Below, in pieces: positions 1 to 64,000 of a stretch of 64,000 nt of DNA. Within the stretch, counting starts at the first letter, position 1. The number at the start of each line of letters is the position of its first letter. The notes under the pieces are model-generated. The model did no database searches. It was not told the origin of the DNA and saw nothing but the letters and a program-made list of their open reading frames with translations. The stretch covers positions 1 to 64,000 of the forward strand of contig CAJAIK010000023.1 in NCBI GenBank assembly GCA_903939765.1, given 5' to 3'. This stretch comes from an uncultured Chlorobiaceae bacterium. Lineage in GTDB: Bacteria; Bacteroidota; Chlorobiia; Chlorobiales; Chlorobiaceae. The translations under genes and the position numbers were made by a program.

Positions 1-152
1 AGTTATGGGTGAAAAACTCAGTTCAGTGCCGTTCCTCATAGCATAGTTTTTATGTCAAACGATTGCATTGTAGTGCCTAAATTTTTGGTCCAATCCTTAT
101 TTTACTTACACTTACACGGTTTTATGTATGAAGTCAGGATAGTGAGTTGATT

Positions 153-1205
153 TTAAGACTTCGCCTCAACCCCGGCAGCAAACAAAGCGAGCTGTGCATG
201 AGACTCATCCGGTGTCGTTACATTCTTGCTGGTGTCTATTGCGCAGTGCGTCTCACCAATAAAATAATCTGCATGATTGGGCTTCAACTCCTCCAATACC
301 CGCTTTACGGTTTCAGAACTATGCCCTTCGAGAAAGCGAAATGCGGAAGATGCGAGGTATTCCCTGCTGATTTCAAATGTCAACCACTTCCGCTTGAGTG
401 CTTCAGCGGTAAACCCGGTGGTGTTTGAGCCGCCAAAAATATCAAGCACAACATCCTCCTCATCAGTCAGCATTTTGATAAAAAAAGCAGGGAGTTCCGC
501 CGGGAATCGTGCCGGATGGCTTTCGGAGCCGAGTTCCTTGCAAAGCCGGAGATAGCTCGAGTTGCTGTCGGTGTTTGGTATGGAGAGAAGGTTTGAGGGA
601 ATTGCGCCTCCATTATCCTTGCCAAAGCTTGCGCTGATATCATGACCGGATGGGCGCTTTTTTGGGGTATAGAAACTTTCGGGATCTCTGATCAGTTTCT
701 TCATGCGGTCAGAATAGGGTGCAAGTACTTTTCGGACATCGGCTTTGGGGAACTCGGTTTTACTGAACCACCATACCGTATTGACAGAATCCTTTGCCCT
801 GATTTTTCGTTTGTTTACCCATTCAATGGGCGAGGGCAGCTTTGCCGGATTGAACCAGTAGAAATCTTCGGCAAGATGAAATCCTATCTCGTCACAAAAA
901 GCGAGGAGGACGCGAAAGTTGTATAAAGAGCGGGATGGAATTCCGGAACGGTATGTCCCTCCCAGATCGAGGACAAAACTGCCGCTCTCCTTGAGAACCC
1001 GGAACACCTCCTGGCCAAATGGCTTAATCCACTCAACGTATTCTGTTTCCTCAACATTGCCGTAGCTCTTTTGGCGACGGAGTGCAAAAGGAGGGGAGGT
1101 CATGACGAGATCAATGCTGTTGTCGGGTAACTCGGCAAGGAGTGCAAGCGAATCGCCAACATAGGCTTGCCCTTTTGCTGTCCGGTAGAGTGGTTTGCTC
1201 TGCAT
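153..1205 (-). CDS. Site-specific DNA methyltransferase (N4-cytosine/N6-adenine type)
   Basis: This is probably the modification enzyme of a restriction-modification pair: it would transfer a methyl group from S-adenosylmethionine to an exocyclic amino group in DNA. Catalytic motif TSPPF is at residues 36-40 and the SAM-binding FGGSNTTG motif is near residue 255. Catalytic motif before SAM motif is the beta-class order, and TSPP favours cytosine-N4 methylation, although N6-adenine cannot be excluded. I chose the ATG at 1205 because the TGA of the upstream gene overlaps it by one base (TGATG) and GAGGGAG lies just before it; the open frame extends nine codons further upstream. The translational coupling to a nuclease-like gene supports the R-M reading. 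The recognition sequence is unknown. Confidence 0.88.
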   Translation of the reverse strand: MQSKPLYRTAKGQAYVGDSLALLAELPDNSIDLVMTSPPFALRRQKSYGNVEETEYVEWIKPFGQEVFRVLKESGSFVLDLGGTYRSGIPSRSLYNFRVLLAFCDEIGFHLAEDFYWFNPAKLPSPIEWVNKRKIRAKDSVNTVWWFSKTEFPKADVRKVLAPYSDRMKKLIRDPESFYTPKKRPSGHDISASFGKDNGGAIPSNLLSIPNTDSNSSYLRLCKELGSESHPARFPAELPAFFIKMLTDEEDVVLDIFGGSNTTGFTAEALKRKWLTFEISREYLASSAFRFLEGHSSETVKRVLEELKPNHADYFIGETHCAIDTSKNVTTPDESHAQLALFAAGVEAKS

Positions 1206-2678
1206 CAGTACTCCCTCAAGTCGTTGACCCAACTGGCTACAATCTGCCAGAGCACGCTTGCAGCAAAATAGACTTGTGAATCTGCATTACACAGTGCTTC
1301 AACATCACCCTGCTCAAACTTATCCTTGCCAGAGCCAACAATGTAGCTCATCCATTTTCTCAGGTTTTCATCGGCTCCGACAACCATTTCTGATGGATTA
1401 AATTTACCTGTTCGGGCAAGCACCCATGACAGTCCATCGCGTTTGGCAGGATCACCCCGTTTCAGAAGATCAATCAAATGAGGGATTTGTGGCTCGGCAA
1501 TCCGCAAAAGTGCCCGTGCCGCTTCAACTTTAATCTCCAGTGGGCTTGAGTTAAAGGTATCAACAAGTGCGGTCGCTGATTGAGCAGATACGAATTGGCC
1601 AAGTGCCCATGCGGCTCCGGCACGCAATTCATCGTCACGATGTGAGTCCTGTAAAACTTCGATCAATAACTTTTCACTCCTGCTTGCAGGTATTTCAGAA
1701 GCGACAATGACTGTTTCCAGTTGTGTTTCGAGGGGCACTGTCATGACGGAGTTGCGCAGTTTGTTTTCCATAAACTCCCAGCCATCAGGCTCATCATGGG
1801 CGGCAAGCGCAGCAGCGGCCTCAAGTTGAACATAAATATCTTCATCACTATCATTCATTCGTGCGACCAATACAGACTTGGCTGTTGTGTAACCTCGATA
1901 TCGCAACGCTTTTGCTGCGGCATACCGCTCGCTCAGATTGACGCTTGCAAGCTTGCTGAAAATAAGCTTCGCTAACTGTGGTTGGATATTGAAGTTTTGT
2001 GTTGACTGGCACAACTGATGCCACAACTTGATTGGCCTCGACCGTTTCACCGGCATTCACCTGTGGCAACAACGTTATCTGGCCTTTGCTTCTGCTCAAC
2101 TGGATCGATTGACGTCGTTCCTCCGGGTCTGAAATGAGACTGATCCTTCCCGATTCCACAGCAGAAACAACTGAGCGCTGCCTTGCAGCAGCAAACGACC
2201 ACATCACCCGTATTTCAGAGCCCTCTTCAACCCCTTTTGGTTGGGTAATGGATATTTTACCGGAAGCAAATGCTGCCCGCATATCCTTCACGCTGACAAA
2301 ATGAACCGGTGAAACCTGTTTCAGCTCTATGGGAGAGTCGTTGTCTTGCTCAAAAACGACTATTGAAACAAAATCGTCATCACGCATCCCTGCGTCCCAA
2401 GCCCTTTTAGGGTCTTTGAGAGAGTGTGACATTGATATCTCAAGCTTTGTTTTACCACGGGATTCAAACCTTAAACCATTGTTCAGGCATAAAATATCAG
2501 GCACCCTGACTCGCTTGATTTTGATTTTTTTCCAGATTTTGAAACCGGTAGAACCTCGTTCAAGCTCGATGGGGTTGAAACCCATCTTCTTAAGCAAGGC
2601 TATGGTTGCATTTGTTCCCGCAGCACCAACTGCAAGTTTTCGCAGGAAGCTGTCATCACTTTTGAAATTATTTGCCAC
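1205..2678 (-). pseudogene. Frameshifted restriction-endonuclease-like protein with HEAT repeats
   Basis: Two overlapping minus-strand frames read as one broken gene. The N-terminal part (from 2678) contains VRVPDILCLNNGLRFESRGK near residue 60, which resembles a PD-(D/E)xK nuclease core, and the C-terminal part (to 1205) is helical HEAT-like repeats (for example ELRAGAAWALGQF and IKVEAARALLRIA). The frames meet at the T4 run at 1995-1998 (A4 on the coding strand). Removing one base there gives a continuous protein of about 490 residues through VPVNTNFNIQPQLAK. It lies directly upstream of, and overlaps, the methyltransferase, so it is the likely restriction partner. It could be a true inactivating mutation, a sequencing error, or less likely two separate proteins. 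The nuclease call is inferred from motif and context only. Confidence 0.6.
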
Positions 2679-3194
2679 TACACCGCAGTAAGTTCTTATT
2701 GGAGAGTATTATTGACCGTAGCACTTGCAAATTCTCCTGTGAATTGTGGCACTATCGTCATAATTGAGTACTTGACAAGAATGAGTTTACAATATAAAAG
2801 CATTTCAGATATTGTGACGAATCTTGTCTCACTCGTCTTATAAAAGCGCTTATCGGTGCTGGTCTCACAAAAATGGTAACCATTAAATGAGACTGAATAG
2901 CGGCAACCATATCGAAAAGATATGCATAACTCTTTGGTCAATAGACAAGGTGGCAGACAACCAGACAATAGTGTGTTGATAGCTGGTCTTCAGCTCAACC
3001 CTGAACCTGAATTTCCGTAAATAAGAGCAGCATGAAACGAATACAGTACCTCAGCTCCTCACATTGTCTTTTTTTCTGCCGAACTGGGGATCGGCGTTCC
3101 CGGGTATAGGAGAAGTTCTCTCCAAGTGCCCGGAAAAACCTGACTCATGCGGGTTCTCCGTGCAAGTGAAGAGTTGTGGATTTGTGGCCTCCTG
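2679..3194. other. Intergenic region with paired hairpins
   Basis: This stretch between the nuclease-like gene and the FISUMP gene has no convincing coding frame; the short open frames lack ribosome binding sites and recognisable composition. Its only clear structure is the pair of hairpins at 3078-3133. The promoter of the R-M genes presumably lies in the 2679-2800 part, but I could not pick a convincing -35/-10 pair. Confidence 0.4.
3078..3133 (-). repeat. Two adjacent stem-loops downstream of the FISUMP gene
   Basis: On the minus strand, about 60-115 bases after the FISUMP stop codon, there are two successive inverted repeats. The first is a stem CCGGG/CCCGG enclosing an inner stem GGAGA/TCTCC with a short loop. 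The second is GCCGA/TCGGC with an eight-base loop. Neither is followed on the minus strand by a T run, so it is not a classic terminator. It could be a mobile-element end, a structured RNA, or a cruciform signal. Confidence 0.45.
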
Positions 3195-3875
3195 TTAATC
3201 TTTGACGCAGCGAACAGACATTCCGTCTGCGTTATGTTCGGTGCCTCGACTAACGCCTGAGTTGTGGTAATTGACAACGCTGTACCATGAGATGGTTGGA
3301 GTAGACTCGGAAGATGACCAGAAATAAGCGCTTTCACCCTTAAAGAAAAAACTGGCGGCTGTGCCTCTCATGCCTCCGGGTAGTGCACTGAAGTGACTGC
3401 TGTTATCGGCCGCATTATTGGGAGCTAACCAGAGTGAGGTTCCTGTGGTTTTTATTTTTCCTCCGGCAACAGTTGCGCCACCCAGTGCCGTTGCGAGTGA
3501 ATTCCACTCCTCATCGCTCGATACATGCCACCCTGATGGAGCAAGGCCGCGAGGGTCATGCACGGCATACCAGTTGTAGAGGCGCCCATACTTTCCGTTT
3601 CTGGCAGAATCATTTTTGTAGTAACACCACGCACCTTCGCCTTTTGCTGCTGCGTCGAGCCACTCTTCATTCGAAGCGGCATATCGAACCGTATCTCCGT
3701 TCCGGTATCGGCTGACATCAAGGTTCTCCTGCATCCAGAGATGACCGCCTATGGATACGGTATTGATGGTGTGTCCGTCGATATCCCTCTCTGCAGCCCG
3801 AAGATCTGATGCTGAACTCATCAGGGTTATCAGGAGCAGCAGTAACCCGTATAGTGCTTTCTGTGTGTATTTCAT
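3195..3875 (-). CDS. Exported FISUMP-domain protein
   Basis: The first ~28 residues form a signal peptide (MKYTQKALYGLLLLLITLMS, then SASDLRAAE). The rest is one copy of the Fibrobacter succinogenes major paralogous (FISUMP) domain. Diagnostic pieces are DGHTINTVSIGGHLWMQENL, the GRLYNWYAV box, GWHVSSDEEWNSL, YFWSSSE and the C-terminal MSVRCVKD. The domain is related to DUF1566 and sulfatase-modifying-factor folds and is found on secreted or surface proteins, but its molecular role is unknown. The gene stands alone. Its C-terminal end is rich in aromatic, Ser and Asn residues, like variable regions of diversity-generating retroelement targets, but no reverse transcriptase is present here. Function: unknown exported or surface protein. 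Confidence 0.85.
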   Translation of the reverse strand: MKYTQKALYGLLLLLITLMSSASDLRAAERDIDGHTINTVSIGGHLWMQENLDVSRYRNGDTVRYAASNEEWLDAAAKGEGAWCYYKNDSARNGKYGRLYNWYAVHDPRGLAPSGWHVSSDEEWNSLATALGGATVAGGKIKTTGTSLWLAPNNAADNSSHFSALPGGMRGTAASFFFKGESAYFWSSSESTPTISWYSVVNYHNSGVSRGTEHNADGMSVRCVKD

Positions 3876-4366
3876 TTGTTGTTGCCGTTTAGAGTTTATT
3901 GTTTTATAAAACGTTATAGCTGATTAATCGTACGGCACACCATTGAAATCCTGATGGGCCTCCCCTTCTCTACCTTTCTCACGGTTTTGGGTTTGATAGA
4001 GTCTTTATGATTCACTCCGGTTAGTTACTGTTGATCAGATGGTTATTCTTTATCTCGTAACCAATGTACCGGAAGCAACCTTTAGGAAGGCTGAAGAGCG
4101 GCTTAAAAGAGACTAAAAAATTTGACGAAAAACCAGCCGGAGGAGTTAGGGAGTTTTGATCGACCAGAGAGAGCGCGGACGCGGATGAAGTCGTAGAGCC
4201 TGTTGAAGCCGCCTCCCTTTTTAGGGCACAGAACTTGAACATGAAAACGTGAAGAATTCTCTTGGCATAATCAACAAAAATACTCTAAATTGAGCAATGA
4301 GCCGTTTGCATAACGGCATAAGGGTTTGACCATTATTTTTCTGATAACATCTAAATAACAAACATC
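3876..4366. other. Intergenic region upstream of the chlorosome-like gene
   Basis: There is no convincing gene. At 4090-4200 a plus-strand frame reads LKNLTKNQPEELGSFD, faintly recalling ISL3-family transposase ends, but it is too short to support. The TTGACC near 4326 with an AT-rich stretch around 4348-4356 could be the promoter of the 4367 gene. No Shine-Dalgarno-like sequence precedes the ATG at 4367. Confidence 0.35.
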
Positions 4367-4594
4367 ATGGCAAACGAAACAACCAATGATCTCGGAGCCG
4401 CCTTGACCAATTTGCTGAACACTGGCGGCACTCTTCTTCGGCAGTCAATCGAGCTGTTGAACAGTGGATTGAAGAGCGCCTCACAGGCAATTGAGCCTCT
4501 GGGTAAATCAACAATTGAATTGGCGAGCAATGCGACCAACGCTTTGAATCAGACATTGCAGAGCGTATCGGCCGCCATCGCTCCGAAAAAGTAA
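4367..4594 (+). CDS. Chlorosome envelope protein, CsmB/CsmF-like
   Basis: The product is a 75-residue protein starting MANETTNDLGAALTNLLNTG and ending SAAIAPKK. Size, the DLGAALTNLLNTGG start, the alternating small/hydrophobic helix and the Lys-Lys end match what I know of the CsmB/CsmF family, which sits in the lipid monolayer around chlorosomes, the bacteriochlorophyll antenna organelles of green sulfur bacteria. There is no signal peptide, as expected for a cytoplasmic organelle. It is monocistronic, with a strong terminator 27 bases after the stop, which fits high expression. No clear ribosome binding site is visible. I cannot say whether it is CsmB or its paralogue CsmF. Confidence 0.7.
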   Translation: MANETTNDLGAALTNLLNTGGTLLRQSIELLNSGLKSASQAIEPLGKSTIELASNATNALNQTLQSVSAAIAPKK

Positions 4595-4620
4595 ATCAGC
4601 GTTTGGGTTGCTGTTTTGAG

Positions 4621-4660
4621 AAAACACCCTGCATCGTGAAAGTGCGGGGTGTTTTGTTTT
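4621..4660. terminator. Rho-independent terminator, probably bidirectional
   Basis: The inverted repeat AAAACACCCTGCA / TGCGGGGTGTTTT (one wobble pair) has a nine-base loop. It ends the chlorosome-like gene on the plus strand, and its A-rich left side gives a T run for the sensor kinase gene converging from the minus strand. Confidence 0.85.
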
Positions 4661-4674
4661 CTGTCAAATTGGCT

Positions 4675-7554
4675 TCACGTTCTGGAATGAAGGATGTTGT
4701 ACACTGCTGAGGAGAGCGATTTTGTACTGAAGGGTTTCTGGATGAAGTTAACGCCGCTGGCAAGAACACTGTTGTTGGCAATGACGTCGGCCGTGAAGCC
4801 TGACATAAAGAGCGTTTTAAGTTCTGGCCGGTATACACGAAGCTTTTTGGATAGCTCGGCTCCGTTCATCTCCGGCATGATCACATCCGTTAACAGCAGC
4901 TCAATCGTTCCGTTATAGTTTTCAACCGTTATGAGCGCCTCCTTGGGTGTAGCAGCCGCAATAACATTATAACCGTTACGTTCAAGCAGGAGTTTACAGA
5001 GGTTCAGAATAGGCCGCTCATCTTCCACAAGCAAAATGGTCTGATGGCCTTTAGGCGTCAATTGCTCAGGTTTTGCTTCGTGATCCACTGTAGACTCTGC
5101 TCTGTAGAGAGGCAGATGAATCGTGATGGTTGTTCCCTTGCCTGGTTCACTCTGGCATTCGATTGTACCGTTATTCTGCTTTACAATACCGTAGACCATG
5201 GACAATCCAAGCCCTGTGCCTTTTCCCAGCTCTTTTGTGGTGAAAAATGGCTCAAAAATATGCTCAAGATCATTTTGGTCGATACCGCACCCGTCATCAC
5301 GAACGGAAAGCGTCACATACTCTACGAAGCGATCCTCAGCCCCGGAGACTTCGCTCGCAATTGTGGGAGCAGAGAGGCTTCCGCTTTCGATCGTGATACT
5401 GCCGTTACCGGTTATGGCATCACGGGCGTTGATACAGAGGTTGACAAGAATCTGGTCGATCTGCGATGGATCGATGTTTAACCGGGAGTTTTGGCTGTCA
5501 GGAATCCATACCAGCGTGACTTGTTCACCGATGAGGCGACGCAGCATGGGAAGCAACTCTTCGACTGCGGTGTTCAATTCAAGGACTTTTGGAATAACAA
5601 TCTGTTTCCGGGCAAACGCAAGAAGTTGGCGTGTCAGATTGGCCGAACGGGTTGCCGCCTGGTGGATGGCCTCAAGATCGGCATAGGCACCCTCGGATGG
5701 ATGAAAGTGTTCCAGGGCCATTTCGGAGTGGCCGAGAATAACCGTCAGCATATTGTTGAAGTCATGGGCAATACCTCCGGCCAACCGTCCTACCATCTCC
5801 ATTTTCTGTGACTGCTGAAGCTGAACTTCAAGTTTAGCCCTCTCCTCTTCGTTCTTGAGTCGTCCCGTAATATCGGTACTGGTACCAATAATTCTGTGGA
5901 TAGTACCAGTCTCATTGCAAACAGGATTCAATACGGTCTCCCATAATGTCTCTTTGCCCATGAACGGCAGATACTCTTCATAATGAATTGAGTGGCCCTC
6001 GCGTACACACTCGTTATAATGATGAATAACCTGTTCGGCAAAAACAGGAGGTAGCAACTGTTCAGGTGTTTTTCCAGCGATCTCATCACTGCTGATGCCC
6101 GTCAGTATTTCATGAACCGGATTAATACCCTTAAAGCGATAAGTGCCGTCTGGCAAAACATCGACTACAAAAATAGAGAGGTTGACCTCATCATAGATAT
6201 CCTTGAGAAACTCCTTGCTTTCGAGTATCTCCTGCTCATATCGTTTACGATCCGTAACATCCCGGATCAGTCCAATCATGCCGGAAGAGCCATGGCCCAC
6301 AAAATGGCATACATGAACCTCACCGAAAAAGAGTGATCCGTTTTTTTTCCTGAACAGCAATTCGGTCACCTGATCGGTCAAGTAATCCTGCACGGCATTT
6401 TTAAATATGACAAGAGCTTTGGGAACCTCCTCTTCGGCAAGATATTCGGTAAAAAAGTGACCTATAACCTCTTGAGCATTATAGCCGAACAGATTTTCAA
6501 TAACGGAGGAGAGATAGGTTAAACGTCCCTGGTCGTCGGTAACATAAACCATTTCGACAATTTGTTCCGTAATTGAACGTAACCGTCTTTCGCTCTCCTG
6601 CAATGTCGTTTCCATCAGCGTACGCTCAGTAATATCGTTGATGATGGAATAGAGCAGGAATGTATCATCAAACGGAATCGGACTGCTGAACACTTCGACA
6701 TCGCGAATTGAACCGTCTGCCAGACGATGGCGGAAAAGGAAATAATTTCTCTGTTGTTTGTTGGCCAGATTCATTTCTGATTGAATCTCTTGAGCCGTCA
6801 ACAGGTTGATCTGACTGATGTTCATCTGGCAGAGCTCAGCAAGCTCCCAGCCATAGTAATCGACTGCCGCAGGATTGGCGTCAACAATCCTGCCATCTTC
6901 AGGATTAATGATCAGCATGACGATATGACGGTTCTGAAAAAGGCCCCTGTAACGTGCCTCACTTTGCCTTGCCTTCTCCTCAGCCAGTTCCCGTGCATGA
7001 CGGACTTGCAACATGGTGATTCCACAGGCCAGGTTTTCAGCGAGGGAGTTGAGCAGTTGCGTCTCTTCGTCATTGAAAGCATCCGGCATGGCGGAGTAAA
7101 TAGCGAGGGCGCCAAACACCTTGTCACCCTGTTTCAGCGGAAAGCTTTGATTGGAGCTATAGCCGCGCTTTCTTGCCTCTTCGCGCCATGGCAAAAAACG
7201 CGGGTCTCCAGTCACATCATTGACAAGGCATGGGACTCCCGTACGGATTGCGGTTCCTGTTGGGCCCTGTCCATGCTCAACATCTGCCCAGGAAATATTG
7301 AGTGAATCCAGATACCCCTCTTCAAAACCTGCCTGGGCAACCGGACGGACGGTTTTCGCCTCATCATCTTCCGCATAACCGACCCACGCCATTCGATAGC
7401 CGCCAATATCAACAACAATTCGGCAAATCTCACTCAAGAGTTCCATTTCATTACTCGCATGGAGCATTGCCTGATGGCACTTGCTGATCACCAGAAGTGC
7501 ACGGTTCCACTTTTGGAGTTCATCAACCATCTGCTTTTGCCCGGCAATATCCAT
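4675..7554 (-). CDS. Hybrid sensor histidine kinase (GAF-PAS-PAS-PAS-HisKA-HATPase-REC)
   Basis: This is a 959-residue cytoplasmic-looking sensor kinase. A GAF domain (about 20-185) is followed by three PAS domains (about 200-320, 330-450, 455-580), a HisKA domain with H-box GGIAHDFNNMLTVILGH, and an ATPase domain with N-box NLCINARDAI, DDGCGID, IFEPFFTTK and GTGLGLSM. The C-terminal receiver has the phospho-acceptor motif LLLTDVIMPEMNG and the KPF lysine. No membrane segment is evident. I start it at MDIAGQ (7554) because AAGGAGGG and the upstream stop lie immediately before it. The upstream pentapeptide gene ends 4 bases earlier, so they form one unit. The signal is unknown, and no separate output regulator is adjacent. 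Confidence 0.9.
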   Translation of the reverse strand: MDIAGQKQMVDELQKWNRALLVISKCHQAMLHASNEMELLSEICRIVVDIGGYRMAWVGYAEDDEAKTVRPVAQAGFEEGYLDSLNISWADVEHGQGPTGTAIRTGVPCLVNDVTGDPRFLPWREEARKRGYSSNQSFPLKQGDKVFGALAIYSAMPDAFNDEETQLLNSLAENLACGITMLQVRHARELAEEKARQSEARYRGLFQNRHIVMLIINPEDGRIVDANPAAVDYYGWELAELCQMNISQINLLTAQEIQSEMNLANKQQRNYFLFRHRLADGSIRDVEVFSSPIPFDDTFLLYSIINDITERTLMETTLQESERRLRSITEQIVEMVYVTDDQGRLTYLSSVIENLFGYNAQEVIGHFFTEYLAEEEVPKALVIFKNAVQDYLTDQVTELLFRKKNGSLFFGEVHVCHFVGHGSSGMIGLIRDVTDRKRYEQEILESKEFLKDIYDEVNLSIFVVDVLPDGTYRFKGINPVHEILTGISSDEIAGKTPEQLLPPVFAEQVIHHYNECVREGHSIHYEEYLPFMGKETLWETVLNPVCNETGTIHRIIGTSTDITGRLKNEEERAKLEVQLQQSQKMEMVGRLAGGIAHDFNNMLTVILGHSEMALEHFHPSEGAYADLEAIHQAATRSANLTRQLLAFARKQIVIPKVLELNTAVEELLPMLRRLIGEQVTLVWIPDSQNSRLNIDPSQIDQILVNLCINARDAITGNGSITIESGSLSAPTIASEVSGAEDRFVEYVTLSVRDDGCGIDQNDLEHIFEPFFTTKELGKGTGLGLSMVYGIVKQNNGTIECQSEPGKGTTITIHLPLYRAESTVDHEAKPEQLTPKGHQTILLVEDERPILNLCKLLLERNGYNVIAAATPKEALITVENYNGTIELLLTDVIMPEMNGAELSKKLRVYRPELKTLFMSGFTADVIANNSVLASGVNFIQKPFSTKSLSSAVYNILHSRT

Positions 7555-7558
7555 GTGC

Positions 7559-8647
7559 TCAACCCTCCTTTTTGCGCATGAGTTCGACAAGCTCACCTGT
7601 TCGTGATGCCTGCTTTTCTACGGCTTCAGCGAGACGTTCCATCTCGGTGTGGCGCCCGCGCTCGGTTTCGGTATCGAAGAGGATCGGTTTCTGAAACCCT
7701 TCAGAAAGCCGGAAAATGTGACGGCAGAGCATGATAAGGATAACATAGAATACCGGAAGCAAATACTCGGCGAAAATGACGGGCATCTCCTGATAGTGCT
7801 GCATGATGCCTTCCCAGTCGCCGCTGAAGAGCAGATCCCATTTCAGGAAAAAATAGAGGTAGATGACTGGATGAAAAACCAGAAAAAAGCGCATGATTTT
7901 CGACTGCTGCCGGTTGGCCACTTCACTTTCGTACTTGGAGAGAAGCCAGGGAAAGTGTCCGACAAGCATGGCCGCCCTGCGATCGTTAAGATAGTGTGCT
8001 CCTTGCATTGCGGAGTCGATAAAAGAGGAGACCTGGCTCAACAGAAAGGTGGAGAGAATCATGGCCAGAAAGGCGTAGCTGATGTCGTCGAACTTGAATG
8101 AACCGGAAAGATAGGGCAGCGTGATGGTTTTTGGTTTGATGACGATAAAGAGCATGGCTATCCCTGCAAGCAGGAGAGAGAAGGTGTGGAGCTTGCGGGC
8201 ATGGCGGAGGCTTTCGATGACGGCGTCAACGTTGGCACCCTGCATGGAGTTGCCTGGCGGGTCGATTCTGAGCAGTGCTGCCGAATCGGTGAGGGGTGAG
8301 TAGAGGCCATTGACACCAACATCACACCCCTCAATGTCGCTGTAGATGGTAAAAATATCGATGGTGCTTTTACTGAAATTAACTCCGGTAAGGTTGCATC
8401 TGCTGAGGTCAGCTCCCCTGAGGTCGGCACCACGGAGATCGGCTTCTGCAAGATTTGCCCCGACAAGCCTCGCTTTTGCGAGGTTTGCGCCGCCAAGATC
8501 GACTGCCGAGAGGTTGGCGCCCCGCAGATCAACTGTGGCAAGCGGGGCTTCGTGCAAATCCGGCACAATCTCCGGATGTTCCTGGCGCCAGAGGTTCCAG
8601 GTGACGACGCCCTCTTTGAGGAGCTTCAGGTGTTCAGTGTCGGACAT
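7559..8647 (-). CDS. Pentapeptide-repeat membrane protein
   Basis: The protein has 362 residues. Residues about 35-95 are pentapeptide repeats of the A(D/N)LxG kind (VDLRGANLSAVDLGGANLAK and ADLRGADLRGADLSRCNL), which form a right-handed quadrilateral beta helix. The rest has about four hydrophobic segments (HTFSLLLAGIAMLFIVI, YAFLAMILSTFLL, FHPVIYLYFFL, LLPVFYVILIMLC) and a charged C-terminal tail. The repeat domain thus precedes a membrane anchor. It ends 4 bases before the hybrid kinase gene, so it may act in the same signalling pathway. This is inference; its biochemical function is unknown. Confidence 0.75.
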   Translation of the reverse strand: MSDTEHLKLLKEGVVTWNLWRQEHPEIVPDLHEAPLATVDLRGANLSAVDLGGANLAKARLVGANLAEADLRGADLRGADLSRCNLTGVNFSKSTIDIFTIYSDIEGCDVGVNGLYSPLTDSAALLRIDPPGNSMQGANVDAVIESLRHARKLHTFSLLLAGIAMLFIVIKPKTITLPYLSGSFKFDDISYAFLAMILSTFLLSQVSSFIDSAMQGAHYLNDRRAAMLVGHFPWLLSKYESEVANRQQSKIMRFFLVFHPVIYLYFFLKWDLLFSGDWEGIMQHYQEMPVIFAEYLLPVFYVILIMLCRHIFRLSEGFQKPILFDTETERGRHTEMERLAEAVEKQASRTGELVELMRKKEG

Positions 8648-8662
8648 GTTCAGTAATAAATG

Positions 8663-9388
8663 TTATGAAACCGGTGATGCGGGGGTTTTGCCGACATACT
8701 TCAGCACCGCATGCAACAGTGACGCACTGCGGCTGAGCTGGGTATAGACCTCGTTTTGCGTCATATCCCTCTGCTCTTCGCGTATCTGGTTGCCAAGTTT
8801 GCGGGCGGTGTTGGCCACTTTTGCAATTTCACGGGCAAGATCAGCTTCGTTCAGGATGGTAATATCCTCCATGTTGCGCTGAATAGAGCCGAGGTTGTTT
8901 CTGACGCTGCCTTCAACGATACCGTCATTGATGCTGTGGCGGTTTTTGTTGAAGTCGTCATAGGCGGTGTTGTGCAGCGGCATGGAGAGGTCGGCAACGT
9001 AGTGCGCACAAAAAGCGAGCGGATATTCTGCATATTTGCCGCTATTTTGCTCTGCCTTGTATGCCCGTATTGCACCGATAATGGCGCCGTAAAGATGCCC
9101 TTCTCCATCCTCCGGCTTGTTGTAACGCTCAACCTGACTCATCACCATTGCCGCATCGACCTCTTTGCCTGCATTGTTGTTAAAGTAATGATTTTTCTCT
9201 TCTATCGGCCTGAATTCGCTCTTCGATTTGGCAACATCGGGTGCAGCCGCACTGTACCAGAGGTCAAAGCCTGCTGCCTCAGCAACCGAAAGATGGGTTT
9301 TGTCGTGCCAGGCCAATGCTGGCAATGAGGAAAGGGTGAGGGAGAGAACTGCTGAGAGAGAAGCAATGTTTCGTGACAGGGTACGCAT
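8663..9388 (-). CDS. Secreted zinc-dependent phospholipase C / S1-P1 nuclease-like protein
   Basis: The signal peptide is MRTLSRNIASLSAVLSLTL followed by SSLPALA-W, giving a mature N-terminal Trp, as in zinc phospholipase C and S1/P1 nuclease folds where the N-terminal Trp binds zinc. Further potential zinc ligands are seen in WHDKTHLSVAE, the EKNHYFNNN segment and FCAHYVADLSMPLHN (the HxxxD box with a following His). The length of 241 residues is typical. The target could be phospholipid or nucleic acid; the sequence does not settle it. It lies 15 bases upstream of the pentapeptide-repeat gene on the same strand, so these and the hybrid kinase may share a transcript. Confidence 0.7.
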   Translation of the reverse strand: MRTLSRNIASLSAVLSLTLSSLPALAWHDKTHLSVAEAAGFDLWYSAAAPDVAKSKSEFRPIEEKNHYFNNNAGKEVDAAMVMSQVERYNKPEDGEGHLYGAIIGAIRAYKAEQNSGKYAEYPLAFCAHYVADLSMPLHNTAYDDFNKNRHSINDGIVEGSVRNNLGSIQRNMEDITILNEADLAREIAKVANTARKLGNQIREEQRDMTQNEVYTQLSRSASLLHAVLKYVGKTPASPVS

Positions 9389-9500
9389 GAAAGTCTCCTT
9401 CTTTTCGCGTTATGATAAATCCGACGGTAACGGTCAAATTCCGTGCAAAATATACACATATTTTACACGGAAACCGTAAAACGATCAGGGTTCCCGCGAC

Positions 9501-10466
9501 TCAGGCGGGCGACATTTCGAGCATTCTCTGAATGGAACCAAGGGATGCAAGACGAAGCGTTTCATCAACCAGAATCTCCGGCTTGCGGTTAAGCATGCAG
9601 AGATAGAGCTTTTCGAGGGTATTCTGCTTCATCTGCGTACAGAGTGTTCGAGGATTGCCAGGATCCTTGGGCGCAGGAATGAAGGTTTTCCGGGGTGAGA
9701 GCTTCTGCATTTCATAAATGATTCCGGGTTCGGTCGCGATAATGAATGTCTGGACAGGACTGTTGACCGTATAGTGCAGCAGCGCTTTCGTTGAACCGAT
9801 AAATGATGCATGGCGAAGCACCTCTTCGCGGCATTCGGGATGAGCTATGAGTTCCGCATCGGGATACTCCCTGCAGGCGTTGAGCACACTTGATTCGGAA
9901 AATTCGTCATGGACGTAGCAGTAGCCCTGCCAGAGAATCATCTCCCTGCCAAGTTTTTTTGCCAGGTAGCCACCAAGGTTTCTATCGGGGCCGAAAATGA
10001 TCGGCTGACTGAGGGGAATCTGGCGGATGATCTCTTCGGCATTTGAAGAGGTACAGGTAATATCAGAGAGCGCCTTGATTTCGGCGGTCGAGTTGATATA
10101 GGTAATAACAAGGGCACCGGGGTGTTCGGCCTTGAATCTCCTGAACTCTTCCGCCGGGCAACTGTCGGCAAGGGGGCAGCCGGCACGGGCATCAGGCATC
10201 AGTACCAGTTTTCCGGGATTGATGATTTTGGCGGTTTCGGCCATAAAATAGACCCCGGCAAAAACGATCACATCGGCATCGGTTTTTTCGGCTGCCCGGG
10301 CAAGGGCAAGGCTATCACCCACAATATCGGCGACCTGCTGTATCTCAGGAAGAGTATAGTAGTGGGCAAGGACAAGGGCGTTCATCTCTTTTTTCAGCGC
10401 ATTGATCCGCCTGAAAAGCTCTTCACGCGAAAGGGAGTCACTGGTGGAAGCTAAATCTATGGTCAT
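9501..10466 (-). CDS. nadA: Quinolinate synthase A
   Basis: NadA condenses iminoaspartate with dihydroxyacetone phosphate to quinolinate in de novo NAD synthesis, using a [4Fe-4S] cluster. The protein has 321 residues. Visible family marks are [20 protein letters not shown] near residue 35, the cysteines in GYCYVH, the HPECREEV segment with GSTKALL, and a C-terminal [16 protein letters not shown]. No clear Shine-Dalgarno sequence precedes the ATG. The partner enzyme gene nadB and the final enzyme gene nadE lie 8.5-11 kb away in the same window, so iminoaspartate supply is encoded nearby but not in an operon with this gene. Confidence 0.96.
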
Positions 10467-10513
10467 GGTGTGATGTTCACTGTGGTTGCAAGCAAGCTGT
10501 TGAGGTGGGTCTC

Positions 10514-10903
10514 TTATTTGAGATAGTAGTCAAGATCGTCATCTTCGCGGATCAGAAGGAGAATGGCGGAGTTGGGCACAATAATGTATCGTTCATCCTC
10601 GTATTCGATCTCATAGGAGCTGCTCTGAATAAAAATAGCCATATCACCGACTTTGGCCTGAAGCGGTATGTACTGGGCGGCTGAAACGCGCTCCTTCCAT
10701 GGTTCATCCGACTCGGGCGGTGGACCTACGGGATAGCCCGGTCCGGTCTTTATGATATAACCAGTCTGAATTTTCTCCTTTTCCTGAACGCCTGGAGGAA
10801 GATAAATACCTGATTTTGTTCTTTCACCAAGAGATTTTGGCTTGATTAATACTCGATCACCAACAACAACAAATTTATCTGTTATATTCAAATTCTTAGC
10901 CAT
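10514..10903 (-). CDS. GroES-like co-chaperonin paralogue
   Basis: This 129-residue protein has a Cpn10 fold signature: [20 protein letters not shown], then [20 protein letters not shown] in the position of the mobile loop, and a C-terminal [16 protein letters not shown]. Compared with normal GroES (95 residues, present here at 53695) it has an insertion containing [14 protein letters not shown] and an acidic tail DDDLDYYLK. It does not sit beside a groEL gene and has no CIRCE operator. It may be an alternative lid for GroEL or have another partner; that is inference. It lies between nadA and the divergent mreC gene. Confidence 0.8.
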
Positions 10904-10982
10904 ATTTTTACTCTTGACCTATTGACTTCGGCACCCTTGCGATTGATGAGGAAAATGTAATAAAAAAAACGGAATATGAACC

Positions 10983-11831
10983 GTGAGGAAGTTTTTTACT
11001 CTTTTTGTGGAATACAGTACATGGCTGCTTTTTGTGCTTTACTGCAGCATAGCTTTTCTTTTCATACGTCTTCAGCAGGATGATGTGCAGCACAAACTGC
11101 ACAACGAAGGTATTGAGTTCAGCGCAGCAGTCAACCAGCAGTTGATGACGTTCAACTCCCTGTTTACCCTGAAAAATGAAAATGAGCGTCTGATGCGGGT
11201 CAACACTGATCTGCTTTCGAGGGTGCTCACCCTTGAGACCGCCACTGTTGATGAGCGAAGCCAGAAAAAAATACTGGCCGACACCACACTCAACGCATCA
11301 AAGTTTATCATGGCAAGGGTTGTTGACCGCAAATTCAGCGATCGTGAAAACATGCTGGTGATTGATGCCGGATGGAGAAAAGGAATCAAAAAAGATATGA
11401 CCGTTCTGGTGCCGGAGGGGCTGGTGGGGAGGGTGACCTCTGTCTCCGAACACTATGCAAGGGTTATGCCTCTTATTCACCCTGATTTCAAGGTGGTTGT
11501 GGCCGCAGATTCATGCCGCAGCATGGGTATTCTTTCCTGGAACGGGGGCAGGGAGTTCATCGCCCAGGTTGAGCATATTCCCATTAGCAGTCACATAAAA
11601 CTGAACGAACGATTTGTAACCTCAGACTTCAGCACCTTTTCGATACGGGGCATTCCTGTCGGTCGGGTTGTACGCATAAAACCCGACAACCTTTTTTACG
11701 ATGTTGATATCTGGCTGGCCGTTGACTTTTCAACCTTGACACGGGTACTGGTTGCTCCACTGAAAATCGAACCGGAAAAAATCATGATCATGAGCGATGA
11801 TACTGTAACTACAAATAAAAAGAGCCATTAA
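10983..11831 (+). CDS. mreC: Rod shape-determining protein MreC
   Basis: This 282-residue protein has one N-terminal transmembrane segment (STWLLFVLYCSIAFLFIRL), then a periplasmic coiled coil (about 50-95, FNSLFTLKNENERLMRVNTD) and the MreC beta-barrel domains (VVDRKFSDRENMLVIDAG, KGIKKDMTVL, GLVGRVTSVSEHYARV). It scaffolds the cell-wall elongation machine from the periplasm. The start is GTG. It heads the mreC-mreD-mrdA run, with 18 bases to mreD. mreB is not adjacent but 20 kb away at 31939. Confidence 0.93.
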   Translation: MRKFFTLFVEYSTWLLFVLYCSIAFLFIRLQQDDVQHKLHNEGIEFSAAVNQQLMTFNSLFTLKNENERLMRVNTDLLSRVLTLETATVDERSQKKILADTTLNASKFIMARVVDRKFSDRENMLVIDAGWRKGIKKDMTVLVPEGLVGRVTSVSEHYARVMPLIHPDFKVVVAADSCRSMGILSWNGGREFIAQVEHIPISSHIKLNERFVTSDFSTFSIRGIPVGRVVRIKPDNLFYDVDIWLAVDFSTLTRVLVAPLKIEPEKIMIMSDDTVTTNKKSH

Positions 11832-11849
11832 TTTTCAGATATTGACCTT

Positions 11850-12341
11850 GTGATAAATAAAAATTATCTCTATATCCTCTTCCTCTGCATCATCTCTCTG
11901 GTACAGGAGTTCAGCTTTTCACGCATGACGCTTTTCAATGTCTCGGCGGATGTTGTAACCATTTTCCTTGCTTACATTGCCGTAACCACCGATCAAAAGA
12001 TCAATATCAGTTTTGGATTTGCCGCCGGAGTACTTGGTGGCCTTTTGACGGGGAATATGGGGTTGAATATGCTTGCAAGAACGGTCGGAAGTTTTATTGC
12101 TGGTTATTTTCAGACCCCAAAAGAGAGCCATGCGACCATAAATCAGAAAAGCAAGCGTTTTTATGCTGCGGTCATTGTGGCCGGGTTCTGTACCAATGCC
12201 ATTCTTTCCGCTGGAGACAATCCTCTCGGCTTTTCGCCAGCTTACCGGATCGTGGTTTTCGGTCTTCTTGAATCTCTCTTCAACCTCATCTTTGCCTTTG
12301 TCGTGAACTGGCTGTTTTTGAGACAATCACTTGCAAACTGA
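11850..12341 (+). CDS. mreD: Rod shape-determining protein MreD
   Basis: This 163-residue integral membrane protein has about five hydrophobic helices (YLYILFLCIISLVQEF, VVTIFLAYIAVTT, FAAGVLGGLLTGNMGLN, FYAAVIVAGFCTNAIL, VFGLLESLFNLIFAFVVNW). MreD has little sequence conservation, but size, topology and position between mreC and mrdA make the assignment safe. It is part of the inner-membrane elongasome. The start is GTG at 11850; the stop is 3 bases before the mrdA ATG. Confidence 0.9.
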   Translation: MINKNYLYILFLCIISLVQEFSFSRMTLFNVSADVVTIFLAYIAVTTDQKINISFGFAAGVLGGLLTGNMGLNMLARTVGSFIAGYFQTPKESHATINQKSKRFYAAVIVAGFCTNAILSAGDNPLGFSPAYRIVVFGLLESLFNLIFAFVVNWLFLRQSLAN

Positions 12342-12344
12342 CCG

Positions 12345-14270
12345 ATGGATAAACTTCTGCGAAGCACCTTGCTCGTATCGGGTTTTGTGATAGCTCTTTT
12401 TTTGCTGCTGTTCAGCCGGCTTTTCTATCTGCAGATTCTCAATTATCAACAGCTTGGTTCAATTTCAACCACAAACAGCATCCACAGGATCTGGGTTCAG
12501 CCCCCGAGAGGGCGCATGATTGACCAGAATGGCGTTGTCATTGTTGATAATCAGCCACTCTATACGCTGAAGATTGTTCCGGCTGAATTCAAAACGGAGC
12601 GGACTGCTTTTCTTGCATGGCTTATGCAGAAGCCGGAAGATGAGTTAAGGGAGACCCTCAAAAAGGGATCGGCATTCAACCGCTATTCAGCCACCATCAT
12701 CAGCCGCAACCTTGATGCTGTTGCGATAGCGAGAGTGAGCGAAAATCTCTGGCAGCTCCCTGGCGTCCTTATCGAGACCGAAAACAAGAGACTCTATCCG
12801 GATTCACTCTTCGGATCCCATCTCTTTGGCTATTTACGCTCCATCCCTAAAGAAAAACTTGAGGAGCTGGCCGATCAGGGTTACACTCAGGATGACAAAA
12901 TCGGGTTCAACGGACTTGAAAAATATTACGAAGATGATCTGAAAGGACAGAAAGGGATGCGGTTTGAAATGGTTACCCCTCTGGGCAAGTACGCCGGAAA
13001 ATATGATAGTGGCAAAAGCGATATCCCCTCGGTCAGAGGGAACGATCTCTACCTTGCTATTGATGGTGGCCTGCAGCAACTTGCGGAACAACTCCTCAGA
13101 AAAACGGGAAAATCGGGAGCTGTCGTAGCCATCAATCCTTCGACCGGCGGAATTCTTGCCCTCGCCAGTGCTCCAGACTACGATCTTGATATCTTCAACG
13201 GTTCTACCGACCGCAAAGGGTGGAACGAGATTGTTACCTCTCCCCAGAAACCGCTTTTTAACCGCACGGTTCAGGCGGTTTATCCCCCGGGCTCCATCTA
13301 CAAGATGATTCTTGCCATGGCGGCTCTGGAGGGAAAGAAAATAGACCCGGCAAAAAAAATACTCGACAACGGCGCATTCGTTTACGGCAACAGGCGTTTT
13401 CTCAGTAACGAGGGCAGAGGTCACGGGTGGGTTAATATGAGAGAGGCCATTACGGTCTCATCAAATGTCTATTTTTATAACCTGATTTTCAATGTCGGCT
13501 TTGAAGATTGGACAAAGTATGGGGCGATGTTCGGTTTTGGAGAAAAAACCGGCATTGACCTGCCTGGAGAGCGACATGGGCTTTTGCCATCAACCGATTA
13601 TTACAATAAGAGGTACGGCGAGAACAAGTGGACGAAGGGATACCTGGTCAGTCTTGCGATTGGTCAGGGAGAACTCGGCACCACACCCGTTCAGCTTGCG
13701 ACCTATGCGGCAGCCCTTGCGAACAACGGGACTCTCTTTCAGCCCCATATCGTTAAGGGCTACCGTAATACGGCTACCGGTGAATATGTTGAGTACACCT
13801 ACGACAAGCAGCAACTTCCGGTTTCAAAATCAACATTCGATCTTATCCATGACGGCATGGTGGGGGTGGTGGAGAGAGGAACAGGCACACTGGCAAAAGT
13901 GCCGGGCGTAACCATTGCAGGAAAAACCGGTACCGCACAAAATCCTCATGGTAAAGATCATGCGTGGTTTATTGCTTTTGCGCCAGTTGAGAACCCCAAA
14001 ATCGCCATGGCTGTCCTTGTCGAGAATGCTGGTTTTGGTGGAGCCATTTCTGCTCCGATTGCCCGCGAACTGATCCGCTATTATGTGAAGGGAGAGAAAT
14101 TACCGGTTGCCTCCACAAAAAAAGGGATAAATCCTTCTGCAGCAGCCTCGCAGCAAGCTGACAGTACAAAAAAGATCGTACCGGCAGCTCAACCTGAAAA
14201 AAACAGCACCCTCTCCGAGCCCCTCACCGGTAATCAGAATGGAGACGATAAGGGGAAAAAAGCAGAATGA
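12345..14270 (+). CDS. mrdA: Penicillin-binding protein 2 (elongasome transpeptidase)
   Basis: This class B PBP of 641 residues cross-links new peptidoglycan during side-wall elongation. It has an N-terminal anchor (LLVSGFVIALFLLLFSRLFY), a dimerisation domain with PPRGRMIDQNGVVIVDN, and the transpeptidase domain. The catalytic serine is in PPGSIYKM near residue 316 (SxxK), the SSN motif is near 372, and the KTG box is AGKTGTAQ near 527. The last ~60 residues are a low-complexity Ser/Ala/Gln/Lys tail. The gene follows mreD by 3 bases and its stop overlaps the next start by 4 bases (ATGA). Confidence 0.95.
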   Translation: MDKLLRSTLLVSGFVIALFLLLFSRLFYLQILNYQQLGSISTTNSIHRIWVQPPRGRMIDQNGVVIVDNQPLYTLKIVPAEFKTERTAFLAWLMQKPEDELRETLKKGSAFNRYSATIISRNLDAVAIARVSENLWQLPGVLIETENKRLYPDSLFGSHLFGYLRSIPKEKLEELADQGYTQDDKIGFNGLEKYYEDDLKGQKGMRFEMVTPLGKYAGKYDSGKSDIPSVRGNDLYLAIDGGLQQLAEQLLRKTGKSGAVVAINPSTGGILALASAPDYDLDIFNGSTDRKGWNEIVTSPQKPLFNRTVQAVYPPGSIYKMILAMAALEGKKIDPAKKILDNGAFVYGNRRFLSNEGRGHGWVNMREAITVSSNVYFYNLIFNVGFEDWTKYGAMFGFGEKTGIDLPGERHGLLPSTDYYNKRYGENKWTKGYLVSLAIGQGELGTTPVQLATYAAALANNGTLFQPHIVKGYRNTATGEYVEYTYDKQQLPVSKSTFDLIHDGMVGVVERGTGTLAKVPGVTIAGKTGTAQNPHGKDHAWFIAFAPVENPKIAMAVLVENAGFGGAISAPIARELIRYYVKGEKLPVASTKKGINPSAAASQQADSTKKIVPAAQPEKNSTLSEPLTGNQNGDDKGKKAE

Positions 14271-15757
14271 TTTACAAGGATGATCCCGATTCCATACGGG
14301 GGTTTCTCGAGGATACGAGTAACTTGAAGGGCGGTCATACTCCGGGGGTTTTTTTTCCGGAGACGGTGGACGAACTTGCTGATCTCCTCAAAAGTGCCAT
14401 CAGGGAGCACCGCCAGTTTACCATTGCCGGAAATGGAACCGGAACGACCGGCGGCAGAATTCCCCAGGGCGAGTATGTTGTTTCGATGCAAAAGCTTGAC
14501 CGTATCGGCGAACCGGTACCAATCGGCGGTGACAGGGCATACATAACCGTGCAGGCTGGAGTGCTTCTTGAAACGCTCCAGAAAAAAGTGGAGCACTCCG
14601 GATGGTTTTATCCGCCTGACCCAACTGAAAAGCTCTGTTTTATCGGAAGCACGATCGCGAACAACTCTTCAGGAGCAAGAAGCTTCAAATACGGGCCGAC
14701 TCGAAACCATGTTGCAAGAATCCTTCTTGTCCTGGCCGATGGCGAAAGGCTCAACCTTTCGCGCGGAGTCTGCCGGGCCGACAAGGATGGCCTGTTCCGC
14801 TTTACGCTGCCTTCCGGCAGGGAGATAAGCTTCAAGAGACCAGAATATCGTATGCCTGCAACCTCAAAGCACAATGCCGGCTACTTTTCAGAGGCAGACA
14901 TGGATCTGGTCGACCTCTTTATCGGTTCAGAAGGAACGCTTGGCGTTATTGCGGAAGCCGATCTGCTGCTCACTCCCCTGCCATCGGCGATCATCTCCTG
15001 CCTGGTTTACTTCCGCAAGATTAATGAGTTGTTCCGCTTTGTCGACCTGCTGAAAGAGCCGGAAAACGCCGTCGTACCAAGGGCAATAGAATTTTTTGAC
15101 AGCCATTCGCTTGAGTTTCTTGCAGAGAAATATCCTGAAGTGCCCGCCAGGAGCGGAGGTGCAATTTTTTTCGAGCTGGAAACAACTACCCAGAGAGAAG
15201 AAGGCGACCTTGACCTGCTCTTCGCTTTGATGGAGTCATGCAATGCCATGACCGACGAGTCGTGGATGGCGCTTGACCGTGATGAACAGGAGCGGTTGCG
15301 AGAGTTTCGTCACGCTTTACCGCTTATCGTCAACGACTGGCTCAGCCGGCAGCACGAGAGCAAAATCAGCACCGACATGGCCGTGCCGGAAAGTGCGTTC
15401 CGCGAACTGTTCGATTTTTATGGCAGCTCTTGCGAACAAGAGGGCTTTGTCTATATTATTTTCGGGCATATAGGAGATGCGCATGTGCACTTGAATATCC
15501 TGCCGCGCAACCACGAGGAGTTTGTAGGGGCAAAGGCGCTCTATCGGACATTTGTCGGCAAGGCTCTTGAGTTGGGGGGAACGATTTCAGCAGAGCATGG
15601 GATCGGCAAGCTCAAGTCGGAATATCTTGTCGGGATGTATCATGAAACCGGCATAGGAGAGATGGTACGGATAAAAAAATACCTTGATCCTTATCTGCTG
15701 CTCAACAAGGGAAACATTATCCCTGCCGCATATTTTGAAACGAATACAATCCATTGA
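14267..15757 (+). CDS. FAD-linked oxidase, GlcD / D-lactate dehydrogenase-like
   Basis: This 496-residue flavoprotein has an FAD_binding_4 (PCMH) domain at about 20-230, shown by GNGTGTTGGRIPQGEYVVSM and FIGSTIANNSSGARSFKYG, then GSEGTLGVIAEADLLL. A FAD-oxidase C-terminal domain follows, with FGHIGDAHVHLNILPRN and the end motif ISAEHGIGKLK. Relatives oxidise 2-hydroxyacids such as glycolate or D-lactate; the actual substrate cannot be read from the sequence. There is no attached iron-sulfur (GlcF-like) domain. It overlaps mrdA by ATGA, so it is cotranscribed with the elongasome genes, with no obvious functional link. Confidence 0.85.
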   Translation: MIYKDDPDSIRGFLEDTSNLKGGHTPGVFFPETVDELADLLKSAIREHRQFTIAGNGTGTTGGRIPQGEYVVSMQKLDRIGEPVPIGGDRAYITVQAGVLLETLQKKVEHSGWFYPPDPTEKLCFIGSTIANNSSGARSFKYGPTRNHVARILLVLADGERLNLSRGVCRADKDGLFRFTLPSGREISFKRPEYRMPATSKHNAGYFSEADMDLVDLFIGSEGTLGVIAEADLLLTPLPSAIISCLVYFRKINELFRFVDLLKEPENAVVPRAIEFFDSHSLEFLAEKYPEVPARSGGAIFFELETTTQREEGDLDLLFALMESCNAMTDESWMALDRDEQERLREFRHALPLIVNDWLSRQHESKISTDMAVPESAFRELFDFYGSSCEQEGFVYIIFGHIGDAHVHLNILPRNHEEFVGAKALYRTFVGKALELGGTISAEHGIGKLKSEYLVGMYHETGIGEMVRIKKYLDPYLLLNKGNIIPAAYFETNTIH

Positions 15758-15769
15758 ACCCAGGTCACT

Positions 15770-16243
15770 GTGGCAAAAAAGCAACACACTCAGCAATATG
15801 TTCAGGCCATTCAGAACAGAAAGGCCCGTTACGAATTCGAAATTCTTGATACCCTTGTTACCGGTATCCAGCTTTTTGGCAGCGAAGTCAAATCGGTGCG
15901 GCTTGGTAAAGCGAGCTTGAGTGAGAGTTTTGCCATCATTCTTCGTAATGAGGTGTGGCTTGAAAACATGCAGATCACCCCTTACGAGCACTGCCATACG
16001 GATCAGCCTGAGGCAAAACGGAGTCGGAAACTGCTGCTGCACAAAGAGGAAATTCGCAAAATCCAGACCAAAATCAGTGAAAAAGGGCTCACGCTGGTGC
16101 CGCTGAAGGCGTTTTTCAACTCGAAAGGGCTGTTGAAAATTGAGCTTGCCATAGCCAAAGGCAAAAAGCTCTACGACAAGCGAGAAACGATAAAAGCGCG
16201 GGAAAACCAGCGGCAGATGGAGCAAATCAGGAAGCAATATTAA
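15770..16243 (+). CDS. smpB: SsrA-binding protein SmpB
   Basis: SmpB binds tmRNA and positions it on stalled ribosomes for trans-translation. The 157-residue length is typical. Diagnostic segments are [59 protein letters not shown] and the basic C-terminal tail [20 protein letters not shown], which inserts into the ribosomal mRNA channel. The start is GTG at 15770, 12 bases after the upstream stop. The tmRNA gene itself is not in this window. Confidence 0.97.
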
Positions 16244-16261
16244 ACAAAAAAGAGAATCGAG

Positions 16262-17482
16262 ATGCTTTTTCCATCAGTACAGGAACAGCTTGATATTATT
16301 GAGCGTAATACCATAGAAATACTCAGCAATAAAGAGGAGCTTGAAAAAAAACTGACTTCGAGCATGCAGTCAGGCAAACCACTCAAAATTAAATTTGGGG
16401 CTGACCCCTCACGGCCTGATTTGCATCTCGGCCACTCGGTCGTACTGCGCAAACTCAGGGAGTTTCAGGATCTTGGCCATGAAGCCATTCTGATTATCGG
16501 CGACTTTACCGCAATGATCGGGGACCCTTCGGGAAAAAGCAAAACAAGGCCGCAACTCTCGGCTGAAGAGGCACGCGAAAATGGCTTAAGCTACTTCGAG
16601 CAGGCGTCGAAAATTCTTGACCATGAAAAAACAACGATCTGTTATAACTCCGACTGGCTTGGCGCCATGACATTTGCTGATGTCATCAAGCTTTCAAGCC
16701 ACTACACCGTGGCGCGGATGCTTGAACGTGATGACTTTGAGCGGCGATACCGTGCACAGGAGCCGATTTCGGTTCACGAGTTCCTCTATCCCCTTGCCCA
16801 GGGCATGGACTCCGTACATCTGAAAAACGATGTCGAGCTTGGTGGTACTGACCAGAAATTCAATCTTCTTGTCGGTCGTGACCTGCAGCGGGAGTATGGC
16901 ATTGCACCCCAGGTCTGCATCACCATGCCGCTGCTTGTGGGCACTGCAGGAGGTGAAAAAATGTCGAAATCACTTGGCAATGCCATCTGTTTCAACGACA
17001 CTCCTGCCGATATGTATGGCCATGTGCTCTCCATTCCCGACACACTCATTGAGACCTACTGCAAACTTCTGCTGCCACAGACAGAGGATGGCAATACCTC
17101 AATTCTGGAGCAGATAGCAGAAAATCCGAGAAGCGCCAAACGGCTGCTGGCAAAGAACATTGTCGCGCTTTACTCTTCACAGGAGGAGGCCGAAGGCGCT
17201 GAAATCCACTTTGATCAGCTCTTTATTCACAAAAAAGCACCGGACAATATTGAGCTTTTCGAGTTTGACGAACCGTCAATACCGATCATCGACCTTTTGA
17301 CAACTCTTGGGGCCGCCGTTTCAAAAAGCGAAGCACGAAGAATGATTCAACAGAAATCGGTTCTTGTTGATGAGAGAAAAATTGAAGCGATTGACGAGCT
17401 GATTGAGCTCAGTGTTGAGCCAAAAATCATCCGGGCGGGAAAAAGAAGGTTTTTTAAAGTGGCCACAAGAAAAACATTTTGA
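16262..17482 (+). CDS. tyrS: Tyrosyl-tRNA synthetase
   Basis: This class I aminoacyl-tRNA synthetase charges tRNA-Tyr. The HIGH-type motif is in [12 protein letters not shown] near residue 58 and the KMSKS loop is at about 232 ([12 protein letters not shown]). [17 protein letters not shown] is the conserved tyrosine-site region. The C-terminal ~65 residues ([20 protein letters not shown]) are an S4 RNA-binding domain. The length of 406 residues fits the TyrZ-like branch. The gene follows smpB by 18 bases on the same strand. Confidence 0.96.
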
Positions 17483-17564
17483 ATACGACTGCTTTTTTCT
17501 ATAATTCGTCAATTTCGTTAGAGTAAACGCATCAAAACAATCACATTAATCCGGAGGCACGGCA

Positions 17565-18110
17565 TTGTCATTTGTCCCATCAAAAGTATTTTTCACCAAA
17601 GGTGTGGGAAGACACAAGGAATATCTCTCCTCATTTGAGCTTGCCCTGAGAGAGGCCAAAATCGAAAAATGCAATCTGGTCACGGTATCCAGTATTTTTC
17701 CGCCCCACTGTGAACGTATCAGCGTAGAAGATGGTGTAAAGCTGCTCTCTCCGGGGCAAATTACCTTTGCCGTCATGGCCCGCAATTCAACCAATGAGTT
17801 TAACCGCCTGATTGCCGCCTCGGTCGGCGTTGCCATTCCGGCTGACGATACCCAGTACGGCTATCTGTCGGAACATCACCCCTACGGTGAGTCGGCTGAA
17901 CAGTCCGGTGAGTATGCCGAAGATTTGGCGGCAACGATGCTTGCAACCACCCTCGGCATTGAGTTTGACCCCAACAAGGACTGGGACGAGCGTGAAGGTA
18001 TATACAAAATGAGTGGTAAAATTATCAATTCATACAACATAACTGAAACTGCAGAGGGCGAAAACGGTCTCTGGACGACGGTCATTTCATGCGCCGTGCT
18101 GCTGCCGTAG
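17565..18110 (+). CDS. pdaD: Pyruvoyl-dependent arginine decarboxylase
   Basis: PdaD converts arginine to agmatine, the first step of one polyamine route. The 181-residue proenzyme should self-cleave between Ser42 and Ser43 in [12 protein letters not shown], turning Ser43 into the pyruvoyl cofactor. Other family marks are the early [26 protein letters not shown] and the acidic-rich [14 protein letters not shown] helix. The start is TTG at 17565, supported by GGAGG seven bases upstream and by matching the family N-terminus. It has its own 80-base leader after tyrS and a terminator downstream. The enzyme is best known from archaea, but Chlorobi and some other bacteria carry it. Confidence 0.92.
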
Positions 18111-18195
18111 TGACAATCCATCGGCTTTCAGGAAACTGAAAGCAAAAGATTTTTCGCCGGAAAAAGGGGCGCCTGTAAAAAAATAAAGTTGCCAG

Positions 18196-18237
18196 ACGGG
18201 GAGCAGCGCATGTTATTGCCTGCTCCCCGTTTCTTCT
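18196..18237 (+). terminator. Rho-independent terminator after pdaD
   Basis: The perfect 11-bp stem ACGGGGAGCAG / CTGCTCCCCGT has a 13-base loop and is followed by TTCTTCTT. It lies 86 bases after the pdaD stop and before the DedA gene. Confidence 0.8.
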
Positions 18238-18278
18238 TGCAGGCTCTCCAGGCTAACCGATTATTGCAGTGACCACTC

Positions 18279-18899
18279 ATGATTTTGCTTGCATCATTCC
18301 AGAATATCAGTACGCTTGAAGAGTTGATTCTCTGGGGCGGGTACATCCTGCTTTTTGCCATTATTTTTGCTGAAACGGGCCTGTTCGCCGGTTTTTTTCT
18401 TCCAGGCGACTCTCTTCTTATTACCGCAGGGCTCATCGCGGCTTCAGGAAGTCTGAACATTTTCCTTGTTCTTGCAATTCTTGTGTCTGGAGCTGTTCTG
18501 GGGGATGCTACCGGCTATTTTATCGGAAAAAAACTCAAAACAACCATCTTTGCAAAAAAGGATTCCCGCGTCTTTCATCGCGAACACTTGCAGAAAGCTG
18601 AGGCTTTTTATAAAAAACATGGCTCAAAAACCGTTTTTCTTGCACGCTTTGTACCAATTGTAAGAAGCTTTACCGCAACCCTCGCCGGTGTAACGGCCAT
18701 GCAGTTCAGGGTATTCTTTTTTTTCAGTCTTTGCGGTTCCCTTTTATGGGTTCTCTTTTTTACGCTGACCGGTTATTATATTGCGCGACTCTTTCCCGGT
18801 ATGGTCCAATTTCTGCATACCATCATCCTTGCGGGGATCATCCTTATTGTAGCGAGTGCCCTGAAAAGCCTGAAACAAAAAAAAAGAGCCCGCAACTGA
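18279..18899 (+). CDS. DedA family (SNARE-associated/VTT) membrane protein
   Basis: This 206-residue membrane protein has four to five hydrophobic helices. The DedA signature is clear: [20 protein letters not shown] near residue 35, [12 protein letters not shown], then [19 protein letters not shown] with the conserved arginines and [14 protein letters not shown]. DedA proteins act as lipid-carrier flippases/scramblases (for example UptA-like recycling of undecaprenyl phosphate) and affect envelope integrity and proton motive force. Which lipid this one handles is not evident. It is followed after 84 bases by nadB on the same strand. Confidence 0.9.
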
Positions 18900-18983
18900 A
18901 AATTTATCCCCTTTTAAACGAAGAGTCTTACAAATATTTATACCGGGGATGGTATTTTGCAGCACCATAACCTTTAAAAAACT

Positions 18984-20594
18984 GTGCATCCCACTGATAT
19001 GACTGAATCGATCAAAACTGATGTTCTGGTGATCGGCAGCGGCATAGGCGGACTCTATTTTGCCATTCACATGGCCGATCATGCCAAGGTAACGATTATT
19101 ACAAAAAAGGAGAGCTCCACCTCCAACACCAACTGGGCACAGGGAGGAATTGCCGCCACCATCGACAGCAATGACAGTGCCGAGCTGCATATTGCCGATA
19201 CCCTTGATGCCGGTGCGGGTCTGTGCAACCTCGACATGGTCACACTCATGGTGACGGAGGGGCCCCGCCATATTGAGCGCCTCATGGAGCTTGGTGTCAA
19301 CTTTACAACCTCCGACCATGAACAGCTTCATCTTGGCAAGGAGGGGGGCCATTCGAGAAGCCGCATTGTCCATGCACAGGATCTGACCGGACGGGAGGTT
19401 GAAACTGCCCTCCTCAATCGTGTCAACAGCCATCCCAATATTACCCTGCTTGAGCACCATTTTGCCATCGAGTTGCTCACAGAGCATCATCTTGGCATCA
19501 AAACAAATGACATTAACTGCTACGGAGCTTATGTGCTCGACTCAAGGCAGCGGCAGCCAAAAAAAATCCTTGCCAAAATCACCATGCTCGCCTCCGGAGG
19601 GCTTGGCCATATCTATCCCTATACGACCAATCCGGAGATTGCTACCGGAGATGGTGTGGCCATGGCATACCGGGCAGGAGCTGAAATTGCCAATATGGAG
19701 TTCATCCAGTTTCATCCGACAGCTCTCTACCACCCGAAGGCAAAATCATTTTTGATTTCTGAAGCTGTAAGGGGATTCGGAGGAATTCTGCGACTGAAAA
19801 ATGGTCAGGAGTTTATGCACAAGTATGATAAACGGCTGAACCTCGCTCCTCGCGATATTGTGGCCCGCGCCATCGACTCCGAGATCAAAAAAAGCGGTGA
19901 AGAGTGCGTATTCCTGGATGTGACGCATATTGATCCTGAAAAAACAAGGGAGCATTTTCCAAACATCTACGAAACCTGCCTCAGCTTTGGTATCGATATG
20001 ACGAAGGAGATGATCCCCGTTGTTCCTGCGGCACACTATTCCTGCGGCGGTGTACGAACCGATGAAAGGGGACGAAGCACCATAGCAAGGCTCTATGCCT
20101 GCGGGGAGACAAGTTGTACGGGTGTTCACGGAGCAAACCGCCTTGCAAGCAACTCTCTGCTTGAAGCTCTTGTTTTTGCATGGAGAGCTTATCTTGATAT
20201 CAGTCACGAGCTGCACAAGCGTGACAACAGCGTCGATTTTCCAAATTGGGATGACACCGGTACGGTCAATTCAGAGGAGTGGATTCTGGTATCGCACAAC
20301 AAACGGGAAGCACAGCAGGTCATGAACGATTATGTCGGTATTGTACGCAGCGATCTTCGCCTGCAGCGTGCAAAACGCCGGATGGATTTTCTCAAAGAGG
20401 AGACGGAGTCCTATTACAAAAAAACAAAGATCACGACCCAGATCCTTGAACTGAGAAATATCATCAAGGTTGCAAGTCTGATCATCGAAGGCGCCATCAA
20501 GCGCCGTGAATCGAGAGGACTGCATTATACAACCGATTATCCAGGCAGAGACGACACCCATTTTTTGATCGACACCGTACTCAGATCGTTTTAA
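18984..20594 (+). CDS. nadB: L-aspartate oxidase
   Basis: NadB oxidises L-aspartate to iminoaspartate with FAD, feeding quinolinate synthase. The 536-residue protein shows the Rossmann [14 protein letters not shown] near residue 17, [18 protein letters not shown], substrate-site HFHPTAL-like [12 protein letters not shown], and the C-terminal FAD-contact [20 protein letters not shown] keep the GTG at 18984, but the ATG five codons later (18999) is equally possible. It stands convergent to nadE, the last enzyme of the same pathway, separated by a strong palindrome. Confidence 0.95.
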
Positions 20595-20641
20595 CAGCCG
20601 TGTTACCAATATCATTACACGGATAATTGCAGGGAAGGGAA

Positions 20642-20663
20642 GGGCACGCCGCGTGGCGTGCCC
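20642..20663. repeat. REP-like perfect palindrome between nadB and nadE
   Basis: The sequence GGGCACGCC GCGT GGCGTGCCC is a perfect 9-bp inverted repeat with a four-base loop, between the 3' ends of convergent nadB and nadE. It directly abuts the nadE stop codon (TAG at 20666-20664 on the minus strand). It resembles short extragenic palindromes dispersed in bacterial genomes and may also end transcription from both sides, though no long T run follows. Confidence 0.65.
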
Positions 20664-21497
20664 CTACATAACCTCCTGCCAGTCTCTCGCATATCGGAAA
20701 TCAATACCGGGTGTCCGTGCGGATATTTTGGCGATGACAGGCATCATCCTTTTGTACTGGTTCCGGACAACCATCATGCGAACGCGGTCATAAAAGGGTT
20801 CCGGAACCCCTTCAGCAATTATGGCGCTCTTATCCATCCGCTTTTCGAGCATCATGTAGAGGAGCAGATCAACCGATTCATAACTGAATCCGAGCTCCTC
20901 CTCATCGCTCTGTCCTTCCCAGAGATCAGCCGAAGGCGGTTTGTCAATAATTGGTTCCGGAATTTCAAGATGACGGGCAAGACCCCTCAACTGGGTTTTA
21001 TAGAGATCACCGATCGGGTTAATGGCTGAAGCCATATCGCCGAACATGGTTCCATAACCAAGAAGCAGCTCTGTTTTGTTGCTTGTGCCCATCACAAGAC
21101 GCCCATCTCTTGCAGAAACATCATAGAGAAAAATCATCCTGGTGCGGGCCATGATATTTCCCCTTCTTAACAACTGCTGTGCCGGGACAGAAGAAAAAAA
21201 AGCATCAACAACCGGCGTAATCGGCATCTCTTCAGCCTCTATACCGAGTTTCCGTATCATGAGCCCGGCATGTTCGATGCTTTCCACGCTGCTTGAGGCG
21301 TAGGGCATCATGAGCCCAAGCACATTCTCCCGACCAAGTGCACGGACGGCAAGTTCACAAGCAACCGCCGAATCAATACCTCCGGAAAGGCCAAGAACAA
21401 CCGAACGAAATTTGAACTTGCGAATTTCGTTGAAAATAAATGCCTTGAGAATATCCTCGACCATTGCATAATCAAGGTGGAGATCCTGAACCTTCAT
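20664..21497 (-). CDS. nadE: NAD synthetase, ammonia-dependent
   Basis: NadE amidates deamido-NAD to NAD using ATP. The 277-residue protein has the PP-loop [18 protein letters not shown] near residue 40, [18 protein letters not shown] and the C-terminal [12 protein letters not shown] region of the synthetase domain. There is no N-terminal nitrilase-type glutaminase domain, so ammonia should come directly or from a separate amidotransferase. The stop codon TAG abuts a REP-like palindrome, so the last few residues (DWQEVM) may have been set by that insertion. The gene converges with nadB. Confidence 0.95.
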
Positions 21498-21575
21498 AAC
21501 GAAGCCATAGAAACGTTAAAAAATCAAAATAGCCGGGCTGATCACCCGCACTTCCCTTTTTGCTGATTGCTCTTC

Positions 21576-23090
21576 CTATCGCAGCCATTTTGACGGGTTC
21601 TGCTTGGTATGTCCCTTCCATATTTCAAAATGGACAACTGAGCCGCCCTCTGCCATTCTGCCCGAAACGCCAAGCAGTTGCTGTGATTTCACAAGCTCGT
21701 CCTTGACGACATTCAATTGTGCAAGATTGGCATAGACGGTAAGGTAAGATTTTGGATGGCGGATAATGACAATATTGCCGAAGGTAGGCAAAAAAGCAAT
21801 CTGTACCACTTTTCCACCTGAAACTGCCCTAACCTGGGTGCTGGCAGGAACGGAAATATCGATCCCGTTATTGGTCGTAACGATCTTCAGATCCTTGTCT
21901 TCAACCGCGCCAAACCGGTGAGCGACAACGCCATTTCGCACAGGCCATGGCAAAGAACCTGCTGCGTTTTCAAAATCTGCCGAAACCCTTTCCAGTTCAG
22001 CAGAATCAAGAGTGGGAGGCGGAGAGAGCTTCTCTTGTTCCTCGCTCTTCACTGTTGTTTTTGGCGCCACTTCAATCTCTTTTTTGGCAAACTGAGGCTC
22101 CTCCTGTTTGTGTCGTGAAGATTTTTTCTGGTTCAGACGCAACCGTTCAGCTTCCATACGATCAGCCTCCAGACGGCGGGCTTCAAAACGTTTTGCCTCA
22201 AGATGCCGGGCTTCAAGACGTTGTAACCTTATGCGCTCGGCCTGAAGACGCTTTGCTTCAAAGAGCTTTTTCTGGCGCTCACGCTCGGCCTCCATCGCGC
22301 GCTGCTCGGCCAGAATCAGTGACTCTATCCTCAATTGCAGTTGGCTGCGTTTTTTCTGGACGGAGGCGAGCTGCAAAAGATACTCCTGCTTGTTTTTCCT
22401 TAACCCTTCAAGCACCACCTCTTTTTCTTTTTGAGTGGCCGACCAATTTTTCAACTGCCGCTCCTGCTCCCTCACCGTTTCAGCTTTTTGGCGATAGCTT
22501 TGCTGAAGCGCAAGCTGACTGTTTTCAAGCTTGACGGCAACCTGCTGTAAATTATCAACATGACGACTGACTGCCCGTGTAAAAAAACCCATGTATTGCG
22601 CACGTACCAATGCTTTGGAAACCGTGCCGGCAGCAAAGAAATGCTCGATATCCCTCTTGCCGCCATATTTGTAAGCTGAAATCGCTGTCCTGCGAAAATC
22701 ATCGGATACACGACCGTAAATGCGGCGATTTCCCTGAAACTCATTGCGCAAACGATCAATATCCCTGTCAAGCTTTTTAAGATAGTTCTGGTTTTCGCTG
22801 ATCATCTTCTCAAGCACCAGAATCTGGTTGCGAATATTTTCCAGAACCCTGAAGGAGCGCGTCTCCTTCCGAGTTGTCGAACTCAGTTTTGACTGGTACT
22901 CCTGAAGCTGCAGTTTGAGACTTGCAAGGTTCTGCTCTACCATCGCCCGCTCTCTGGTAATCCTCGATATTTCGTGATTTCTCGGTAAAGCCGCTACTGC
23001 GGAGAGCGACACACCCGTCAAAAGCAGGAAAAAGAGGGCTGCTATCCGCAACACCCTTGAAAAAAGGGCTGGTGAGGCAATAAAAGTCAT
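21576..23090 (-). CDS. EnvC-like murein hydrolase activator (coiled coil + M23 domain)
   Basis: The product is exported: the signal peptide includes VLRIAALFFLLLTGVSLSA. Two long coiled-coil stretches (about 35-125 and 165-260) are followed by an Arg/Glu/Ala helix with repeats such as EARRLEADRMEAERLRL, and a C-terminal LytM/M23 domain (about 370-504) with HRFGAVED, GNIVIIRHPKSYLTVYANL and VHFEIWKG. The zinc-ligand HxxxD and HxH motifs of active M23 peptidases are not evident, so it is more likely an activator of amidases than an enzyme. The start is ATG 23090, with AGGA seven bases upstream and the signal peptide immediately after; the open frame continues nine codons further. Confidence 0.85.
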   Translation of the reverse strand: MTFIASPALFSRVLRIAALFFLLLTGVSLSAVAALPRNHEISRITRERAMVEQNLASLKLQLQEYQSKLSSTTRKETRSFRVLENIRNQILVLEKMISENQNYLKKLDRDIDRLRNEFQGNRRIYGRVSDDFRRTAISAYKYGGKRDIEHFFAAGTVSKALVRAQYMGFFTRAVSRHVDNLQQVAVKLENSQLALQQSYRQKAETVREQERQLKNWSATQKEKEVVLEGLRKNKQEYLLQLASVQKKRSQLQLRIESLILAEQRAMEAERERQKKLFEAKRLQAERIRLQRLEARHLEAKRFEARRLEADRMEAERLRLNQKKSSRHKQEEPQFAKKEIEVAPKTTVKSEEQEKLSPPPTLDSAELERVSADFENAAGSLPWPVRNGVVAHRFGAVEDKDLKIVTTNNGIDISVPASTQVRAVSGGKVVQIAFLPTFGNIVIIRHPKSYLTVYANLAQLNVVKDELVKSQQLLGVSGRMAEGGSVVHFEIWKGHTKQNPSKWLR

Positions 23091-23291
23091 AAAAAATCCT
23101 GGAGCATTAAAATTCAACTCTTTTTCAAGAAAACCAGCAAGAAGAGAGCAGTGAAAAAGAGGACAGAAACATCAGCTCAAGGTAAAGGATAAAATCTTTT
23201 CTTCGCAAACACGAAAGCGAAAAAAAAATTGTTTTTCTTAAGCTGAAATAATGGTAACTATCCGTTTTTCATCAGCGTTTTTTTTAATCAC

Positions 23292-24566
23292 ATGGACAAG
23301 CTTGTCATAAGGGGTGGTCGCCGGATTTCCGGAAGCGTGACCGCCTCGGGCTCAAAAAACACCTCTCTGCCAATCATTGCTGCAACACTGCTCACCGGAG
23401 CCGGAACCTTTACCCTTCATCAGATTCCTGATCTTGTTGATATAAAGACTTTTACCCAGCTTTTAAACCACCTTGGCGCCGAAACAACCTTTGAAAAGAA
23501 CACACTGAGGGTTTCATCCCGAAACGTCGAAAATATCCAGGCACCCTATGAACTGGTAAAAAAAATGAGAGCGTCGATCTATGTGCTCGGACCGATGCTT
23601 GCAAGATTTGGCCATGCAAGGGTCTCTCTTCCCGGAGGATGTGCATTCGGGCCACGCCCGATTGACCTTCATTTAATGGCCATGGAAAAACTTGGCGCAA
23701 CGATCACCATTGAAACCGGATTTATTGATGCTACAGCCCCGGATGGAAAGCTGAGGGGAGGCCATATCGATTTTCCAATCTCTTCGGTAGGAGCAACCGG
23801 AAATGCTCTCATGGCGGCCGTACTTGCCGAGGGCACCACAACCATCAGCAATGCTGCGGCGGAACCTGAAATTGAGACTCTCTGCCGGTTTCTCATCGCC
23901 ATGGGCGCAACAATCAGGGGAACAGGCACAACCGAACTTGAAATTGAGGGTACCGACAAGCTTGAAGCAATTGAGTTTCATAATGTTTTTGATCGCATCG
24001 AAGCGGGCACCCTGCTTGCCGCTGCGGCCATAACCGGAGGAGATATTACGGTTAACGGTGTTGAACCTGAACAAATGAAAGCGGTGCTGAAAAAATTTGT
24101 CCATGCGGGTTGCTCCGTTGAAACAACTGAAAACAGCATAACCCTGAAAAGCCCGGAAAAGCTTATTTCAACCGATGTCACGGCGAAACCGTACCCCTCG
24201 TTTCCAACCGATATGCAGGCCCAGTGGATCGCTCTGATGACCCAGGCTGAGGGAACAAGTCATATTACCGACAAGGTCTATCATGAACGGTTCAATCATA
24301 TTCCGGAACTGAACCGGCTCGGCGCCCATATCGAAATCCATAAAAATCAGGCGATTGTGCACGGACCCCAAACTCTTTCAGGTACAAAAGTGATGTCGAC
24401 CGATCTGAGAGCATCAGCAAGTCTTGTTCTTGCAGGACTTGTCGCTGAAGGTACGACAGAAGTACTGAGAGTTTATCACCTCGACCGGGGGTATGAGAAG
24501 ATCGAAATAAAACTGAACAGTCTTGGAGCAGATATCAGCCGTGAAAAGTACAGCGAATTTCAATAA
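23292..24566 (+). CDS. murA: UDP-N-acetylglucosamine 1-carboxyvinyltransferase
   Basis: MurA makes the first committed precursor of peptidoglycan by adding enolpyruvate to UDP-GlcNAc. The 424-residue protein starts [20 protein letters not shown], with [18 protein letters not shown]. The catalytic loop [15 protein letters not shown] carries the active-site cysteine near residue 117 (the fosfomycin target). Near the C-terminus [18 protein letters not shown] and [14 protein letters not shown] are typical EPSP-synthase-fold segments. The gene is transcribed away from the EnvC-like gene. The tRNA cluster begins 78 bases downstream. Confidence 0.96.
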
Positions 24567-24643
24567 TAGAGAAAAAAGATAATTATTCATTTGGAAATTA
24601 TTGCTGAAGCGTTATATTAACTCCCTCTAAAGCCAAGCATTGA

Positions 24644-24717
24644 GGGCCCTTAGCTCAGTTGGTCAGAGCAAGCGACTCATAATCGCTGGGTCGTAGGTTC
24701 AAGTCCTACAGGGCCCA
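24644..24717 (+). tRNA. tRNA-Ile2 (anticodon CAU)
   Basis: A full cloverleaf is present with acceptor stem GGGCCCT/AGGGCCC and anticodon loop CTCATAA. The anticodon is CAU, but body features (CTTAGCTCAG, GCGACTCATAATCGC, TTCAAGTCC) match bacterial Ile2 rather than elongator Met, so the C34 would be converted to lysidine by TilS to read AUA. CCA is not encoded (ACC then G). Confidence 0.85.
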
Positions 24718-24751
24718 CCGTATTGTCGATGATTGGAAAAAGAAATTACCT

Positions 24752-24825
24752 GGCGTGTTCGTCTAGTGGCCCAGGACATCGCCCTCTCAAGGCGAAGATC
24801 ACGGGTTCGAATCCCGTACACGCTA
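24752..24825 (+). tRNA. tRNA-Glu (anticodon CUC)
   Basis: A cloverleaf is present with acceptor GGCGTGT/ACACGCT (G1-U72 wobble), D arm GTCTAGTGGCCCAGGAC, anticodon loop CTCTCAA and T arm ACGGGTTCGAATCCCGT. The anticodon is CUC. The three bases after the discriminator are CCA, so the tail may be encoded. In green sulfur bacteria Glu-tRNA also feeds tetrapyrrole synthesis, though the UUC isoacceptor is the usual substrate. Confidence 0.92.
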
Positions 24826-24834
24826 CCATACCAT

Positions 24835-24908
24835 GCACCCGTAGCTCAATTGGATAGAGCATCTGACTACGAATCAGAAGGTTAGAGGTTCGACTCCTCT
24901 CGGGTGCA
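24835..24908 (+). tRNA. tRNA-Arg (anticodon ACG)
   Basis: A cloverleaf is present with acceptor GCACCCG/CGGGTGC, anticodon stem-loop TCTGACTACGAATCAGA (loop CTACGAA) and T arm AGAGGTTCGACTCCTCT. A34 is expected to be deaminated to inosine so that it reads CGU/CGC/CGA. CCA is not encoded. It is third in a run of three tRNA genes. Confidence 0.95.
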
Positions 24909-24955
24909 CAACCCTCACATCTTTAAGGCTTAACAGCTTTTCTCTTTCTCTGGCA

Positions 24956-25849
24956 ATGTTTGACCTTGCGTTTCTTCTTTCCCCTGCTTATACCATATTT
25001 TTTTTTGGAATGCTTTTGCGCAAAACATCAGTTTTTGATGATGATGCTGCCGGTGTTCTTTTTAAACTTGTTCACTATCTGACGCTTCCGGCACTCCTGC
25101 TATCCGTGCTTCCCTATGTGGTCATAAGCCGCACGATGTTTTTTCTTCCTCTTGTCTCCGTGCTCCTTATCCTCGCAACCGTTGCGGTGGCAACGCTTAC
25201 AGGAAAAGTGTCCGGCATGACGGCAAAAAGCTTTTCTGTGCTTGTGGGTGGATCGGCCATCATGAACCTGGGCTTTCTCATGCCCTTTGTCCAGGCATTT
25301 TACGGTGATGACGGCCTTGCACGATTATTTGTTTTCGATATTCCCAATGGATTGTCAGCCTGTGCGATCGCCTCCACGTTTGCCGCGCGAGAGGGTCTGG
25401 ACAGCAAGAACGGAATGGGCAGAAAACTGATAGCCTCTCCCCCTCTTCTCACCCTGATCGCTGCTCTCCTGATGAATGCGTTCGCCCTGCATCCTGCACC
25501 CATTGCCGTCGCAGTACTTCACTCTATTGGAGGACTCACCATACCGCTCATACTCCTCGGACTTGGAACATCGTTCAGGATGGCAAAAGTTAACCCCTTC
25601 CACCTTGCGGCCGCCATCACCCTGCGCATGTTACTCGGACTTGCTCTCGGACTATGGCTGGCCAGTTTGTTTCATCTTGAAGGGCTTGACCGGGCAATTA
25701 CGGTACTCTCAGCTTCCGCTCCGGCAGGGCTCAATATCGTGCGTTTTGCCTCCATTGAAAAACCTGACCGCGACTATGCCGCCACACTTGCAGCTTCATG
25801 CATGATCGCCTCAATGATACTCGTCCCGGTTCTTCTCACAATTCTTTAA
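24956..25849 (+). CDS. AEC family (auxin efflux carrier-like) permease
   Basis: This 297-residue membrane protein has about ten hydrophobic helices in two five-helix halves, typical of the AEC/BASS-related fold (FDLAFLLSPAYTIFFFGMLL, LVHYLTLPALLLSVLPYVV, GGSAIMNLGFLMPF, GGLTIPLILLGLGTSF, SASAPAGLNIVRFAS). Bacterial AEC proteins transport small organic anions such as malate or other carboxylates; the substrate here is unknown. The gene sits between the tRNA triplet and tRNA-Gln and has no other partner. Confidence 0.82.
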   Translation: MFDLAFLLSPAYTIFFFGMLLRKTSVFDDDAAGVLFKLVHYLTLPALLLSVLPYVVISRTMFFLPLVSVLLILATVAVATLTGKVSGMTAKSFSVLVGGSAIMNLGFLMPFVQAFYGDDGLARLFVFDIPNGLSACAIASTFAAREGLDSKNGMGRKLIASPPLLTLIAALLMNAFALHPAPIAVAVLHSIGGLTIPLILLGLGTSFRMAKVNPFHLAAAITLRMLLGLALGLWLASLFHLEGLDRAITVLSASAPAGLNIVRFASIEKPDRDYAATLAASCMIASMILVPVLLTIL

Positions 25850-25897
25850 AAAAAAGAATTGGAATCCATTATTTTTTAATATATTCACCACACTAAT

Positions 25898-25971
25898 TGA
25901 GGAGTGGCCAAATTGGTAAGGCTCCTGATTCTGGATCAGGCAATTTGCAGGTTCGAGTCCTGCCTCCTCAG
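25898..25971 (+). tRNA. tRNA-Gln (anticodon CUG)
   Basis: A cloverleaf is present with acceptor TGAGGAG/CTCCTCA (U1-A72 as usual for bacterial tRNA-Gln), discriminator G73, anticodon stem-loop CCTGATTCTGGATCAGG (loop TTCTGGA, anticodon CUG) and T arm GCAGGTTCGAGTCCTGC. CCA is not encoded. A terminator follows six bases later. Confidence 0.94.
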
Positions 25972-25976
25972 CAAGC

Positions 25977-26011
25977 AAAAAAAAGAGAACCTTCTGGTTC
26001 TCTTTTTTTTT
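25977..26011 (+). terminator. Rho-independent terminator after tRNA-Gln
   Basis: The inverted repeat AAAAGAGAACC / GGTTCTCTTTT has a TTCT loop and is followed by more T residues. It lies immediately after the tRNA-Gln gene. Confidence 0.9.
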
Positions 26012-26039
26012 GTCCAAAATTCAGTTGAACCAGGTTTAC

Positions 26040-26115
26040 TCCATTCGGCTTTATCGGGGCTCTCACGTTCCACTTGCGAATGCACACTCCCACCGAAGGC
26101 GGGCCGAGCTACCGT
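26040..26115. ncRNA. Candidate structured intergenic element
   Basis: Between two terminators lies a GC-rich block unlike its AT-rich surroundings. Read on the minus strand it can form an outer TCGGC/GCCGA stem enclosing a CCCGCC-TTC-GGTGGG hairpin and a TGC-ATTC-GCA hairpin. It lies outside any gene, downstream of the terminators on either side. It could be a dispersed repeat, a small RNA, or a relic. I know no named family that matches. Confidence 0.3.
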
Positions 26116-26133
26116 AATTTTTTTCAAGCAGAT

Positions 26134-26170
26134 AAAAAAAAAGAGGCAGAACTCTCGTTCTGCCTCTTTT
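26134..26170 (-). terminator. Rho-independent terminator of the Ala/Pro lipoprotein gene
   Basis: The perfect 13-bp stem AAAAGAGGCAGAA / TTCTGCCTCTTTT has a six-base loop. It lies 26 bases past the minus-strand lipoprotein stop and is strong in both directions. Confidence 0.88.
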
Positions 26171-26195
26171 GATAAGAGACCGTTTGATCGGAAAC

Positions 26196-26411
26196 TTATT
26201 TTGCTGCTGGTGCTGCAGGTGCTGCTTCTGCTGCAGGTGCTGCTGGTGCTGCTTCTGCTGCTGGTGCTGCAGGTGCTGCTGGTGCTGCTTCTGCTGCTGG
26301 TGCTGCTGGTGCTGCTTCTACAGGTGCTTCTACAGGAGCTTCAGTTTTTTTTGCGCAGCCTACGAAAGAAACTGAGCTTAAAAGAAAGAGGAAAACGAAA
26401 AGCTTTTTCAT
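26196..26411 (-). CDS. Small Ala/Pro-rich lipoprotein
   Basis: This 71-residue protein has a lipoprotein signal peptide (MKKLFVFLFLLSSVSFVGC, lipobox FVGC with the lipidated Cys at 19). The mature part is KKTEAPVEAPVEA followed by about seven copies of APAAPAAEA-like units. The DNA is correspondingly repetitive (period of about nine to 27 bases), so unit number could vary by slippage. Such tails are extended, flexible and may span periplasm or peptidoglycan. It has its own terminator and a separate promoter region; it may be an abundant envelope lipoprotein. No specific function is recognisable. Confidence 0.75.
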   Translation of the reverse strand: MKKLFVFLFLLSSVSFVGCAKKTEAPVEAPVEAAPAAPAAEAAPAAPAAPAAEAAPAAPAAEAAPAAPAAK

Positions 26412-26552
26412 TGGTATGATTATTTTTGTTGTTTGATAATTGACAGCTTCATCAGCTCTCCAATAATAAAAAAAAACAGCGACTTTTCAAAAGCCTACTG
26501 TGTGGCGGAATATGCAAAAAAATTTCACATCCCGCCTTAATAAATGTTTTTT

Positions 26553-29123
26553 TTACTCAACAAGCAACTCTAATTCTGATTTTTCAAGCTTGTGAAAGTC
26601 AAGATATTGATAAATTTTCTCTTCCTTTTCGCCAGAAAGCTCTCTTTTGAAAATCTCCATATACTCATCCTTGTTCGGTAAATGGCCAAGAAGTGCGCAA
26701 ACTGCGGCCAGTTCCGCCGAACCCAGATAAACCTGTGCGCCGGTCCCCATGCGATTATCAAAGTTTCTGGTACTGGTGGAAAATACTACGGCATTATCGG
26801 CAACCCTTGCCTGATTGCCCATGCAGAGTGAACATCCCGGACGCTCAATACGGGCACCAGAAGCGCCAAATACGGAGTAATAACCCTCTCCGACAAGCTT
26901 TATCATGTCCATTTTCGTCGGAGGAACAATCCAAAGCTTGACCGGTGCAACACCGCGGTTCCGCAAAATCTCGCCGAGCGCGCGGAAATGGCCGATATTG
27001 GTCATGCAGCTTCCGACAAAGACCTCGTCAATGATTTTTGGTTTGCTGCCGTCAAGCAATACCTCTCCAAGCGTCATAACATCATCGGGATCGTTGGGAC
27101 AGGCAAGAATAGGCTCGGTAATTTTGCTCATATCGATCTCAATCACCGCAGCATACTCTGCATCAGCATCAGGCTCAAGGAGAGTTGGATTTTCAAGCCA
27201 TGCAGCCATTTTGCCGATACGACGCTGCAGTGTCTCAGCATCGCCGTAACCCTGTTCAATCATCTGTTCAAGCAACTTGATGTTTGAGCTGATATATTCG
27301 ATGACAGGCTCTTTATCGAGCCTTACCGTGCAAGCCGCAGCACTCCGTTCAGCAGAGGCATCGCTAAGCTCAAAGGCCTGCTCAACCTTGAGCTTCGGCA
27401 ACCCCTCTATTTCAAGGATACGTCCGGCAAAAACGTTTTTCTTGCCTTTCTTTTCGACCGTCAGCAACCCCTGCTTTATGGCCACATAAGGAATGGCATT
27501 AACCAGATCACGCAGCGTAATACCTTTCTGCAGTTCACCGGTAAAACGCACGAGCACCGATTCAGGGACATTCAGTGGCATGGAGCCGGTAACACCGGCA
27601 AAAGCCACAAGCCCTGAACCTGCGGGGAAGGAAATTCCAATTGGAAAACGGGTGTGGGAATCAGCACCTGTGCCGAGTGTATCGGGCAACACCATGCGAT
27701 TCAGCCAGGTATGAATAACACCGTCTCCAGGTTTAAGCGAAACGCCGCCCCGGCTCATGATGAAGTACGGAAGAGTTCTGTGCAACTTTACATCAGAAGG
27801 CTTGGGATAGGCTGATGTATGGCAAAAGCTCTGCATGAAGAGATCGGCGCTGAAGCTTAGTGCGGCAAACTCCTTGACCTCATCACGGGTCATGGCCCCC
27901 GTTGTATCCTGTGAACCAACCGTCAGGGTTTCAGGCTCAACGTACATTCCCGGACGGACGCCCGGTATGCCACAGGCCTTGCCGATCATTTTCTGTGCAA
28001 GCGTATATCCTTTACCGCTGTCCGCGGGCTGTTCCGGACGCAAAAAGAGGGTGTCTTCGCCCAACCCAAGCACTTTACGGGCCTTTCTGGTCAGGGTGCG
28101 GCCAATAATCAGAGGAATCCGCCCTCCTGCACGCATCTCATCAGTAATCGTATTCGGAGAGAGTTCGAAACGTGCAATAACCTCACCATTCTTCTCTATG
28201 CTACCAGTTGAAAGGTAGAGGTCAATAACATCGCCCATCTCCATTGCCGTCACATCAGCCTGAATCGGCAATGCGCCCGAGTCCTCTGCCGTATTAAAAA
28301 AAATAGGGGCAATGGTACTTCCAATCACTACGCCACCAGTCCGTTTGTTGGGTACTGCGGCAATATCATTGCCAATATGCCACTGAACCGAGTTTATGCC
28401 CGACTTCCGGCTTGATCCTGTACCGACAACATCGCCGACATAAGCAAGCGGGTGCCCTTTTGTTTTCAGCTCGGCAATCGTTTCTATCGGATCAGTTATT
28501 TTGGTACCAAGCATGCAACGGGCATGAAGGGGAATATCACTGCGGGTAAAGGCCTCACTGGCCGGAGAGAGATCGTCCGTATTGGTTTCACCGGGCACTT
28601 TAAAGACCGTAAGGGTCATTTTTTCGGGAAGTGCAGGCTTTGAGGTAAACCATTCAGCTTCCGCCCATGATTTGAGCACCTCTTCAGCATAAGAGTTGGT
28701 TTTTGAGAGTTCAACGACAACGTCAAACAGATCATAAACCAGAAGGGTTTTTTTCAGCATCGCCGCGGCTTCACAACATATCGCCTGATCGTCATGACTC
28801 AAGGCATCAACAAGAGGCTTGACATTGTAGCCTCCAAGCATGGTACCCAAAATTCTGACAGCCTCAACCCGCTCAATCACCTGGCACGAGGCACTCCCTT
28901 TAAGGATGGCATCAAGAAAAGCAGCTTTTTCAAACGCGGCCTCATCAACACCCGGACTGACATGCTCACAAAACAACTCAAGCAGATACTCTTTTTCCTC
29001 AACCTTCTCCTGCTGAAGCAGGTCAACAAGCAAACGGGTCTGTTCGACCGACAAGGGTAATGGTGGAATGCTGAGCTTCGCTCTCTCTTCGGTATGCGCA
29101 CGATATTGTTCTACAAGACTCAT
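26553..29123 (-). CDS. acnB: Aconitate hydratase B (bifunctional 2-methylisocitrate dehydratase type)
   Basis: AcnB interconverts citrate and isocitrate; in green sulfur bacteria the flux runs in the reductive TCA cycle used for CO2 fixation. The 856-residue protein has the AcnB layout: N-terminal HEAT-like helical domain (about 1-160), swivel domain (about 165-380), then the [4Fe-4S] core. Cluster cysteines are in [10 protein letters not shown] (about 705) and [10 protein letters not shown] (about 763 and 766). The start ATG is preceded by GGGAG. It is monocistronic, with about 240 bases upstream and a 140-base gap to the lipoprotein gene. Confidence 0.96.
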
Positions 29124-29364
29124 AAGGTCAATCTCCCTGTGTTATGTGTGTTTGAAACAAATGTACTTCAAGAAAATGCCAGGACGGCTTTTCTGCTGTC
29201 ACGCTACAAGCGAACAATCTTAAAAATACCATACCGGGCATTTATAAACAAGAAACGCTCTCTTCGACATCGCCTGCAACGGCTAAGTTCTTTAGGATGG
29301 AAAAGGATTCGACCTGTTTCTTTAAGGCCGAACTGAGAAAAGAGCGATTGCCGGAAACAAAATC

Positions 29365-30390
29365 CTAAACAATAAACATGCTGTCACCATAACTGAGAAA
29401 GCTGTAGCCTTCGGAGAGCGCTTCGCTGTAGGCATTGCGCAGCTTGTCAGCTCCGGCAAATGCGGCTGTAAGCATCAGTACCGTTGATCGTGGCGCATGA
29501 AAGTTGGTCAAAAGCCGATCAATAATGCGGAACTGATAACCGGGATAGATAAAAATATCAGCTTCACCTCTCAACGGTTCATCACCCTCAAAAGTCTCAA
29601 TGCGCTCACCGGCATGTTCAAGTGCCCTGGTAACAGTAGTGCCGACGGCCACAACCCTCCCGCCGGCAGCTTTTACCCTGCAAATTTTTTCAGCGCATTG
29701 CGGTGGTATGGTGTAAAACTCACGGTGCATGACATGCTCTTCAAGCGAATCTACCCTGACCGGAAGAAAGGTACCCAGGCCGACATGCAGCGTGAGAGCA
29801 ACAACATCAACGCCTTTGCGGCGAAGTTTGTCAAGCAGTTCGGAGGTCATGTTCAGGGAGGCTGTTGGCGCGGCTACCGAGCCTGGCAATTCAGCAAATA
29901 CGGTCTGGTAACGCTCCCGGTCAACCTCCTCCGCTTCCCGTTTGAGATAGGGGGGAATGGGCACTCCCCCGAAGCGCTCGAAAAGATCGCCGAGCGATCG
30001 CTCCCCGCAGATGGCGATACGGGCAATTCCGTGATCGACAAGCTCTGTTACCAGCAGTTCATGATCGTGCGCCACGAGCTTATCGCCCTTTTTCAGTTTC
30101 CCCCGGTAGAGCACCAGACTTTGCTCTTCCTCGTGCTTCTCAAGAAGCATCAGCTCAATCTTCGCACCAGTCGGCTTGCAGGCAAAGAGCCGCGCCCGGA
30201 TAACTCTTGTATTGTTCAGCACAAGAAGGTCGCCCTGCTGCAAAAAAGCGTCAAGAGTGGCATAGGATGTGTGTTCCAGAGCACCTGAGTGACGATCAAG
30301 CACCAGAAGACGGGTCGAACCACGCTCTGAAGGAGGGTATTTGGCAATTCTCTCCTCCGCCAGTTCGTAATCAAAGTCGTCAGCTCTCAT
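29365..30390 (-). CDS. queA: S-adenosylmethionine:tRNA ribosyltransferase-isomerase
   Basis: QueA transfers and rearranges the ribose of SAM onto preQ1 in the tRNA wobble position, giving epoxyqueuosine. The 341-residue length is standard. Diagnostic segments are [20 protein letters not shown] at the N-terminus, [35 protein letters not shown] and [20 protein letters not shown] near the C-terminus. Its start overlaps the hisD stop by four bases (ATGA), so the two are cotranscribed, with no metabolic link. queC of the same pathway is at 47977. Confidence 0.96.
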
Positions 30391-31673
30391 AGCGTCCTCA
30401 ATCTTGCCCTGACAGCCTCGCCGTGAGCCTGAAGCCCTTCACGATCAGCAAAGGCTGCAATTTTCTCTCCACAATGCAGCATCTGCTCTTTTGAATAGGA
30501 GATAATCGATGTGTGCTTGACAAAATCACGAACCGATAAGGGGGAAAAAAACCGTGCCGTACCGTTGGTTGGCAAGGTATGGTTCGGTCCGGCAAAATAG
30601 TCTCCGACGGTTTCGCAGGAGTAGCCACCCATAAAAATGGCACCGGCATGGTGAATATCCGGCAATATCTCCCACGGATGCTCAACATGCAGTTCAAGAT
30701 GCTCGGGGGCAATCATATCTGAGACCGCACAAGCCTCCTTAAGCGAGCTGACAAGCACAATGGCTCCGTTGTTGTGCAGTGAAGAGGCAATAATCTCATG
30801 GCGAAGCATTCCGGAGAGACGTGCTTCCGCACACTCCCTTACAGCCAGGGCCAGCGATTCAGAGGGAGTGATCAGTACCGCCGATGCGTCCGCGTCATGC
30901 TCTGCCTGGGCAAACATATCAAGGACGATAAACTCCGGATTTGCCGATGCGTCAGCAATGATAACCACTTCAGAGGGGCCCGCTATACTGTCGATGGCGA
31001 CGTGGCCAAAAACCTGCTTTTTGGCCAGGGCCACATATTTATTACCAGGGCCAGTGATGATGTCAACCTTCGCAATGCTCTCAGTGCCATAGGCAAAAGC
31101 GGCTATTGCCTGGGCTCCGCCAAGTTTGTAGACAGCACCGATACCGGCCACTGCAGCAGCAGCAAGAATATTGGGGCTGACCTCTCCCGAAGCATCACAG
31201 GGAGTGGTCATGCAAATATGCCTGACCCCGGCCACTTTTGCCGGAGCCGCATTCATAAGCACCGAGGAGGGATAGGAGGCCTGACCACCGGGAACATAGA
31301 GCAGGGCTCGCTCCATGGGTGTTACCCGCTGGCCGAGCAATACTCCGCCATCAGCCTCATAAAAAAAACTTTTTTCAACCTCGTGCTCATGAAACCGGAC
31401 AATATTGCGGTAGGCCTCCTCAAGCACGGCAAGAAAAGCGGGATCAGCATGGTGATAGGCGTTCTGTATGGCATCCGCAGAAACCTGCATGTCGGTCAAC
31501 CGGACACCCTGGAAGCGCTCTGTATAATCAAGCACAGCGCCATCTCCACGCTGCCGTACCTGAAGCAAAATTTCTTCAACCGCAGTATGAACGGAAACGT
31601 CAAACGAAACGCTCCGATCCAGTTGCTCTTTCAGTGCTGAACGTTCTTCAGCAAAACGATATATGCGAAACAC
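30387..31673 (-). CDS. hisD: Histidinol dehydrogenase
   Basis: HisD carries out the last two steps of histidine synthesis, oxidising histidinol to histidine with two NAD. The 428-residue protein shows [20 protein letters not shown] near residue 120, [53 protein letters not shown], and the zinc/catalytic [11 protein letters not shown] and [14 protein letters not shown]. No other his gene is in the window, so the pathway is scattered. It precedes queA with an ATGA overlap. Confidence 0.96.
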
Positions 31674-31938
31674 TCGATGTCATCTTTTTTGGTTATCTGG
31701 CCTCAGGAATGTCATTAAAACGAAGGGTAACTCAAAGAGCTTTATGTATCGAAACTCGGCACGACAAGCTCAAAACCCCGAGAAAAATGCTTAAAAAAAA
31801 GAAGTCAGGGAAACAATTTTTTGATTTGAAAAAAAGTTGCATTAATCTACCTTATGAGATTCAGTTGAACCCTTGGAATATAGCCTGAATGGGCTCCATT
31901 CCAAGCCACTATGACAGACATATAGAACCATCGATAAT

Positions 31939-32967
31939 ATGAGCTTCTTCAGCAACCTGTTCCGTGATATCGCCATTGATCTCGGAACGGCGAACACGTT
32001 GATTTTTATCCGAGGTCAAGGCGTGATTTTAAATGAGCCATCAATTGTCGCCCGTGAACGTAACACTGGCAAGATCGTGGCTATCGGACATGAAGCTCTT
32101 CTCATGCATGAAAAAACCCATCCCGGTATTTTAACAATCCGGCCACTTGCCAACGGTGTCATTGCTGATTATGAAGCAACAGAGGAGTTGATCAAGGGAT
32201 TGATCAACAAAACCAAAACACAGTTTTCGTTCGGCATCCGCCGAATGGTTATCGGTATCCCGTCAGGTATCACCGAAGTTGAAAAACGGGCTGTACGCGA
32301 TTCTGCCGAGCATGTCGGGGCAAAAGAGGTCTATCTGGTGACCGAACCAATGGCCGCAGCAATCGGAATCGGACTTGATGTCAAAGAGCCCATGGGCAAT
32401 ATGATTGTCGATATCGGAGGCGGAACAACGGAAATTGCCGTTATTTCACTCGGCGGCATTGCGTCGGGAGAATCTCTCAGGGTTGCCGGAACCGATATCA
32501 CCAACGCGATTGTCCGTCACTTCCGCAAAGCATACAGCCTCGCCATTGGCGAACGTACGGCTGAAGATGTGAAAATAAAAATTGCATCTGCCTACAAGCT
32601 TGAAAAAGAGCTGACCATGATGGTACGAGGCAGAAACCTTGTAACCGCCCTTCCCGAAGAGCGTGAGGTCAACTCAGCAACCATCCGGGAAGCCATTTCT
32701 ACCCCGATCAGCCAGATCATCACGTCGATCAAAAAAAGCCTTGAGGTAACAAAACCTGAGCTTTCGGCCGATATTTTTAACCGTGGACTCTTCCTTGCCG
32801 GCGGAGGCTCGCTCATCAAGGGACTCGACAAACGAATCAGCGAAGAGACAAAGCTCGCTGTACATATCAGCGAAGATCCTCTTACCGCTGTCGCAAGAGG
32901 CACAGGCGAGGTACTCGAAAACCTTGAAAAATACCGGAGTGTGCTCCTTACGACCAAACGCTACTGA
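31939..32967 (+). CDS. mreB: Rod shape-determining protein MreB
   Basis: MreB is the bacterial actin that forms membrane-associated filaments guiding side-wall synthesis. The 342-residue protein has phosphate-1 IAIDLGTANTLIF at the start, the connect and phosphate-2 region NMIVDIGGGTTEIAVISLGG near residue 155, and the adenosine motif FLAGGGSLIKGLDKRI near residue 290. Partner genes mreC, mreD and mrdA lie 20 kb away at 10983-14270, also on the plus strand. About 265 bases of AT-rich DNA precede it and presumably hold its own promoter. Confidence 0.96.
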   Translation: MSFFSNLFRDIAIDLGTANTLIFIRGQGVILNEPSIVARERNTGKIVAIGHEALLMHEKTHPGILTIRPLANGVIADYEATEELIKGLINKTKTQFSFGIRRMVIGIPSGITEVEKRAVRDSAEHVGAKEVYLVTEPMAAAIGIGLDVKEPMGNMIVDIGGGTTEIAVISLGGIASGESLRVAGTDITNAIVRHFRKAYSLAIGERTAEDVKIKIASAYKLEKELTMMVRGRNLVTALPEEREVNSATIREAISTPISQIITSIKKSLEVTKPELSADIFNRGLFLAGGGSLIKGLDKRISEETKLAVHISEDPLTAVARGTGEVLENLEKYRSVLLTTKRY

Positions 32968-32985
32968 AAAGAAAAAACGGGGCGG

Positions 32986-34122
32986 CTACGCCTCTGCGAG
33001 AAGAGTCGCATAATATGCTTCATAGTGCTCAACAAGCAAGGCGGTTTCATACTGCTTTGCTTGTCGGACACAGGCTTCGGAACACTCGACCCAGTGGGCG
33101 TGATCCGAGAGCAGAAGAAGCGCTTTCTCTGTCATACCTTCGATATCTCCCGGAGCAAGCAGGTAACCGTGAGTTCCCGGAACAATAAACTCCGGAAATC
33201 CTCCAGCCATGGTTGCCACAACCGGCACTCCACAGGCCATGGCCTCAAGCGCCGCAAGGCCGAACGACTCAACATTGCTCGGCATCAACATGATATCGGC
33301 AACGGAGAGCAGCGGAACAATATCATCAAGCTTGCCGAGAAAGCGTACCCGATCCGGAATCCCCAACTGGCGAACCTGAATTTCAGCGTCACTGCGTTCC
33401 GGCCCGTCACCCACAAGCAGCAATGTTGCCTCGGTACGGCGACTCATGGCATAAAAAACCCGGATAATGTCGCCAATACATTTTACCGGCCTGAAATTTG
33501 AGATGTGGATAACAATCTTTTCATCGCCAAGACCCAGTTGTTCACGAATTTCGGGTTTCGGAGAGCGAAAAAAGAGTGAGGTATCAACAAAATTCGGAAT
33601 GACCGTAATCTCCTTTTTCGGGCTGAACATTCTCACCGTCTCCTGCTTCAGCCAGGCCGACACGGCCGTCACCCCGTCTGACTTGTTGATAGCGAGCCTC
33701 ACGACATCCTGCATCCACCGGTCGGCGCCCACAACCGTAATATCGGTGCCATGCAGCGTTGTTACCAGCTTGAAACACTGCGATTCAGCACACTTGTCCT
33801 CAAGCATCTGACGGGCAAGCATGGCGCTCAGTGCATGAGGAATGGCATAGTGGGCGTGGACAATATCAAGCTTTTCATAATAGGCGATATCGGCAATTTT
33901 GGAGGCAAGGGCAAGAGAGTAAAGTGGGCTCTCAAAAAGAGGATAGTGCATCACCTCAATCTCATGACAGAAGATATTGCGTGAAAAGGCTCCAAGCCGG
34001 AAGGGCGCCGCCTGACTGAAAAAATGAACGATATGCCCCTTGGCTGCAAGTGCCTTGCCCAGCTCGGCCGCAATTGCCCCACTCCCCCCGTAGGTATGGT
34101 GACACGAAATGCCGATTTTCAT
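32986..34122 (-). CDS. bshA: N-acetyl-alpha-D-glucosaminyl L-malate synthase (bacillithiol pathway)
   Basis: BshA is a GT4 glycosyltransferase that joins UDP-GlcNAc to L-malate in the first step of bacillithiol synthesis. The 378-residue protein matches the family closely at the N-terminus (MKIGISCHHTYGGSGAIAAE, then IVHAHYAIPHALSAMLAR) and in the GT-B C-terminal domain (IHISNFRPVKCIGD, LLLVGDGPER, PSNVESFGLAALEAMACG with the catalytic ExxE-like glutamates). Chlorobi are known to make an N-methylated bacillithiol, so presence here fits the host. Other bsh genes are not in this window. It converges with mreB, with 18 bases between stops. Confidence 0.9.
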   Translation of the reverse strand: MKIGISCHHTYGGSGAIAAELGKALAAKGHIVHFFSQAAPFRLGAFSRNIFCHEIEVMHYPLFESPLYSLALASKIADIAYYEKLDIVHAHYAIPHALSAMLARQMLEDKCAESQCFKLVTTLHGTDITVVGADRWMQDVVRLAINKSDGVTAVSAWLKQETVRMFSPKKEITVIPNFVDTSLFFRSPKPEIREQLGLGDEKIVIHISNFRPVKCIGDIIRVFYAMSRRTEATLLLVGDGPERSDAEIQVRQLGIPDRVRFLGKLDDIVPLLSVADIMLMPSNVESFGLAALEAMACGVPVVATMAGGFPEFIVPGTHGYLLAPGDIEGMTEKALLLLSDHAHWVECSEACVRQAKQYETALLVEHYEAYYATLLAEA

Positions 34123-34304
34123 ATTAAAAATATATATTAAAACAATTTATGCCGATATTGCCATCGACATGTCATATCGGTACACAATACCCGGCCGTTC
34201 AAACATACAAAAAAGCCTGAACATGGAGGCGAAAAAGCCGCGCCGCTTGCTACCACAGCATCAATGACAGAGTGTACGGCTTTCGGGCTAAAGGAGAGAG
34301 GCTA

Positions 34305-34697
34305 TCATTGGCTGGATCGACCTGTCAGCATGGAAGCTCCAGCCGAACTGCTCCCGGATGCTGACCCGGCAATCTCCTTCTCTTTATTGCGCAATAACCC
34401 TTCAGGTAAAGCGCTGATATAACCGGGACATGGCAGTTTTTCACATGCTATTTTTGAATCCGACCAGAAAAGATGGCCGGTTATATCAACCTTGGCGGCA
34501 ATCATGGTTTGTTCAGGGGTATCAAGGTAGCCGACATCCCCTTGTTGCAGAATATAAGCCACTTTGCCTCCGCCCGCGTCATCACCGATCCTGAGCGGTA
34601 CTGCAGGCGCCACTGCAAAAAAAGCGGCAACACCGGCACCGGTAAAGAGTAACACCCTCAAGAGCGCGGTCATACCTGTTATCTGGAAGAGTTTCAT
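34305..34697 (-). CDS. Exported short DUF1566-like protein (third of three)
   Basis: This 130-residue protein has a signal peptide (TALLRVLLFTGAGVAAFFAV) and the module shared with the genes at 37175 and 37564: PLRIGDDAGGGKVAYI, QQGDVGY, EQTMIAAKVD, LFWSDSKIACEKL. After PGY it departs from the full-length relative at 37564: the second half of the DUF1566 domain (W-x-LP ... YWSS ... VRPI) is missing and replaced by a Ser/Gly-rich tail (GSASGSSSAGASML). It lies 63 bases after the TPR gene at 34761 and is last in the five-gene run. Function unknown; it is exported and probably a partner of the TPR proteins. Confidence 0.65.
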   Translation of the reverse strand: MKLFQITGMTALLRVLLFTGAGVAAFFAVAPAVPLRIGDDAGGGKVAYILQQGDVGYLDTPEQTMIAAKVDITGHLFWSDSKIACEKLPCPGYISALPEGLLRNKEKEIAGSASGSSSAGASMLTGRSSQ

Positions 34698-34760
34698 GAT
34701 TTTCCTATGCGTTAAAATGGATGTATCTCCTTTCTGTTGCCATCGTCAGGGATGCTATGA

Positions 34761-37178
34761 TTATCGTTGTATGGCACGGATGTCGGTTGCCCGTTTTTCC
34801 GTTTTCTCAGCATCGCTTGCGCGTCCGGTATTCATATAGATGAACGCCAAATTGTCGAGGAGCGTCGCTGCATTTGGATGCATCGGGCCAAGATTTTTTT
34901 CGATAATCGCCAGTGAACGCAGCGACAGGGGTTCAGCTTTGTTGTACTGCTCCTGGGCAACATAAATCACCGAAAGGTTATTGAGGCTCACCGCCACATT
35001 GGTGTGATCGGGGCCAAGAGTCTTTTCCCATATCTGAAGTGAACGCTTCAAAAGGGGCTCAGCCTCACGGTATTTTTTCTGGGCATTGTAGAGTAAGGCC
35101 AGGTTATTAAGGCTTAATGCGATATCGGGGTGAAGGGAGCCAAATGTTTTTTCGCGAATAGCGAGTGCACGCTTGAACAGTGGTTCTGCCTCCGCATAGC
35201 GCTTCATGGTGAGGAACAACTGGGCCAGATTATCCAGACTCAGGGCAACATCAGGCGAATCTGAGATAAAGGCATGCTCAAAAATTGAAAGCGTACGCCG
35301 GTAGAGCCCTTCGACCTCCTGGTAACGCCCTTCGGCATAATAAAGCGCTGCGATGTTGTTGATGCTGAAGGCAAGATCAGGGGAATCAGAGCCGATGGTT
35401 TTTTCAAAGATGATCTGAGCCCGTTTAAAAAGCGGCTCAGCCAGTGCATATTGGCCCTGGATATAGTAAAGGGAGCCAAGGTTATTCAGCTTTACAGCTA
35501 CATCAGGATGATCAGGGCCAAGGAGTTTTTCCTGAATGGCCAGCGCACGCTTCATGAGCGGCACGGCTTCTGAGTATTTTTCTTGTACTCTATAAAACAT
35601 TGCCAGGTTGTTCAGGCTCCTGGCAACTTCAGGGTGCTCAAGGCCAAAGCTCTTCTCCCTGATTTCGAGTGCAAGAAGGTAGAGTGGTGCTGCCTCCTGG
35701 TATCTTCCCTCGGCTTTGTAGAGCTCAGCCAGGTTGTTCAGAATCTGCGCCACACGGGGGTGTTCCGGGCCAAATGTCTTCTTATGGATTGCCAATGCAC
35801 GCAGATAGAGCGGTTCTGCCTCTCTATATCTGCCCTGAAAAGCGTAAAACCCGGCCAGATTGTTCAGACATGTGGCGATATCGGGCTGATCGGATCCAAA
35901 AGCCACCTCCCGGAGGGCCAGTGCGCGCTTTGAGAGCACTTCAATTTCAGCATATCTGCCCTGCAATGAGTAAAGCCCGGCAAGACTGTTCAGGGTGATG
36001 GATATTTCTGAATGATAAGGGCCAAAAACCTTTTCACGAATTGCGAGCGCTCGTTTGAAGAGCGGTTCGGCTTCATGGTACCGAGCCTGCATTTTATAGA
36101 GCTCGCCAAGGTTATTGAGACTTGTGGCTACATCGGGATCATCGGGATCAAGAACTTTTTCCCGAATGGCGAGTGCACGCAAATAGAGTGATTCAGCCTC
36201 TGCGTAGCGTCCCTCGGTAACGTAGAATCCCGCCAGATTGTTGAGACTTGTTGCAACATGGGGATCAAACGGGTCAAGGTTTTTTTCGCGGATAGCCAGT
36301 GCACGAAGGTAAAAAGGCTCTGCTTCATGGTATTTGCCCTGAATTTGATAGAGCTCTCCAAGGTTGTTCAGAGGCCTGACGACATCAGGGTGACTCAGGC
36401 CGAGTGTACGCTCATCTATGGCCAGCGCCCGTATAAAGAGCGGTTCGGATGCTGCATACTGCCCCTGGGCAAAGTACAACCTCCCGAGGTTGTTCAGACT
36501 CATGGCTACATCAGGATGATCTCTACCAAGGAGTTTCTCGCGGATTGCCAGTGAGCGCAGAGAGAGTGATGTTGCAACAGCATACTTGTCCAGCGTGCCA
36601 TAAAACTCTGCCAGGTTGTTCAGACTTACGGCTACATCAAGGTTATTGCCGTTGAAGATCTTTTCACGAATGGCAAGCGCACGCTTATAGAGCGGTTCCG
36701 CCTCGGCATAACGCCCTTGAGCCTTATACAACTCCGCCATATTGTTCAGGCTGGTTGCCAGATCAGGATGATCGCTCTCAAGGTTTTTTTCGCGGATGTC
36801 GAGCGCCCGCCTGAAAAGCGGTTCTGCTTCAGCATAGAGCCCTTGTGCGTAGTATATGCCGGCAATATTGTTCAGATTCAGGGCCAAATCGGAAGCGTTC
36901 GATCCAGCATTTTTTTCCGCATCTTTTAAATCTTTCTCTGCGACAATTTTGATACGGTTGAGCCGGTAACGTTCATCAACATCCTTGTTGTTTGCCGCAT
37001 GAACAATCTCTGAACCATTGATTCCGCCACAGGAGATCAGAAGAAACAGAATCAGAGCGCGGCTGTTTTTTTTCCTTAAAAGAGAAGGGGAGATGTTTGC
37101 GCCTCTCTTCAGTGCGTTAATAATCATGGGTTTCATGATGAAATTTTTTTTGAGGTATAGACGCACATGGCTTTTCAT
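34761..37178 (-). CDS. Exported protein with 17 TPR units (kinesin-light-chain type)
   Basis: This 805-residue protein has an N-terminal hydrophobic segment ALILFLLISCGGINGS; LISC is a possible lipobox. From about residue 100 it is built of 17 consecutive 42-residue TPR units with consensus SLNNLAxLYxxQGRYxEAEPL, then YxRALAIREKxxGPDHPDVA. The last unit is a divergent cap (LLDNLAFIYMNTGRASDAEK). Such arrays form a superhelix that binds peptides or proteins. The start used here overlaps the stop of the gene at 37175 by ATGA; an alternative ATG is 14 codons downstream. It is a paralogue of the gene at 38037, which also has 17 units. The partner and function are unknown. Confidence 0.85.
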   Translation of the reverse strand: MKSHVRLYLKKNFIMKPMIINALKRGANISPSLLRKKNSRALILFLLISCGGINGSEIVHAANNKDVDERYRLNRIKIVAEKDLKDAEKNAGSNASDLALNLNNIAGIYYAQGLYAEAEPLFRRALDIREKNLESDHPDLATSLNNMAELYKAQGRYAEAEPLYKRALAIREKIFNGNNLDVAVSLNNLAEFYGTLDKYAVATSLSLRSLAIREKLLGRDHPDVAMSLNNLGRLYFAQGQYAASEPLFIRALAIDERTLGLSHPDVVRPLNNLGELYQIQGKYHEAEPFYLRALAIREKNLDPFDPHVATSLNNLAGFYVTEGRYAEAESLYLRALAIREKVLDPDDPDVATSLNNLGELYKMQARYHEAEPLFKRALAIREKVFGPYHSEISITLNSLAGLYSLQGRYAEIEVLSKRALALREVAFGSDQPDIATCLNNLAGFYAFQGRYREAEPLYLRALAIHKKTFGPEHPRVAQILNNLAELYKAEGRYQEAAPLYLLALEIREKSFGLEHPEVARSLNNLAMFYRVQEKYSEAVPLMKRALAIQEKLLGPDHPDVAVKLNNLGSLYYIQGQYALAEPLFKRAQIIFEKTIGSDSPDLAFSINNIAALYYAEGRYQEVEGLYRRTLSIFEHAFISDSPDVALSLDNLAQLFLTMKRYAEAEPLFKRALAIREKTFGSLHPDIALSLNNLALLYNAQKKYREAEPLLKRSLQIWEKTLGPDHTNVAVSLNNLSVIYVAQEQYNKAEPLSLRSLAIIEKNLGPMHPNAATLLDNLAFIYMNTGRASDAEKTEKRATDIRAIQR

Positions 37179-37528
37179 GGTGAGTTGCGTTCATGGGTGA
37201 TGCTCCCGGTAAGTCGTGTTTGCCTTGCTCGGCCCTGCAAATTACCGTCCTTGAACCCTATCGCTTCAAGCTTGTCGGTTGCCGTTCTGGTGTCAGACCA
37301 GTAAAGGGTGGCTGAAACATCAGCTTTTGCAACAATGACCGCTTGCTCCGTTGTTTCAGCATAATCCTTGTCACCGGGCTGCACAATCCAGGCAACAACG
37401 CCTCCTCCATAAGCATCGCCGACCTTGAGCGCCGCCGACGATTGTGATGAAAGAGCAACCATGCCAACAGCGGCAAGCAGCAGCGCTTTCAGTTGTCGGG
37501 TAAAAACTTTTTGTAGACAATTGTTCAT
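37175..37528 (-). CDS. Exported short DUF1566-like protein (second of three)
   Basis: This 117-residue protein has a signal peptide (RQLKALLLAAVGMVALSSQS) and the shared module LKVGDAYGGGVVAWI, QPGDKDY, EQAVIVAKADV, LYWSDTRTATDKLEAIGF. Like the protein at 34305 it ends where the longer relative continues with the W-x-LP half of the DUF1566 domain; the last ~25 residues (NLQGRARQTRLTGS) are basic and unrelated. Its stop overlaps the start of the next TPR gene by four bases, so translation is coupled. It may be a genuine short form, since a second short form exists, rather than a pseudogene. Confidence 0.65.
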   Translation of the reverse strand: MNNCLQKVFTRQLKALLLAAVGMVALSSQSSAALKVGDAYGGGVVAWIVQPGDKDYAETTEQAVIVAKADVSATLYWSDTRTATDKLEAIGFKDGNLQGRARQTRLTGSITHERNSP

Positions 37529-37563
37529 AACGGATCCATTTTTTCAACAAGAGAGATGAACTA

Positions 37564-38040
37564 TCAAAACTTTCTTATGGGTCTGACCCGCAAGCGGCTC
37601 TCCCTGGAACGGATATGCTCTTTGCCGTCAAAGAATTGCTGACTCCAGGCGCTGTCGGGCTCAAGGGATGAAGAACTCCAGTAGTCAACACCCTGAAACC
37701 CTCCAAGTACCTCTTTGCTTAAAAAGAGCCTGTTCAGATCCTCTTTGGCTGGAAGTGTCCAATCGGTAAAACCTTTCAAGGTCAAGCTGTCGCATGTCGC
37801 TTTGGCATCAGACCAGCCCATTTGGGTTTCCAGATCGGCAAACGCAGCAATAACGCCGTGTTGCTGGGGCGCTTTGGAGTCATTTTTTTCAACAAAGACA
37901 ATCATTCCACCCCCGAGGATATCCCCTTTTTTGAGCGGCTCCGCCATCAAAACAACAAAAGCCGCAACCACACCGAAGGAGGACGCGAGCATGGCCTGCA
38001 AAAGTTGGCAAGCCAAATTTTTAGCAGGAGATTTCGTCAT
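37564..38040 (-). CDS. Exported DUF1566 (Lcl C-terminal-like) domain protein (first of three)
   Basis: This 158-residue protein has an N-terminal hydrophobic signal/anchor (MLASSFGVVAAFVVLMAEP) followed by a complete DUF1566-like domain: KKGDILGGGMIVFVEKND, GVIAAFADL, MGWSDAKATCDSL, then the second half FTDWTLPAKEDLNRLF, VDYWSSSSLEPDSAW and the end LRVRPIRKF. The fold is related to FISUMP and, more distantly, to C-type-lectin-like sulfatase-modifying-factor domains, often carried by surface proteins. Its ATG overlaps the stop of the TPR gene at 38037 by four bases. Biochemical role unknown. Confidence 0.78.
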   Translation of the reverse strand: MTKSPAKNLACQLLQAMLASSFGVVAAFVVLMAEPLKKGDILGGGMIVFVEKNDSKAPQQHGVIAAFADLETQMGWSDAKATCDSLTLKGFTDWTLPAKEDLNRLFLSKEVLGGFQGVDYWSSSSLEPDSAWSQQFFDGKEHIRSRESRLRVRPIRKF

Positions 38041-40397
38041 CGTTTTTCTGCCCTGATAAGGGTTGCGCGTTTTTCCAGGCTCTCAGCATCGCTCAGCTTC
38101 CCCGTTTTTTGATAAATAAGAGCCAGATTATCAAGAACTATGGCTACGCTTGGGTGAAGAGGCCCCAGAGAGCTCTCTGTAATGGCGAGTGAGCGCTTGC
38201 AGAGTGGTTCAGCCTCTGCGTACCTTTTCTCCGCAGTATACAGCGCGGCTAAATTGTTGATGCTTATGGCCAAATCAGGATGATTCCCGTCCAGAATTCT
38301 TTCCTGGATGGCAAGGGCACGCTTGTAAGCAATCCTTGCCGCTTTGTATTTGCGCTGCTCACTGTAGAGCAAAGCAAGGTTGTTAAGACTTGTTGCAACA
38401 CCGGAATGTGCGGCACCATAGATCTTTTGCCGAATCGCAAGCGCTTGCTTGCAGAAAGTCAATGCCTCACGGTAATGGCCCTCAAGACGGAGCAACTCTC
38501 CGAGATTATTGAGCGTGGTTGCAACATCAGGGTGGCGGATACCCAAAAGCTTTTTCTGGATGGCGAGAGCCCGGCGGTAGAGAGATTCAGCTTCAGGAAG
38601 GTCGCCTTGAGCTTTTTTCAGCTCTGCCAGGTTGTTCAGGCCAAGAGCCGTAGTGGCATGGTGCTGGCCAAAAATATCTTCATTGATGGCTTGCGCCCGG
38701 AGATAGAGCGCTTCAGCCTCACTATACTTTCCTGATGCAAAACAGATACCGGCGAGATTGTTGAGGCTTGTTGCGATATCGGGATGCTGCGGTCCAAAGT
38801 TTTTTTCGCGGATGGCCAGAGCACGCCGACAGAGTAGCTCAGCCTCGGCATATTTTGCCTGGTTTTTGTCGAGTACGGCGAAATTATTCAGGCTTGTTGC
38901 CACGAGGGGATGCTGCGGACCAAAGAGCTTCTCACGGATGGCGAGTGCCTGATTGAAGCACGAGAGAGCCTCGGCAAAGCGACTTTGCATCCGGTACAAC
39001 TCTCCAAGGTTATTGAGACTTATGGCTATATCGGGATGAAACGGGGAATAAATTTTCTGGCGGATGCGGAGTGCACGCTGGTAGAGCGTTTCCGCTTTTT
39101 TATACTCCCCCTCGGCAAAGTATATTCCCCCAAGGTTGTTGAGACTTGTTGCCACATCGGGCTGGTCAGCGCCAAAGAGCTTCTCGCGGATGGCAAGCAC
39201 ACGAGCCGAGAGTCGAACGGCATCGCGGTATCTGTTTTCTGCAACATAAAGCCCGGCAAGGTTATTCATAACCGTTATTCTATCGGGATGATTCGGCGAA
39301 TAAATTTTCTCCTGAATGGCAAGTGCTTGCAGGTAGAGCAGCTCAGCCTCCTTATACCGCCCCAGCGCAAAATAGAGCCCGCCGAGGTTGTTGAGACTTG
39401 TTGCTACAGCAGGATTATTTGGATCAAGAATAGTTTTCCGAATGGCAAGAGCACGCAGGTAGAGGGGTTCAGCCTCCGTATAGCGCCCCAATGCCAGATA
39501 GAGCCCGGCGAGGTTGTTGAGACTTGCTGCGACCATAGGGTGGTCAGGGCCAAAGGCCTTTTCACGAAGAGCGAGTACACGCAGGCAGAGCGGTTCAGAC
39601 TCGCGGTAGCGACCCTGAATGCGATATAAATCTGCAAGATTGTTCAACGGCGTCGTGATCTCTGGATGTTCAGTATTGAAGCTCTTTTGCCAAAGAGTGA
39701 GCGAACGCTGGAAGAGTGCTTCGGCCTCAGCAAACCGGCCTTCTGCAACCAGAATTCTCCCAAGGTTGTTCACGCTATGGGCTACATCAGAAGAAGAGGG
39801 ATCGGAACTCTTTTCGCGGATGGCCAGAGCACGCCTGCAGAGTGACTCCGCCTCAGTATAGCGGCATTGAATGCGATACAACTCCGAGAGGTTTGCCAGG
39901 CTGAGGGCAACATCGGGGGGAAAGGGGTTATTGGTTTTTTTACGGATAGCGAGGGCGCGCAGATAGAGTGGCTCTGCATCATGGTATTTTCCCTGAGCCC
40001 TGTAGATCTCAGCCAGATTATTCAAACTGACAGCGATATCGGGATGAAGGGGGGGCAAAATTTTTTCGCGAATGGCAAGTACCTGCCTGAGGAGTGGAAC
40101 GGCGTCTGCATAGCGGGCGTGGATAGCGTAGAGTGCTGCAAGATTATTGAGACTCAGGGCAAAATCAGGATGAAGTGTACCGATATTCTTTTCAGCGGTC
40201 GCCACAGTCTGCCGTGCAACAGTGAGGGCTGACTCATAATTTTCTGGACGATAAAGCTCGTCAGCATCCCTGTTGACTGACGCCCGTACAATTCCGCCCT
40301 GCCCGCCCATACAGAAGAGAGCCGCAAAGAGAAAAAAAAACCTGATTCTCGCAATCGACGAGAGAGGATGATGAAAGTATCTCAACCTGTAACGCAT
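38037..40397 (-). CDS. Exported protein with 17 TPR units, paralogue of 34761
   Basis: I start it at the ATG at 40397 (786 residues) because a signal peptide follows at once (RFFFLFAALFCMGGQGGIVR) and a GGCGGGA-like site precedes it; the frame is open for 31 codons upstream. From about residue 60 it is 17 consecutive 42-residue TPR units of the ALAIREK-GPxHPDVATSLNN type, ending with the cap VLDNLALIYQKTGKLSDAES, clearly homologous to the cap of the protein at 34761. The DNA shows a matching 126-base periodicity. It heads the five-gene run and its stop overlaps the next start (ATGA). Probably a periplasmic or outer-surface scaffold; the partner is unknown. Confidence 0.85.
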   Translation of the reverse strand: MRYRLRYFHHPLSSIARIRFFFLFAALFCMGGQGGIVRASVNRDADELYRPENYESALTVARQTVATAEKNIGTLHPDFALSLNNLAALYAIHARYADAVPLLRQVLAIREKILPPLHPDIAVSLNNLAEIYRAQGKYHDAEPLYLRALAIRKKTNNPFPPDVALSLANLSELYRIQCRYTEAESLCRRALAIREKSSDPSSSDVAHSVNNLGRILVAEGRFAEAEALFQRSLTLWQKSFNTEHPEITTPLNNLADLYRIQGRYRESEPLCLRVLALREKAFGPDHPMVAASLNNLAGLYLALGRYTEAEPLYLRALAIRKTILDPNNPAVATSLNNLGGLYFALGRYKEAELLYLQALAIQEKIYSPNHPDRITVMNNLAGLYVAENRYRDAVRLSARVLAIREKLFGADQPDVATSLNNLGGIYFAEGEYKKAETLYQRALRIRQKIYSPFHPDIAISLNNLGELYRMQSRFAEALSCFNQALAIREKLFGPQHPLVATSLNNFAVLDKNQAKYAEAELLCRRALAIREKNFGPQHPDIATSLNNLAGICFASGKYSEAEALYLRAQAINEDIFGQHHATTALGLNNLAELKKAQGDLPEAESLYRRALAIQKKLLGIRHPDVATTLNNLGELLRLEGHYREALTFCKQALAIRQKIYGAAHSGVATSLNNLALLYSEQRKYKAARIAYKRALAIQERILDGNHPDLAISINNLAALYTAEKRYAEAEPLCKRSLAITESSLGPLHPSVAIVLDNLALIYQKTGKLSDAESLEKRATLIRAEKR

Positions 40398-40783
40398 TTT
40401 ATCCCGCCCCCATACCGATAAAAATAACGTAATAACTCGCTTTTCGAACAAATAGCCTTCCCTGAAACAATCGCGACAGAGAGTGGACATAGACTTTAAA
40501 AAAATATGGTTATCAAACTGTTTTGAAACTCGCTCCCCAACCTCAAAAGTAAATATAACGTATAAATTAAAATATACAGCAGTGGAGGTTCTTTTTTATT
40601 TTCAAAACTTGTCCCGATTCCGCCCTCCTGCATGATAAACTGAAGGCAATTCGTGCTATTATAGGCGGTAGAGATTCCGTAGCGGCTCTGCTCTCTCTGC
40701 GGCTGAAACGGCGGGAAAAAAAGAAATTTGATAAAATTAGTAACGTTTGGAAAGCGGTCGTAGCGACAGACTCAAAGAGACAA

Positions 40784-42169
40784 ATGGAAAATAATCATAA
40801 AAAACAGCAGGTTGCCCTCAGCTCGGTTCTGGCAAGCCTCCTTCTGACCGTCATGAAACTTGTGGTCGGCTTCATGACCGGCAGTATCGGCATTATTTCT
40901 GAAGCGGCACACTCCACCCTCGACTTCGGCGCGGCCTCACTGACGCTTTTCGCCGTTAACATGAGCGATAAACCGGCCGACAGCAAACACCACTACGGAC
41001 ACGCCAAGGTTGAAAGCGTCTCGGCACTCATTGAAACCGGCCTGCTCGTCGTAACGAGCATCTGGATCATCTACACTGCAGCGGAACGGCTGATTGCCGG
41101 AAAAACAGAGATTGATGTCACCTGGTATTGGTATGCCGTCGCCGTTATGGTCATTTCCATCGTTGTTGATTTTTCCCGTTCAAGAGCACTGACGAGAGTT
41201 GCCAAAGAGACCAACAGCCAGGCCCTCGAAGCTGATGCCCTCCACTTCAGCTCCGATATTCTCAGTTCAGTGGTCGTCCTTCTCGGTCTTGTTTGCGTCT
41301 CTCTGGGTATCACCTGGGCTGATGCCGTTGCCGGTATTGCTGTTGCCCTGCTGGTGGGATGGGCCGCTTTCCGTCTTGGGAAAAAAACCATTGACGTGCT
41401 GATCGACGCCGCGCCGGAAGGTCTGGCCGACCGTATTGAGGAGATAACGATGGCGATCAGCAGCGTCATTGCAATCGACAAAATTCGTGTAAAACCGACC
41501 GGGCCGCAGGTCTTCATTGAGATGGCCATCTGCGTCAACAGAACACTCTCGGTTGAAAAAGTGCAGGTAATCTGCGCCGATATCGAAAAAACAGTACGTA
41601 AAGAGTTTCCCGTGGGAGATATCACCATCAACACCCGTCCCATTGCGCTCAACAGTGAAACCATTGCTGAACGAGTCCACGTCATTGGCCTCAATCACAA
41701 CCTTCACGCCCACAACATTTCGACAAACCTCACCGGGCAAAAGAAACACATCTGCTTTGATGTTGAAATTGACCAGCAACTCACCATAAAGCAGGCACAC
41801 GATACCGTTAACGCACTTGAAGAGGAGTTGCACCGGGAGTTCGACGGAGAACTCGATATCTGCATCCATCTGGATCCTCTCCGTAACGAAGAGCGCTCTA
41901 CCGGCCTGCTCCCGGCAGAAGAGAAACAACGGGTGTGTGACACCATTATCAAGGCATCACAAGGCATTGAGAAAATTCAGGATATTCACGACATTCATAT
42001 CCATAAAACAGAAAAGGAGAAACTCTTCATTACCCTCCATTGCTCATTCAATGATGAGGTGCTTCTTGAAGAGGTCCACAGCCTGACCAGCCAGCTCGAA
42101 GGGGCAATTTACCGCTCCCTGCCCAAAGCCGGGAGGGTCATCATTCATGCGGAACCCCTCCTGGCATAA
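40784..42169 (+). CDS. Cation diffusion facilitator family transporter
   Basis: CDF proteins export divalent metals (Zn, Fe, Co, Mn) in exchange for protons. The 461-residue protein has six transmembrane helices in the first ~215 residues. The metal site is seen in SEAAHSTLDFGAAS (helix II, with the H...D pair), HHYGHAKVES and EADALHFSSDILSSVV (helix V HxxxD). Two CDF-type cytoplasmic domains follow (about 215-300 and 300-460), so the C-terminal region is duplicated compared with simple 300-residue members. Metal selectivity is not clear from the sequence; the helix II H/D pair allows Zn or Fe. Confidence 0.9.
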   Translation: MENNHKKQQVALSSVLASLLLTVMKLVVGFMTGSIGIISEAAHSTLDFGAASLTLFAVNMSDKPADSKHHYGHAKVESVSALIETGLLVVTSIWIIYTAAERLIAGKTEIDVTWYWYAVAVMVISIVVDFSRSRALTRVAKETNSQALEADALHFSSDILSSVVVLLGLVCVSLGITWADAVAGIAVALLVGWAAFRLGKKTIDVLIDAAPEGLADRIEEITMAISSVIAIDKIRVKPTGPQVFIEMAICVNRTLSVEKVQVICADIEKTVRKEFPVGDITINTRPIALNSETIAERVHVIGLNHNLHAHNISTNLTGQKKHICFDVEIDQQLTIKQAHDTVNALEEELHREFDGELDICIHLDPLRNEERSTGLLPAEEKQRVCDTIIKASQGIEKIQDIHDIHIHKTEKEKLFITLHCSFNDEVLLEEVHSLTSQLEGAIYRSLPKAGRVIIHAEPLLA

Positions 42170-42202
42170 CATCTTGCAACATCACCCTTTCTCATCCGGC
42201 AA

Positions 42203-42682
42203 TCATCCCTTGTTACCTGCCGCCTCTTTATCGAGAGTTTTTTTTTCTGAACTGGTTACCAGTTTGTGCAGAATGCCGATAACCAGCAGAGATGCCAGCA
42301 GAAGGCCATAATGCAATGGATTGAAAAGTTGCTCTGCATTCTGCCCGGCAGTGGCGGTGCGTACCGGTTCAACAATCAGTTGCCGCAACAGGGTAATCAT
42401 GGCAACCTCAATAAACACGACTACATGAAAAACGCCGGTCTGCACATAGTTGATTTCAGCAGAAATCAGGCTCGACAGGGTCCATACGATAAAAAGGGTA
42501 CCCAACGACTGCAGAAAACCATGAGCCAGATTATTCATTTCAACAGCATGAACAACAGCCACCGAAAACTCCCATATCACCATCAGGCTTGCCAAAACAA
42601 GCGCAATGGCGAGAAAAGCGTGGAGAAGATGATTAAAGGCCCGCAGAACAATCAACAGGCGATCCTCAAATGTTGCTATCAT
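42203..42682 (-). CDS. PsiE family membrane protein
   Basis: This 159-residue protein has four hydrophobic helices (FLAIALVLASLMVIWEFSVA, LGTLFIVWTLSSLISAEI, FHVVVFIEVAMITLLRQLI, LHYGLLLASLLVIGILHKL), typical of the phosphate-starvation-inducible PsiE family, whose function is unclear. The conserved interior VFIEVAMITLLRQLI is present. The gene converges with the cation transporter gene, with a 33-base gap. No phosphate box is recognisable upstream. Confidence 0.78.
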   Translation of the reverse strand: MIATFEDRLLIVLRAFNHLLHAFLAIALVLASLMVIWEFSVAVVHAVEMNNLAHGFLQSLGTLFIVWTLSSLISAEINYVQTGVFHVVVFIEVAMITLLRQLIVEPVRTATAGQNAEQLFNPLHYGLLLASLLVIGILHKLVTSSEKKTLDKEAAGNKG

Positions 42683-42907
42683 CGGCGTAATAATCTATTT
42701 TGGTTGCAATATGCAGAAAAAGAGTACAGGCAATCACCTTTCGCAGAGCGCAAAACCCCAAACCCTGAACGATTTTGCGTGTTTCTGACGCTTGTTTATT
42801 TTGTCTATACTGTCGAGCGGCTGCCTTTGCAGTAAAGACAAGGTAACAAATATGACAGAAAAGGCTTGGACCAAACGGTGTTTGCGGTGTAAAAATAATT
42901 CATAAAA

Positions 42908-43312
42908 ATGTTGATGGAACGATTTTCAATAACTGTCGCAGTGCAGCCAAATGATATTGATGTACAGGGGCATGTCAACAACGTTGTCTATTTGCGCTGG
43001 GTGCAGGATGCCGCTATTGCCCACTGGAGTGCTATTGCACCGCAACATGAACAGGAAAAGCTGATATGGGTGGTGCGCCGCCATGAGATTGACTATAAAA
43101 AGCCGGCGATACAAGGCGATACCATTATTATACAAACATGGATCGGGGCTGCCTCACGCCTGGCATTCGACCGTCATACTGAAATGGTTCGTGCTTCCGA
43201 TGGCCGGCTGCTTGCCTTGGCCCGGACGGTCTGGTGCCCCATTGACCGGAAAAGCGGCAGGCCGACTGATGTCAGCCCCGAAATCCGATCACTCTTTTCC
43301 GTTTCACGGTGA
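42908..43312 (+). CDS. Acyl-CoA thioesterase, 4HBT hotdog family
   Basis: This 134-residue hotdog-fold protein has the 4HBT active-site signature DIDVQGHVNNVVYLRWVQDA near residue 17 (the catalytic Asp replaced the usual position in D-x-x-GHVNN), then VVRRHEIDYKKPAIQGD and TVWCPIDRKSGRP. Such enzymes hydrolyse short acyl-CoAs or the thioester of an acyl carrier. It is separate from its neighbours, and no substrate can be named. Confidence 0.82.
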   Translation: MLMERFSITVAVQPNDIDVQGHVNNVVYLRWVQDAAIAHWSAIAPQHEQEKLIWVVRRHEIDYKKPAIQGDTIIIQTWIGAASRLAFDRHTEMVRASDGRLLALARTVWCPIDRKSGRPTDVSPEIRSLFSVSR

Positions 43313-43445
43313 ACTTGATACGATAACGTTGGAGAGTTCCTGAACTGAATGTACATTGCAGTCAGGCAATCTTTTCTTCTATCCCTCCGGGAAGAATCAG
43401 GAATGGTGCTCTTGTACAGTGCGGTCATTGAACCGCTTCATCACC

Positions 43446-43628
43446 GATCGTTTTTTCAGTTTTGCAGAGCAGCGCGCTTTATCGTTTCTGCTTAAAACAC
43501 ACCGGCAAAAGATCGAAACTCTCTGAAGAGAACTGATCGAACGGCAGAACAACTATTTCGACAAGGAGGAGAGCTGTTTCCAGGCGAATATCCCCTCCGG
43601 CATTCATACACTTACAAAACAAGCATGA
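43446..43628 (+). pseudogene. Possible gene relic before the SDR gene
   Basis: The 310-base gap 43313-43624 holds one suggestive frame: FAEQRALSFLLKTHRQKIET, then a TGA, then RELIERQNNYFDKEESCF running to a TGA that overlaps the ATG of the next gene (ATGA). The amino-acid composition is protein-like and helical, faintly reminiscent of C-termini of SNF2-type helicases, and only one stop interrupts it. It may be the tail of a decayed gene or chance. Confidence 0.25.
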
Positions 43629-44668
43629 AGAGTAACAAGCCAGTATGCGTTACCGGAGCTTCCGGATTTATAGCCGCCCATATCGTCAGGGAATTGCTTG
43701 AGCGGGGATACCGCGTCAGGGGAACGGTACGCAAAAGCCCGGAGAACTACCCTTTTCTGCTCGCACTTCCCGGTGCAGCGGAGCGACTTGAGCTTGTTGA
43801 GGCAGACCTGCTTGCTGCCGGCTCCTATGACCGGATCGTCGAAGGATGCGACTATGTGATGCATACGGCAAGTCCTTACACCATAAATGTCAAAAACCCG
43901 CAAACCGATCTGGTTGATCCTGCGGTAAACGGAACCGAAACCATCCTTGAAAGTTGCCTGAAATCGGGCTCGGTCAAACGGGTAATTTTTACCTCTTCAA
44001 TTGCCGCCATTACGGATGAACCGGATAGCACAAAAGTCTTTACCGAAAAAGACTGGAATACCATGTCCTCTCTCGAGAGGAACCCGTATCACTACTCAAA
44101 GACCCTCGCGGAACTGGCCGCATGGGATTTCATCATGAAAAAAAAGCCCCCTTTTGATCTGGTTGTTATCAATCCCTTTATGGTTATCGGCCCTTCGATC
44201 GGGCCATCGCTCAATACCTCCAACCAGATTATCCGTGACATCATGATGGGTGTCTACCCGGGAATTATGGATCTGAACTGGGGATTTGTTGATGTACGGG
44301 ATGTAGCAACAGCACATATTCTTGCCATGGAAACTGATACGGCAAGCGGCCGTTACCTTTGTTCTGCTGAGGCAATGCACATGAGAGAGCTGGTGGCACT
44401 GCTCAAATCCGCCGGTTTTGATGGCTATGCACTGCCAAAAATCGATCTTTCCGGAAAGGCAGGGAGTGTGCTCATGAAGATGCTCTCTTTCACGCAGCCA
44501 AGGGATACCGGCATGTATATCCGTACAACCATCGGACGAACAATGCATTATGACAATTCGAAAATAAGGCGTGAACTTCAGCTCTCCTTCATGGATGTAA
44601 AAAAAAGCATCATTGAAACCGTAAACGATATGGTGAAATGGGGTCACCTCCCGCCGCCAAAACGATAA
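43625..44668 (+). CDS. Extended short-chain dehydrogenase (dihydroflavonol-4-reductase-like)
   Basis: This 347-residue NAD(P)-dependent Rossmann protein has the nucleotide site VTGASGFIAAHIVRELLERG at the N-terminus, the catalytic serine region VIFTSSIAAITD and the YHYSK (YxxxK) pair near residue 160, followed by NPFMVIGPSIGPSLNTSN and WGFVDVRDVATAHILAME. It belongs to the extended SDR branch with dihydroflavonol reductases and carbonyl reductases, which reduce a ketone to an alcohol. The substrate is unknown. The SRPBCC gene follows by 73 bases on the same strand, so the two could act on the same molecule. Confidence 0.85.
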   Translation: MKSNKPVCVTGASGFIAAHIVRELLERGYRVRGTVRKSPENYPFLLALPGAAERLELVEADLLAAGSYDRIVEGCDYVMHTASPYTINVKNPQTDLVDPAVNGTETILESCLKSGSVKRVIFTSSIAAITDEPDSTKVFTEKDWNTMSSLERNPYHYSKTLAELAAWDFIMKKKPPFDLVVINPFMVIGPSIGPSLNTSNQIIRDIMMGVYPGIMDLNWGFVDVRDVATAHILAMETDTASGRYLCSAEAMHMRELVALLKSAGFDGYALPKIDLSGKAGSVLMKMLSFTQPRDTGMYIRTTIGRTMHYDNSKIRRELQLSFMDVKKSIIETVNDMVKWGHLPPPKR

Positions 44669-44741
44669 CAGACACATTAAGCCAGCTTCCGGGGGGAATC
44701 AGCCTGGATTTGGCATTTATTCAACGACAAATTTATTCAAC

Positions 44742-45401
44742 ATGCAGAGATTCATCAAGCCGTTGCTTTGCACTGCACTGCCACTTATGGCGTTGCTGTT
44801 TTCTTTTCTTTCCCCTCCGGTTATGGCGCTGCCCGTAGCGGCAGGCAACAGTAGAACCTTGACGGAAGAGAGGGCAAGACTCTTGACCGGAGAGGTCATT
44901 GTGGCTCTCTCCAACCTTCAGGAGGGGGTTACCGGAGTAGAGGGGCAAATTTATATTGCAGCACCTCCAAAAAAGGTGTGGCAGGTTATCACCGACTATA
45001 ACAATCATAAAAATTTTGTACCCAATGTGATTGACAGCGGCATAATTTCGGACAACGGTATCGAGAAAGTGATGTTTGAGAAGGGAAAAAGCCGGATGTT
45101 TATCTTCTCGAAAGAGGTCTACATAAAAATGAAAGTTTGGGGAGAGCACTTGACACGCCTCTGTTTTCAGCAAATCACCGGTGACTTCAAGGTCTATCAG
45201 GGAGAGTGGCTTCTGGTCGATTACCCGCAGGGAGCAGGAACATTTCTGACCTACAAGGCTGAGGTAAAACCGGATTTTTATGCCCCCCAGTTCGCTGTGA
45301 GGAATGTGCAGAACCGCGATTGCCCATTGATGATGATCGCCATGAAAAAACAGGCTGAACTCAACAGCGACAAAACCTTACCCCCTTCTGGCAATGGATG
45401 A
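44742..45401 (+). CDS. Exported SRPBCC (START/cyclase-like) protein
   Basis: This 219-residue protein has a signal peptide (ALPLMALLFSFLSPPVMALP). The mature part is a helix-grip SRPBCC domain of the polyketide cyclase/dehydrase kind: EGQIYIAAPPKKVWQVITDY, NNHKNFVPNV, WLLVDYPQGAGTFLTYKAEV, and FAVRNVQNRD near the C-terminus. These domains bind hydrophobic ligands. Export places it in the periplasm. Its 3' end overlaps by 24 bases the convergent glycosyltransferase gene. Ligand unknown. Confidence 0.72.
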   Translation: MQRFIKPLLCTALPLMALLFSFLSPPVMALPVAAGNSRTLTEERARLLTGEVIVALSNLQEGVTGVEGQIYIAAPPKKVWQVITDYNNHKNFVPNVIDSGIISDNGIEKVMFEKGKSRMFIFSKEVYIKMKVWGEHLTRLCFQQITGDFKVYQGEWLLVDYPQGAGTFLTYKAEVKPDFYAPQFAVRNVQNRDCPLMMIAMKKQAELNSDKTLPPSGNG

Positions 45402-46415
45402 GAGCGGGGAGTGACGGAAAATGGTGTGGTCGTCAACAACTCTTGACGACTGCACCTTGCGGTGTTTCTTCATGATAGCGGCAATGCGCCGGATATTGAA
45501 ACTCCATGCACGAAACACCGCTCCCGATTTTTTTAAACAGCCGGGAAACTGAGTGAAATAGAAGAGCGCTGCCGCCACGTCGAGCAGCATGCGCAGCGGA
45601 ATTACCCAGAGCAGGTTTGCTGCACCAAGGTTCTTCAAAAGCATGACCACGTTGTTGCGATGGTTGAAATATATTTTTTCTGCCGACCCGCCCTGCAGTG
45701 ACGCTCCCCCTTCGTGCAGAACAACGGAGGAGGGAACCGATAGAACCCGGTAACCGGCAAGCTGCATACGCCAGGAAAGGTCAATCTCCTCCATCTGCAT
45801 GAAAAAATCGTCGTCAAACCCGCCAAGCTCTTCGGCAACAGCCCTGTTAACAAACATGGCAACACCAGAGGCCCAAAAAATATCCTGTCCAAGCTCATAC
45901 TGCCCCTTGTCGGGCTCTACCCCCGAAAATGTTCGGCCAAGACACCAGGGATAACCGAGACGGTCAATCATGCCACCCGCTGCACCGGCATAGTCAAAAA
46001 CCTTTTTCCCCTTTTTGTATGGCTTCAGCGCAAGGATTTTTGGCTGCAGGGCACCAATGCGCTCATCCTTGAGCGCGACACCGACAAGCTGCTCAAGCCA
46101 CAACGGGTCGTGCTCCGTGTCGTCATTCATGAAAACCACATAGTCAGCCGTAGAGCTTTTCAGCCCTGCGTTGCACCCTCCGGCATAGCCCCTGTTTTCC
46201 GTCAACCGCAACAATCGCGCATTGCGGTAACGTTTGACAAGAAACACAAGGCCAGCCTCCGTTCCGCCATTATCGACCACAATGATGCCCATGGAGGGGT
46301 AGCTGCACTGCTCAAGCGAGTCAAGGCAGCGCTCAAGCATGTCACGCCGCCTGTAAAAAGGGATAATGATATCAACCGAGGGAAAGTGCTGTTCGGCTCT
46401 GTCAAGAATGTGCAT
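45378..46415 (-). CDS. Glycosyltransferase family 2
   Basis: This 345-residue GT-A enzyme has VDIIIPFYRRRDMLERCLDS at the N-terminus, IIVVDNGGTE, the metal-binding VVFMNDDTEHDPLWLE (DxD-like) near residue 95, and FMQMEEIDLSWRMQLAGYRV (the ED/W acceptor motif). A hydrophobic segment (VIPLRMLLDVAAALFYFTQF) near the C-terminus suggests membrane association. Relatives transfer rhamnose and similar sugars to cell-surface polysaccharides. It overlaps the SRPBCC gene tail-to-tail and follows trpA by 3 bases. Confidence 0.85.
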   Translation of the reverse strand: MHILDRAEQHFPSVDIIIPFYRRRDMLERCLDSLEQCSYPSMGIIVVDNGGTEAGLVFLVKRYRNARLLRLTENRGYAGGCNAGLKSSTADYVVFMNDDTEHDPLWLEQLVGVALKDERIGALQPKILALKPYKKGKKVFDYAGAAGGMIDRLGYPWCLGRTFSGVEPDKGQYELGQDIFWASGVAMFVNRAVAEELGGFDDDFFMQMEEIDLSWRMQLAGYRVLSVPSSVVLHEGGASLQGGSAEKIYFNHRNNVVMLLKNLGAANLLWVIPLRMLLDVAAALFYFTQFPGCLKKSGAVFRAWSFNIRRIAAIMKKHRKVQSSRVVDDHTIFRHSPLSSIARRG

Positions 46416-46418
46416 CGC

Positions 46419-47222
46419 TCAGCGCAGCGTTTTCCAGAACCCGGAGGCAAGACGGGCACACTCTTCGGGAGTAGCAGAGCCTGCAATATGCTGCAACAGG
46501 GCACTCCCTACGACGGCACCATCGGCAAGCTTCCACATCGACTCAACACGTGCCTTGTCTTTGATACCGAAGCCTACAACAAATTTTTTGCGGGTATGCC
46601 GCCGCACCCTTTGCAGATAATCATCAACCCCCTCCCCCGATGCCGCATCAGAGAGCTTGGTCGTGCCTGTCGTACCATTGACCGCAAGGCAGTAGGAAAA
46701 ATCGGTTGAGAGGCTGTCGATCCACTCGATTCGTTCAGGAGGAGTGACCGGTGAAACCAAAAACACAACGGTCAAGCCAATTTTTTTAGCTTTTTCGAGA
46801 AAATGGGCCGCCTCTTCGGGAGGAAGATCAGGAATAAGCAGCCCGTCAACTCCAGCCTCTACGGCATCGTGCAAAAAAGAATCGACACCGTAGGCAATAA
46901 CCGGATTGCAATAACCCATGAGGAGGATGGGCGCCGTAATTGCCCTGCACCCTTCGCCCTGGCGGGCCCTGCGCACCAGTTCAAGAAGGTAACGGATAGT
47001 AACACCGTTGCGGATGGCCGTGTGCGCCGCATCCTGAATCACCGGCCCGTCGCCTATCGGGTCAGAGTAAGGCATACCGAGTTCGATGATGTCGGCACCG
47101 CTCTCCTCGAGCGCCTCAAGCACCGGAAGCGTCGAACCAGAAACCGGGAACTCGGGCATATAGTAGGCGATCAGCAGTTTTTTATCCTGCTGCAAAAGGG
47201 TGGTGATTCTGTTTTGGGGCAT
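46419..47222 (-). CDS. trpA: Tryptophan synthase alpha subunit
   Basis: TrpA cleaves indole-3-glycerol phosphate to indole and glyceraldehyde 3-phosphate; the indole is channelled to TrpB. The 267-residue TIM barrel shows ADIIELGMPYSDPIGDGPVI near residue 40 (catalytic Glu and Asp), GVDGLLIPDLPPEE, VFLVSPVTPPERIE and the phosphate-binding KFVVGFGIKDKARVE. trpB is not adjacent but at 61596 on the opposite strand. The gene lies 14 bases downstream of the CPBP protease gene and 3 bases upstream of a glycosyltransferase, so this is a mixed operon. Confidence 0.96.
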   Translation of the reverse strand: MPQNRITTLLQQDKKLLIAYYMPEFPVSGSTLPVLEALEESGADIIELGMPYSDPIGDGPVIQDAAHTAIRNGVTIRYLLELVRRARQGEGCRAITAPILLMGYCNPVIAYGVDSFLHDAVEAGVDGLLIPDLPPEEAAHFLEKAKKIGLTVVFLVSPVTPPERIEWIDSLSTDFSYCLAVNGTTGTTKLSDAASGEGVDDYLQRVRRHTRKKFVVGFGIKDKARVESMWKLADGAVVGSALLQHIAGSATPEECARLASGFWKTLR

Positions 47223-47236
47223 AACGGATTAATCAA

Positions 47237-47923
47237 TCAGCGCAAAAGTTGTGGAATAAGAAAAATGTCGAGCATCATGGAGGTCATGGTGATGAGATGT
47301 ACCAGAACGCTCCCCCAGAGATTGCGGGTTTTCAGAACAAGATAACCACCGAAAATACCAATCGGAAAGGCCATCATCCCCATCAGCGCCCGCTCTTTAA
47401 AACCGACCGGAGCAACGGCAAAATGGTTAAGCACATAGAAGATGGTTGTCAGAAATACCGTCAGATGCTTGTTGAAGCCCCGCTCAATCATGGATGAGAA
47501 CATGATGCCGCGCCAGAGAAACTCTTCCGCAAGAATCAGCACAGGAAAAAGGATAAGCAATGAACGGTTGACAAGAAGAAACTCCATTCCGGCCATTGGT
47601 GCTCCACCGTTTTTGTAGTACATCACGGTGTTGGCGATATCCATACAAAAAAGCAGGCCTCCAGCAATGCCACCCCACAAAAGCGACTTTTTCAGATCTC
47701 CTCCGCCAACGTACATCTCCTTCCACTCCCCCTTCGTTTTACCCCGCCAGAGCACAAGGCCAATGGAACCGAGAACATAAAGAGCCAGAGCGGGCCACTC
47801 CAGCAGCGGCGTAAAATGACCGACAAGGCCAAGAATCCAGATGGCCGCCATGAGGCCAAACGAGAGCTTGAACCTTGCTGCCGAAGAGTCGTGTTCAAAA
47901 GAGAGTGTTTTGACAGATTTCAT
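47237..47923 (-). CDS. CPBP family intramembrane metalloprotease
   Basis: This 228-residue membrane protein has about six hydrophobic segments. The Abi/CPBP motifs are present: LAEEFLWRGIMFSS (EExxxR) near residue 115, TTIFYVLNHFAVAP (second motif with the conserved His) and the C-terminal GSVLVHLITMT. Relatives are Rce1-like membrane proteases, some of which serve in immunity to bacteriocins or in processing of exported proteins; the substrate here is not known. It heads the trpA-glycosyltransferase run. Confidence 0.82.
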   Translation of the reverse strand: MKSVKTLSFEHDSSAARFKLSFGLMAAIWILGLVGHFTPLLEWPALALYVLGSIGLVLWRGKTKGEWKEMYVGGGDLKKSLLWGGIAGGLLFCMDIANTVMYYKNGGAPMAGMEFLLVNRSLLILFPVLILAEEFLWRGIMFSSMIERGFNKHLTVFLTTIFYVLNHFAVAPVGFKERALMGMMAFPIGIFGGYLVLKTRNLWGSVLVHLITMTSMMLDIFLIPQLLR

Positions 47924-47976
47924 GACTAAAAGTAGATTTGAAAAGTGATTATTACTCTATACCTGACTGCAACAGG

Positions 47977-48657
47977 TTAAATATACAGCGGACGTTCTTC
48001 ATAATCAATCGGATCGCGCAGGCCCGCATGGCTGAAAGCCCTGAGCCGTCGGGCGCAACTGTCGCAAAGGCCGCAGGCACTCCCCTCTCGTTTATAGCAT
48101 GACCAGCTCAATGCAAACGGTGCCGAGAGCTCAAGGCCTTTACCAACAATCTCCGATTTCTGCATTTCAATAAGCGGTGTCAGAATTTCGATCGCTGTTT
48201 CGGGTTTTGTACCAAGCTCTATGACCCTGTTAAAGGCATCGTAAAAAACCTTGCGGCAGTCAGGATAACCGGAAGAGTCCTCTTCAACCGCCCCGATAAA
48301 GATCTTGCTGGCACCAATCACTTCTGACCAACTGACCGCCATGGAGAGAAAACCGGCGTTGCGGAAAGGGACATAACTGGTGGGGATTGAAGAACCATGC
48401 AGATCGGCGCCACCCACCGCCATGGAGTAATCGGTCAAAGAAGAGCCGCCAATCTGTGCAAGAAAATCGGCATTGACCTCAAGGCGCTGCTCGATATGGT
48501 AGTGGTTACAGATAGCCCGAAACGATTCAAGCTCCTTCTGCCAAGTCCGCTGCCCGTAATTGACATGCATGGCCGCAAGCTCAAAACCTTGCTCATGCGC
48601 CATTGCGGTGGTAACAAGGCTGTCCATACCTCCGCTCAAGAGAACGACTGCTTTCAT
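47977..48657 (-). CDS. queC: 7-cyano-7-deazaguanine (preQ0) synthase
   Basis: QueC converts 7-carboxy-7-deazaguanine to preQ0 with ammonia and ATP in queuosine synthesis. The PP-loop [15 protein letters not shown] is at the N-terminus, [14 protein letters not shown] follows, and the C-terminal zinc site is [20 protein letters not shown] start it at the ATG at 48657 because [10 protein letters not shown] matches the family start and AGGAAA lies upstream; the open frame extends 24 codons further. It pairs in function with queA at 29365. No preQ1 riboswitch was recognised upstream. Confidence 0.93.
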
Positions 48658-48988
48658 ATTTATTTCCTGGCAAGAGACCTGTAAAATATTATAAAAAAAT
48701 ATACAGAGAATAATGAGCTTCAAGATCAACCAACACGTTACACAAACTTTACAATTCGATCAATATTTCCTTATTTCCGGGCATCCCGTCTGCTTGGGGA
48801 ATATTCCGAAAAGCCAAGATAAACAAGGAAATGGGGAGAATGAACTATTGAAGCGGGAATATTTTTTCTCTAATATTGTGGCCGCGATGAATATACAGGG
48901 TAAAACTCCCGTCAGAGACATAATCCCTTTTATCTGTTGGGTCGCAGGTAGTATGGTCCACTATATTACAGCACATTAATACTTACTA

Positions 48989-49216
48989 TTAGATAGTGAG
49001 GAGCTTTAACAAAATTAAAGAGGGTTTGATAGAGCGGGATTTTACATAGTAATTCCTTTTTTTGCCGCGACCATCAAAGTAATCGGTTACAACAAAAGTT
49101 AAGTAACCGTCCGTTCCCTTCTTCAGGGGGCGCTTCAGAATCAGTGGTGCAGTTTCTCCAGAATACCCGGAGAGTGCAGATTCAGCTTTTTGCATGATGT
49201 TATCGCTATATGGCAA
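48989..49216 (-). CDS. Hypothetical small protein
   Basis: This 75-residue protein is unrecognised. It contains PLILKRPLKKGTDGYLTFVV and TDYFDGRGKKRNYYVKSRSI, a basic and beta-like stretch, and ends LILLKLLTI. It looks protein-like but I cannot place it. It is divergent from the DUF2934 gene at 49348, and the 130-base gap between them contains the large inverted repeat at 49251-49298, so the two may be controlled together. It could start at the internal ATG seven codons later. Confidence 0.45.
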   Translation of the reverse strand: MPYSDNIMQKAESALSGYSGETAPLILKRPLKKGTDGYLTFVVTDYFDGRGKKRNYYVKSRSIKPSLILLKLLTI

Positions 49217-49250
49217 GTGAGCTTACCCATAACTATAAATTATTTAAATA

Positions 49251-49298
49251 ATTATAACGAATAATCTTTGCAAGTGCATCAATTATTCGTTATATAAT
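49251..49298. promoter_or_regulatory. Large inverted repeat between divergent small genes
   Basis: TATAACGAATAAT and ATTATTCGTTATA form a perfect 13-bp inverted repeat (arms about 49253-49265 and 49282-49294) with a 16-base spacer in a very AT-rich divergent promoter region. The arms are the size and spacing of a dimeric or tetrameric repressor operator, or could be a hairpin in the leader of either gene. No T run follows, so it is not a terminator. Confidence 0.5.
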
Positions 49299-49347
49299 GA
49301 GGTGATAAAAAAGAAAATGCGATGTTTTAATCGCGCGATAGTCACTT

Positions 49348-49530
49348 ATGAAAAATGAATCAACAAGGTCGAAGATGAAAAGCAAGACGAGCGATAGTAC
49401 AGTAAAGTCAACGGAACAGTTTGAAGAGGATATTCGGCTCATGGCTTATTATCTATGGGAAGAAAAAGGTTCAAACCATGGAGCAGATATTGAGGATTGG
49501 ATTGCAGCGGAAACATACTTGAATAACTGA
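49348..49530 (+). CDS. DUF2934 domain protein
   Basis: This 60-residue protein has a charged N-terminus (ESTRSKMKSKTSDS) and the DUF2934 core EEDIRLMAYYLWEEKGSNHG followed by ADIEDWIAAETYL. The family is widespread in rhizobia, cyanobacteria and Chlorobi; its function is unknown. It is followed after 25 bases by a good terminator, showing a single-gene transcript. Confidence 0.72.
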   Translation: MKNESTRSKMKSKTSDSTVKSTEQFEEDIRLMAYYLWEEKGSNHGADIEDWIAAETYLNN

Positions 49531-49554
49531 ATCACTTCTTCGCAGAATCAGATC

Positions 49555-49587
49555 AAAGGCCATTCTTCAGGGAATGGCTTTTTTTTT
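49555..49587 (+). terminator. Rho-independent terminator of the DUF2934 gene
   Basis: The stem GCCATTC / GAATGGC with a short loop is followed by nine T residues. Confidence 0.88.
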
Positions 49588-49754
49588 ATCCATTACTCTT
49601 TGGCACGTCTCTATTCTTCCACGTTGTCAACCATTATCGTTTCACTCACAATACCCCCTGCATTCACGACACTTCAGTCAGGACGTTCTTTCAGAATCCG
49701 CTCATTCCGGCTCGCTTCAAACGCTTCCCTTGCAAAAAAAAGCTTTGGCCTGAA

Positions 49755-49784
49755 GATTCTCCAGAGCTTATGCTCCGGAGAATC
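49755..49784. repeat. Near-perfect 13-bp hairpin
   Basis: GATTCTCCAGAGC / GCTCCGGAGAATC pair over 13 bp with one wobble and a four-base loop (TTAT). It lies just past the stop of the broken ORF on the minus strand and could end the toxin-antitoxin transcript, although no T run follows. Confidence 0.6.
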
Positions 49785-49790
49785 GGGATC

Positions 49791-49985
49791 CTAAAGTGCA
49801 TTATGTTGCTGATAAACTGATCGAATAAGTTTGAGGCCCTCTCGGTAGAGGTCAATAGTTTTGAGATGTTTCTGGTACTGCTGAAAAATTTCAATACAGT
49901 GTGATCGGGATTGTCCGGTAGGCAACAGTTTTTACGGTGATGCCGTCAATAACGATCTCAACAGCTCCTTCAGTTCAATGAACAT
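49791..49985 (-). pseudogene. Broken small ORF behind the toxin gene
   Basis: Starting 12 bases after the toxin stop, the minus strand reads MFIELKELLRSLLTASP, then an in-frame TAA (49934-49932), then KLLPTGQSRSHCIEIF and QQYQKHLKTIDLYREGLKLI to a TAG at 49793-49791. The whole is 64 sense-like codons in one frame, with helical, protein-like composition. The single stop suggests a nonsense mutation in a small gene, although the family is unrecognised and it could be chance. Confidence 0.4.
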
Positions 49986-49997
49986 GACAATATTCAG

Positions 49998-50330
49998 CTA
50001 CTGCGGCCAACGAATCAACCGTTCGAAAAGGAGAACCTGAATATCTCTTCTGCCATCCAGCACACAGTGAATAAAAACCTTGCGATCTATGGTCCGGTAA
50101 ATAATTCGATACGGCTTGTAATGGAGTTCACGATACTCCAGAACATGGACTCTCTGAAGTTCGGGTGGGCAATGCCCACGATCAGGAAAAAGAGCAAGAG
50201 TCTGGCAAGCTTCCTGCAACCCATCAAGAAGAGAGTCAGCTTGTTGAACTGAATCGTGACGGGCAACATATTTCCAGATATCCAAAATATCAGCCTCCGC
50301 ATCGTCCGTCAGGAAAACCTCATACATCAT
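49998..50330 (-). CDS. RelE/ParE superfamily toxin
   Basis: This 110-residue toxin-like protein has the ParE pattern: YEVFLTDDAEADILDIWKYV at the N-terminus, the GLQEACQTLALFPDRGHCPPELQ helix-turn region, and the core strands REIHYKPYRIIYR-like ELHYKPYRIIYRTIDRKVFI with HCVLDGRRDIQVLLFERL at the end. Members inhibit DNA gyrase or cleave mRNA. Its start overlaps the antitoxin stop by ATGATG, and the antitoxin is upstream, the normal order for a type II pair. Confidence 0.9.
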   Translation of the reverse strand: MMYEVFLTDDAEADILDIWKYVARHDSVQQADSLLDGLQEACQTLALFPDRGHCPPELQRVHVLEYRELHYKPYRIIYRTIDRKVFIHCVLDGRRDIQVLLFERLIRWPQ

Positions 50331-50611
50331 AACTCCGGCTGCTTTGCAATCTGCTGGCGGATCAAAGCAAACGACTGGCTGGCTGGCTTGTACCTTCCCT
50401 GCTCAATACTCTGGGAACTTTGAGCCAGTATTTTCAACAAAGCGAGGCTTTCCTGCGTCTCTTCATAAAGATGAACATCCTGCACAATCACCTTTGCTTC
50501 ACCGTTATGGGTAATAATCATGGTTCCTCTGCTGGCTGAAACCACCCGAATAACTTCCGAAGCGTGAGTTTTCAAAAAGCTGATGGGCTTGATGGACGTA
50601 CTGTATTGCAT
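50327..50611 (-). CDS. Phd/YefM family antitoxin
   Basis: The antitoxin neutralises the toxin encoded next to it and usually represses its own promoter. I start it at ATG 50611 (94 residues): the N-terminal DNA-binding fold begins there (MQYSTSIKPISFLKTHASEV), with GTMIITHNGEAKVIVQDVHL the second conserved block; the frame is open 16 codons upstream. The C-terminal helical stretch (QGRYKPASQSFALIRQQIAK) is the toxin-binding tail. The stop overlaps the toxin start. Confidence 0.88.
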   Translation of the reverse strand: MQYSTSIKPISFLKTHASEVIRVVSASRGTMIITHNGEAKVIVQDVHLYEETQESLALLKILAQSSQSIEQGRYKPASQSFALIRQQIAKQPEL

Positions 50612-50856
50612 GAAGGTAGCCTCCGGAATAGACCATAATAAAAACCTTATAATAGTCAATATTAACCATCAATCACAAAATAAAGCCAAACAGAACGTGG
50701 TTCGAGATGGCTTTTTAGGTTACCAGCACTTGTCGTCTCCATTTTTTTTGTTGCAAGTTCAAAGTATAAGCCTGATAAAGATTTGAAATTACCGTAAATT
50801 ATGCACTGAAGCTGCCAAACGGAGCCGCAGCCCCTTCAACGAAAACGGTTATAACC

Positions 50857-51924
50857 ATGATATCCGGCAAACAGAACGCCCTCCGTCTGATCACAGCACT
50901 CATGCTGTTCCTCTCAGGCTGCGCATCAATCAGCGTTACCAACAGTGTTGAACCCCTGAAAGCGCCGGTACAGGCCTTTTACGCAACCGACCGCAACAAT
51001 ACCGGGGCTACCGATGCAAGAAAAAAATACGGGCGCGAGAGGAGCATCATCACTTACGGCATTGCAAAGGTGAGCGTCCCGGATGACCATCGCATCGGTA
51101 AAATCATTCCCTCAAGCTTCGACCGGGAAAACCACCAGCAACTCGAATCTCTTGATCTGTCGGTACTCAGCAGGGAGGAACTTCTGAACCGTCTGAAGCA
51201 AACTATGGCTGATTCAAAAGAAAAAAGCATACTGATCTATGTGCACGGTTACAACATAACGTTTGATGAGGCTGCCCGGGGAATCGGCCAAATGGTCAGC
51301 GACCTCGATTTCAAGGGATGCACGCTCTTTTTCAGTTGGCCATCCCAAGGGCACATCAGCGGCTATATCGCCGATGAAACGAGCGTTGCATGGGCAGAAA
51401 AAGATCTGGTAAAGGTTCTCGAAGACATTGCTCTCTCTTCAGGGTCGAAGAACATCTACCTTATTGGCCACAGTATGGGCGCACGAGCGCTGACGATCGC
51501 GTTCTTGGAATTGTTATCGAAAAAACCTTATCTGAATACAAACTTCAAGTCACTGATACTGGCAGCCCCCGACATAGACGCCGAGATCTTCACAAGGGAT
51601 ATCGCTCCAGCTCTTGTACAATCAGGAGCGAGAGTGACCCTCTATGTTTCAGGCAAAGATAAAGCCCTGAAACTCTCAACACGGCTGCATGCATTCAGAC
51701 GAGCCGGTGATGCGAATGGAGGCGCAATCATCACCTCAGGTATCGAAACGGTCGATGCAACAAATGTCGGAACCTGCGCGCTTGGCCACTCCTACTACAG
51801 GGATTCCCGCTCGGTGCTTTCGGACATCTATTACATCCTGAAAAAGGATCTCAATGCTGACGACCGGTTTTCACTCGAAGCGGTCGATTCCTCTCATGGT
51901 CGGTACTGGAAATTCAAAGAGTAG
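50857..51924 (+). CDS. DUF900 alpha/beta hydrolase, probable lipoprotein
   Basis: This 355-residue protein has a lipoprotein signal (LITALMLFLSGC, lipobox LSGC). The alpha/beta-hydrolase fold has VHGYNITFDEAARGIGQM (oxyanion side), the nucleophile serine in YLIGHSMGARALTIAF near residue 207, LAAPDIDAEIF (acid), and a late histidine in VGTCALGHSYYRDS. DUF900 members are esterase- or lipase-like. It sits convergent to groEL, separated by a bidirectional terminator. The start ATG has a weak upstream ribosome site. Confidence 0.85.
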   Translation: MISGKQNALRLITALMLFLSGCASISVTNSVEPLKAPVQAFYATDRNNTGATDARKKYGRERSIITYGIAKVSVPDDHRIGKIIPSSFDRENHQQLESLDLSVLSREELLNRLKQTMADSKEKSILIYVHGYNITFDEAARGIGQMVSDLDFKGCTLFFSWPSQGHISGYIADETSVAWAEKDLVKVLEDIALSSGSKNIYLIGHSMGARALTIAFLELLSKKPYLNTNFKSLILAAPDIDAEIFTRDIAPALVQSGARVTLYVSGKDKALKLSTRLHAFRRAGDANGGAIITSGIETVDATNVGTCALGHSYYRDSRSVLSDIYYILKKDLNADDRFSLEAVDSSHGRYWKFKE

Positions 51925-51941
51925 AACAACAGAAATGCTTT

Positions 51942-51976
51942 AAAAAAAAAGCCAACCCGAAGGCTGGCTTTTTTTT
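51942..51976. terminator. Bidirectional terminator between DUF900 gene and groEL
   Basis: The A run, GCCAACC / GGCTGGC stem (one mismatch) and T run read as a terminator from both sides, placed between the convergent genes. Confidence 0.85.
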
Positions 51977-52004
51977 AAAGAGGTAGAGATGGAGAGCGCC
52001 GAAA

Positions 52005-53648
52005 TTAATACATGCCGCCCATTCCACCCATTCCGCCCGGAGGCATTGCCGGCATGTCGGATTTATCTTCCTTGATGTCGGTAATTGCGGCTTCGGTGGT
52101 CAAAAGAATACTGGCAACTGATGCAGCGTTCTCAAGAGCGCTTCTGGTTACCTTGGTAGGATCGACCACACCTGCTTCAACCAGGTTTTCGTACTGTTCA
52201 GTTCTGGCGTTGAAACCAAAGTCACCGGTACCAGCCTTGACCTTCTCAAGAACAACAGCGCCATCGGTGGTGCCGGTGTTTGCCACAATCTGGCGAAGAG
52301 GTTCTTCAAGTGCACGGCGGATAATTTCAATACCGGTTTTCTGATCTTCGTTATCGGCAATTGCACGGTCAAGACCCTTGATCGCACGGATCAGGGCAAC
52401 ACCGCCACCAACGACGATACCTTCCTGTACAGCGGCACGGGTTGCGTGCAGTGCATCTTCAACGCGTGCTTTCTTCTCTTTCATCTCGACTTCGGTTGAA
52501 GCCCCAATGTTGAGGACAGCGACGCCGCCTGAAAGTTTTGCAAGACGCTCCTGAAGTTTTTCAGTATCGTAATCAGAGGTAGATTTTTCAACCTGTCCCT
52601 TGATTTCGTTGATACGAGCCTTGATCTCTTCTGCGCCGCCCTTGCCTTCGACAATGATGGTGTTATCCTTGTCGATGGTTACGCGACCAGCCTGGCCGAG
52701 ATAGGAAATTGTTGCATTTTCGAGCTTGTAGCCCTTCTCTTCGGAAATAACGGTACCGCCGGTAAGAATGGCGATATCTTCAAGCATTGCCTTGCGGCGG
52801 TCGCCGAAGCCAGGAGCCTTGACAGCGCAAACTCTCAGGGTACCACGGAGCTTGTTGACCACAATTGTTGCAAGTGCTTCGCCTTCTATATCCTCTGAAA
52901 TGATCAGAAGCGGACGACCGGACTGTGCTGATTTTTCAAGAATCGGAAGCAGCTCCTTCATGTTGCTGATCTTCTTGTCGTAGATAAGAATCAGCGGATC
53001 TTCGAGCTCGGCATCCATGGTTTCAGGATTGGTCACGAAGTACGGTGAAAGGTAGCCACGGTCAAACTGCATACCTTCAACAACCTTCAACTCTGTGTCC
53101 ATCCCTTTTGCCTCTTCAACCGTGATAACACCGTCTTTGCCGACCTTGTCCATCGCTTCGGCAATCAGTTCGCCGATTTCAGGATCATTATTGGCGGAAA
53201 TGGTACCAACCTGGGCAATCTCTTTTTTACCGGAGATGCTGCGGCTGATGTTTCTCAGCTCCTGTACAACCTCTTTGACAGCGCGGTCAATGCCTCTCTT
53301 GAGGTCAATCGGACGAGCACCGGCAGTCACATTCTTCAGGCCTTCACGATAGATTGCCTGGGCAAGAACGGTTGCAGTGGTGGTACCGTCACCGGCAACA
53401 TCGCTGGTTTTTGAAGCAACTTCACGAACCATCTGGGCACCCATATTTTCAAAAGGGTCAGAAAGTTCGATCTCTTTTGCAACGGTTACGCCATCCTTGG
53501 TTGAGGTCGGTGCACCGAATTTTTTGTCGATCAAAACGTTACGTCCGGCAGGTCCGAGGGTAACTTTTACGGCATTGGCCAGTTTATCAACGCCAACTTT
53601 AAGTTTTGCTCTGGCTTCAGTATCAAAAAGAATATCTTTAGCAGTCAT
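52005..53648 (-). CDS. groL: Chaperonin GroEL (Hsp60)
   Basis: GroEL is the 14-mer cage that folds proteins with GroES and ATP. The 547-residue protein has the standard features: [40 protein letters not shown] (ATP site), the AIDK/EEIK-type apical domain, and the tail [15 protein letters not shown]. It is second in the groES-groEL operon controlled by CIRCE. A GroES-like paralogue at 10514 is a possible alternative partner. Confidence 0.98.
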
Positions 53649-53694
53649 TGTAACGCGTTCCTCCAGTAGGTTTTTAAAAAAAGTTAATTACAGA

Positions 53695-53982
53695 TCAGCC
53701 GAGAATAGCAAAAATGTCGGACTCGCGCATGATGAGGTAATCCTCGCCCTCTACGCTCACTTCGGTACCGGAATATTTGCCATACAGCACTTTACTGCCT
53801 ACCGTGACCTGCATTTCGAGCAACTGGCCATTGTCGGCAATTTTACCTGCTCCTACAGCAACGACTTCACCATACTGCGGCTTCTCTTTTCCGGTATCAG
53901 GAATGTAAAGGCCGCCCTTGGTTTTCTCTTCCGCCGCTGCAGGCTTAACAATAACTCGATCAGATAAAGGTTTCAAGTTCAT
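53695..53982 (-). CDS. groS: Co-chaperonin GroES
   Basis: This 95-residue GroES starts [20 protein letters not shown]. The mobile loop is [20 protein letters not shown] and [14 protein letters not shown] ends it. It is the first gene of the operon, 46 bases before groEL, and has the CIRCE operator about 70 bases upstream. Confidence 0.97.
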
Positions 53983-54051
53983 TGTTTTCTCTTGTTTTGG
54001 TTTTAGATTTAATAGTAAGATACTATTGACTTGAGTAAAGGGTTTATGCTG

Positions 54052-54078
54052 TTAGCACTCTAAGAGGTCGAGTGCTAA
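54052..54078 (-). promoter_or_regulatory. CIRCE operator (HrcA binding site)
   Basis: TTAGCACTC-N9-GAGTGCTAA is the exact CIRCE inverted repeat, in the leader of groES. HrcA should repress here and be released on heat stress. No hrcA gene is in this window. Confidence 0.97.
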
Positions 54079-54163
54079 CAGAAGACAATAATAACAAAAT
54101 TACACTTCCCTCCAAAGAATTTCTTTATCACGGGAAGTGATGTTTTTTACCATCATAAGAATC

Positions 54164-54451
54164 ATGAACCCGCCAATCTATTACAGCACAATCGGTAAAG
54201 TCGCACTGGAAAAACTGCAAAGCATAACGTCAAAAATGCGTGACGATACGGCAACCGCAGAAGAGCGGCAATTAGCCCCTCTCTTGCAGGAAATCGTCGC
54301 TTTGGCAAAAAACCGACTTTCGGTCACTGAAAACGAGAGCGAGTTCAGCAAGGGAGAGCCGGTTTGGGTAGAGCGCACCGCTGCACACTATCCGCATATC
54401 AGGCTGCATGGCGGCGCGCTTGAAGACGATCCGGTCAGAATGAAGGGATAA
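54164..54451 (+). CDS. Hypothetical small protein
   Basis: This gene codes for about 95 residues starting MNPPIYYSTIGKVALEKLQS, then MRDDTATAEERQLAPLLQEI (helical) and GEPVWVERTAAHYPHIRLHG. It is charged, soluble-looking and has no recognised domain. The frame is open from 54137 (GTG, then ATG 54140), so the start could be 24-27 bases earlier; CGGGAAG lies before ATG 54140. It is oriented divergent from groES and convergent with uvrA, with a 9-base gap to uvrA. Confidence 0.55.
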   Translation: MNPPIYYSTIGKVALEKLQSITSKMRDDTATAEERQLAPLLQEIVALAKNRLSVTENESEFSKGEPVWVERTAAHYPHIRLHGGALEDDPVRMKG

Positions 54452-54460
54452 CGCGTCCCC

Positions 54461-57307
54461 TCATCGTGCGAGCGCAGGCTGGAGGTAGCGACCGGTCAGG
54501 GAGTCCGTGCGGAGTGCAATTTCCTCAGGCGTTCCTTCTGCAACAAGTGAGCCCCCCTTGTCACCCGCCCCCGGTCCAAGGTCGATAACCCAGTCGGCCT
54601 GTAAGATGATATCAGGGTTGTGCTCAATAATCACAAGGGTGTTTTTCTGCTCAAGAAGTTTTTCAAAACAGCAGATAAGCTTTTTGATATCTTCAAAATG
54701 GAGACCGGTTGTCGGTTCGTCAAAAATAAAAAGGGTATGCGCTGTATCGGCATGAGCGATAAAACTTGCCAACTTCAACCGTTGCGCCTCGCCGCCGGAG
54801 AGGGTGCTTGAAGATTGGCCAAGCTTGATGTAGCCAAGCCCGACCTCATCAAGTACCAGAAGTTTTCGGGCAATCGCCCGCTCTTTGCTGAAAAAGGTGA
54901 TGGCCTCCTCGACCGTCAGTGCGAGCACCTCAGCAATGGAGAGCCCGTTGTACTTCACTTCGAGGGTCTCGGCCTTGTAGCGGAGACCATTGCAATCCTC
55001 ACAAATGGCCTCTATGTCAGCAAGAAACTGCATCTCAATGTGGACACTCCCCTCTCCGGCACAGGTTTCACAACGGCCGCCGGGAATGTTGAAGGAGAAA
55101 TACCCCGCCTTGAGCCCCCTTTGCCGCGCATCTTTTGTTTGCGCAAAAAGGGTGCGGATGTCGTCGAATATCTTCAGGTAGGTAACAGGGTTACTGCGAC
55201 TCGATTTTCCAATGGGTGACTGGTCAACATGCTCAACGCGGTCAACAAGCCATGAGCCCGAAATTGAGCGGTGTGTGCCGACCTTCTCCTTCAGGCCAAC
55301 CTTATCCTTCATGATCCCCTTGTTGAGGATATCATTGACCAGGGTGGACTTGCCGGAACCACTCACCCCCGTCACGCAGGTCATGACACCAAGGGGAAAG
55401 CGAACATCAATATTTTTCAGATTGTTCTGCATGGCGCCACAGATCTCAATGCAGGAACTGAAATCCACCGTTCTGCGCACAACCGGCACCGCAATCTCTT
55501 TCATGCCGTTGAGGTACTGGGCAGTCAGGGAGGTACCCGACTCTTTCATTGCCGCCACCGAACCATGAAAAACAACCTCACCGCCGAGACGACCGGCAAA
55601 GGGGCCAAGATCAATCACTTCATCCGCAGCCTCAATGATTTCACGGTCATGCTCAACAACAACAACGGTATTGCCCAGGTCACGCAATTTTCTGAGCAGC
55701 GTAATGAGCCGGGAAGAGTCGCTCTGGTGCAGCCCGATGCTCGGCTCGTCAAGAATATAGATGGCCCCCACCAGCGGAGAGCCAAGGGAGGTCGAAAGAT
55801 TGATGCGCTGAAACTCGCCTCCGCTCAGGGTATGGGTCAGACGGTCGAGGGTGAGGTAGTTCAATCCTACATCGAGCAGATAGCCGAGCCTCTTGATGAT
55901 CTCCTGCAGCACAACTTCGGCCACCTTGCGGTCAAAGGGCGAAATATTGAGATTGCGGAAAAATTCGGAGGCGTCGGCAATGTTCATGCGCGCAACCTCG
56001 CTGATATGGCGGCCCGAAACCCTGACAAGGCGGGCATCGGGATTAAGGCGGCTCCCTTCGCAATCAGGACAGGTCGCATAACCGCGGTAACGGCTCAAAA
56101 AGACCCGGTAGTGCATCTTGTAACCGGCATCCTTCTCTATTTCAGCAAAAAAAGGCCAGATACCCTCATAGCGGCCATCCTGGGTCCCCTTCCAGATAAT
56201 CTCCTTCTGCCCGAAAGAGAGCTTTTCATAGGGCTGATCAGCCGGAATACCAAGAGCATCGGCATGTTCAAGCAGGGCCTGAAGATTCCAGCGATATTTT
56301 TCCGAATTCCAGCAGGCAATGGCGCCCTCTTCAAGCGAAAGCGACTTGTCGGGCACAACGGCATCCTCATCAATGCCCGCAATGCGTCCAAACCCCTGGC
56401 AGGTCGTACAGGCGCCGATAGGAGAGTTGAAGGCAAAAAGCTGGGGAGAGGGCTCCTGATATTCAATGCCGTTCAGTTCGAGCCGGTCGCTGAAGAGGTA
56501 GGTTTTGCCTCCAACAACCTTCAAAACGGCATACCCTCCGGATTCATTGAAACAGCTCTCGGCTGCCTGCGAAACGCGGCTGAAAACCTTTTCATCATCG
56601 CGCGCCACAAAACGATCGACCAGTACAAGAAGCGTTGTGCGCTCGGCATTTGCCATCTCAACCACCCGCTTGCAGGCCGACTCCTGGTTGAGATCCAGAA
56701 TCTCCTCCCCTGCAACCACCCTGAAAAAGCCCTTTTTCAGGAGGTTCGCTATTTCATCCTGTACCGGGCAGGTGTGGTGACCAGCATCCTGATGGGCAGG
56801 GAAAAAAAAACCGGCATAAAATTTCGTGCCTTCCTCAAAAAATCCAGCCTGCAGGCTCACATCATCGGGTGTATGACGCAAAACAAGCTCATTGGTGTCA
56901 CGGGAGTAGATTTTACCGATGCGGGCATAGAGCAGGCGGAGATAGTCATAAATTTCCGACACGGTGCCAACCGTTGAGCGGGGATTTTTCGGGATGGGTT
57001 TCTGCTCAATGGCTATGGCCGGAGCAATTCCTTCAACACTTTCAATATCCGGCCTCGGCATACGCTCAAGGAACTGGCGCACATAGGCTGAAAGGGATTC
57101 AACATAGCGACGATGACCTTCGGCGTAGAGGGTATCGAAAGCGAGGCTCGATTTGCCCGATCCGCTGACTCCGGTCAGCACCACAAACTTGTTGCGGGGA
57201 ATACAAACCGAGATATTTCGGAGATTGTGGGTGTTAATGCCTTTGAGGACGATATCAGGCAGACTCGTTTCAGCAACGGCTGAATTTTTGAGCCTATGAG
57301 TGGTCAT
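54461..57307 (-). CDS. uvrA: Excinuclease ABC subunit A
   Basis: UvrA finds bulky DNA damage in nucleotide excision repair. It is a tandem ABC ATPase with Walker A GVSGSGKSSLAFDTLYAEG and GVSGSGKSTLVNDILNKG, signature LSGGEFQRINLSTSLG and LSGGEAQRLKLASF. Zinc finger 2 is intact (CETCAGEGSVHIEMQF ... CEDCNG), but zinc finger 1 keeps only CTTCQGFG: its first CxxC pair is replaced by RLELNGIEYQEPSPQLF. I start it at ATG 57307 (MTTHRLKN, 948 residues, near the usual length); the frame is open to a GTG at 57403 and an ATG at 57331 is possible. Confidence 0.93.
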   Translation of the reverse strand: MTTHRLKNSAVAETSLPDIVLKGINTHNLRNISVCIPRNKFVVLTGVSGSGKSSLAFDTLYAEGHRRYVESLSAYVRQFLERMPRPDIESVEGIAPAIAIEQKPIPKNPRSTVGTVSEIYDYLRLLYARIGKIYSRDTNELVLRHTPDDVSLQAGFFEEGTKFYAGFFFPAHQDAGHHTCPVQDEIANLLKKGFFRVVAGEEILDLNQESACKRVVEMANAERTTLLVLVDRFVARDDEKVFSRVSQAAESCFNESGGYAVLKVVGGKTYLFSDRLELNGIEYQEPSPQLFAFNSPIGACTTCQGFGRIAGIDEDAVVPDKSLSLEEGAIACWNSEKYRWNLQALLEHADALGIPADQPYEKLSFGQKEIIWKGTQDGRYEGIWPFFAEIEKDAGYKMHYRVFLSRYRGYATCPDCEGSRLNPDARLVRVSGRHISEVARMNIADASEFFRNLNISPFDRKVAEVVLQEIIKRLGYLLDVGLNYLTLDRLTHTLSGGEFQRINLSTSLGSPLVGAIYILDEPSIGLHQSDSSRLITLLRKLRDLGNTVVVVEHDREIIEAADEVIDLGPFAGRLGGEVVFHGSVAAMKESGTSLTAQYLNGMKEIAVPVVRRTVDFSSCIEICGAMQNNLKNIDVRFPLGVMTCVTGVSGSGKSTLVNDILNKGIMKDKVGLKEKVGTHRSISGSWLVDRVEHVDQSPIGKSSRSNPVTYLKIFDDIRTLFAQTKDARQRGLKAGYFSFNIPGGRCETCAGEGSVHIEMQFLADIEAICEDCNGLRYKAETLEVKYNGLSIAEVLALTVEEAITFFSKERAIARKLLVLDEVGLGYIKLGQSSSTLSGGEAQRLKLASFIAHADTAHTLFIFDEPTTGLHFEDIKKLICCFEKLLEQKNTLVIIEHNPDIILQADWVIDLGPGAGDKGGSLVAEGTPEEIALRTDSLTGRYLQPALAR

Positions 57308-57412
57308 GTTTCGAGTGTCATCTGGTTTCATACAAAAAAGTCGAACTGAGCTTGAAGATAAGAAACGAAGCCCGGGAAGCTCAGGGAAAAAACTTACTGG
57401 CACAGAGGTTGC

Positions 57413-57826
57413 TCACCGCTCAATCTCTTTGAGAAGCGTGTGGATGGTGGTCGCATTGAGAAGTCCCTGTATTTTATGCTGCAGGATATTCATGTAACCC
57501 CTGTGATGACATGATGAAAAAATTTCACAGCGATCAGCCTTCACTCCACAGCGCACCAGGTGCGGCTCGCCCTCAATGGCAATCGCAATATCGGCAACGG
57601 TAATCTCTTCAGTCGCTTTACCAAGCCTGTAGCCCCCTTTTACCCCCTGGACAGAGGCGGCAATACCTGCCCTTTTGAGACTCTGCATCGCTTTTGAAAG
57701 GAACTCCTGAGAAAAACCTATCTCATCGGCCATCTCCTTGACCGTAACTACCCTTCCGAGACCCTTGGTTGCCAGATAGGTAACCGCATGGAGCCCATAT
57801 TCAAATTTTCTGGAAACCTGAAGCAT
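57413..57826 (-). CDS. Rrf2 family transcriptional regulator
   Basis: This 137-residue winged-helix protein of the IscR/NsrR family has MLQVSRKFEYGLHAVTYLAT at the start, the helix-turn-helix TVKEMADEIGFSQEFLSKAM with VQGVKGGYRLGK, and a C-terminal cysteine set RCGVKADRCEIFSSC that could hold an iron-sulfur cluster (three Cys as in IscR). It would sense redox, iron-sulfur status or NO. It lies just upstream of uvrA on the same strand; target genes are unknown. Confidence 0.86.
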   Translation of the reverse strand: MLQVSRKFEYGLHAVTYLATKGLGRVVTVKEMADEIGFSQEFLSKAMQSLKRAGIAASVQGVKGGYRLGKATEEITVADIAIAIEGEPHLVRCGVKADRCEIFSSCHHRGYMNILQHKIQGLLNATTIHTLLKEIER

Positions 57827-57955
57827 AGCATCGAATTTTGTTAAATAGGACTATTTTAAGCCTATTGCCAACAAAAACCTAATATCTTTTCTCTTCTCTT
57901 AAAAAACTATATTGCTCATCAAGTCCGGCGTTATCACCTGAATCTGATTTTTATC

Positions 57956-58828
57956 ATGAACAACATTGGAAATGATCAATATTTTTTATGGCAATTCTCC
58001 CCTCAAAACGAGGCAAAAATCCGATGGCAGGAGTTTGGAGAGGATCATGAAGAAAAAACCCCGATTCTTTTTCTTCACGGTTACGGTGGAATGATTGAGC
58101 ACTGGGACCTGAATATCCCGGAATTTGCCGGTGACCATAAAATCTATGCCATGGATTTAATCGGATTCGGAAAATCGCAAAAACCCAATGTACGTTACTC
58201 TCTTGAGCTCTTCGCCTCACAGATTGAAACGTTTCTCCTCATGAAAAAACTTGACTCGGTCATTATTGTCGGCCACTCCATGGGTGCTGCAAGCGCAGTC
58301 TACTTTGCCCACCATCAACCTGAAAAGATAAAGGCACTCGTTCTCGTCAATCCTTCCGGACTTTTTGGAGACACGATGGATGGCATGAGCACTCTTTTTT
58401 TTGGCCTTGTTGCCTCACCGCTCATCGGCGAAATGCTTCTGGCCGCCTTTGCTAATCCGGTTGCCGTGGGTCAGAGCCTCATGCCAACGTACTTTAACCA
58501 GAGCAAGGTTGACGACAAACTGATTAACCAGTTCACCCAGCCGATCCAGGATCAGGGGGCCCAATTCTCTTACCTCTCTCCCTCAAAAAGGCCTCTCGAT
58601 TTCAGGCTCGACCACATCGCAAAACCCTGCAATTACAACGGCCCGGCTTTTCTTGTCTGGGGAGCAGAAGACAGCGCACTGCCGCCACATAAAATCATAC
58701 CTGAATTTCAGCAGCTTCTGCCGCAGGCCGGGGCATATATCCTCCCCAAAGCATCGCACTGCAGCCACCACGATGCGCATGAAGAGTTCAACAAACGGCT
58801 TGCGTGGATACTTGCATTAATTGAGTAA
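57956..58828 (+). CDS. Alpha/beta hydrolase
   Basis: This 290-residue alpha/beta-hydrolase has the oxyanion [16 protein letters not shown] near residue 40, the nucleophile Ser in [17 protein letters not shown] near 108, the acid in [10 protein letters not shown] and a His in [15 protein letters not shown]. Family includes esterases, haloalkane dehalogenases and the BchO-like hydrolases linked to photosynthesis; I cannot choose among them. The gene is divergent from the Rrf2 regulator and convergent with lptD. Confidence 0.82.
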
Positions 58829-58849
58829 CCTCCTGATTCCCGGCAGCGC

Positions 58850-61441
58850 TCACATGCTTCCAGCCTGTCTGAGATGAATATCCCTCAACTCAGGTGCCTT
58901 CAGGCCAATTTCGAGAGCATAGCTCCGAAACTGGCCAAAAGGAACCCACTGAACGCTCATCTGCCAGCAATGAAGATTGCGGGTAAACTGAAGCATAGGT
59001 AAAACCAGCTCCCTGTTTTGAAAATCATACCCTGTATTCACGGCCATCTGCCAGTTTTTTGACAGTTCTGTTTTTGCCGCAGCATTGAACAACGTGATGG
59101 TCTCCGGCTCAAGAGGATTGCTCTTGTCGGATTGCAGAAACAGAGAAAACCGAAACTCCCAGGGCAGGCTGTTCTCTACAGTATTGAACTCCGTCATGTC
59201 AAAAAATGACTGAAGGGTATTCATCATAAGTGGCGACCTGACTGACGGCTTGGCCGTACCGGCCTCTTGGTGCCCCTGAATGCTGAAGCTCATGTCAAGA
59301 AATCCCTTGACAAAACGGAGCACGCCATTGCCCTCCTCACGGTTGGAACGGTTAACCCTGGCACCGGTCAAGGGATCATAGCCGTAAAAATCATACATGG
59401 AACCCGCACTGAAAAGCAGGTTCTCTGAAAGAGCATTGCTTGAAGCGGAAAGAGTCAGAGGTGCCAGATGAAAGGAATCTGCCGCCGCATTGTAAGCCGT
59501 CGAAACGGTCAATGCAAGAAGCTGCTTCGACGAATCTCCTTCCGGCGCTCCCTCTTCAAGCAGAGAGGATGAACCCCTGAATTTACCATGAAACAGATTT
59601 TTCAGCGTAATACCAACCGTACTTTGACCTTCGGGAATGCCCGGATTGAGGGTGTTCTGACCTGGCCAGTCATAGACATGGCGGGAATAATCATACCCGC
59701 TGCCTGAAAACGCAGGATTCCAGGTGTATGTAATTGAAGGAATAAAGGTATGACGCAACGCCTTGAGGCCAATAATTTTTTCAAGAAACCCGGTCTCAAG
59801 AATACCATAAACCCTTGTGCTTGCATCAAGGTCAAAAATGGTTGTTGAAAAATTCTCATGACCACCATCCGGATGCAGCGAATGAACAAAAGTCAGACTT
59901 GGATTGACATTAAAATGGCTGAACAGTGTTGATTGCATGCGCAATGGAAACACCAGACTCGTACCGCTGTACGTATCATCATAGCGTCCATTATTGGGCC
60001 GTCTCCCTTGCAGAGTGAACCCCTGCGTAAACAGCGCCTTTGATCCGGGACTAAATTCACGGTAGTACCCCACCTCAGCATTGAGATTTGCGGCATATCC
60101 GGAAGAAGCGACAAAATCATAAGAGGTAAGCTCGGAAACAACAGAGCCGCCGGTAGTTATGGAAAGATCATTTTTCCAGTCATCTCCATAAATGCCGGAA
60201 CGAAAGGGGTAGATGCGGTTCTGATAGAACGATGCGCCGACACTCTGCGAGGCATAATGAGTGCTCAAATCCTCAGACCGATCGTAAAAAAGAGCTAAAA
60301 TGCTCTTCTCGTCATTGAATGTTCTTGCCATAGAGACGCGGGCATTGGATTGCTGTTTCACCATGGTTTCTGAATTGATGGAATTCAGATTGTACCCCTT
60401 CGGATCACCCTGCAACTGAAAATTGACATCAAGGCGAGTTGATGAATCAATAACCTGACTGTGAACAATGTTTGCGCTCCAGTCACTGTAGTGGGGATAG
60501 CGTGAGTATTCACCGGAAATCAAACCGGACAACCTGTTTGGCACAACGTAGCGAAACCGGTCACCGAGGCGCCAGCTCCCATTCAGAGAGATATCTCCCT
60601 CAAAGCGGAGATCCATGTAATCGTTAATGGCCCAGAAATATCCGAGATTCGACAGCGAGTAACCCCTGTCTATGTCATTGGCCAAATTGGGCATGAGAAA
60701 ACCGGACGATCGAGCATCATTGAGCGAGAACGCCATATAGGGAAATGCAAGAAGCGGCATGGCAGGAAGACGCCTGGAAAAAAGTTCCGGACGAACATAC
60801 ATGATCAGCGATGTCGCTGTAACTTTTTTATCCGGAATAACGGTCATCCGGGAGCAGGTGAACCAGTAGTGCGGCTCAGGATTATCGCAGGTCGTCAGAA
60901 TACCATCCTTGATGACCATCTCACCATTTTCAAGCCTCGTAACGTGCTCACCGCTATAAATCATCGTCTGTGTAGAGGAGGAGACTCGGGAAGTCTCGCC
61001 CTTTCCGCTCTTGAAATCATAGGTCATCGATTCTGCGCTGAAACTCCCTTCACGGTCGGTAAAGAGAGCCGGCTCTACTATTTTACCGGAAGAATCAACG
61101 TCACTGAAAGCATGAAGCAGCGAAGTATCAAGATCAATAACAATTTTGGGCGACTTGATGCTGGTGCCCTCATGGTCAAGAGTTGCCTTTCCCCACAACT
61201 CCATGTTCCGTTTGTCAAGATTGTAAATCACCGAATCCCGGGCCGTAAAGAAAATAGTGCTCTTGAGCCCCCCCGTTCCAGAAAGCCCTTCGACCGATGC
61301 CTTCTTTTTCCCGGGAAGCTCCTGACTCCGCCTTCCCGGCATATCGGCCGCATAAAGAGCCTTTTGGGAATGAAGAGGCACGCCCGAAATGAAGAGGCAG
61401 AAAATGGTCAGAAACGATTTTTTTTGCTTGATAAACTTCAA
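58850..61441 (-). CDS. lptD: LPS-assembly protein LptD (OstA)
   Basis: LptD inserts lipopolysaccharide into the outer leaflet of the outer membrane. The 863-residue protein has a signal peptide (FLTIFCLFISGVPLHSQKAL), an N-terminal OstA-type beta-jelly-roll (about 50-200, with STIFFTARDSVIYNLDKRNM and KSPKIVIDLDTSLLHAFSDV) and a large C-terminal barrel with alternating aromatic strands, ending WVPFGQFRSYALEIGLKAPE. This is the Bacteroidetes/Chlorobi LptD type. Its presence supports a Gram-negative LPS envelope. It converges with the hydrolase gene. Confidence 0.88.
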   Translation of the reverse strand: MKFIKQKKSFLTIFCLFISGVPLHSQKALYAADMPGRRSQELPGKKKASVEGLSGTGGLKSTIFFTARDSVIYNLDKRNMELWGKATLDHEGTSIKSPKIVIDLDTSLLHAFSDVDSSGKIVEPALFTDREGSFSAESMTYDFKSGKGETSRVSSSTQTMIYSGEHVTRLENGEMVIKDGILTTCDNPEPHYWFTCSRMTVIPDKKVTATSLIMYVRPELFSRRLPAMPLLAFPYMAFSLNDARSSGFLMPNLANDIDRGYSLSNLGYFWAINDYMDLRFEGDISLNGSWRLGDRFRYVVPNRLSGLISGEYSRYPHYSDWSANIVHSQVIDSSTRLDVNFQLQGDPKGYNLNSINSETMVKQQSNARVSMARTFNDEKSILALFYDRSEDLSTHYASQSVGASFYQNRIYPFRSGIYGDDWKNDLSITTGGSVVSELTSYDFVASSGYAANLNAEVGYYREFSPGSKALFTQGFTLQGRRPNNGRYDDTYSGTSLVFPLRMQSTLFSHFNVNPSLTFVHSLHPDGGHENFSTTIFDLDASTRVYGILETGFLEKIIGLKALRHTFIPSITYTWNPAFSGSGYDYSRHVYDWPGQNTLNPGIPEGQSTVGITLKNLFHGKFRGSSSLLEEGAPEGDSSKQLLALTVSTAYNAAADSFHLAPLTLSASSNALSENLLFSAGSMYDFYGYDPLTGARVNRSNREEGNGVLRFVKGFLDMSFSIQGHQEAGTAKPSVRSPLMMNTLQSFFDMTEFNTVENSLPWEFRFSLFLQSDKSNPLEPETITLFNAAAKTELSKNWQMAVNTGYDFQNRELVLPMLQFTRNLHCWQMSVQWVPFGQFRSYALEIGLKAPELRDIHLRQAGSM

Positions 61442-61595
61442 TGCAGTAATGCTCCGCTACAGTATTATGATATTCTCTTGTAAAAGTTTAAATATATTAA
61501 TTTTATTTATCGTGTTGCCGGTTTTTTCTGTATAAGCTCTTTGCTGCAGGCAGGGTAATCACCTTGCCGGGAATTCTTTAACTTTTTTTCATTCC

Positions 61596-62804
61596 ATGGT
61601 GCCCTCTGATTATTCCGCGCCCGACTCCGCCGGTCATTTCGGCTGTTTCGGCGGCAAGTTTATCCCTGAAACGCTTGTAAAAAATGCCGCCGATCTTGAA
61701 TCGGAATACCTCAAGGCAAAAAACGACCCGACATTTCAGGCAACTCTTGACCATCTCCTGCGTGATTATGTAGGCCGCCCAACGCCACTCTATCATGCAG
61801 AACGCCTCAGCAGAACACTGCAGGGTGCTCAGATTTACCTCAAACGTGAGGATCTCTGCCATACCGGAGCCCATAAAATCAACAATGCGCTTGGCCAGGT
61901 GCTGCTTGCCCGCCGCATGGGCAAAAAAAGGGTGATTGCCGAAACCGGCGCCGGACAGCATGGAGTCGCCACGGCCACGGTCTGCGCCCTCTTCAACCTT
62001 GAATGCGTCGTCTATATGGGTGAGGAAGACATCCGGCGGCAGGCACCCAACGTCGCAAGAATGAAATTGCTCGGTGCGGAGGTGCGACCGGTTGGGAGCG
62101 GCTCAAAAACTCTGAAAGATGCAACAAGCGAAGCAATCCGCGACTGGATGAACAATCCGGAAGAGACCTTTTACATTATCGGTTCAGTAGTCGGCATGCA
62201 CCCCTACCCGATGATCGTGCGCGATTTCCAGGCAGTCATAGGGCAGGAGACCCGCTCACAAATCATTGCGCAGGCAGGAAAACTGCCCGACGTCATCACC
62301 GCATGTGTTGGCGGCGGCAGCAATGCCGTTGGTATGTTTTATGAATTTCTGAAAGATGCCAGAGAGATTGAACTGGTTGGCGTAGAAGCTGCCGGAGAGG
62401 GACTCGACAAGCGACACGCCGCCTCCCTCACACTCGGAACACCCGGAGTACTGCACGGTGCCATGACAAAACTGCTGCAGAATGAAGACGGACAGGTTCA
62501 AGAGGCGCACTCCATCTCCGCGGGTCTTGACTATCCCGGTGTCGGCCCTGAACATTGCTACTTTCAGGAACTCGGTTTGGTGAGCTACACCTCCACCACC
62601 GACAGTGAGGCACTTGCCGCGCTTGAAACACTGGCAAAAACCGAAGGCATCATCTGTGCGCTTGAATCGGCCCATGCCATGAACTACGCCATCACAAGGG
62701 CCCCCTCCATGCCAAAAGAGGCCATCATCGTGGTCAATCTTTCGGGACGGGGCGACAAGGATATGGAGACTATCATACAACGGCTATATCCTGAAACACG
62801 TTAG
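61596..62804 (+). CDS. trpB: Tryptophan synthase beta subunit
   Basis: TrpB joins indole and serine to tryptophan with pyridoxal phosphate. The 402-residue protein has the PLP lysine in [20 protein letters not shown] near residue 94, [20 protein letters not shown], the PLP-phosphate loop [17 protein letters not shown], and [17 protein letters not shown], the C-terminal signature of the TrpB1 type. Its partner gene trpA lies 14 kb away at 46419 on the opposite strand. It appears to be monocistronic. Confidence 0.97.
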
Positions 62805-62910
62805 AGGCGTCTTGTTACAAACCAGTTACAAAACAAGAAGCAAAAAAGCAGGGTGGATAACCGCTTCCACTCTGCCCTTGATACACCTTCCGGCCACTCC
62901 CCCTTTACCA

Positions 62911-63258
62911 TTATCTTTTACTTGACTCTTTTTTGAAGGTATCGAGGAGTTTGTTGAGTTCGTGGAGTTGTCTGTTCATGTCGATTGAGGCCGTTTGGAG
63001 CTGCTGGATTATTTCGGTGCAGTCGGTAAGAATGAGGGTGAGGGCCGGGTCGGGCGGTCGCAGCTTCGGCGGTGAAGAGCGGAGGCGGCAAAAATGACGC
63101 GCCTTATTCACGCAAATGTTACACCGTGCGCTGAATTTATAATTATTAATTTGTATATTCTGTAGTAATTCCAATCCACTCAGGAGTTGTTTATTCCATA
63201 AACAGTCAGTACAACAGTCTTTGATAAAGTAGTATATGTTGAGTACAAAGCCATGCAA
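62911..63258 (-). CDS. Short coiled-coil protein, possibly a gene fragment
   Basis: The last ~45 residues (LTLILTDCTEIIQQLQTASI, then DMNRQLHELNKLLDTFKKES) form a regular coiled coil, but the N-terminal ~65 residues (YYFIKDCCTDCLWNKQLL) look non-native. No family is recognised and no ribosome binding site is clear. The coiled coil may be the tail of a decayed larger gene, or a real small protein starting within the frame. Confidence 0.35.
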   Translation of the reverse strand: MHGFVLNIYYFIKDCCTDCLWNKQLLSGLELLQNIQINNYKFSARCNICVNKARHFCRLRSSPPKLRPPDPALTLILTDCTEIIQQLQTASIDMNRQLHELNKLLDTFKKESSKR

Positions 63259-63323
63259 ATGGCTCTGTACAAGTAAGGCTCGGCGGGGTGGTCTCGCTGA
63301 ACGTAGCTATAACGGAGAATGAG

Positions 63324-63944
63324 ATGAAAAGGAAATTATTGGCGGGGTTAGCAATAGTGTTGGTGTTATTGGGTACTACCAGTTCGTCAGCCGGGGCTTC
63401 GACTTTCATAACAACCCTCCCGGATAATCTTGGAACTTCAGGGTCTGGTCTTGATGGAGGCAGGCTGGACTATTCTATCACCTCTCCAGGCACATCTTTA
63501 CCTGGAGCGGCTAATCTCACATTCGATTTGTTGGGTTACAATACGGTTGATGGAAACAATGCATGGGCCGATACTTTCACCCTTACTATAAATGGTGCCA
63601 CGCTGTTTTCAGGAGGTTTCGATATGGGCGGGGGTGGAATCGCCTTCATTAACAGTATTGACCCAGGGGTCACTATTCTGTCCACCTCTACACCGGGCCT
63701 GTGGCAGGGAGGGTTGACGAAATTCAGCGTGAACCATACACTTCTTGCCGGGACAAATACATATTCGTTTGATTATGGTCAGATGCAGGGAATTGCAGAT
63801 GAAGGATGGGGACTTCGCTCGGCAGTAATTTCGTCAGATATTACGACCTCGCCCAGCCCCGAGCCAGCCACTATGATGCTCTTGGGCACTGGCTTTGCCG
63901 CTCTGGCGGGGATGCGCTGGCTGAAAAAAATGCAGTTAGCATAA
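63324..63944 (+). CDS. PEP-CTERM sorting-signal protein
   Basis: This exported protein has a signal peptide (MKRKLLAGLAIVLVLLGTTS), a mature part of beta-rich, Gly/Ser/Thr-rich sequence (GNNAWADTFTLTINGATLFS, WQGGLTKFSVNHTLLAGT) and a C-terminal PEP-CTERM signal: SPEPATMMLLGTGFAALAGM, then RWLKKMQLA (PEP, hydrophobic helix, basic end). Exosortase and associated extracellular-polymer genes would process it; none is in this window. I start it at ATG 63324 because of GGAG eight bases upstream and the basic signal-peptide start; the frame is open 12 codons further. Confidence 0.9.
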   Translation: MKRKLLAGLAIVLVLLGTTSSSAGASTFITTLPDNLGTSGSGLDGGRLDYSITSPGTSLPGAANLTFDLLGYNTVDGNNAWADTFTLTINGATLFSGGFDMGGGGIAFINSIDPGVTILSTSTPGLWQGGLTKFSVNHTLLAGTNTYSFDYGQMQGIADEGWGLRSAVISSDITTSPSPEPATMMLLGTGFAALAGMRWLKKMQLA

Positions 63945-64000
63945 GTAAAAACAGACGAGCAAGCGCATGGAGAGGGACGGCCGAAACCTATTTTTCTGAA

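Follow-up and report, generated by a model that had tools for sequence, protein, structure and literature searches.

The window, a 64,000-nucleotide stretch of DNA from an uncultured Chlorobiaceae bacterium, carries on its minus strand a run of five genes in the order TPR1, full Lcl_C/DUF1566, short1, TPR2 and short2. An earlier note had located these five open reading frames and two four-base ATGA overlaps between them, all of which are present. TPR1 (38037..40490, minus strand) encodes an exported kinesin-light-chain-type TPR array of 817 aa with 17 repeats of 42 aa, which run through to the C-terminus, and no further domain. Two starts are possible for this gene, at 40490 (817 aa) and at 40397 (786 aa; the start used in the earlier note). 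The TPR1 stop codon overlaps the start codon of the full Lcl_C gene (37564..38040, minus strand; 158 aa) in the ATGA at 38037..38040, an arrangement that likely reflects translational coupling. The short1 gene (37175..37528, minus strand; 117 aa) ends within the start of TPR2 (34761..37178, minus strand), an exported array of the same type with 805 aa and 17 repeats. This second ATGA (37175..37178) is also present in genome G054 (L014:7829-7832). The run ends with short2 (34305..34697, minus strand; 130 aa), which has a relaxed tail. A glycosyltransferase gene (32986..34122, minus strand) and a CDF cation-efflux gene (40784..42169, plus strand) flank the run and lie outside it. In a scan for promoters and terminators, sites were no commoner than in shuffled sequences.

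The N-termini of the products, read by eye, look like Sec signal peptides. The earlier note had described signal peptides or lipoprotein-like starts, and only the former part stands. TPR2 has a lipobox-like cysteine (LLISC) that also occurs in the G075 orthologue but not in that of G054, so lipidation of TPR2 is unsupported.

The assignment of both large genes to kinesin-light-chain-type TPR arrays proved correct. TPR1 and TPR2 each contain 16 stretches matching Pfam TPR_10, and in both the signal peptide is followed by 17 contiguous 42-residue repeats and no other domain. The 42-residue period and the LNNLA motif of this type are evident from the TPR_10 matches, the repeat statistics and an alignment with KLC1, to which the LNNL columns align. 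An asparagine pair occurs in nearly every repeat (position 8, 85-88%; position 9, 97%), and position 9 is changed at just 0.9% of orthologous sites. Orthologues of TPR1 occur in G054, G011, G013, G069, G072 and G079, and the TPR2 orthologue in G054 is 83% identical. Groove residues (compared at positions 12 and 15) differ among the repeats, yet their turnover between orthologues is 0.22, against 0.41 at other variable positions (p=4e-8). Because TPR arrays without Lcl_C neighbours show a weaker form of this contrast (0.51 versus 0.72), groove conservation belongs in part to this repeat type in general and is not specific to the pairing, and we dropped it as proof of a specific ligand. The same genome holds a fourth exported TPR array of 956 aa on contig C64 (L021:3422-6292) with neither an Lcl_C match nor a short gene beside it, although the contig ends about 400 bases past the array.

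All three small genes had been described as DUF1566-like, and this holds in full for 37564..38040 only. Its product consists of a signal peptide and a complete Lcl_C/DUF1566 domain, which scores 46.7 bits against PF07603 (curated cut-off, 34.9). By sequence it matches the C-terminal domain of Legionella Lcl (PDB 8q4e) with an E value of 1.4e-7. An AF2 model built from 11 sequences has a pLDDT of 78, mostly about 90 in the N-terminal half, and Foldseek aligns it to 8q4e with an E value of 1.3e-7 and a TM score of 0.77 by target length (0.65 by query length). The model thus predicts a C-type-lectin-like fold. Since this fold is the usual target of diversity-generating retroelements (PMC10907252) and the genome contains six reverse-transcriptase matches, the full gene might be the variable protein of such an element, with the TPR genes as bystanders. 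We find this hardly credible. A search of the draft assembly with the 3' end of the gene returned the query itself alone, so that the near-identical template repeat of such an element is absent there, and the contigs with an Lcl_C match carry no reverse-transcriptase match.

The products of short1 and short2 each comprise a signal peptide and a region that aligns to the N-terminal half of Lcl_C only. Neither had any match in a Pfam search, and both lack the C-terminal half (YWSS...VR.F). By Pfam score and C-terminal features, the shorts are relatives of the Lcl_C family rather than members of it. The fold module that the small proteins had been thought to share comes in two forms: a complete C-type-lectin-like domain in one protein, and half-domains that make up a clade. 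AF2 did not fold the short1 protein (pLDDT 47 from 18 sequences, an alignment about as shallow as that of the full domain), a failure that may stem from a shallow or diverged alignment. Two further Lcl_C settings were seen in the same genome: three tandem Lcl_C genes beside an apparent ABC-type efflux system on C68 (L009:5403-7260), and an Lcl_C gene immediately upstream of one for a repeat-rich 1245-aa protein on C108 (L011:7056-11455). Two Lcl_C ORFs also occur in L069, from a MAG labelled Thermoleophilia.

Recurrence and conservation of the gene run

A profile of the short genes was searched against 98 Chlorobiales genomes and gave 19 strong matches in 10 genomes, all of the window's genus. 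A twentieth match in G046, just above 100 bits, is a full-type gene with the His-Gly motif that is cut by a contig end, and it was not counted. Some of these Chlorobiaceae genomes presumably come from lakes, to judge from isolate names. All 19 short genes lie on the same strand downstream of an exported kinesin-light-chain-type TPR array of 16-19 repeats, either directly or with a full Lcl_C gene alone in between. The shorts share one ancestor, and the 19 cases gauge the retention of an ancestral pairing, not 19 independent origins.

Shorts and TPR partners occupy five genomic locations and form five types of unit. Unit A1 has the order TPR, full, short; units A2 and C consist of TPR and short with no full Lcl_C gene adjoining; unit B runs TPR, short, full and then a solute-binding protein gene; and unit D runs TPR, full, short, full. 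A1 and A2 are adjacent in the window, and G054 preserves this order of five genes unbroken. Trees of the TPR arrays and of the shorts recover identical unit types, and the mirror-tree correlation is 0.64 (rho) overall but weak (0.27) across types; we attach little importance to it. Gaps in intact units range from -4 to 81 nt on one strand. The -4 spacing between TPR and Lcl_C genes is kept in six other genomes (G054, G011, G013, G069, G071 and G073, the last at L038), and it is missing in G079, as it is in the copy that G072 carries at the hydrogenase-side site described below.

As a background, 30 Lcl_C loci were examined in 30 genomes of the phylum; they were picked by score and not at random, two of the genomes carry the module at other loci, and none of the loci had such a TPR array within 1.5 kb. 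Because the arrangement recurs in other genomes while no background locus has the TPR array, chance does not account for it. Conserved pairing, the test suggested in the earlier note, is borne out within the genus, where every short has its TPR partner and the overlap is kept; outside the genus no such pairing was found in a search that, beyond the order, covered a limited sample of loci. Ordinary Lcl_C genes, which are numerous, are not TPR-linked, so that pairing characterises the short genes and a few full ones. We conclude that the run of TPR and Lcl_C or short genes is a conserved module.

The truncated tails first suggested that the shorts are pseudogenes of full Lcl_C genes decaying within the operon. 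They lack a Pfam match, the C-terminal half is lost or degenerate to differing extents across unit types A1, A2, B, C and D, the tails also differ by type, and units are partly lost in places, as in G075, where a fragment alone remains at the TPR1 position. However, purifying selection is strong and focused on the N-half core. In nine pooled orthologue comparisons of shorts, not fully independent because A2 of G054 was used in two of them, pN/pS is 0.31 in the half-domain core (about 60 residues) and 0.64 in the tails. The core has 134 changes at 1254 nonsynonymous sites against 127 at 366 synonymous sites (Fisher p=1.5e-24), and dN/dS of the short2 core against G054 is about 0.12-0.14. Furthermore, the reading frames are open in all units, 18 shorts form a single clade in the N-half tree (ultrafast bootstrap, 83), and the His-Gly of the family is replaced in each of these 18 and retained in all 33 full domains compared. 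Decay is therefore most improbable and was ruled out as an explanation: with a core under purifying selection, a single clade and a shared motif change, the shorts are real conserved genes. A Lcl_C-like string in another frame of the short1 tail was considered as a frame-shifted remnant and rejected, since the G013 orthologue, read by eye, is without it.

Genomic location

The module is flanked by a glycosyltransferase/MreB side and by the CDF efflux gene. In most relatives with the flank examined, the site is empty and the flanking genes are adjacent. Relative to the empty site of G013, where the glycosyltransferase and CDF transporter genes adjoin, the absent block spans about 34241..40629 of the window. 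G013, G072 and G073 carry the TPR-full-short triple at another location, on the side of hydrogenase-type genes, the label 'hydrogenase' being a reading of the neighbouring sequences. Since G013 is empty at the CDF-glycosyltransferase site and carries the triple elsewhere, the triple has remained intact in more than one place. At the CDF-glycosyltransferase site, G071 has a shorter TPR gene, with 5 repeats, that is oriented the other way.

In some other proteins, which have no obvious signal peptide, each of the two module domains is fused to TIR. Chlorobiaceae genomes encode proteins that begin with TIR and end with Lcl_C (L067:5537-6922 and L070:7625-9034), L073 and L076 contain ORFs that look similar, and a protein combining TIR, NB-ARC and kinesin-light-chain-type TPR is encoded in the window's genus (L023:5091-7664).

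A polymorphic surface recognition system for self/non-self discrimination or conflict, made of paralogous cassettes that change and that come and go at fixed sites, would fit the presence or absence of the module at the CDF-glycosyltransferase site, its occurrence at other sites and the TIR-Lcl_C and TIR-NB-ARC-TPR architectures within Chlorobiaceae. The relatively high dN/dS of one TPR1 pair (0.161/0.286, G000-G013) points the same way. We nevertheless consider such a system quite unlikely, as no toxin, effector or immunity gene was recognised in the module and no diversity-generating template was found.

A putative cell-envelope complex

Since every half-domain gene found lies beside a gene for such a TPR coil, the two proteins probably cooperate outside the cytoplasm, in a manner not yet described. 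A long exported kinesin-light-chain-type TPR solenoid is inherited, including at new sites, with half of an Lcl_C domain, and most units add a complete Lcl_C. We tentatively favour, with somewhat less than even confidence, a gene module, restricted to this genus, that encodes a cell-envelope complex in which the TPR superhelix binds the half-domain and the full Lcl_C protein serves as a recognition head. After export, the half-domain, unable to close its own fold, would be bound as an extended chain along the Asn-lined TPR lumen, by analogy with peptide binding by the TPR domains of kinesin light chain and O-GlcNAc transferase. In KLC1, asparagine pairs on the concave TPR face hydrogen-bond the main chain of an extended cargo peptide (PMC6214655). 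The half-domain could be a captured client or an adaptor, and the full Lcl_C would be a folded recognition head whose target is probably a glycan or some other surface ligand. The tandem TPR1 and TPR2 copies may have different specificities. The earlier note took the overlapping starts to imply matched amounts of the two protein types, as for complex partners; such equal amounts, like the complex itself, are putative.

Several points count against the complex. Units A2 and C have no adjoining full Lcl_C gene, which indicates that the full protein is not obligatory, and co-inheritance would also follow if a single ancestral operon held genes with independent roles. The weak mirror-tree correlation across types, the array on C64 with no short gene beside it, the groove contrast in arrays without Lcl_C neighbours and the caveat on the AF2 result for the short weigh on the same side. 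TPR, half-domain and full Lcl_C might thus be co-exported and act alone, e.g. as independent surface adhesins. Co-transcription across the short same-strand gaps would by itself explain the linkage, and single-domain Lcl_C genes are numerous without any TPR link. On the other hand, a TPR gene accompanied every half-domain form seen and the triples hold together at a second genomic site, which leaves separate action a serious but doubtful possibility.

A further step beyond the proposed complex, and in our view a rather unlikely one, is that the TPR array is a dedicated holder of an obligate half-domain, which has been selected to stay unfolded and is completed or carried by the TPR, the two genes forming a surface recognition device. 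If true, this would be unlike any described scaffold or chaperone pair. If binding holds, the module would provide a simple two-gene model for the handling of a non-folding client by a long Asn-ladder TPR superhelix beyond the cytoplasm. The numerous exported TPR and DUF1566 proteins of green sulfur bacteria would then also gain a first lead to their function.

Comparison with known systems

Neither the arrangement nor a half Lcl_C domain as its own gene was found in the literature searched. The closest relative of the full protein is the C-terminal domain of the Legionella collagen-like protein (Lcl; PDB 8q4e, PF07603), with which it shares the sequence family and the predicted fold. In contrast to Lcl, it has no collagen-like region and consists of a signal peptide and one domain. 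In Lcl, helices H2-H3 together with strands S5-S9 make up the DUF1566 part, and nearly all contacts between subunits reportedly persist in the absence of S1-S4 (PMC11162425). Trimerisation and glycosaminoglycan binding are further traits of Lcl adhesins. The shorts retain only the part that precedes the core of the Pfam domain.

The TPR arrays share the 42-residue repeat type and the asparagine pair with the kinesin light chain TPR domain (e.g. PDB 6fuz), and about 215 residues align with an E value of about 1e-55. Unlike kinesin light chain, they are bacterial and exported and consist of nothing but 16-19 uninterrupted repeats. O-GlcNAc transferase also has a long TPR superhelix and recognises substrates via an asparagine ladder, according to work cited in PMC10164912, whereas the module has no catalytic domain, and the likeness is one of mode only. 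Exported kinesin-light-chain-type arrays of 438-712 aa likewise occur in other genomes of the genus at L020, L022, L023 and L027, but without an Lcl_C or short gene beside them. These arrays lie next to HlyD-like and ABC-transporter-like genes (named from their sequences), a second recurring context. The component folds of the module are known, and the half Lcl_C kept as a separate gene is a clear example of a known fold of which one half is conserved on its own and found beside one type of partner gene only.
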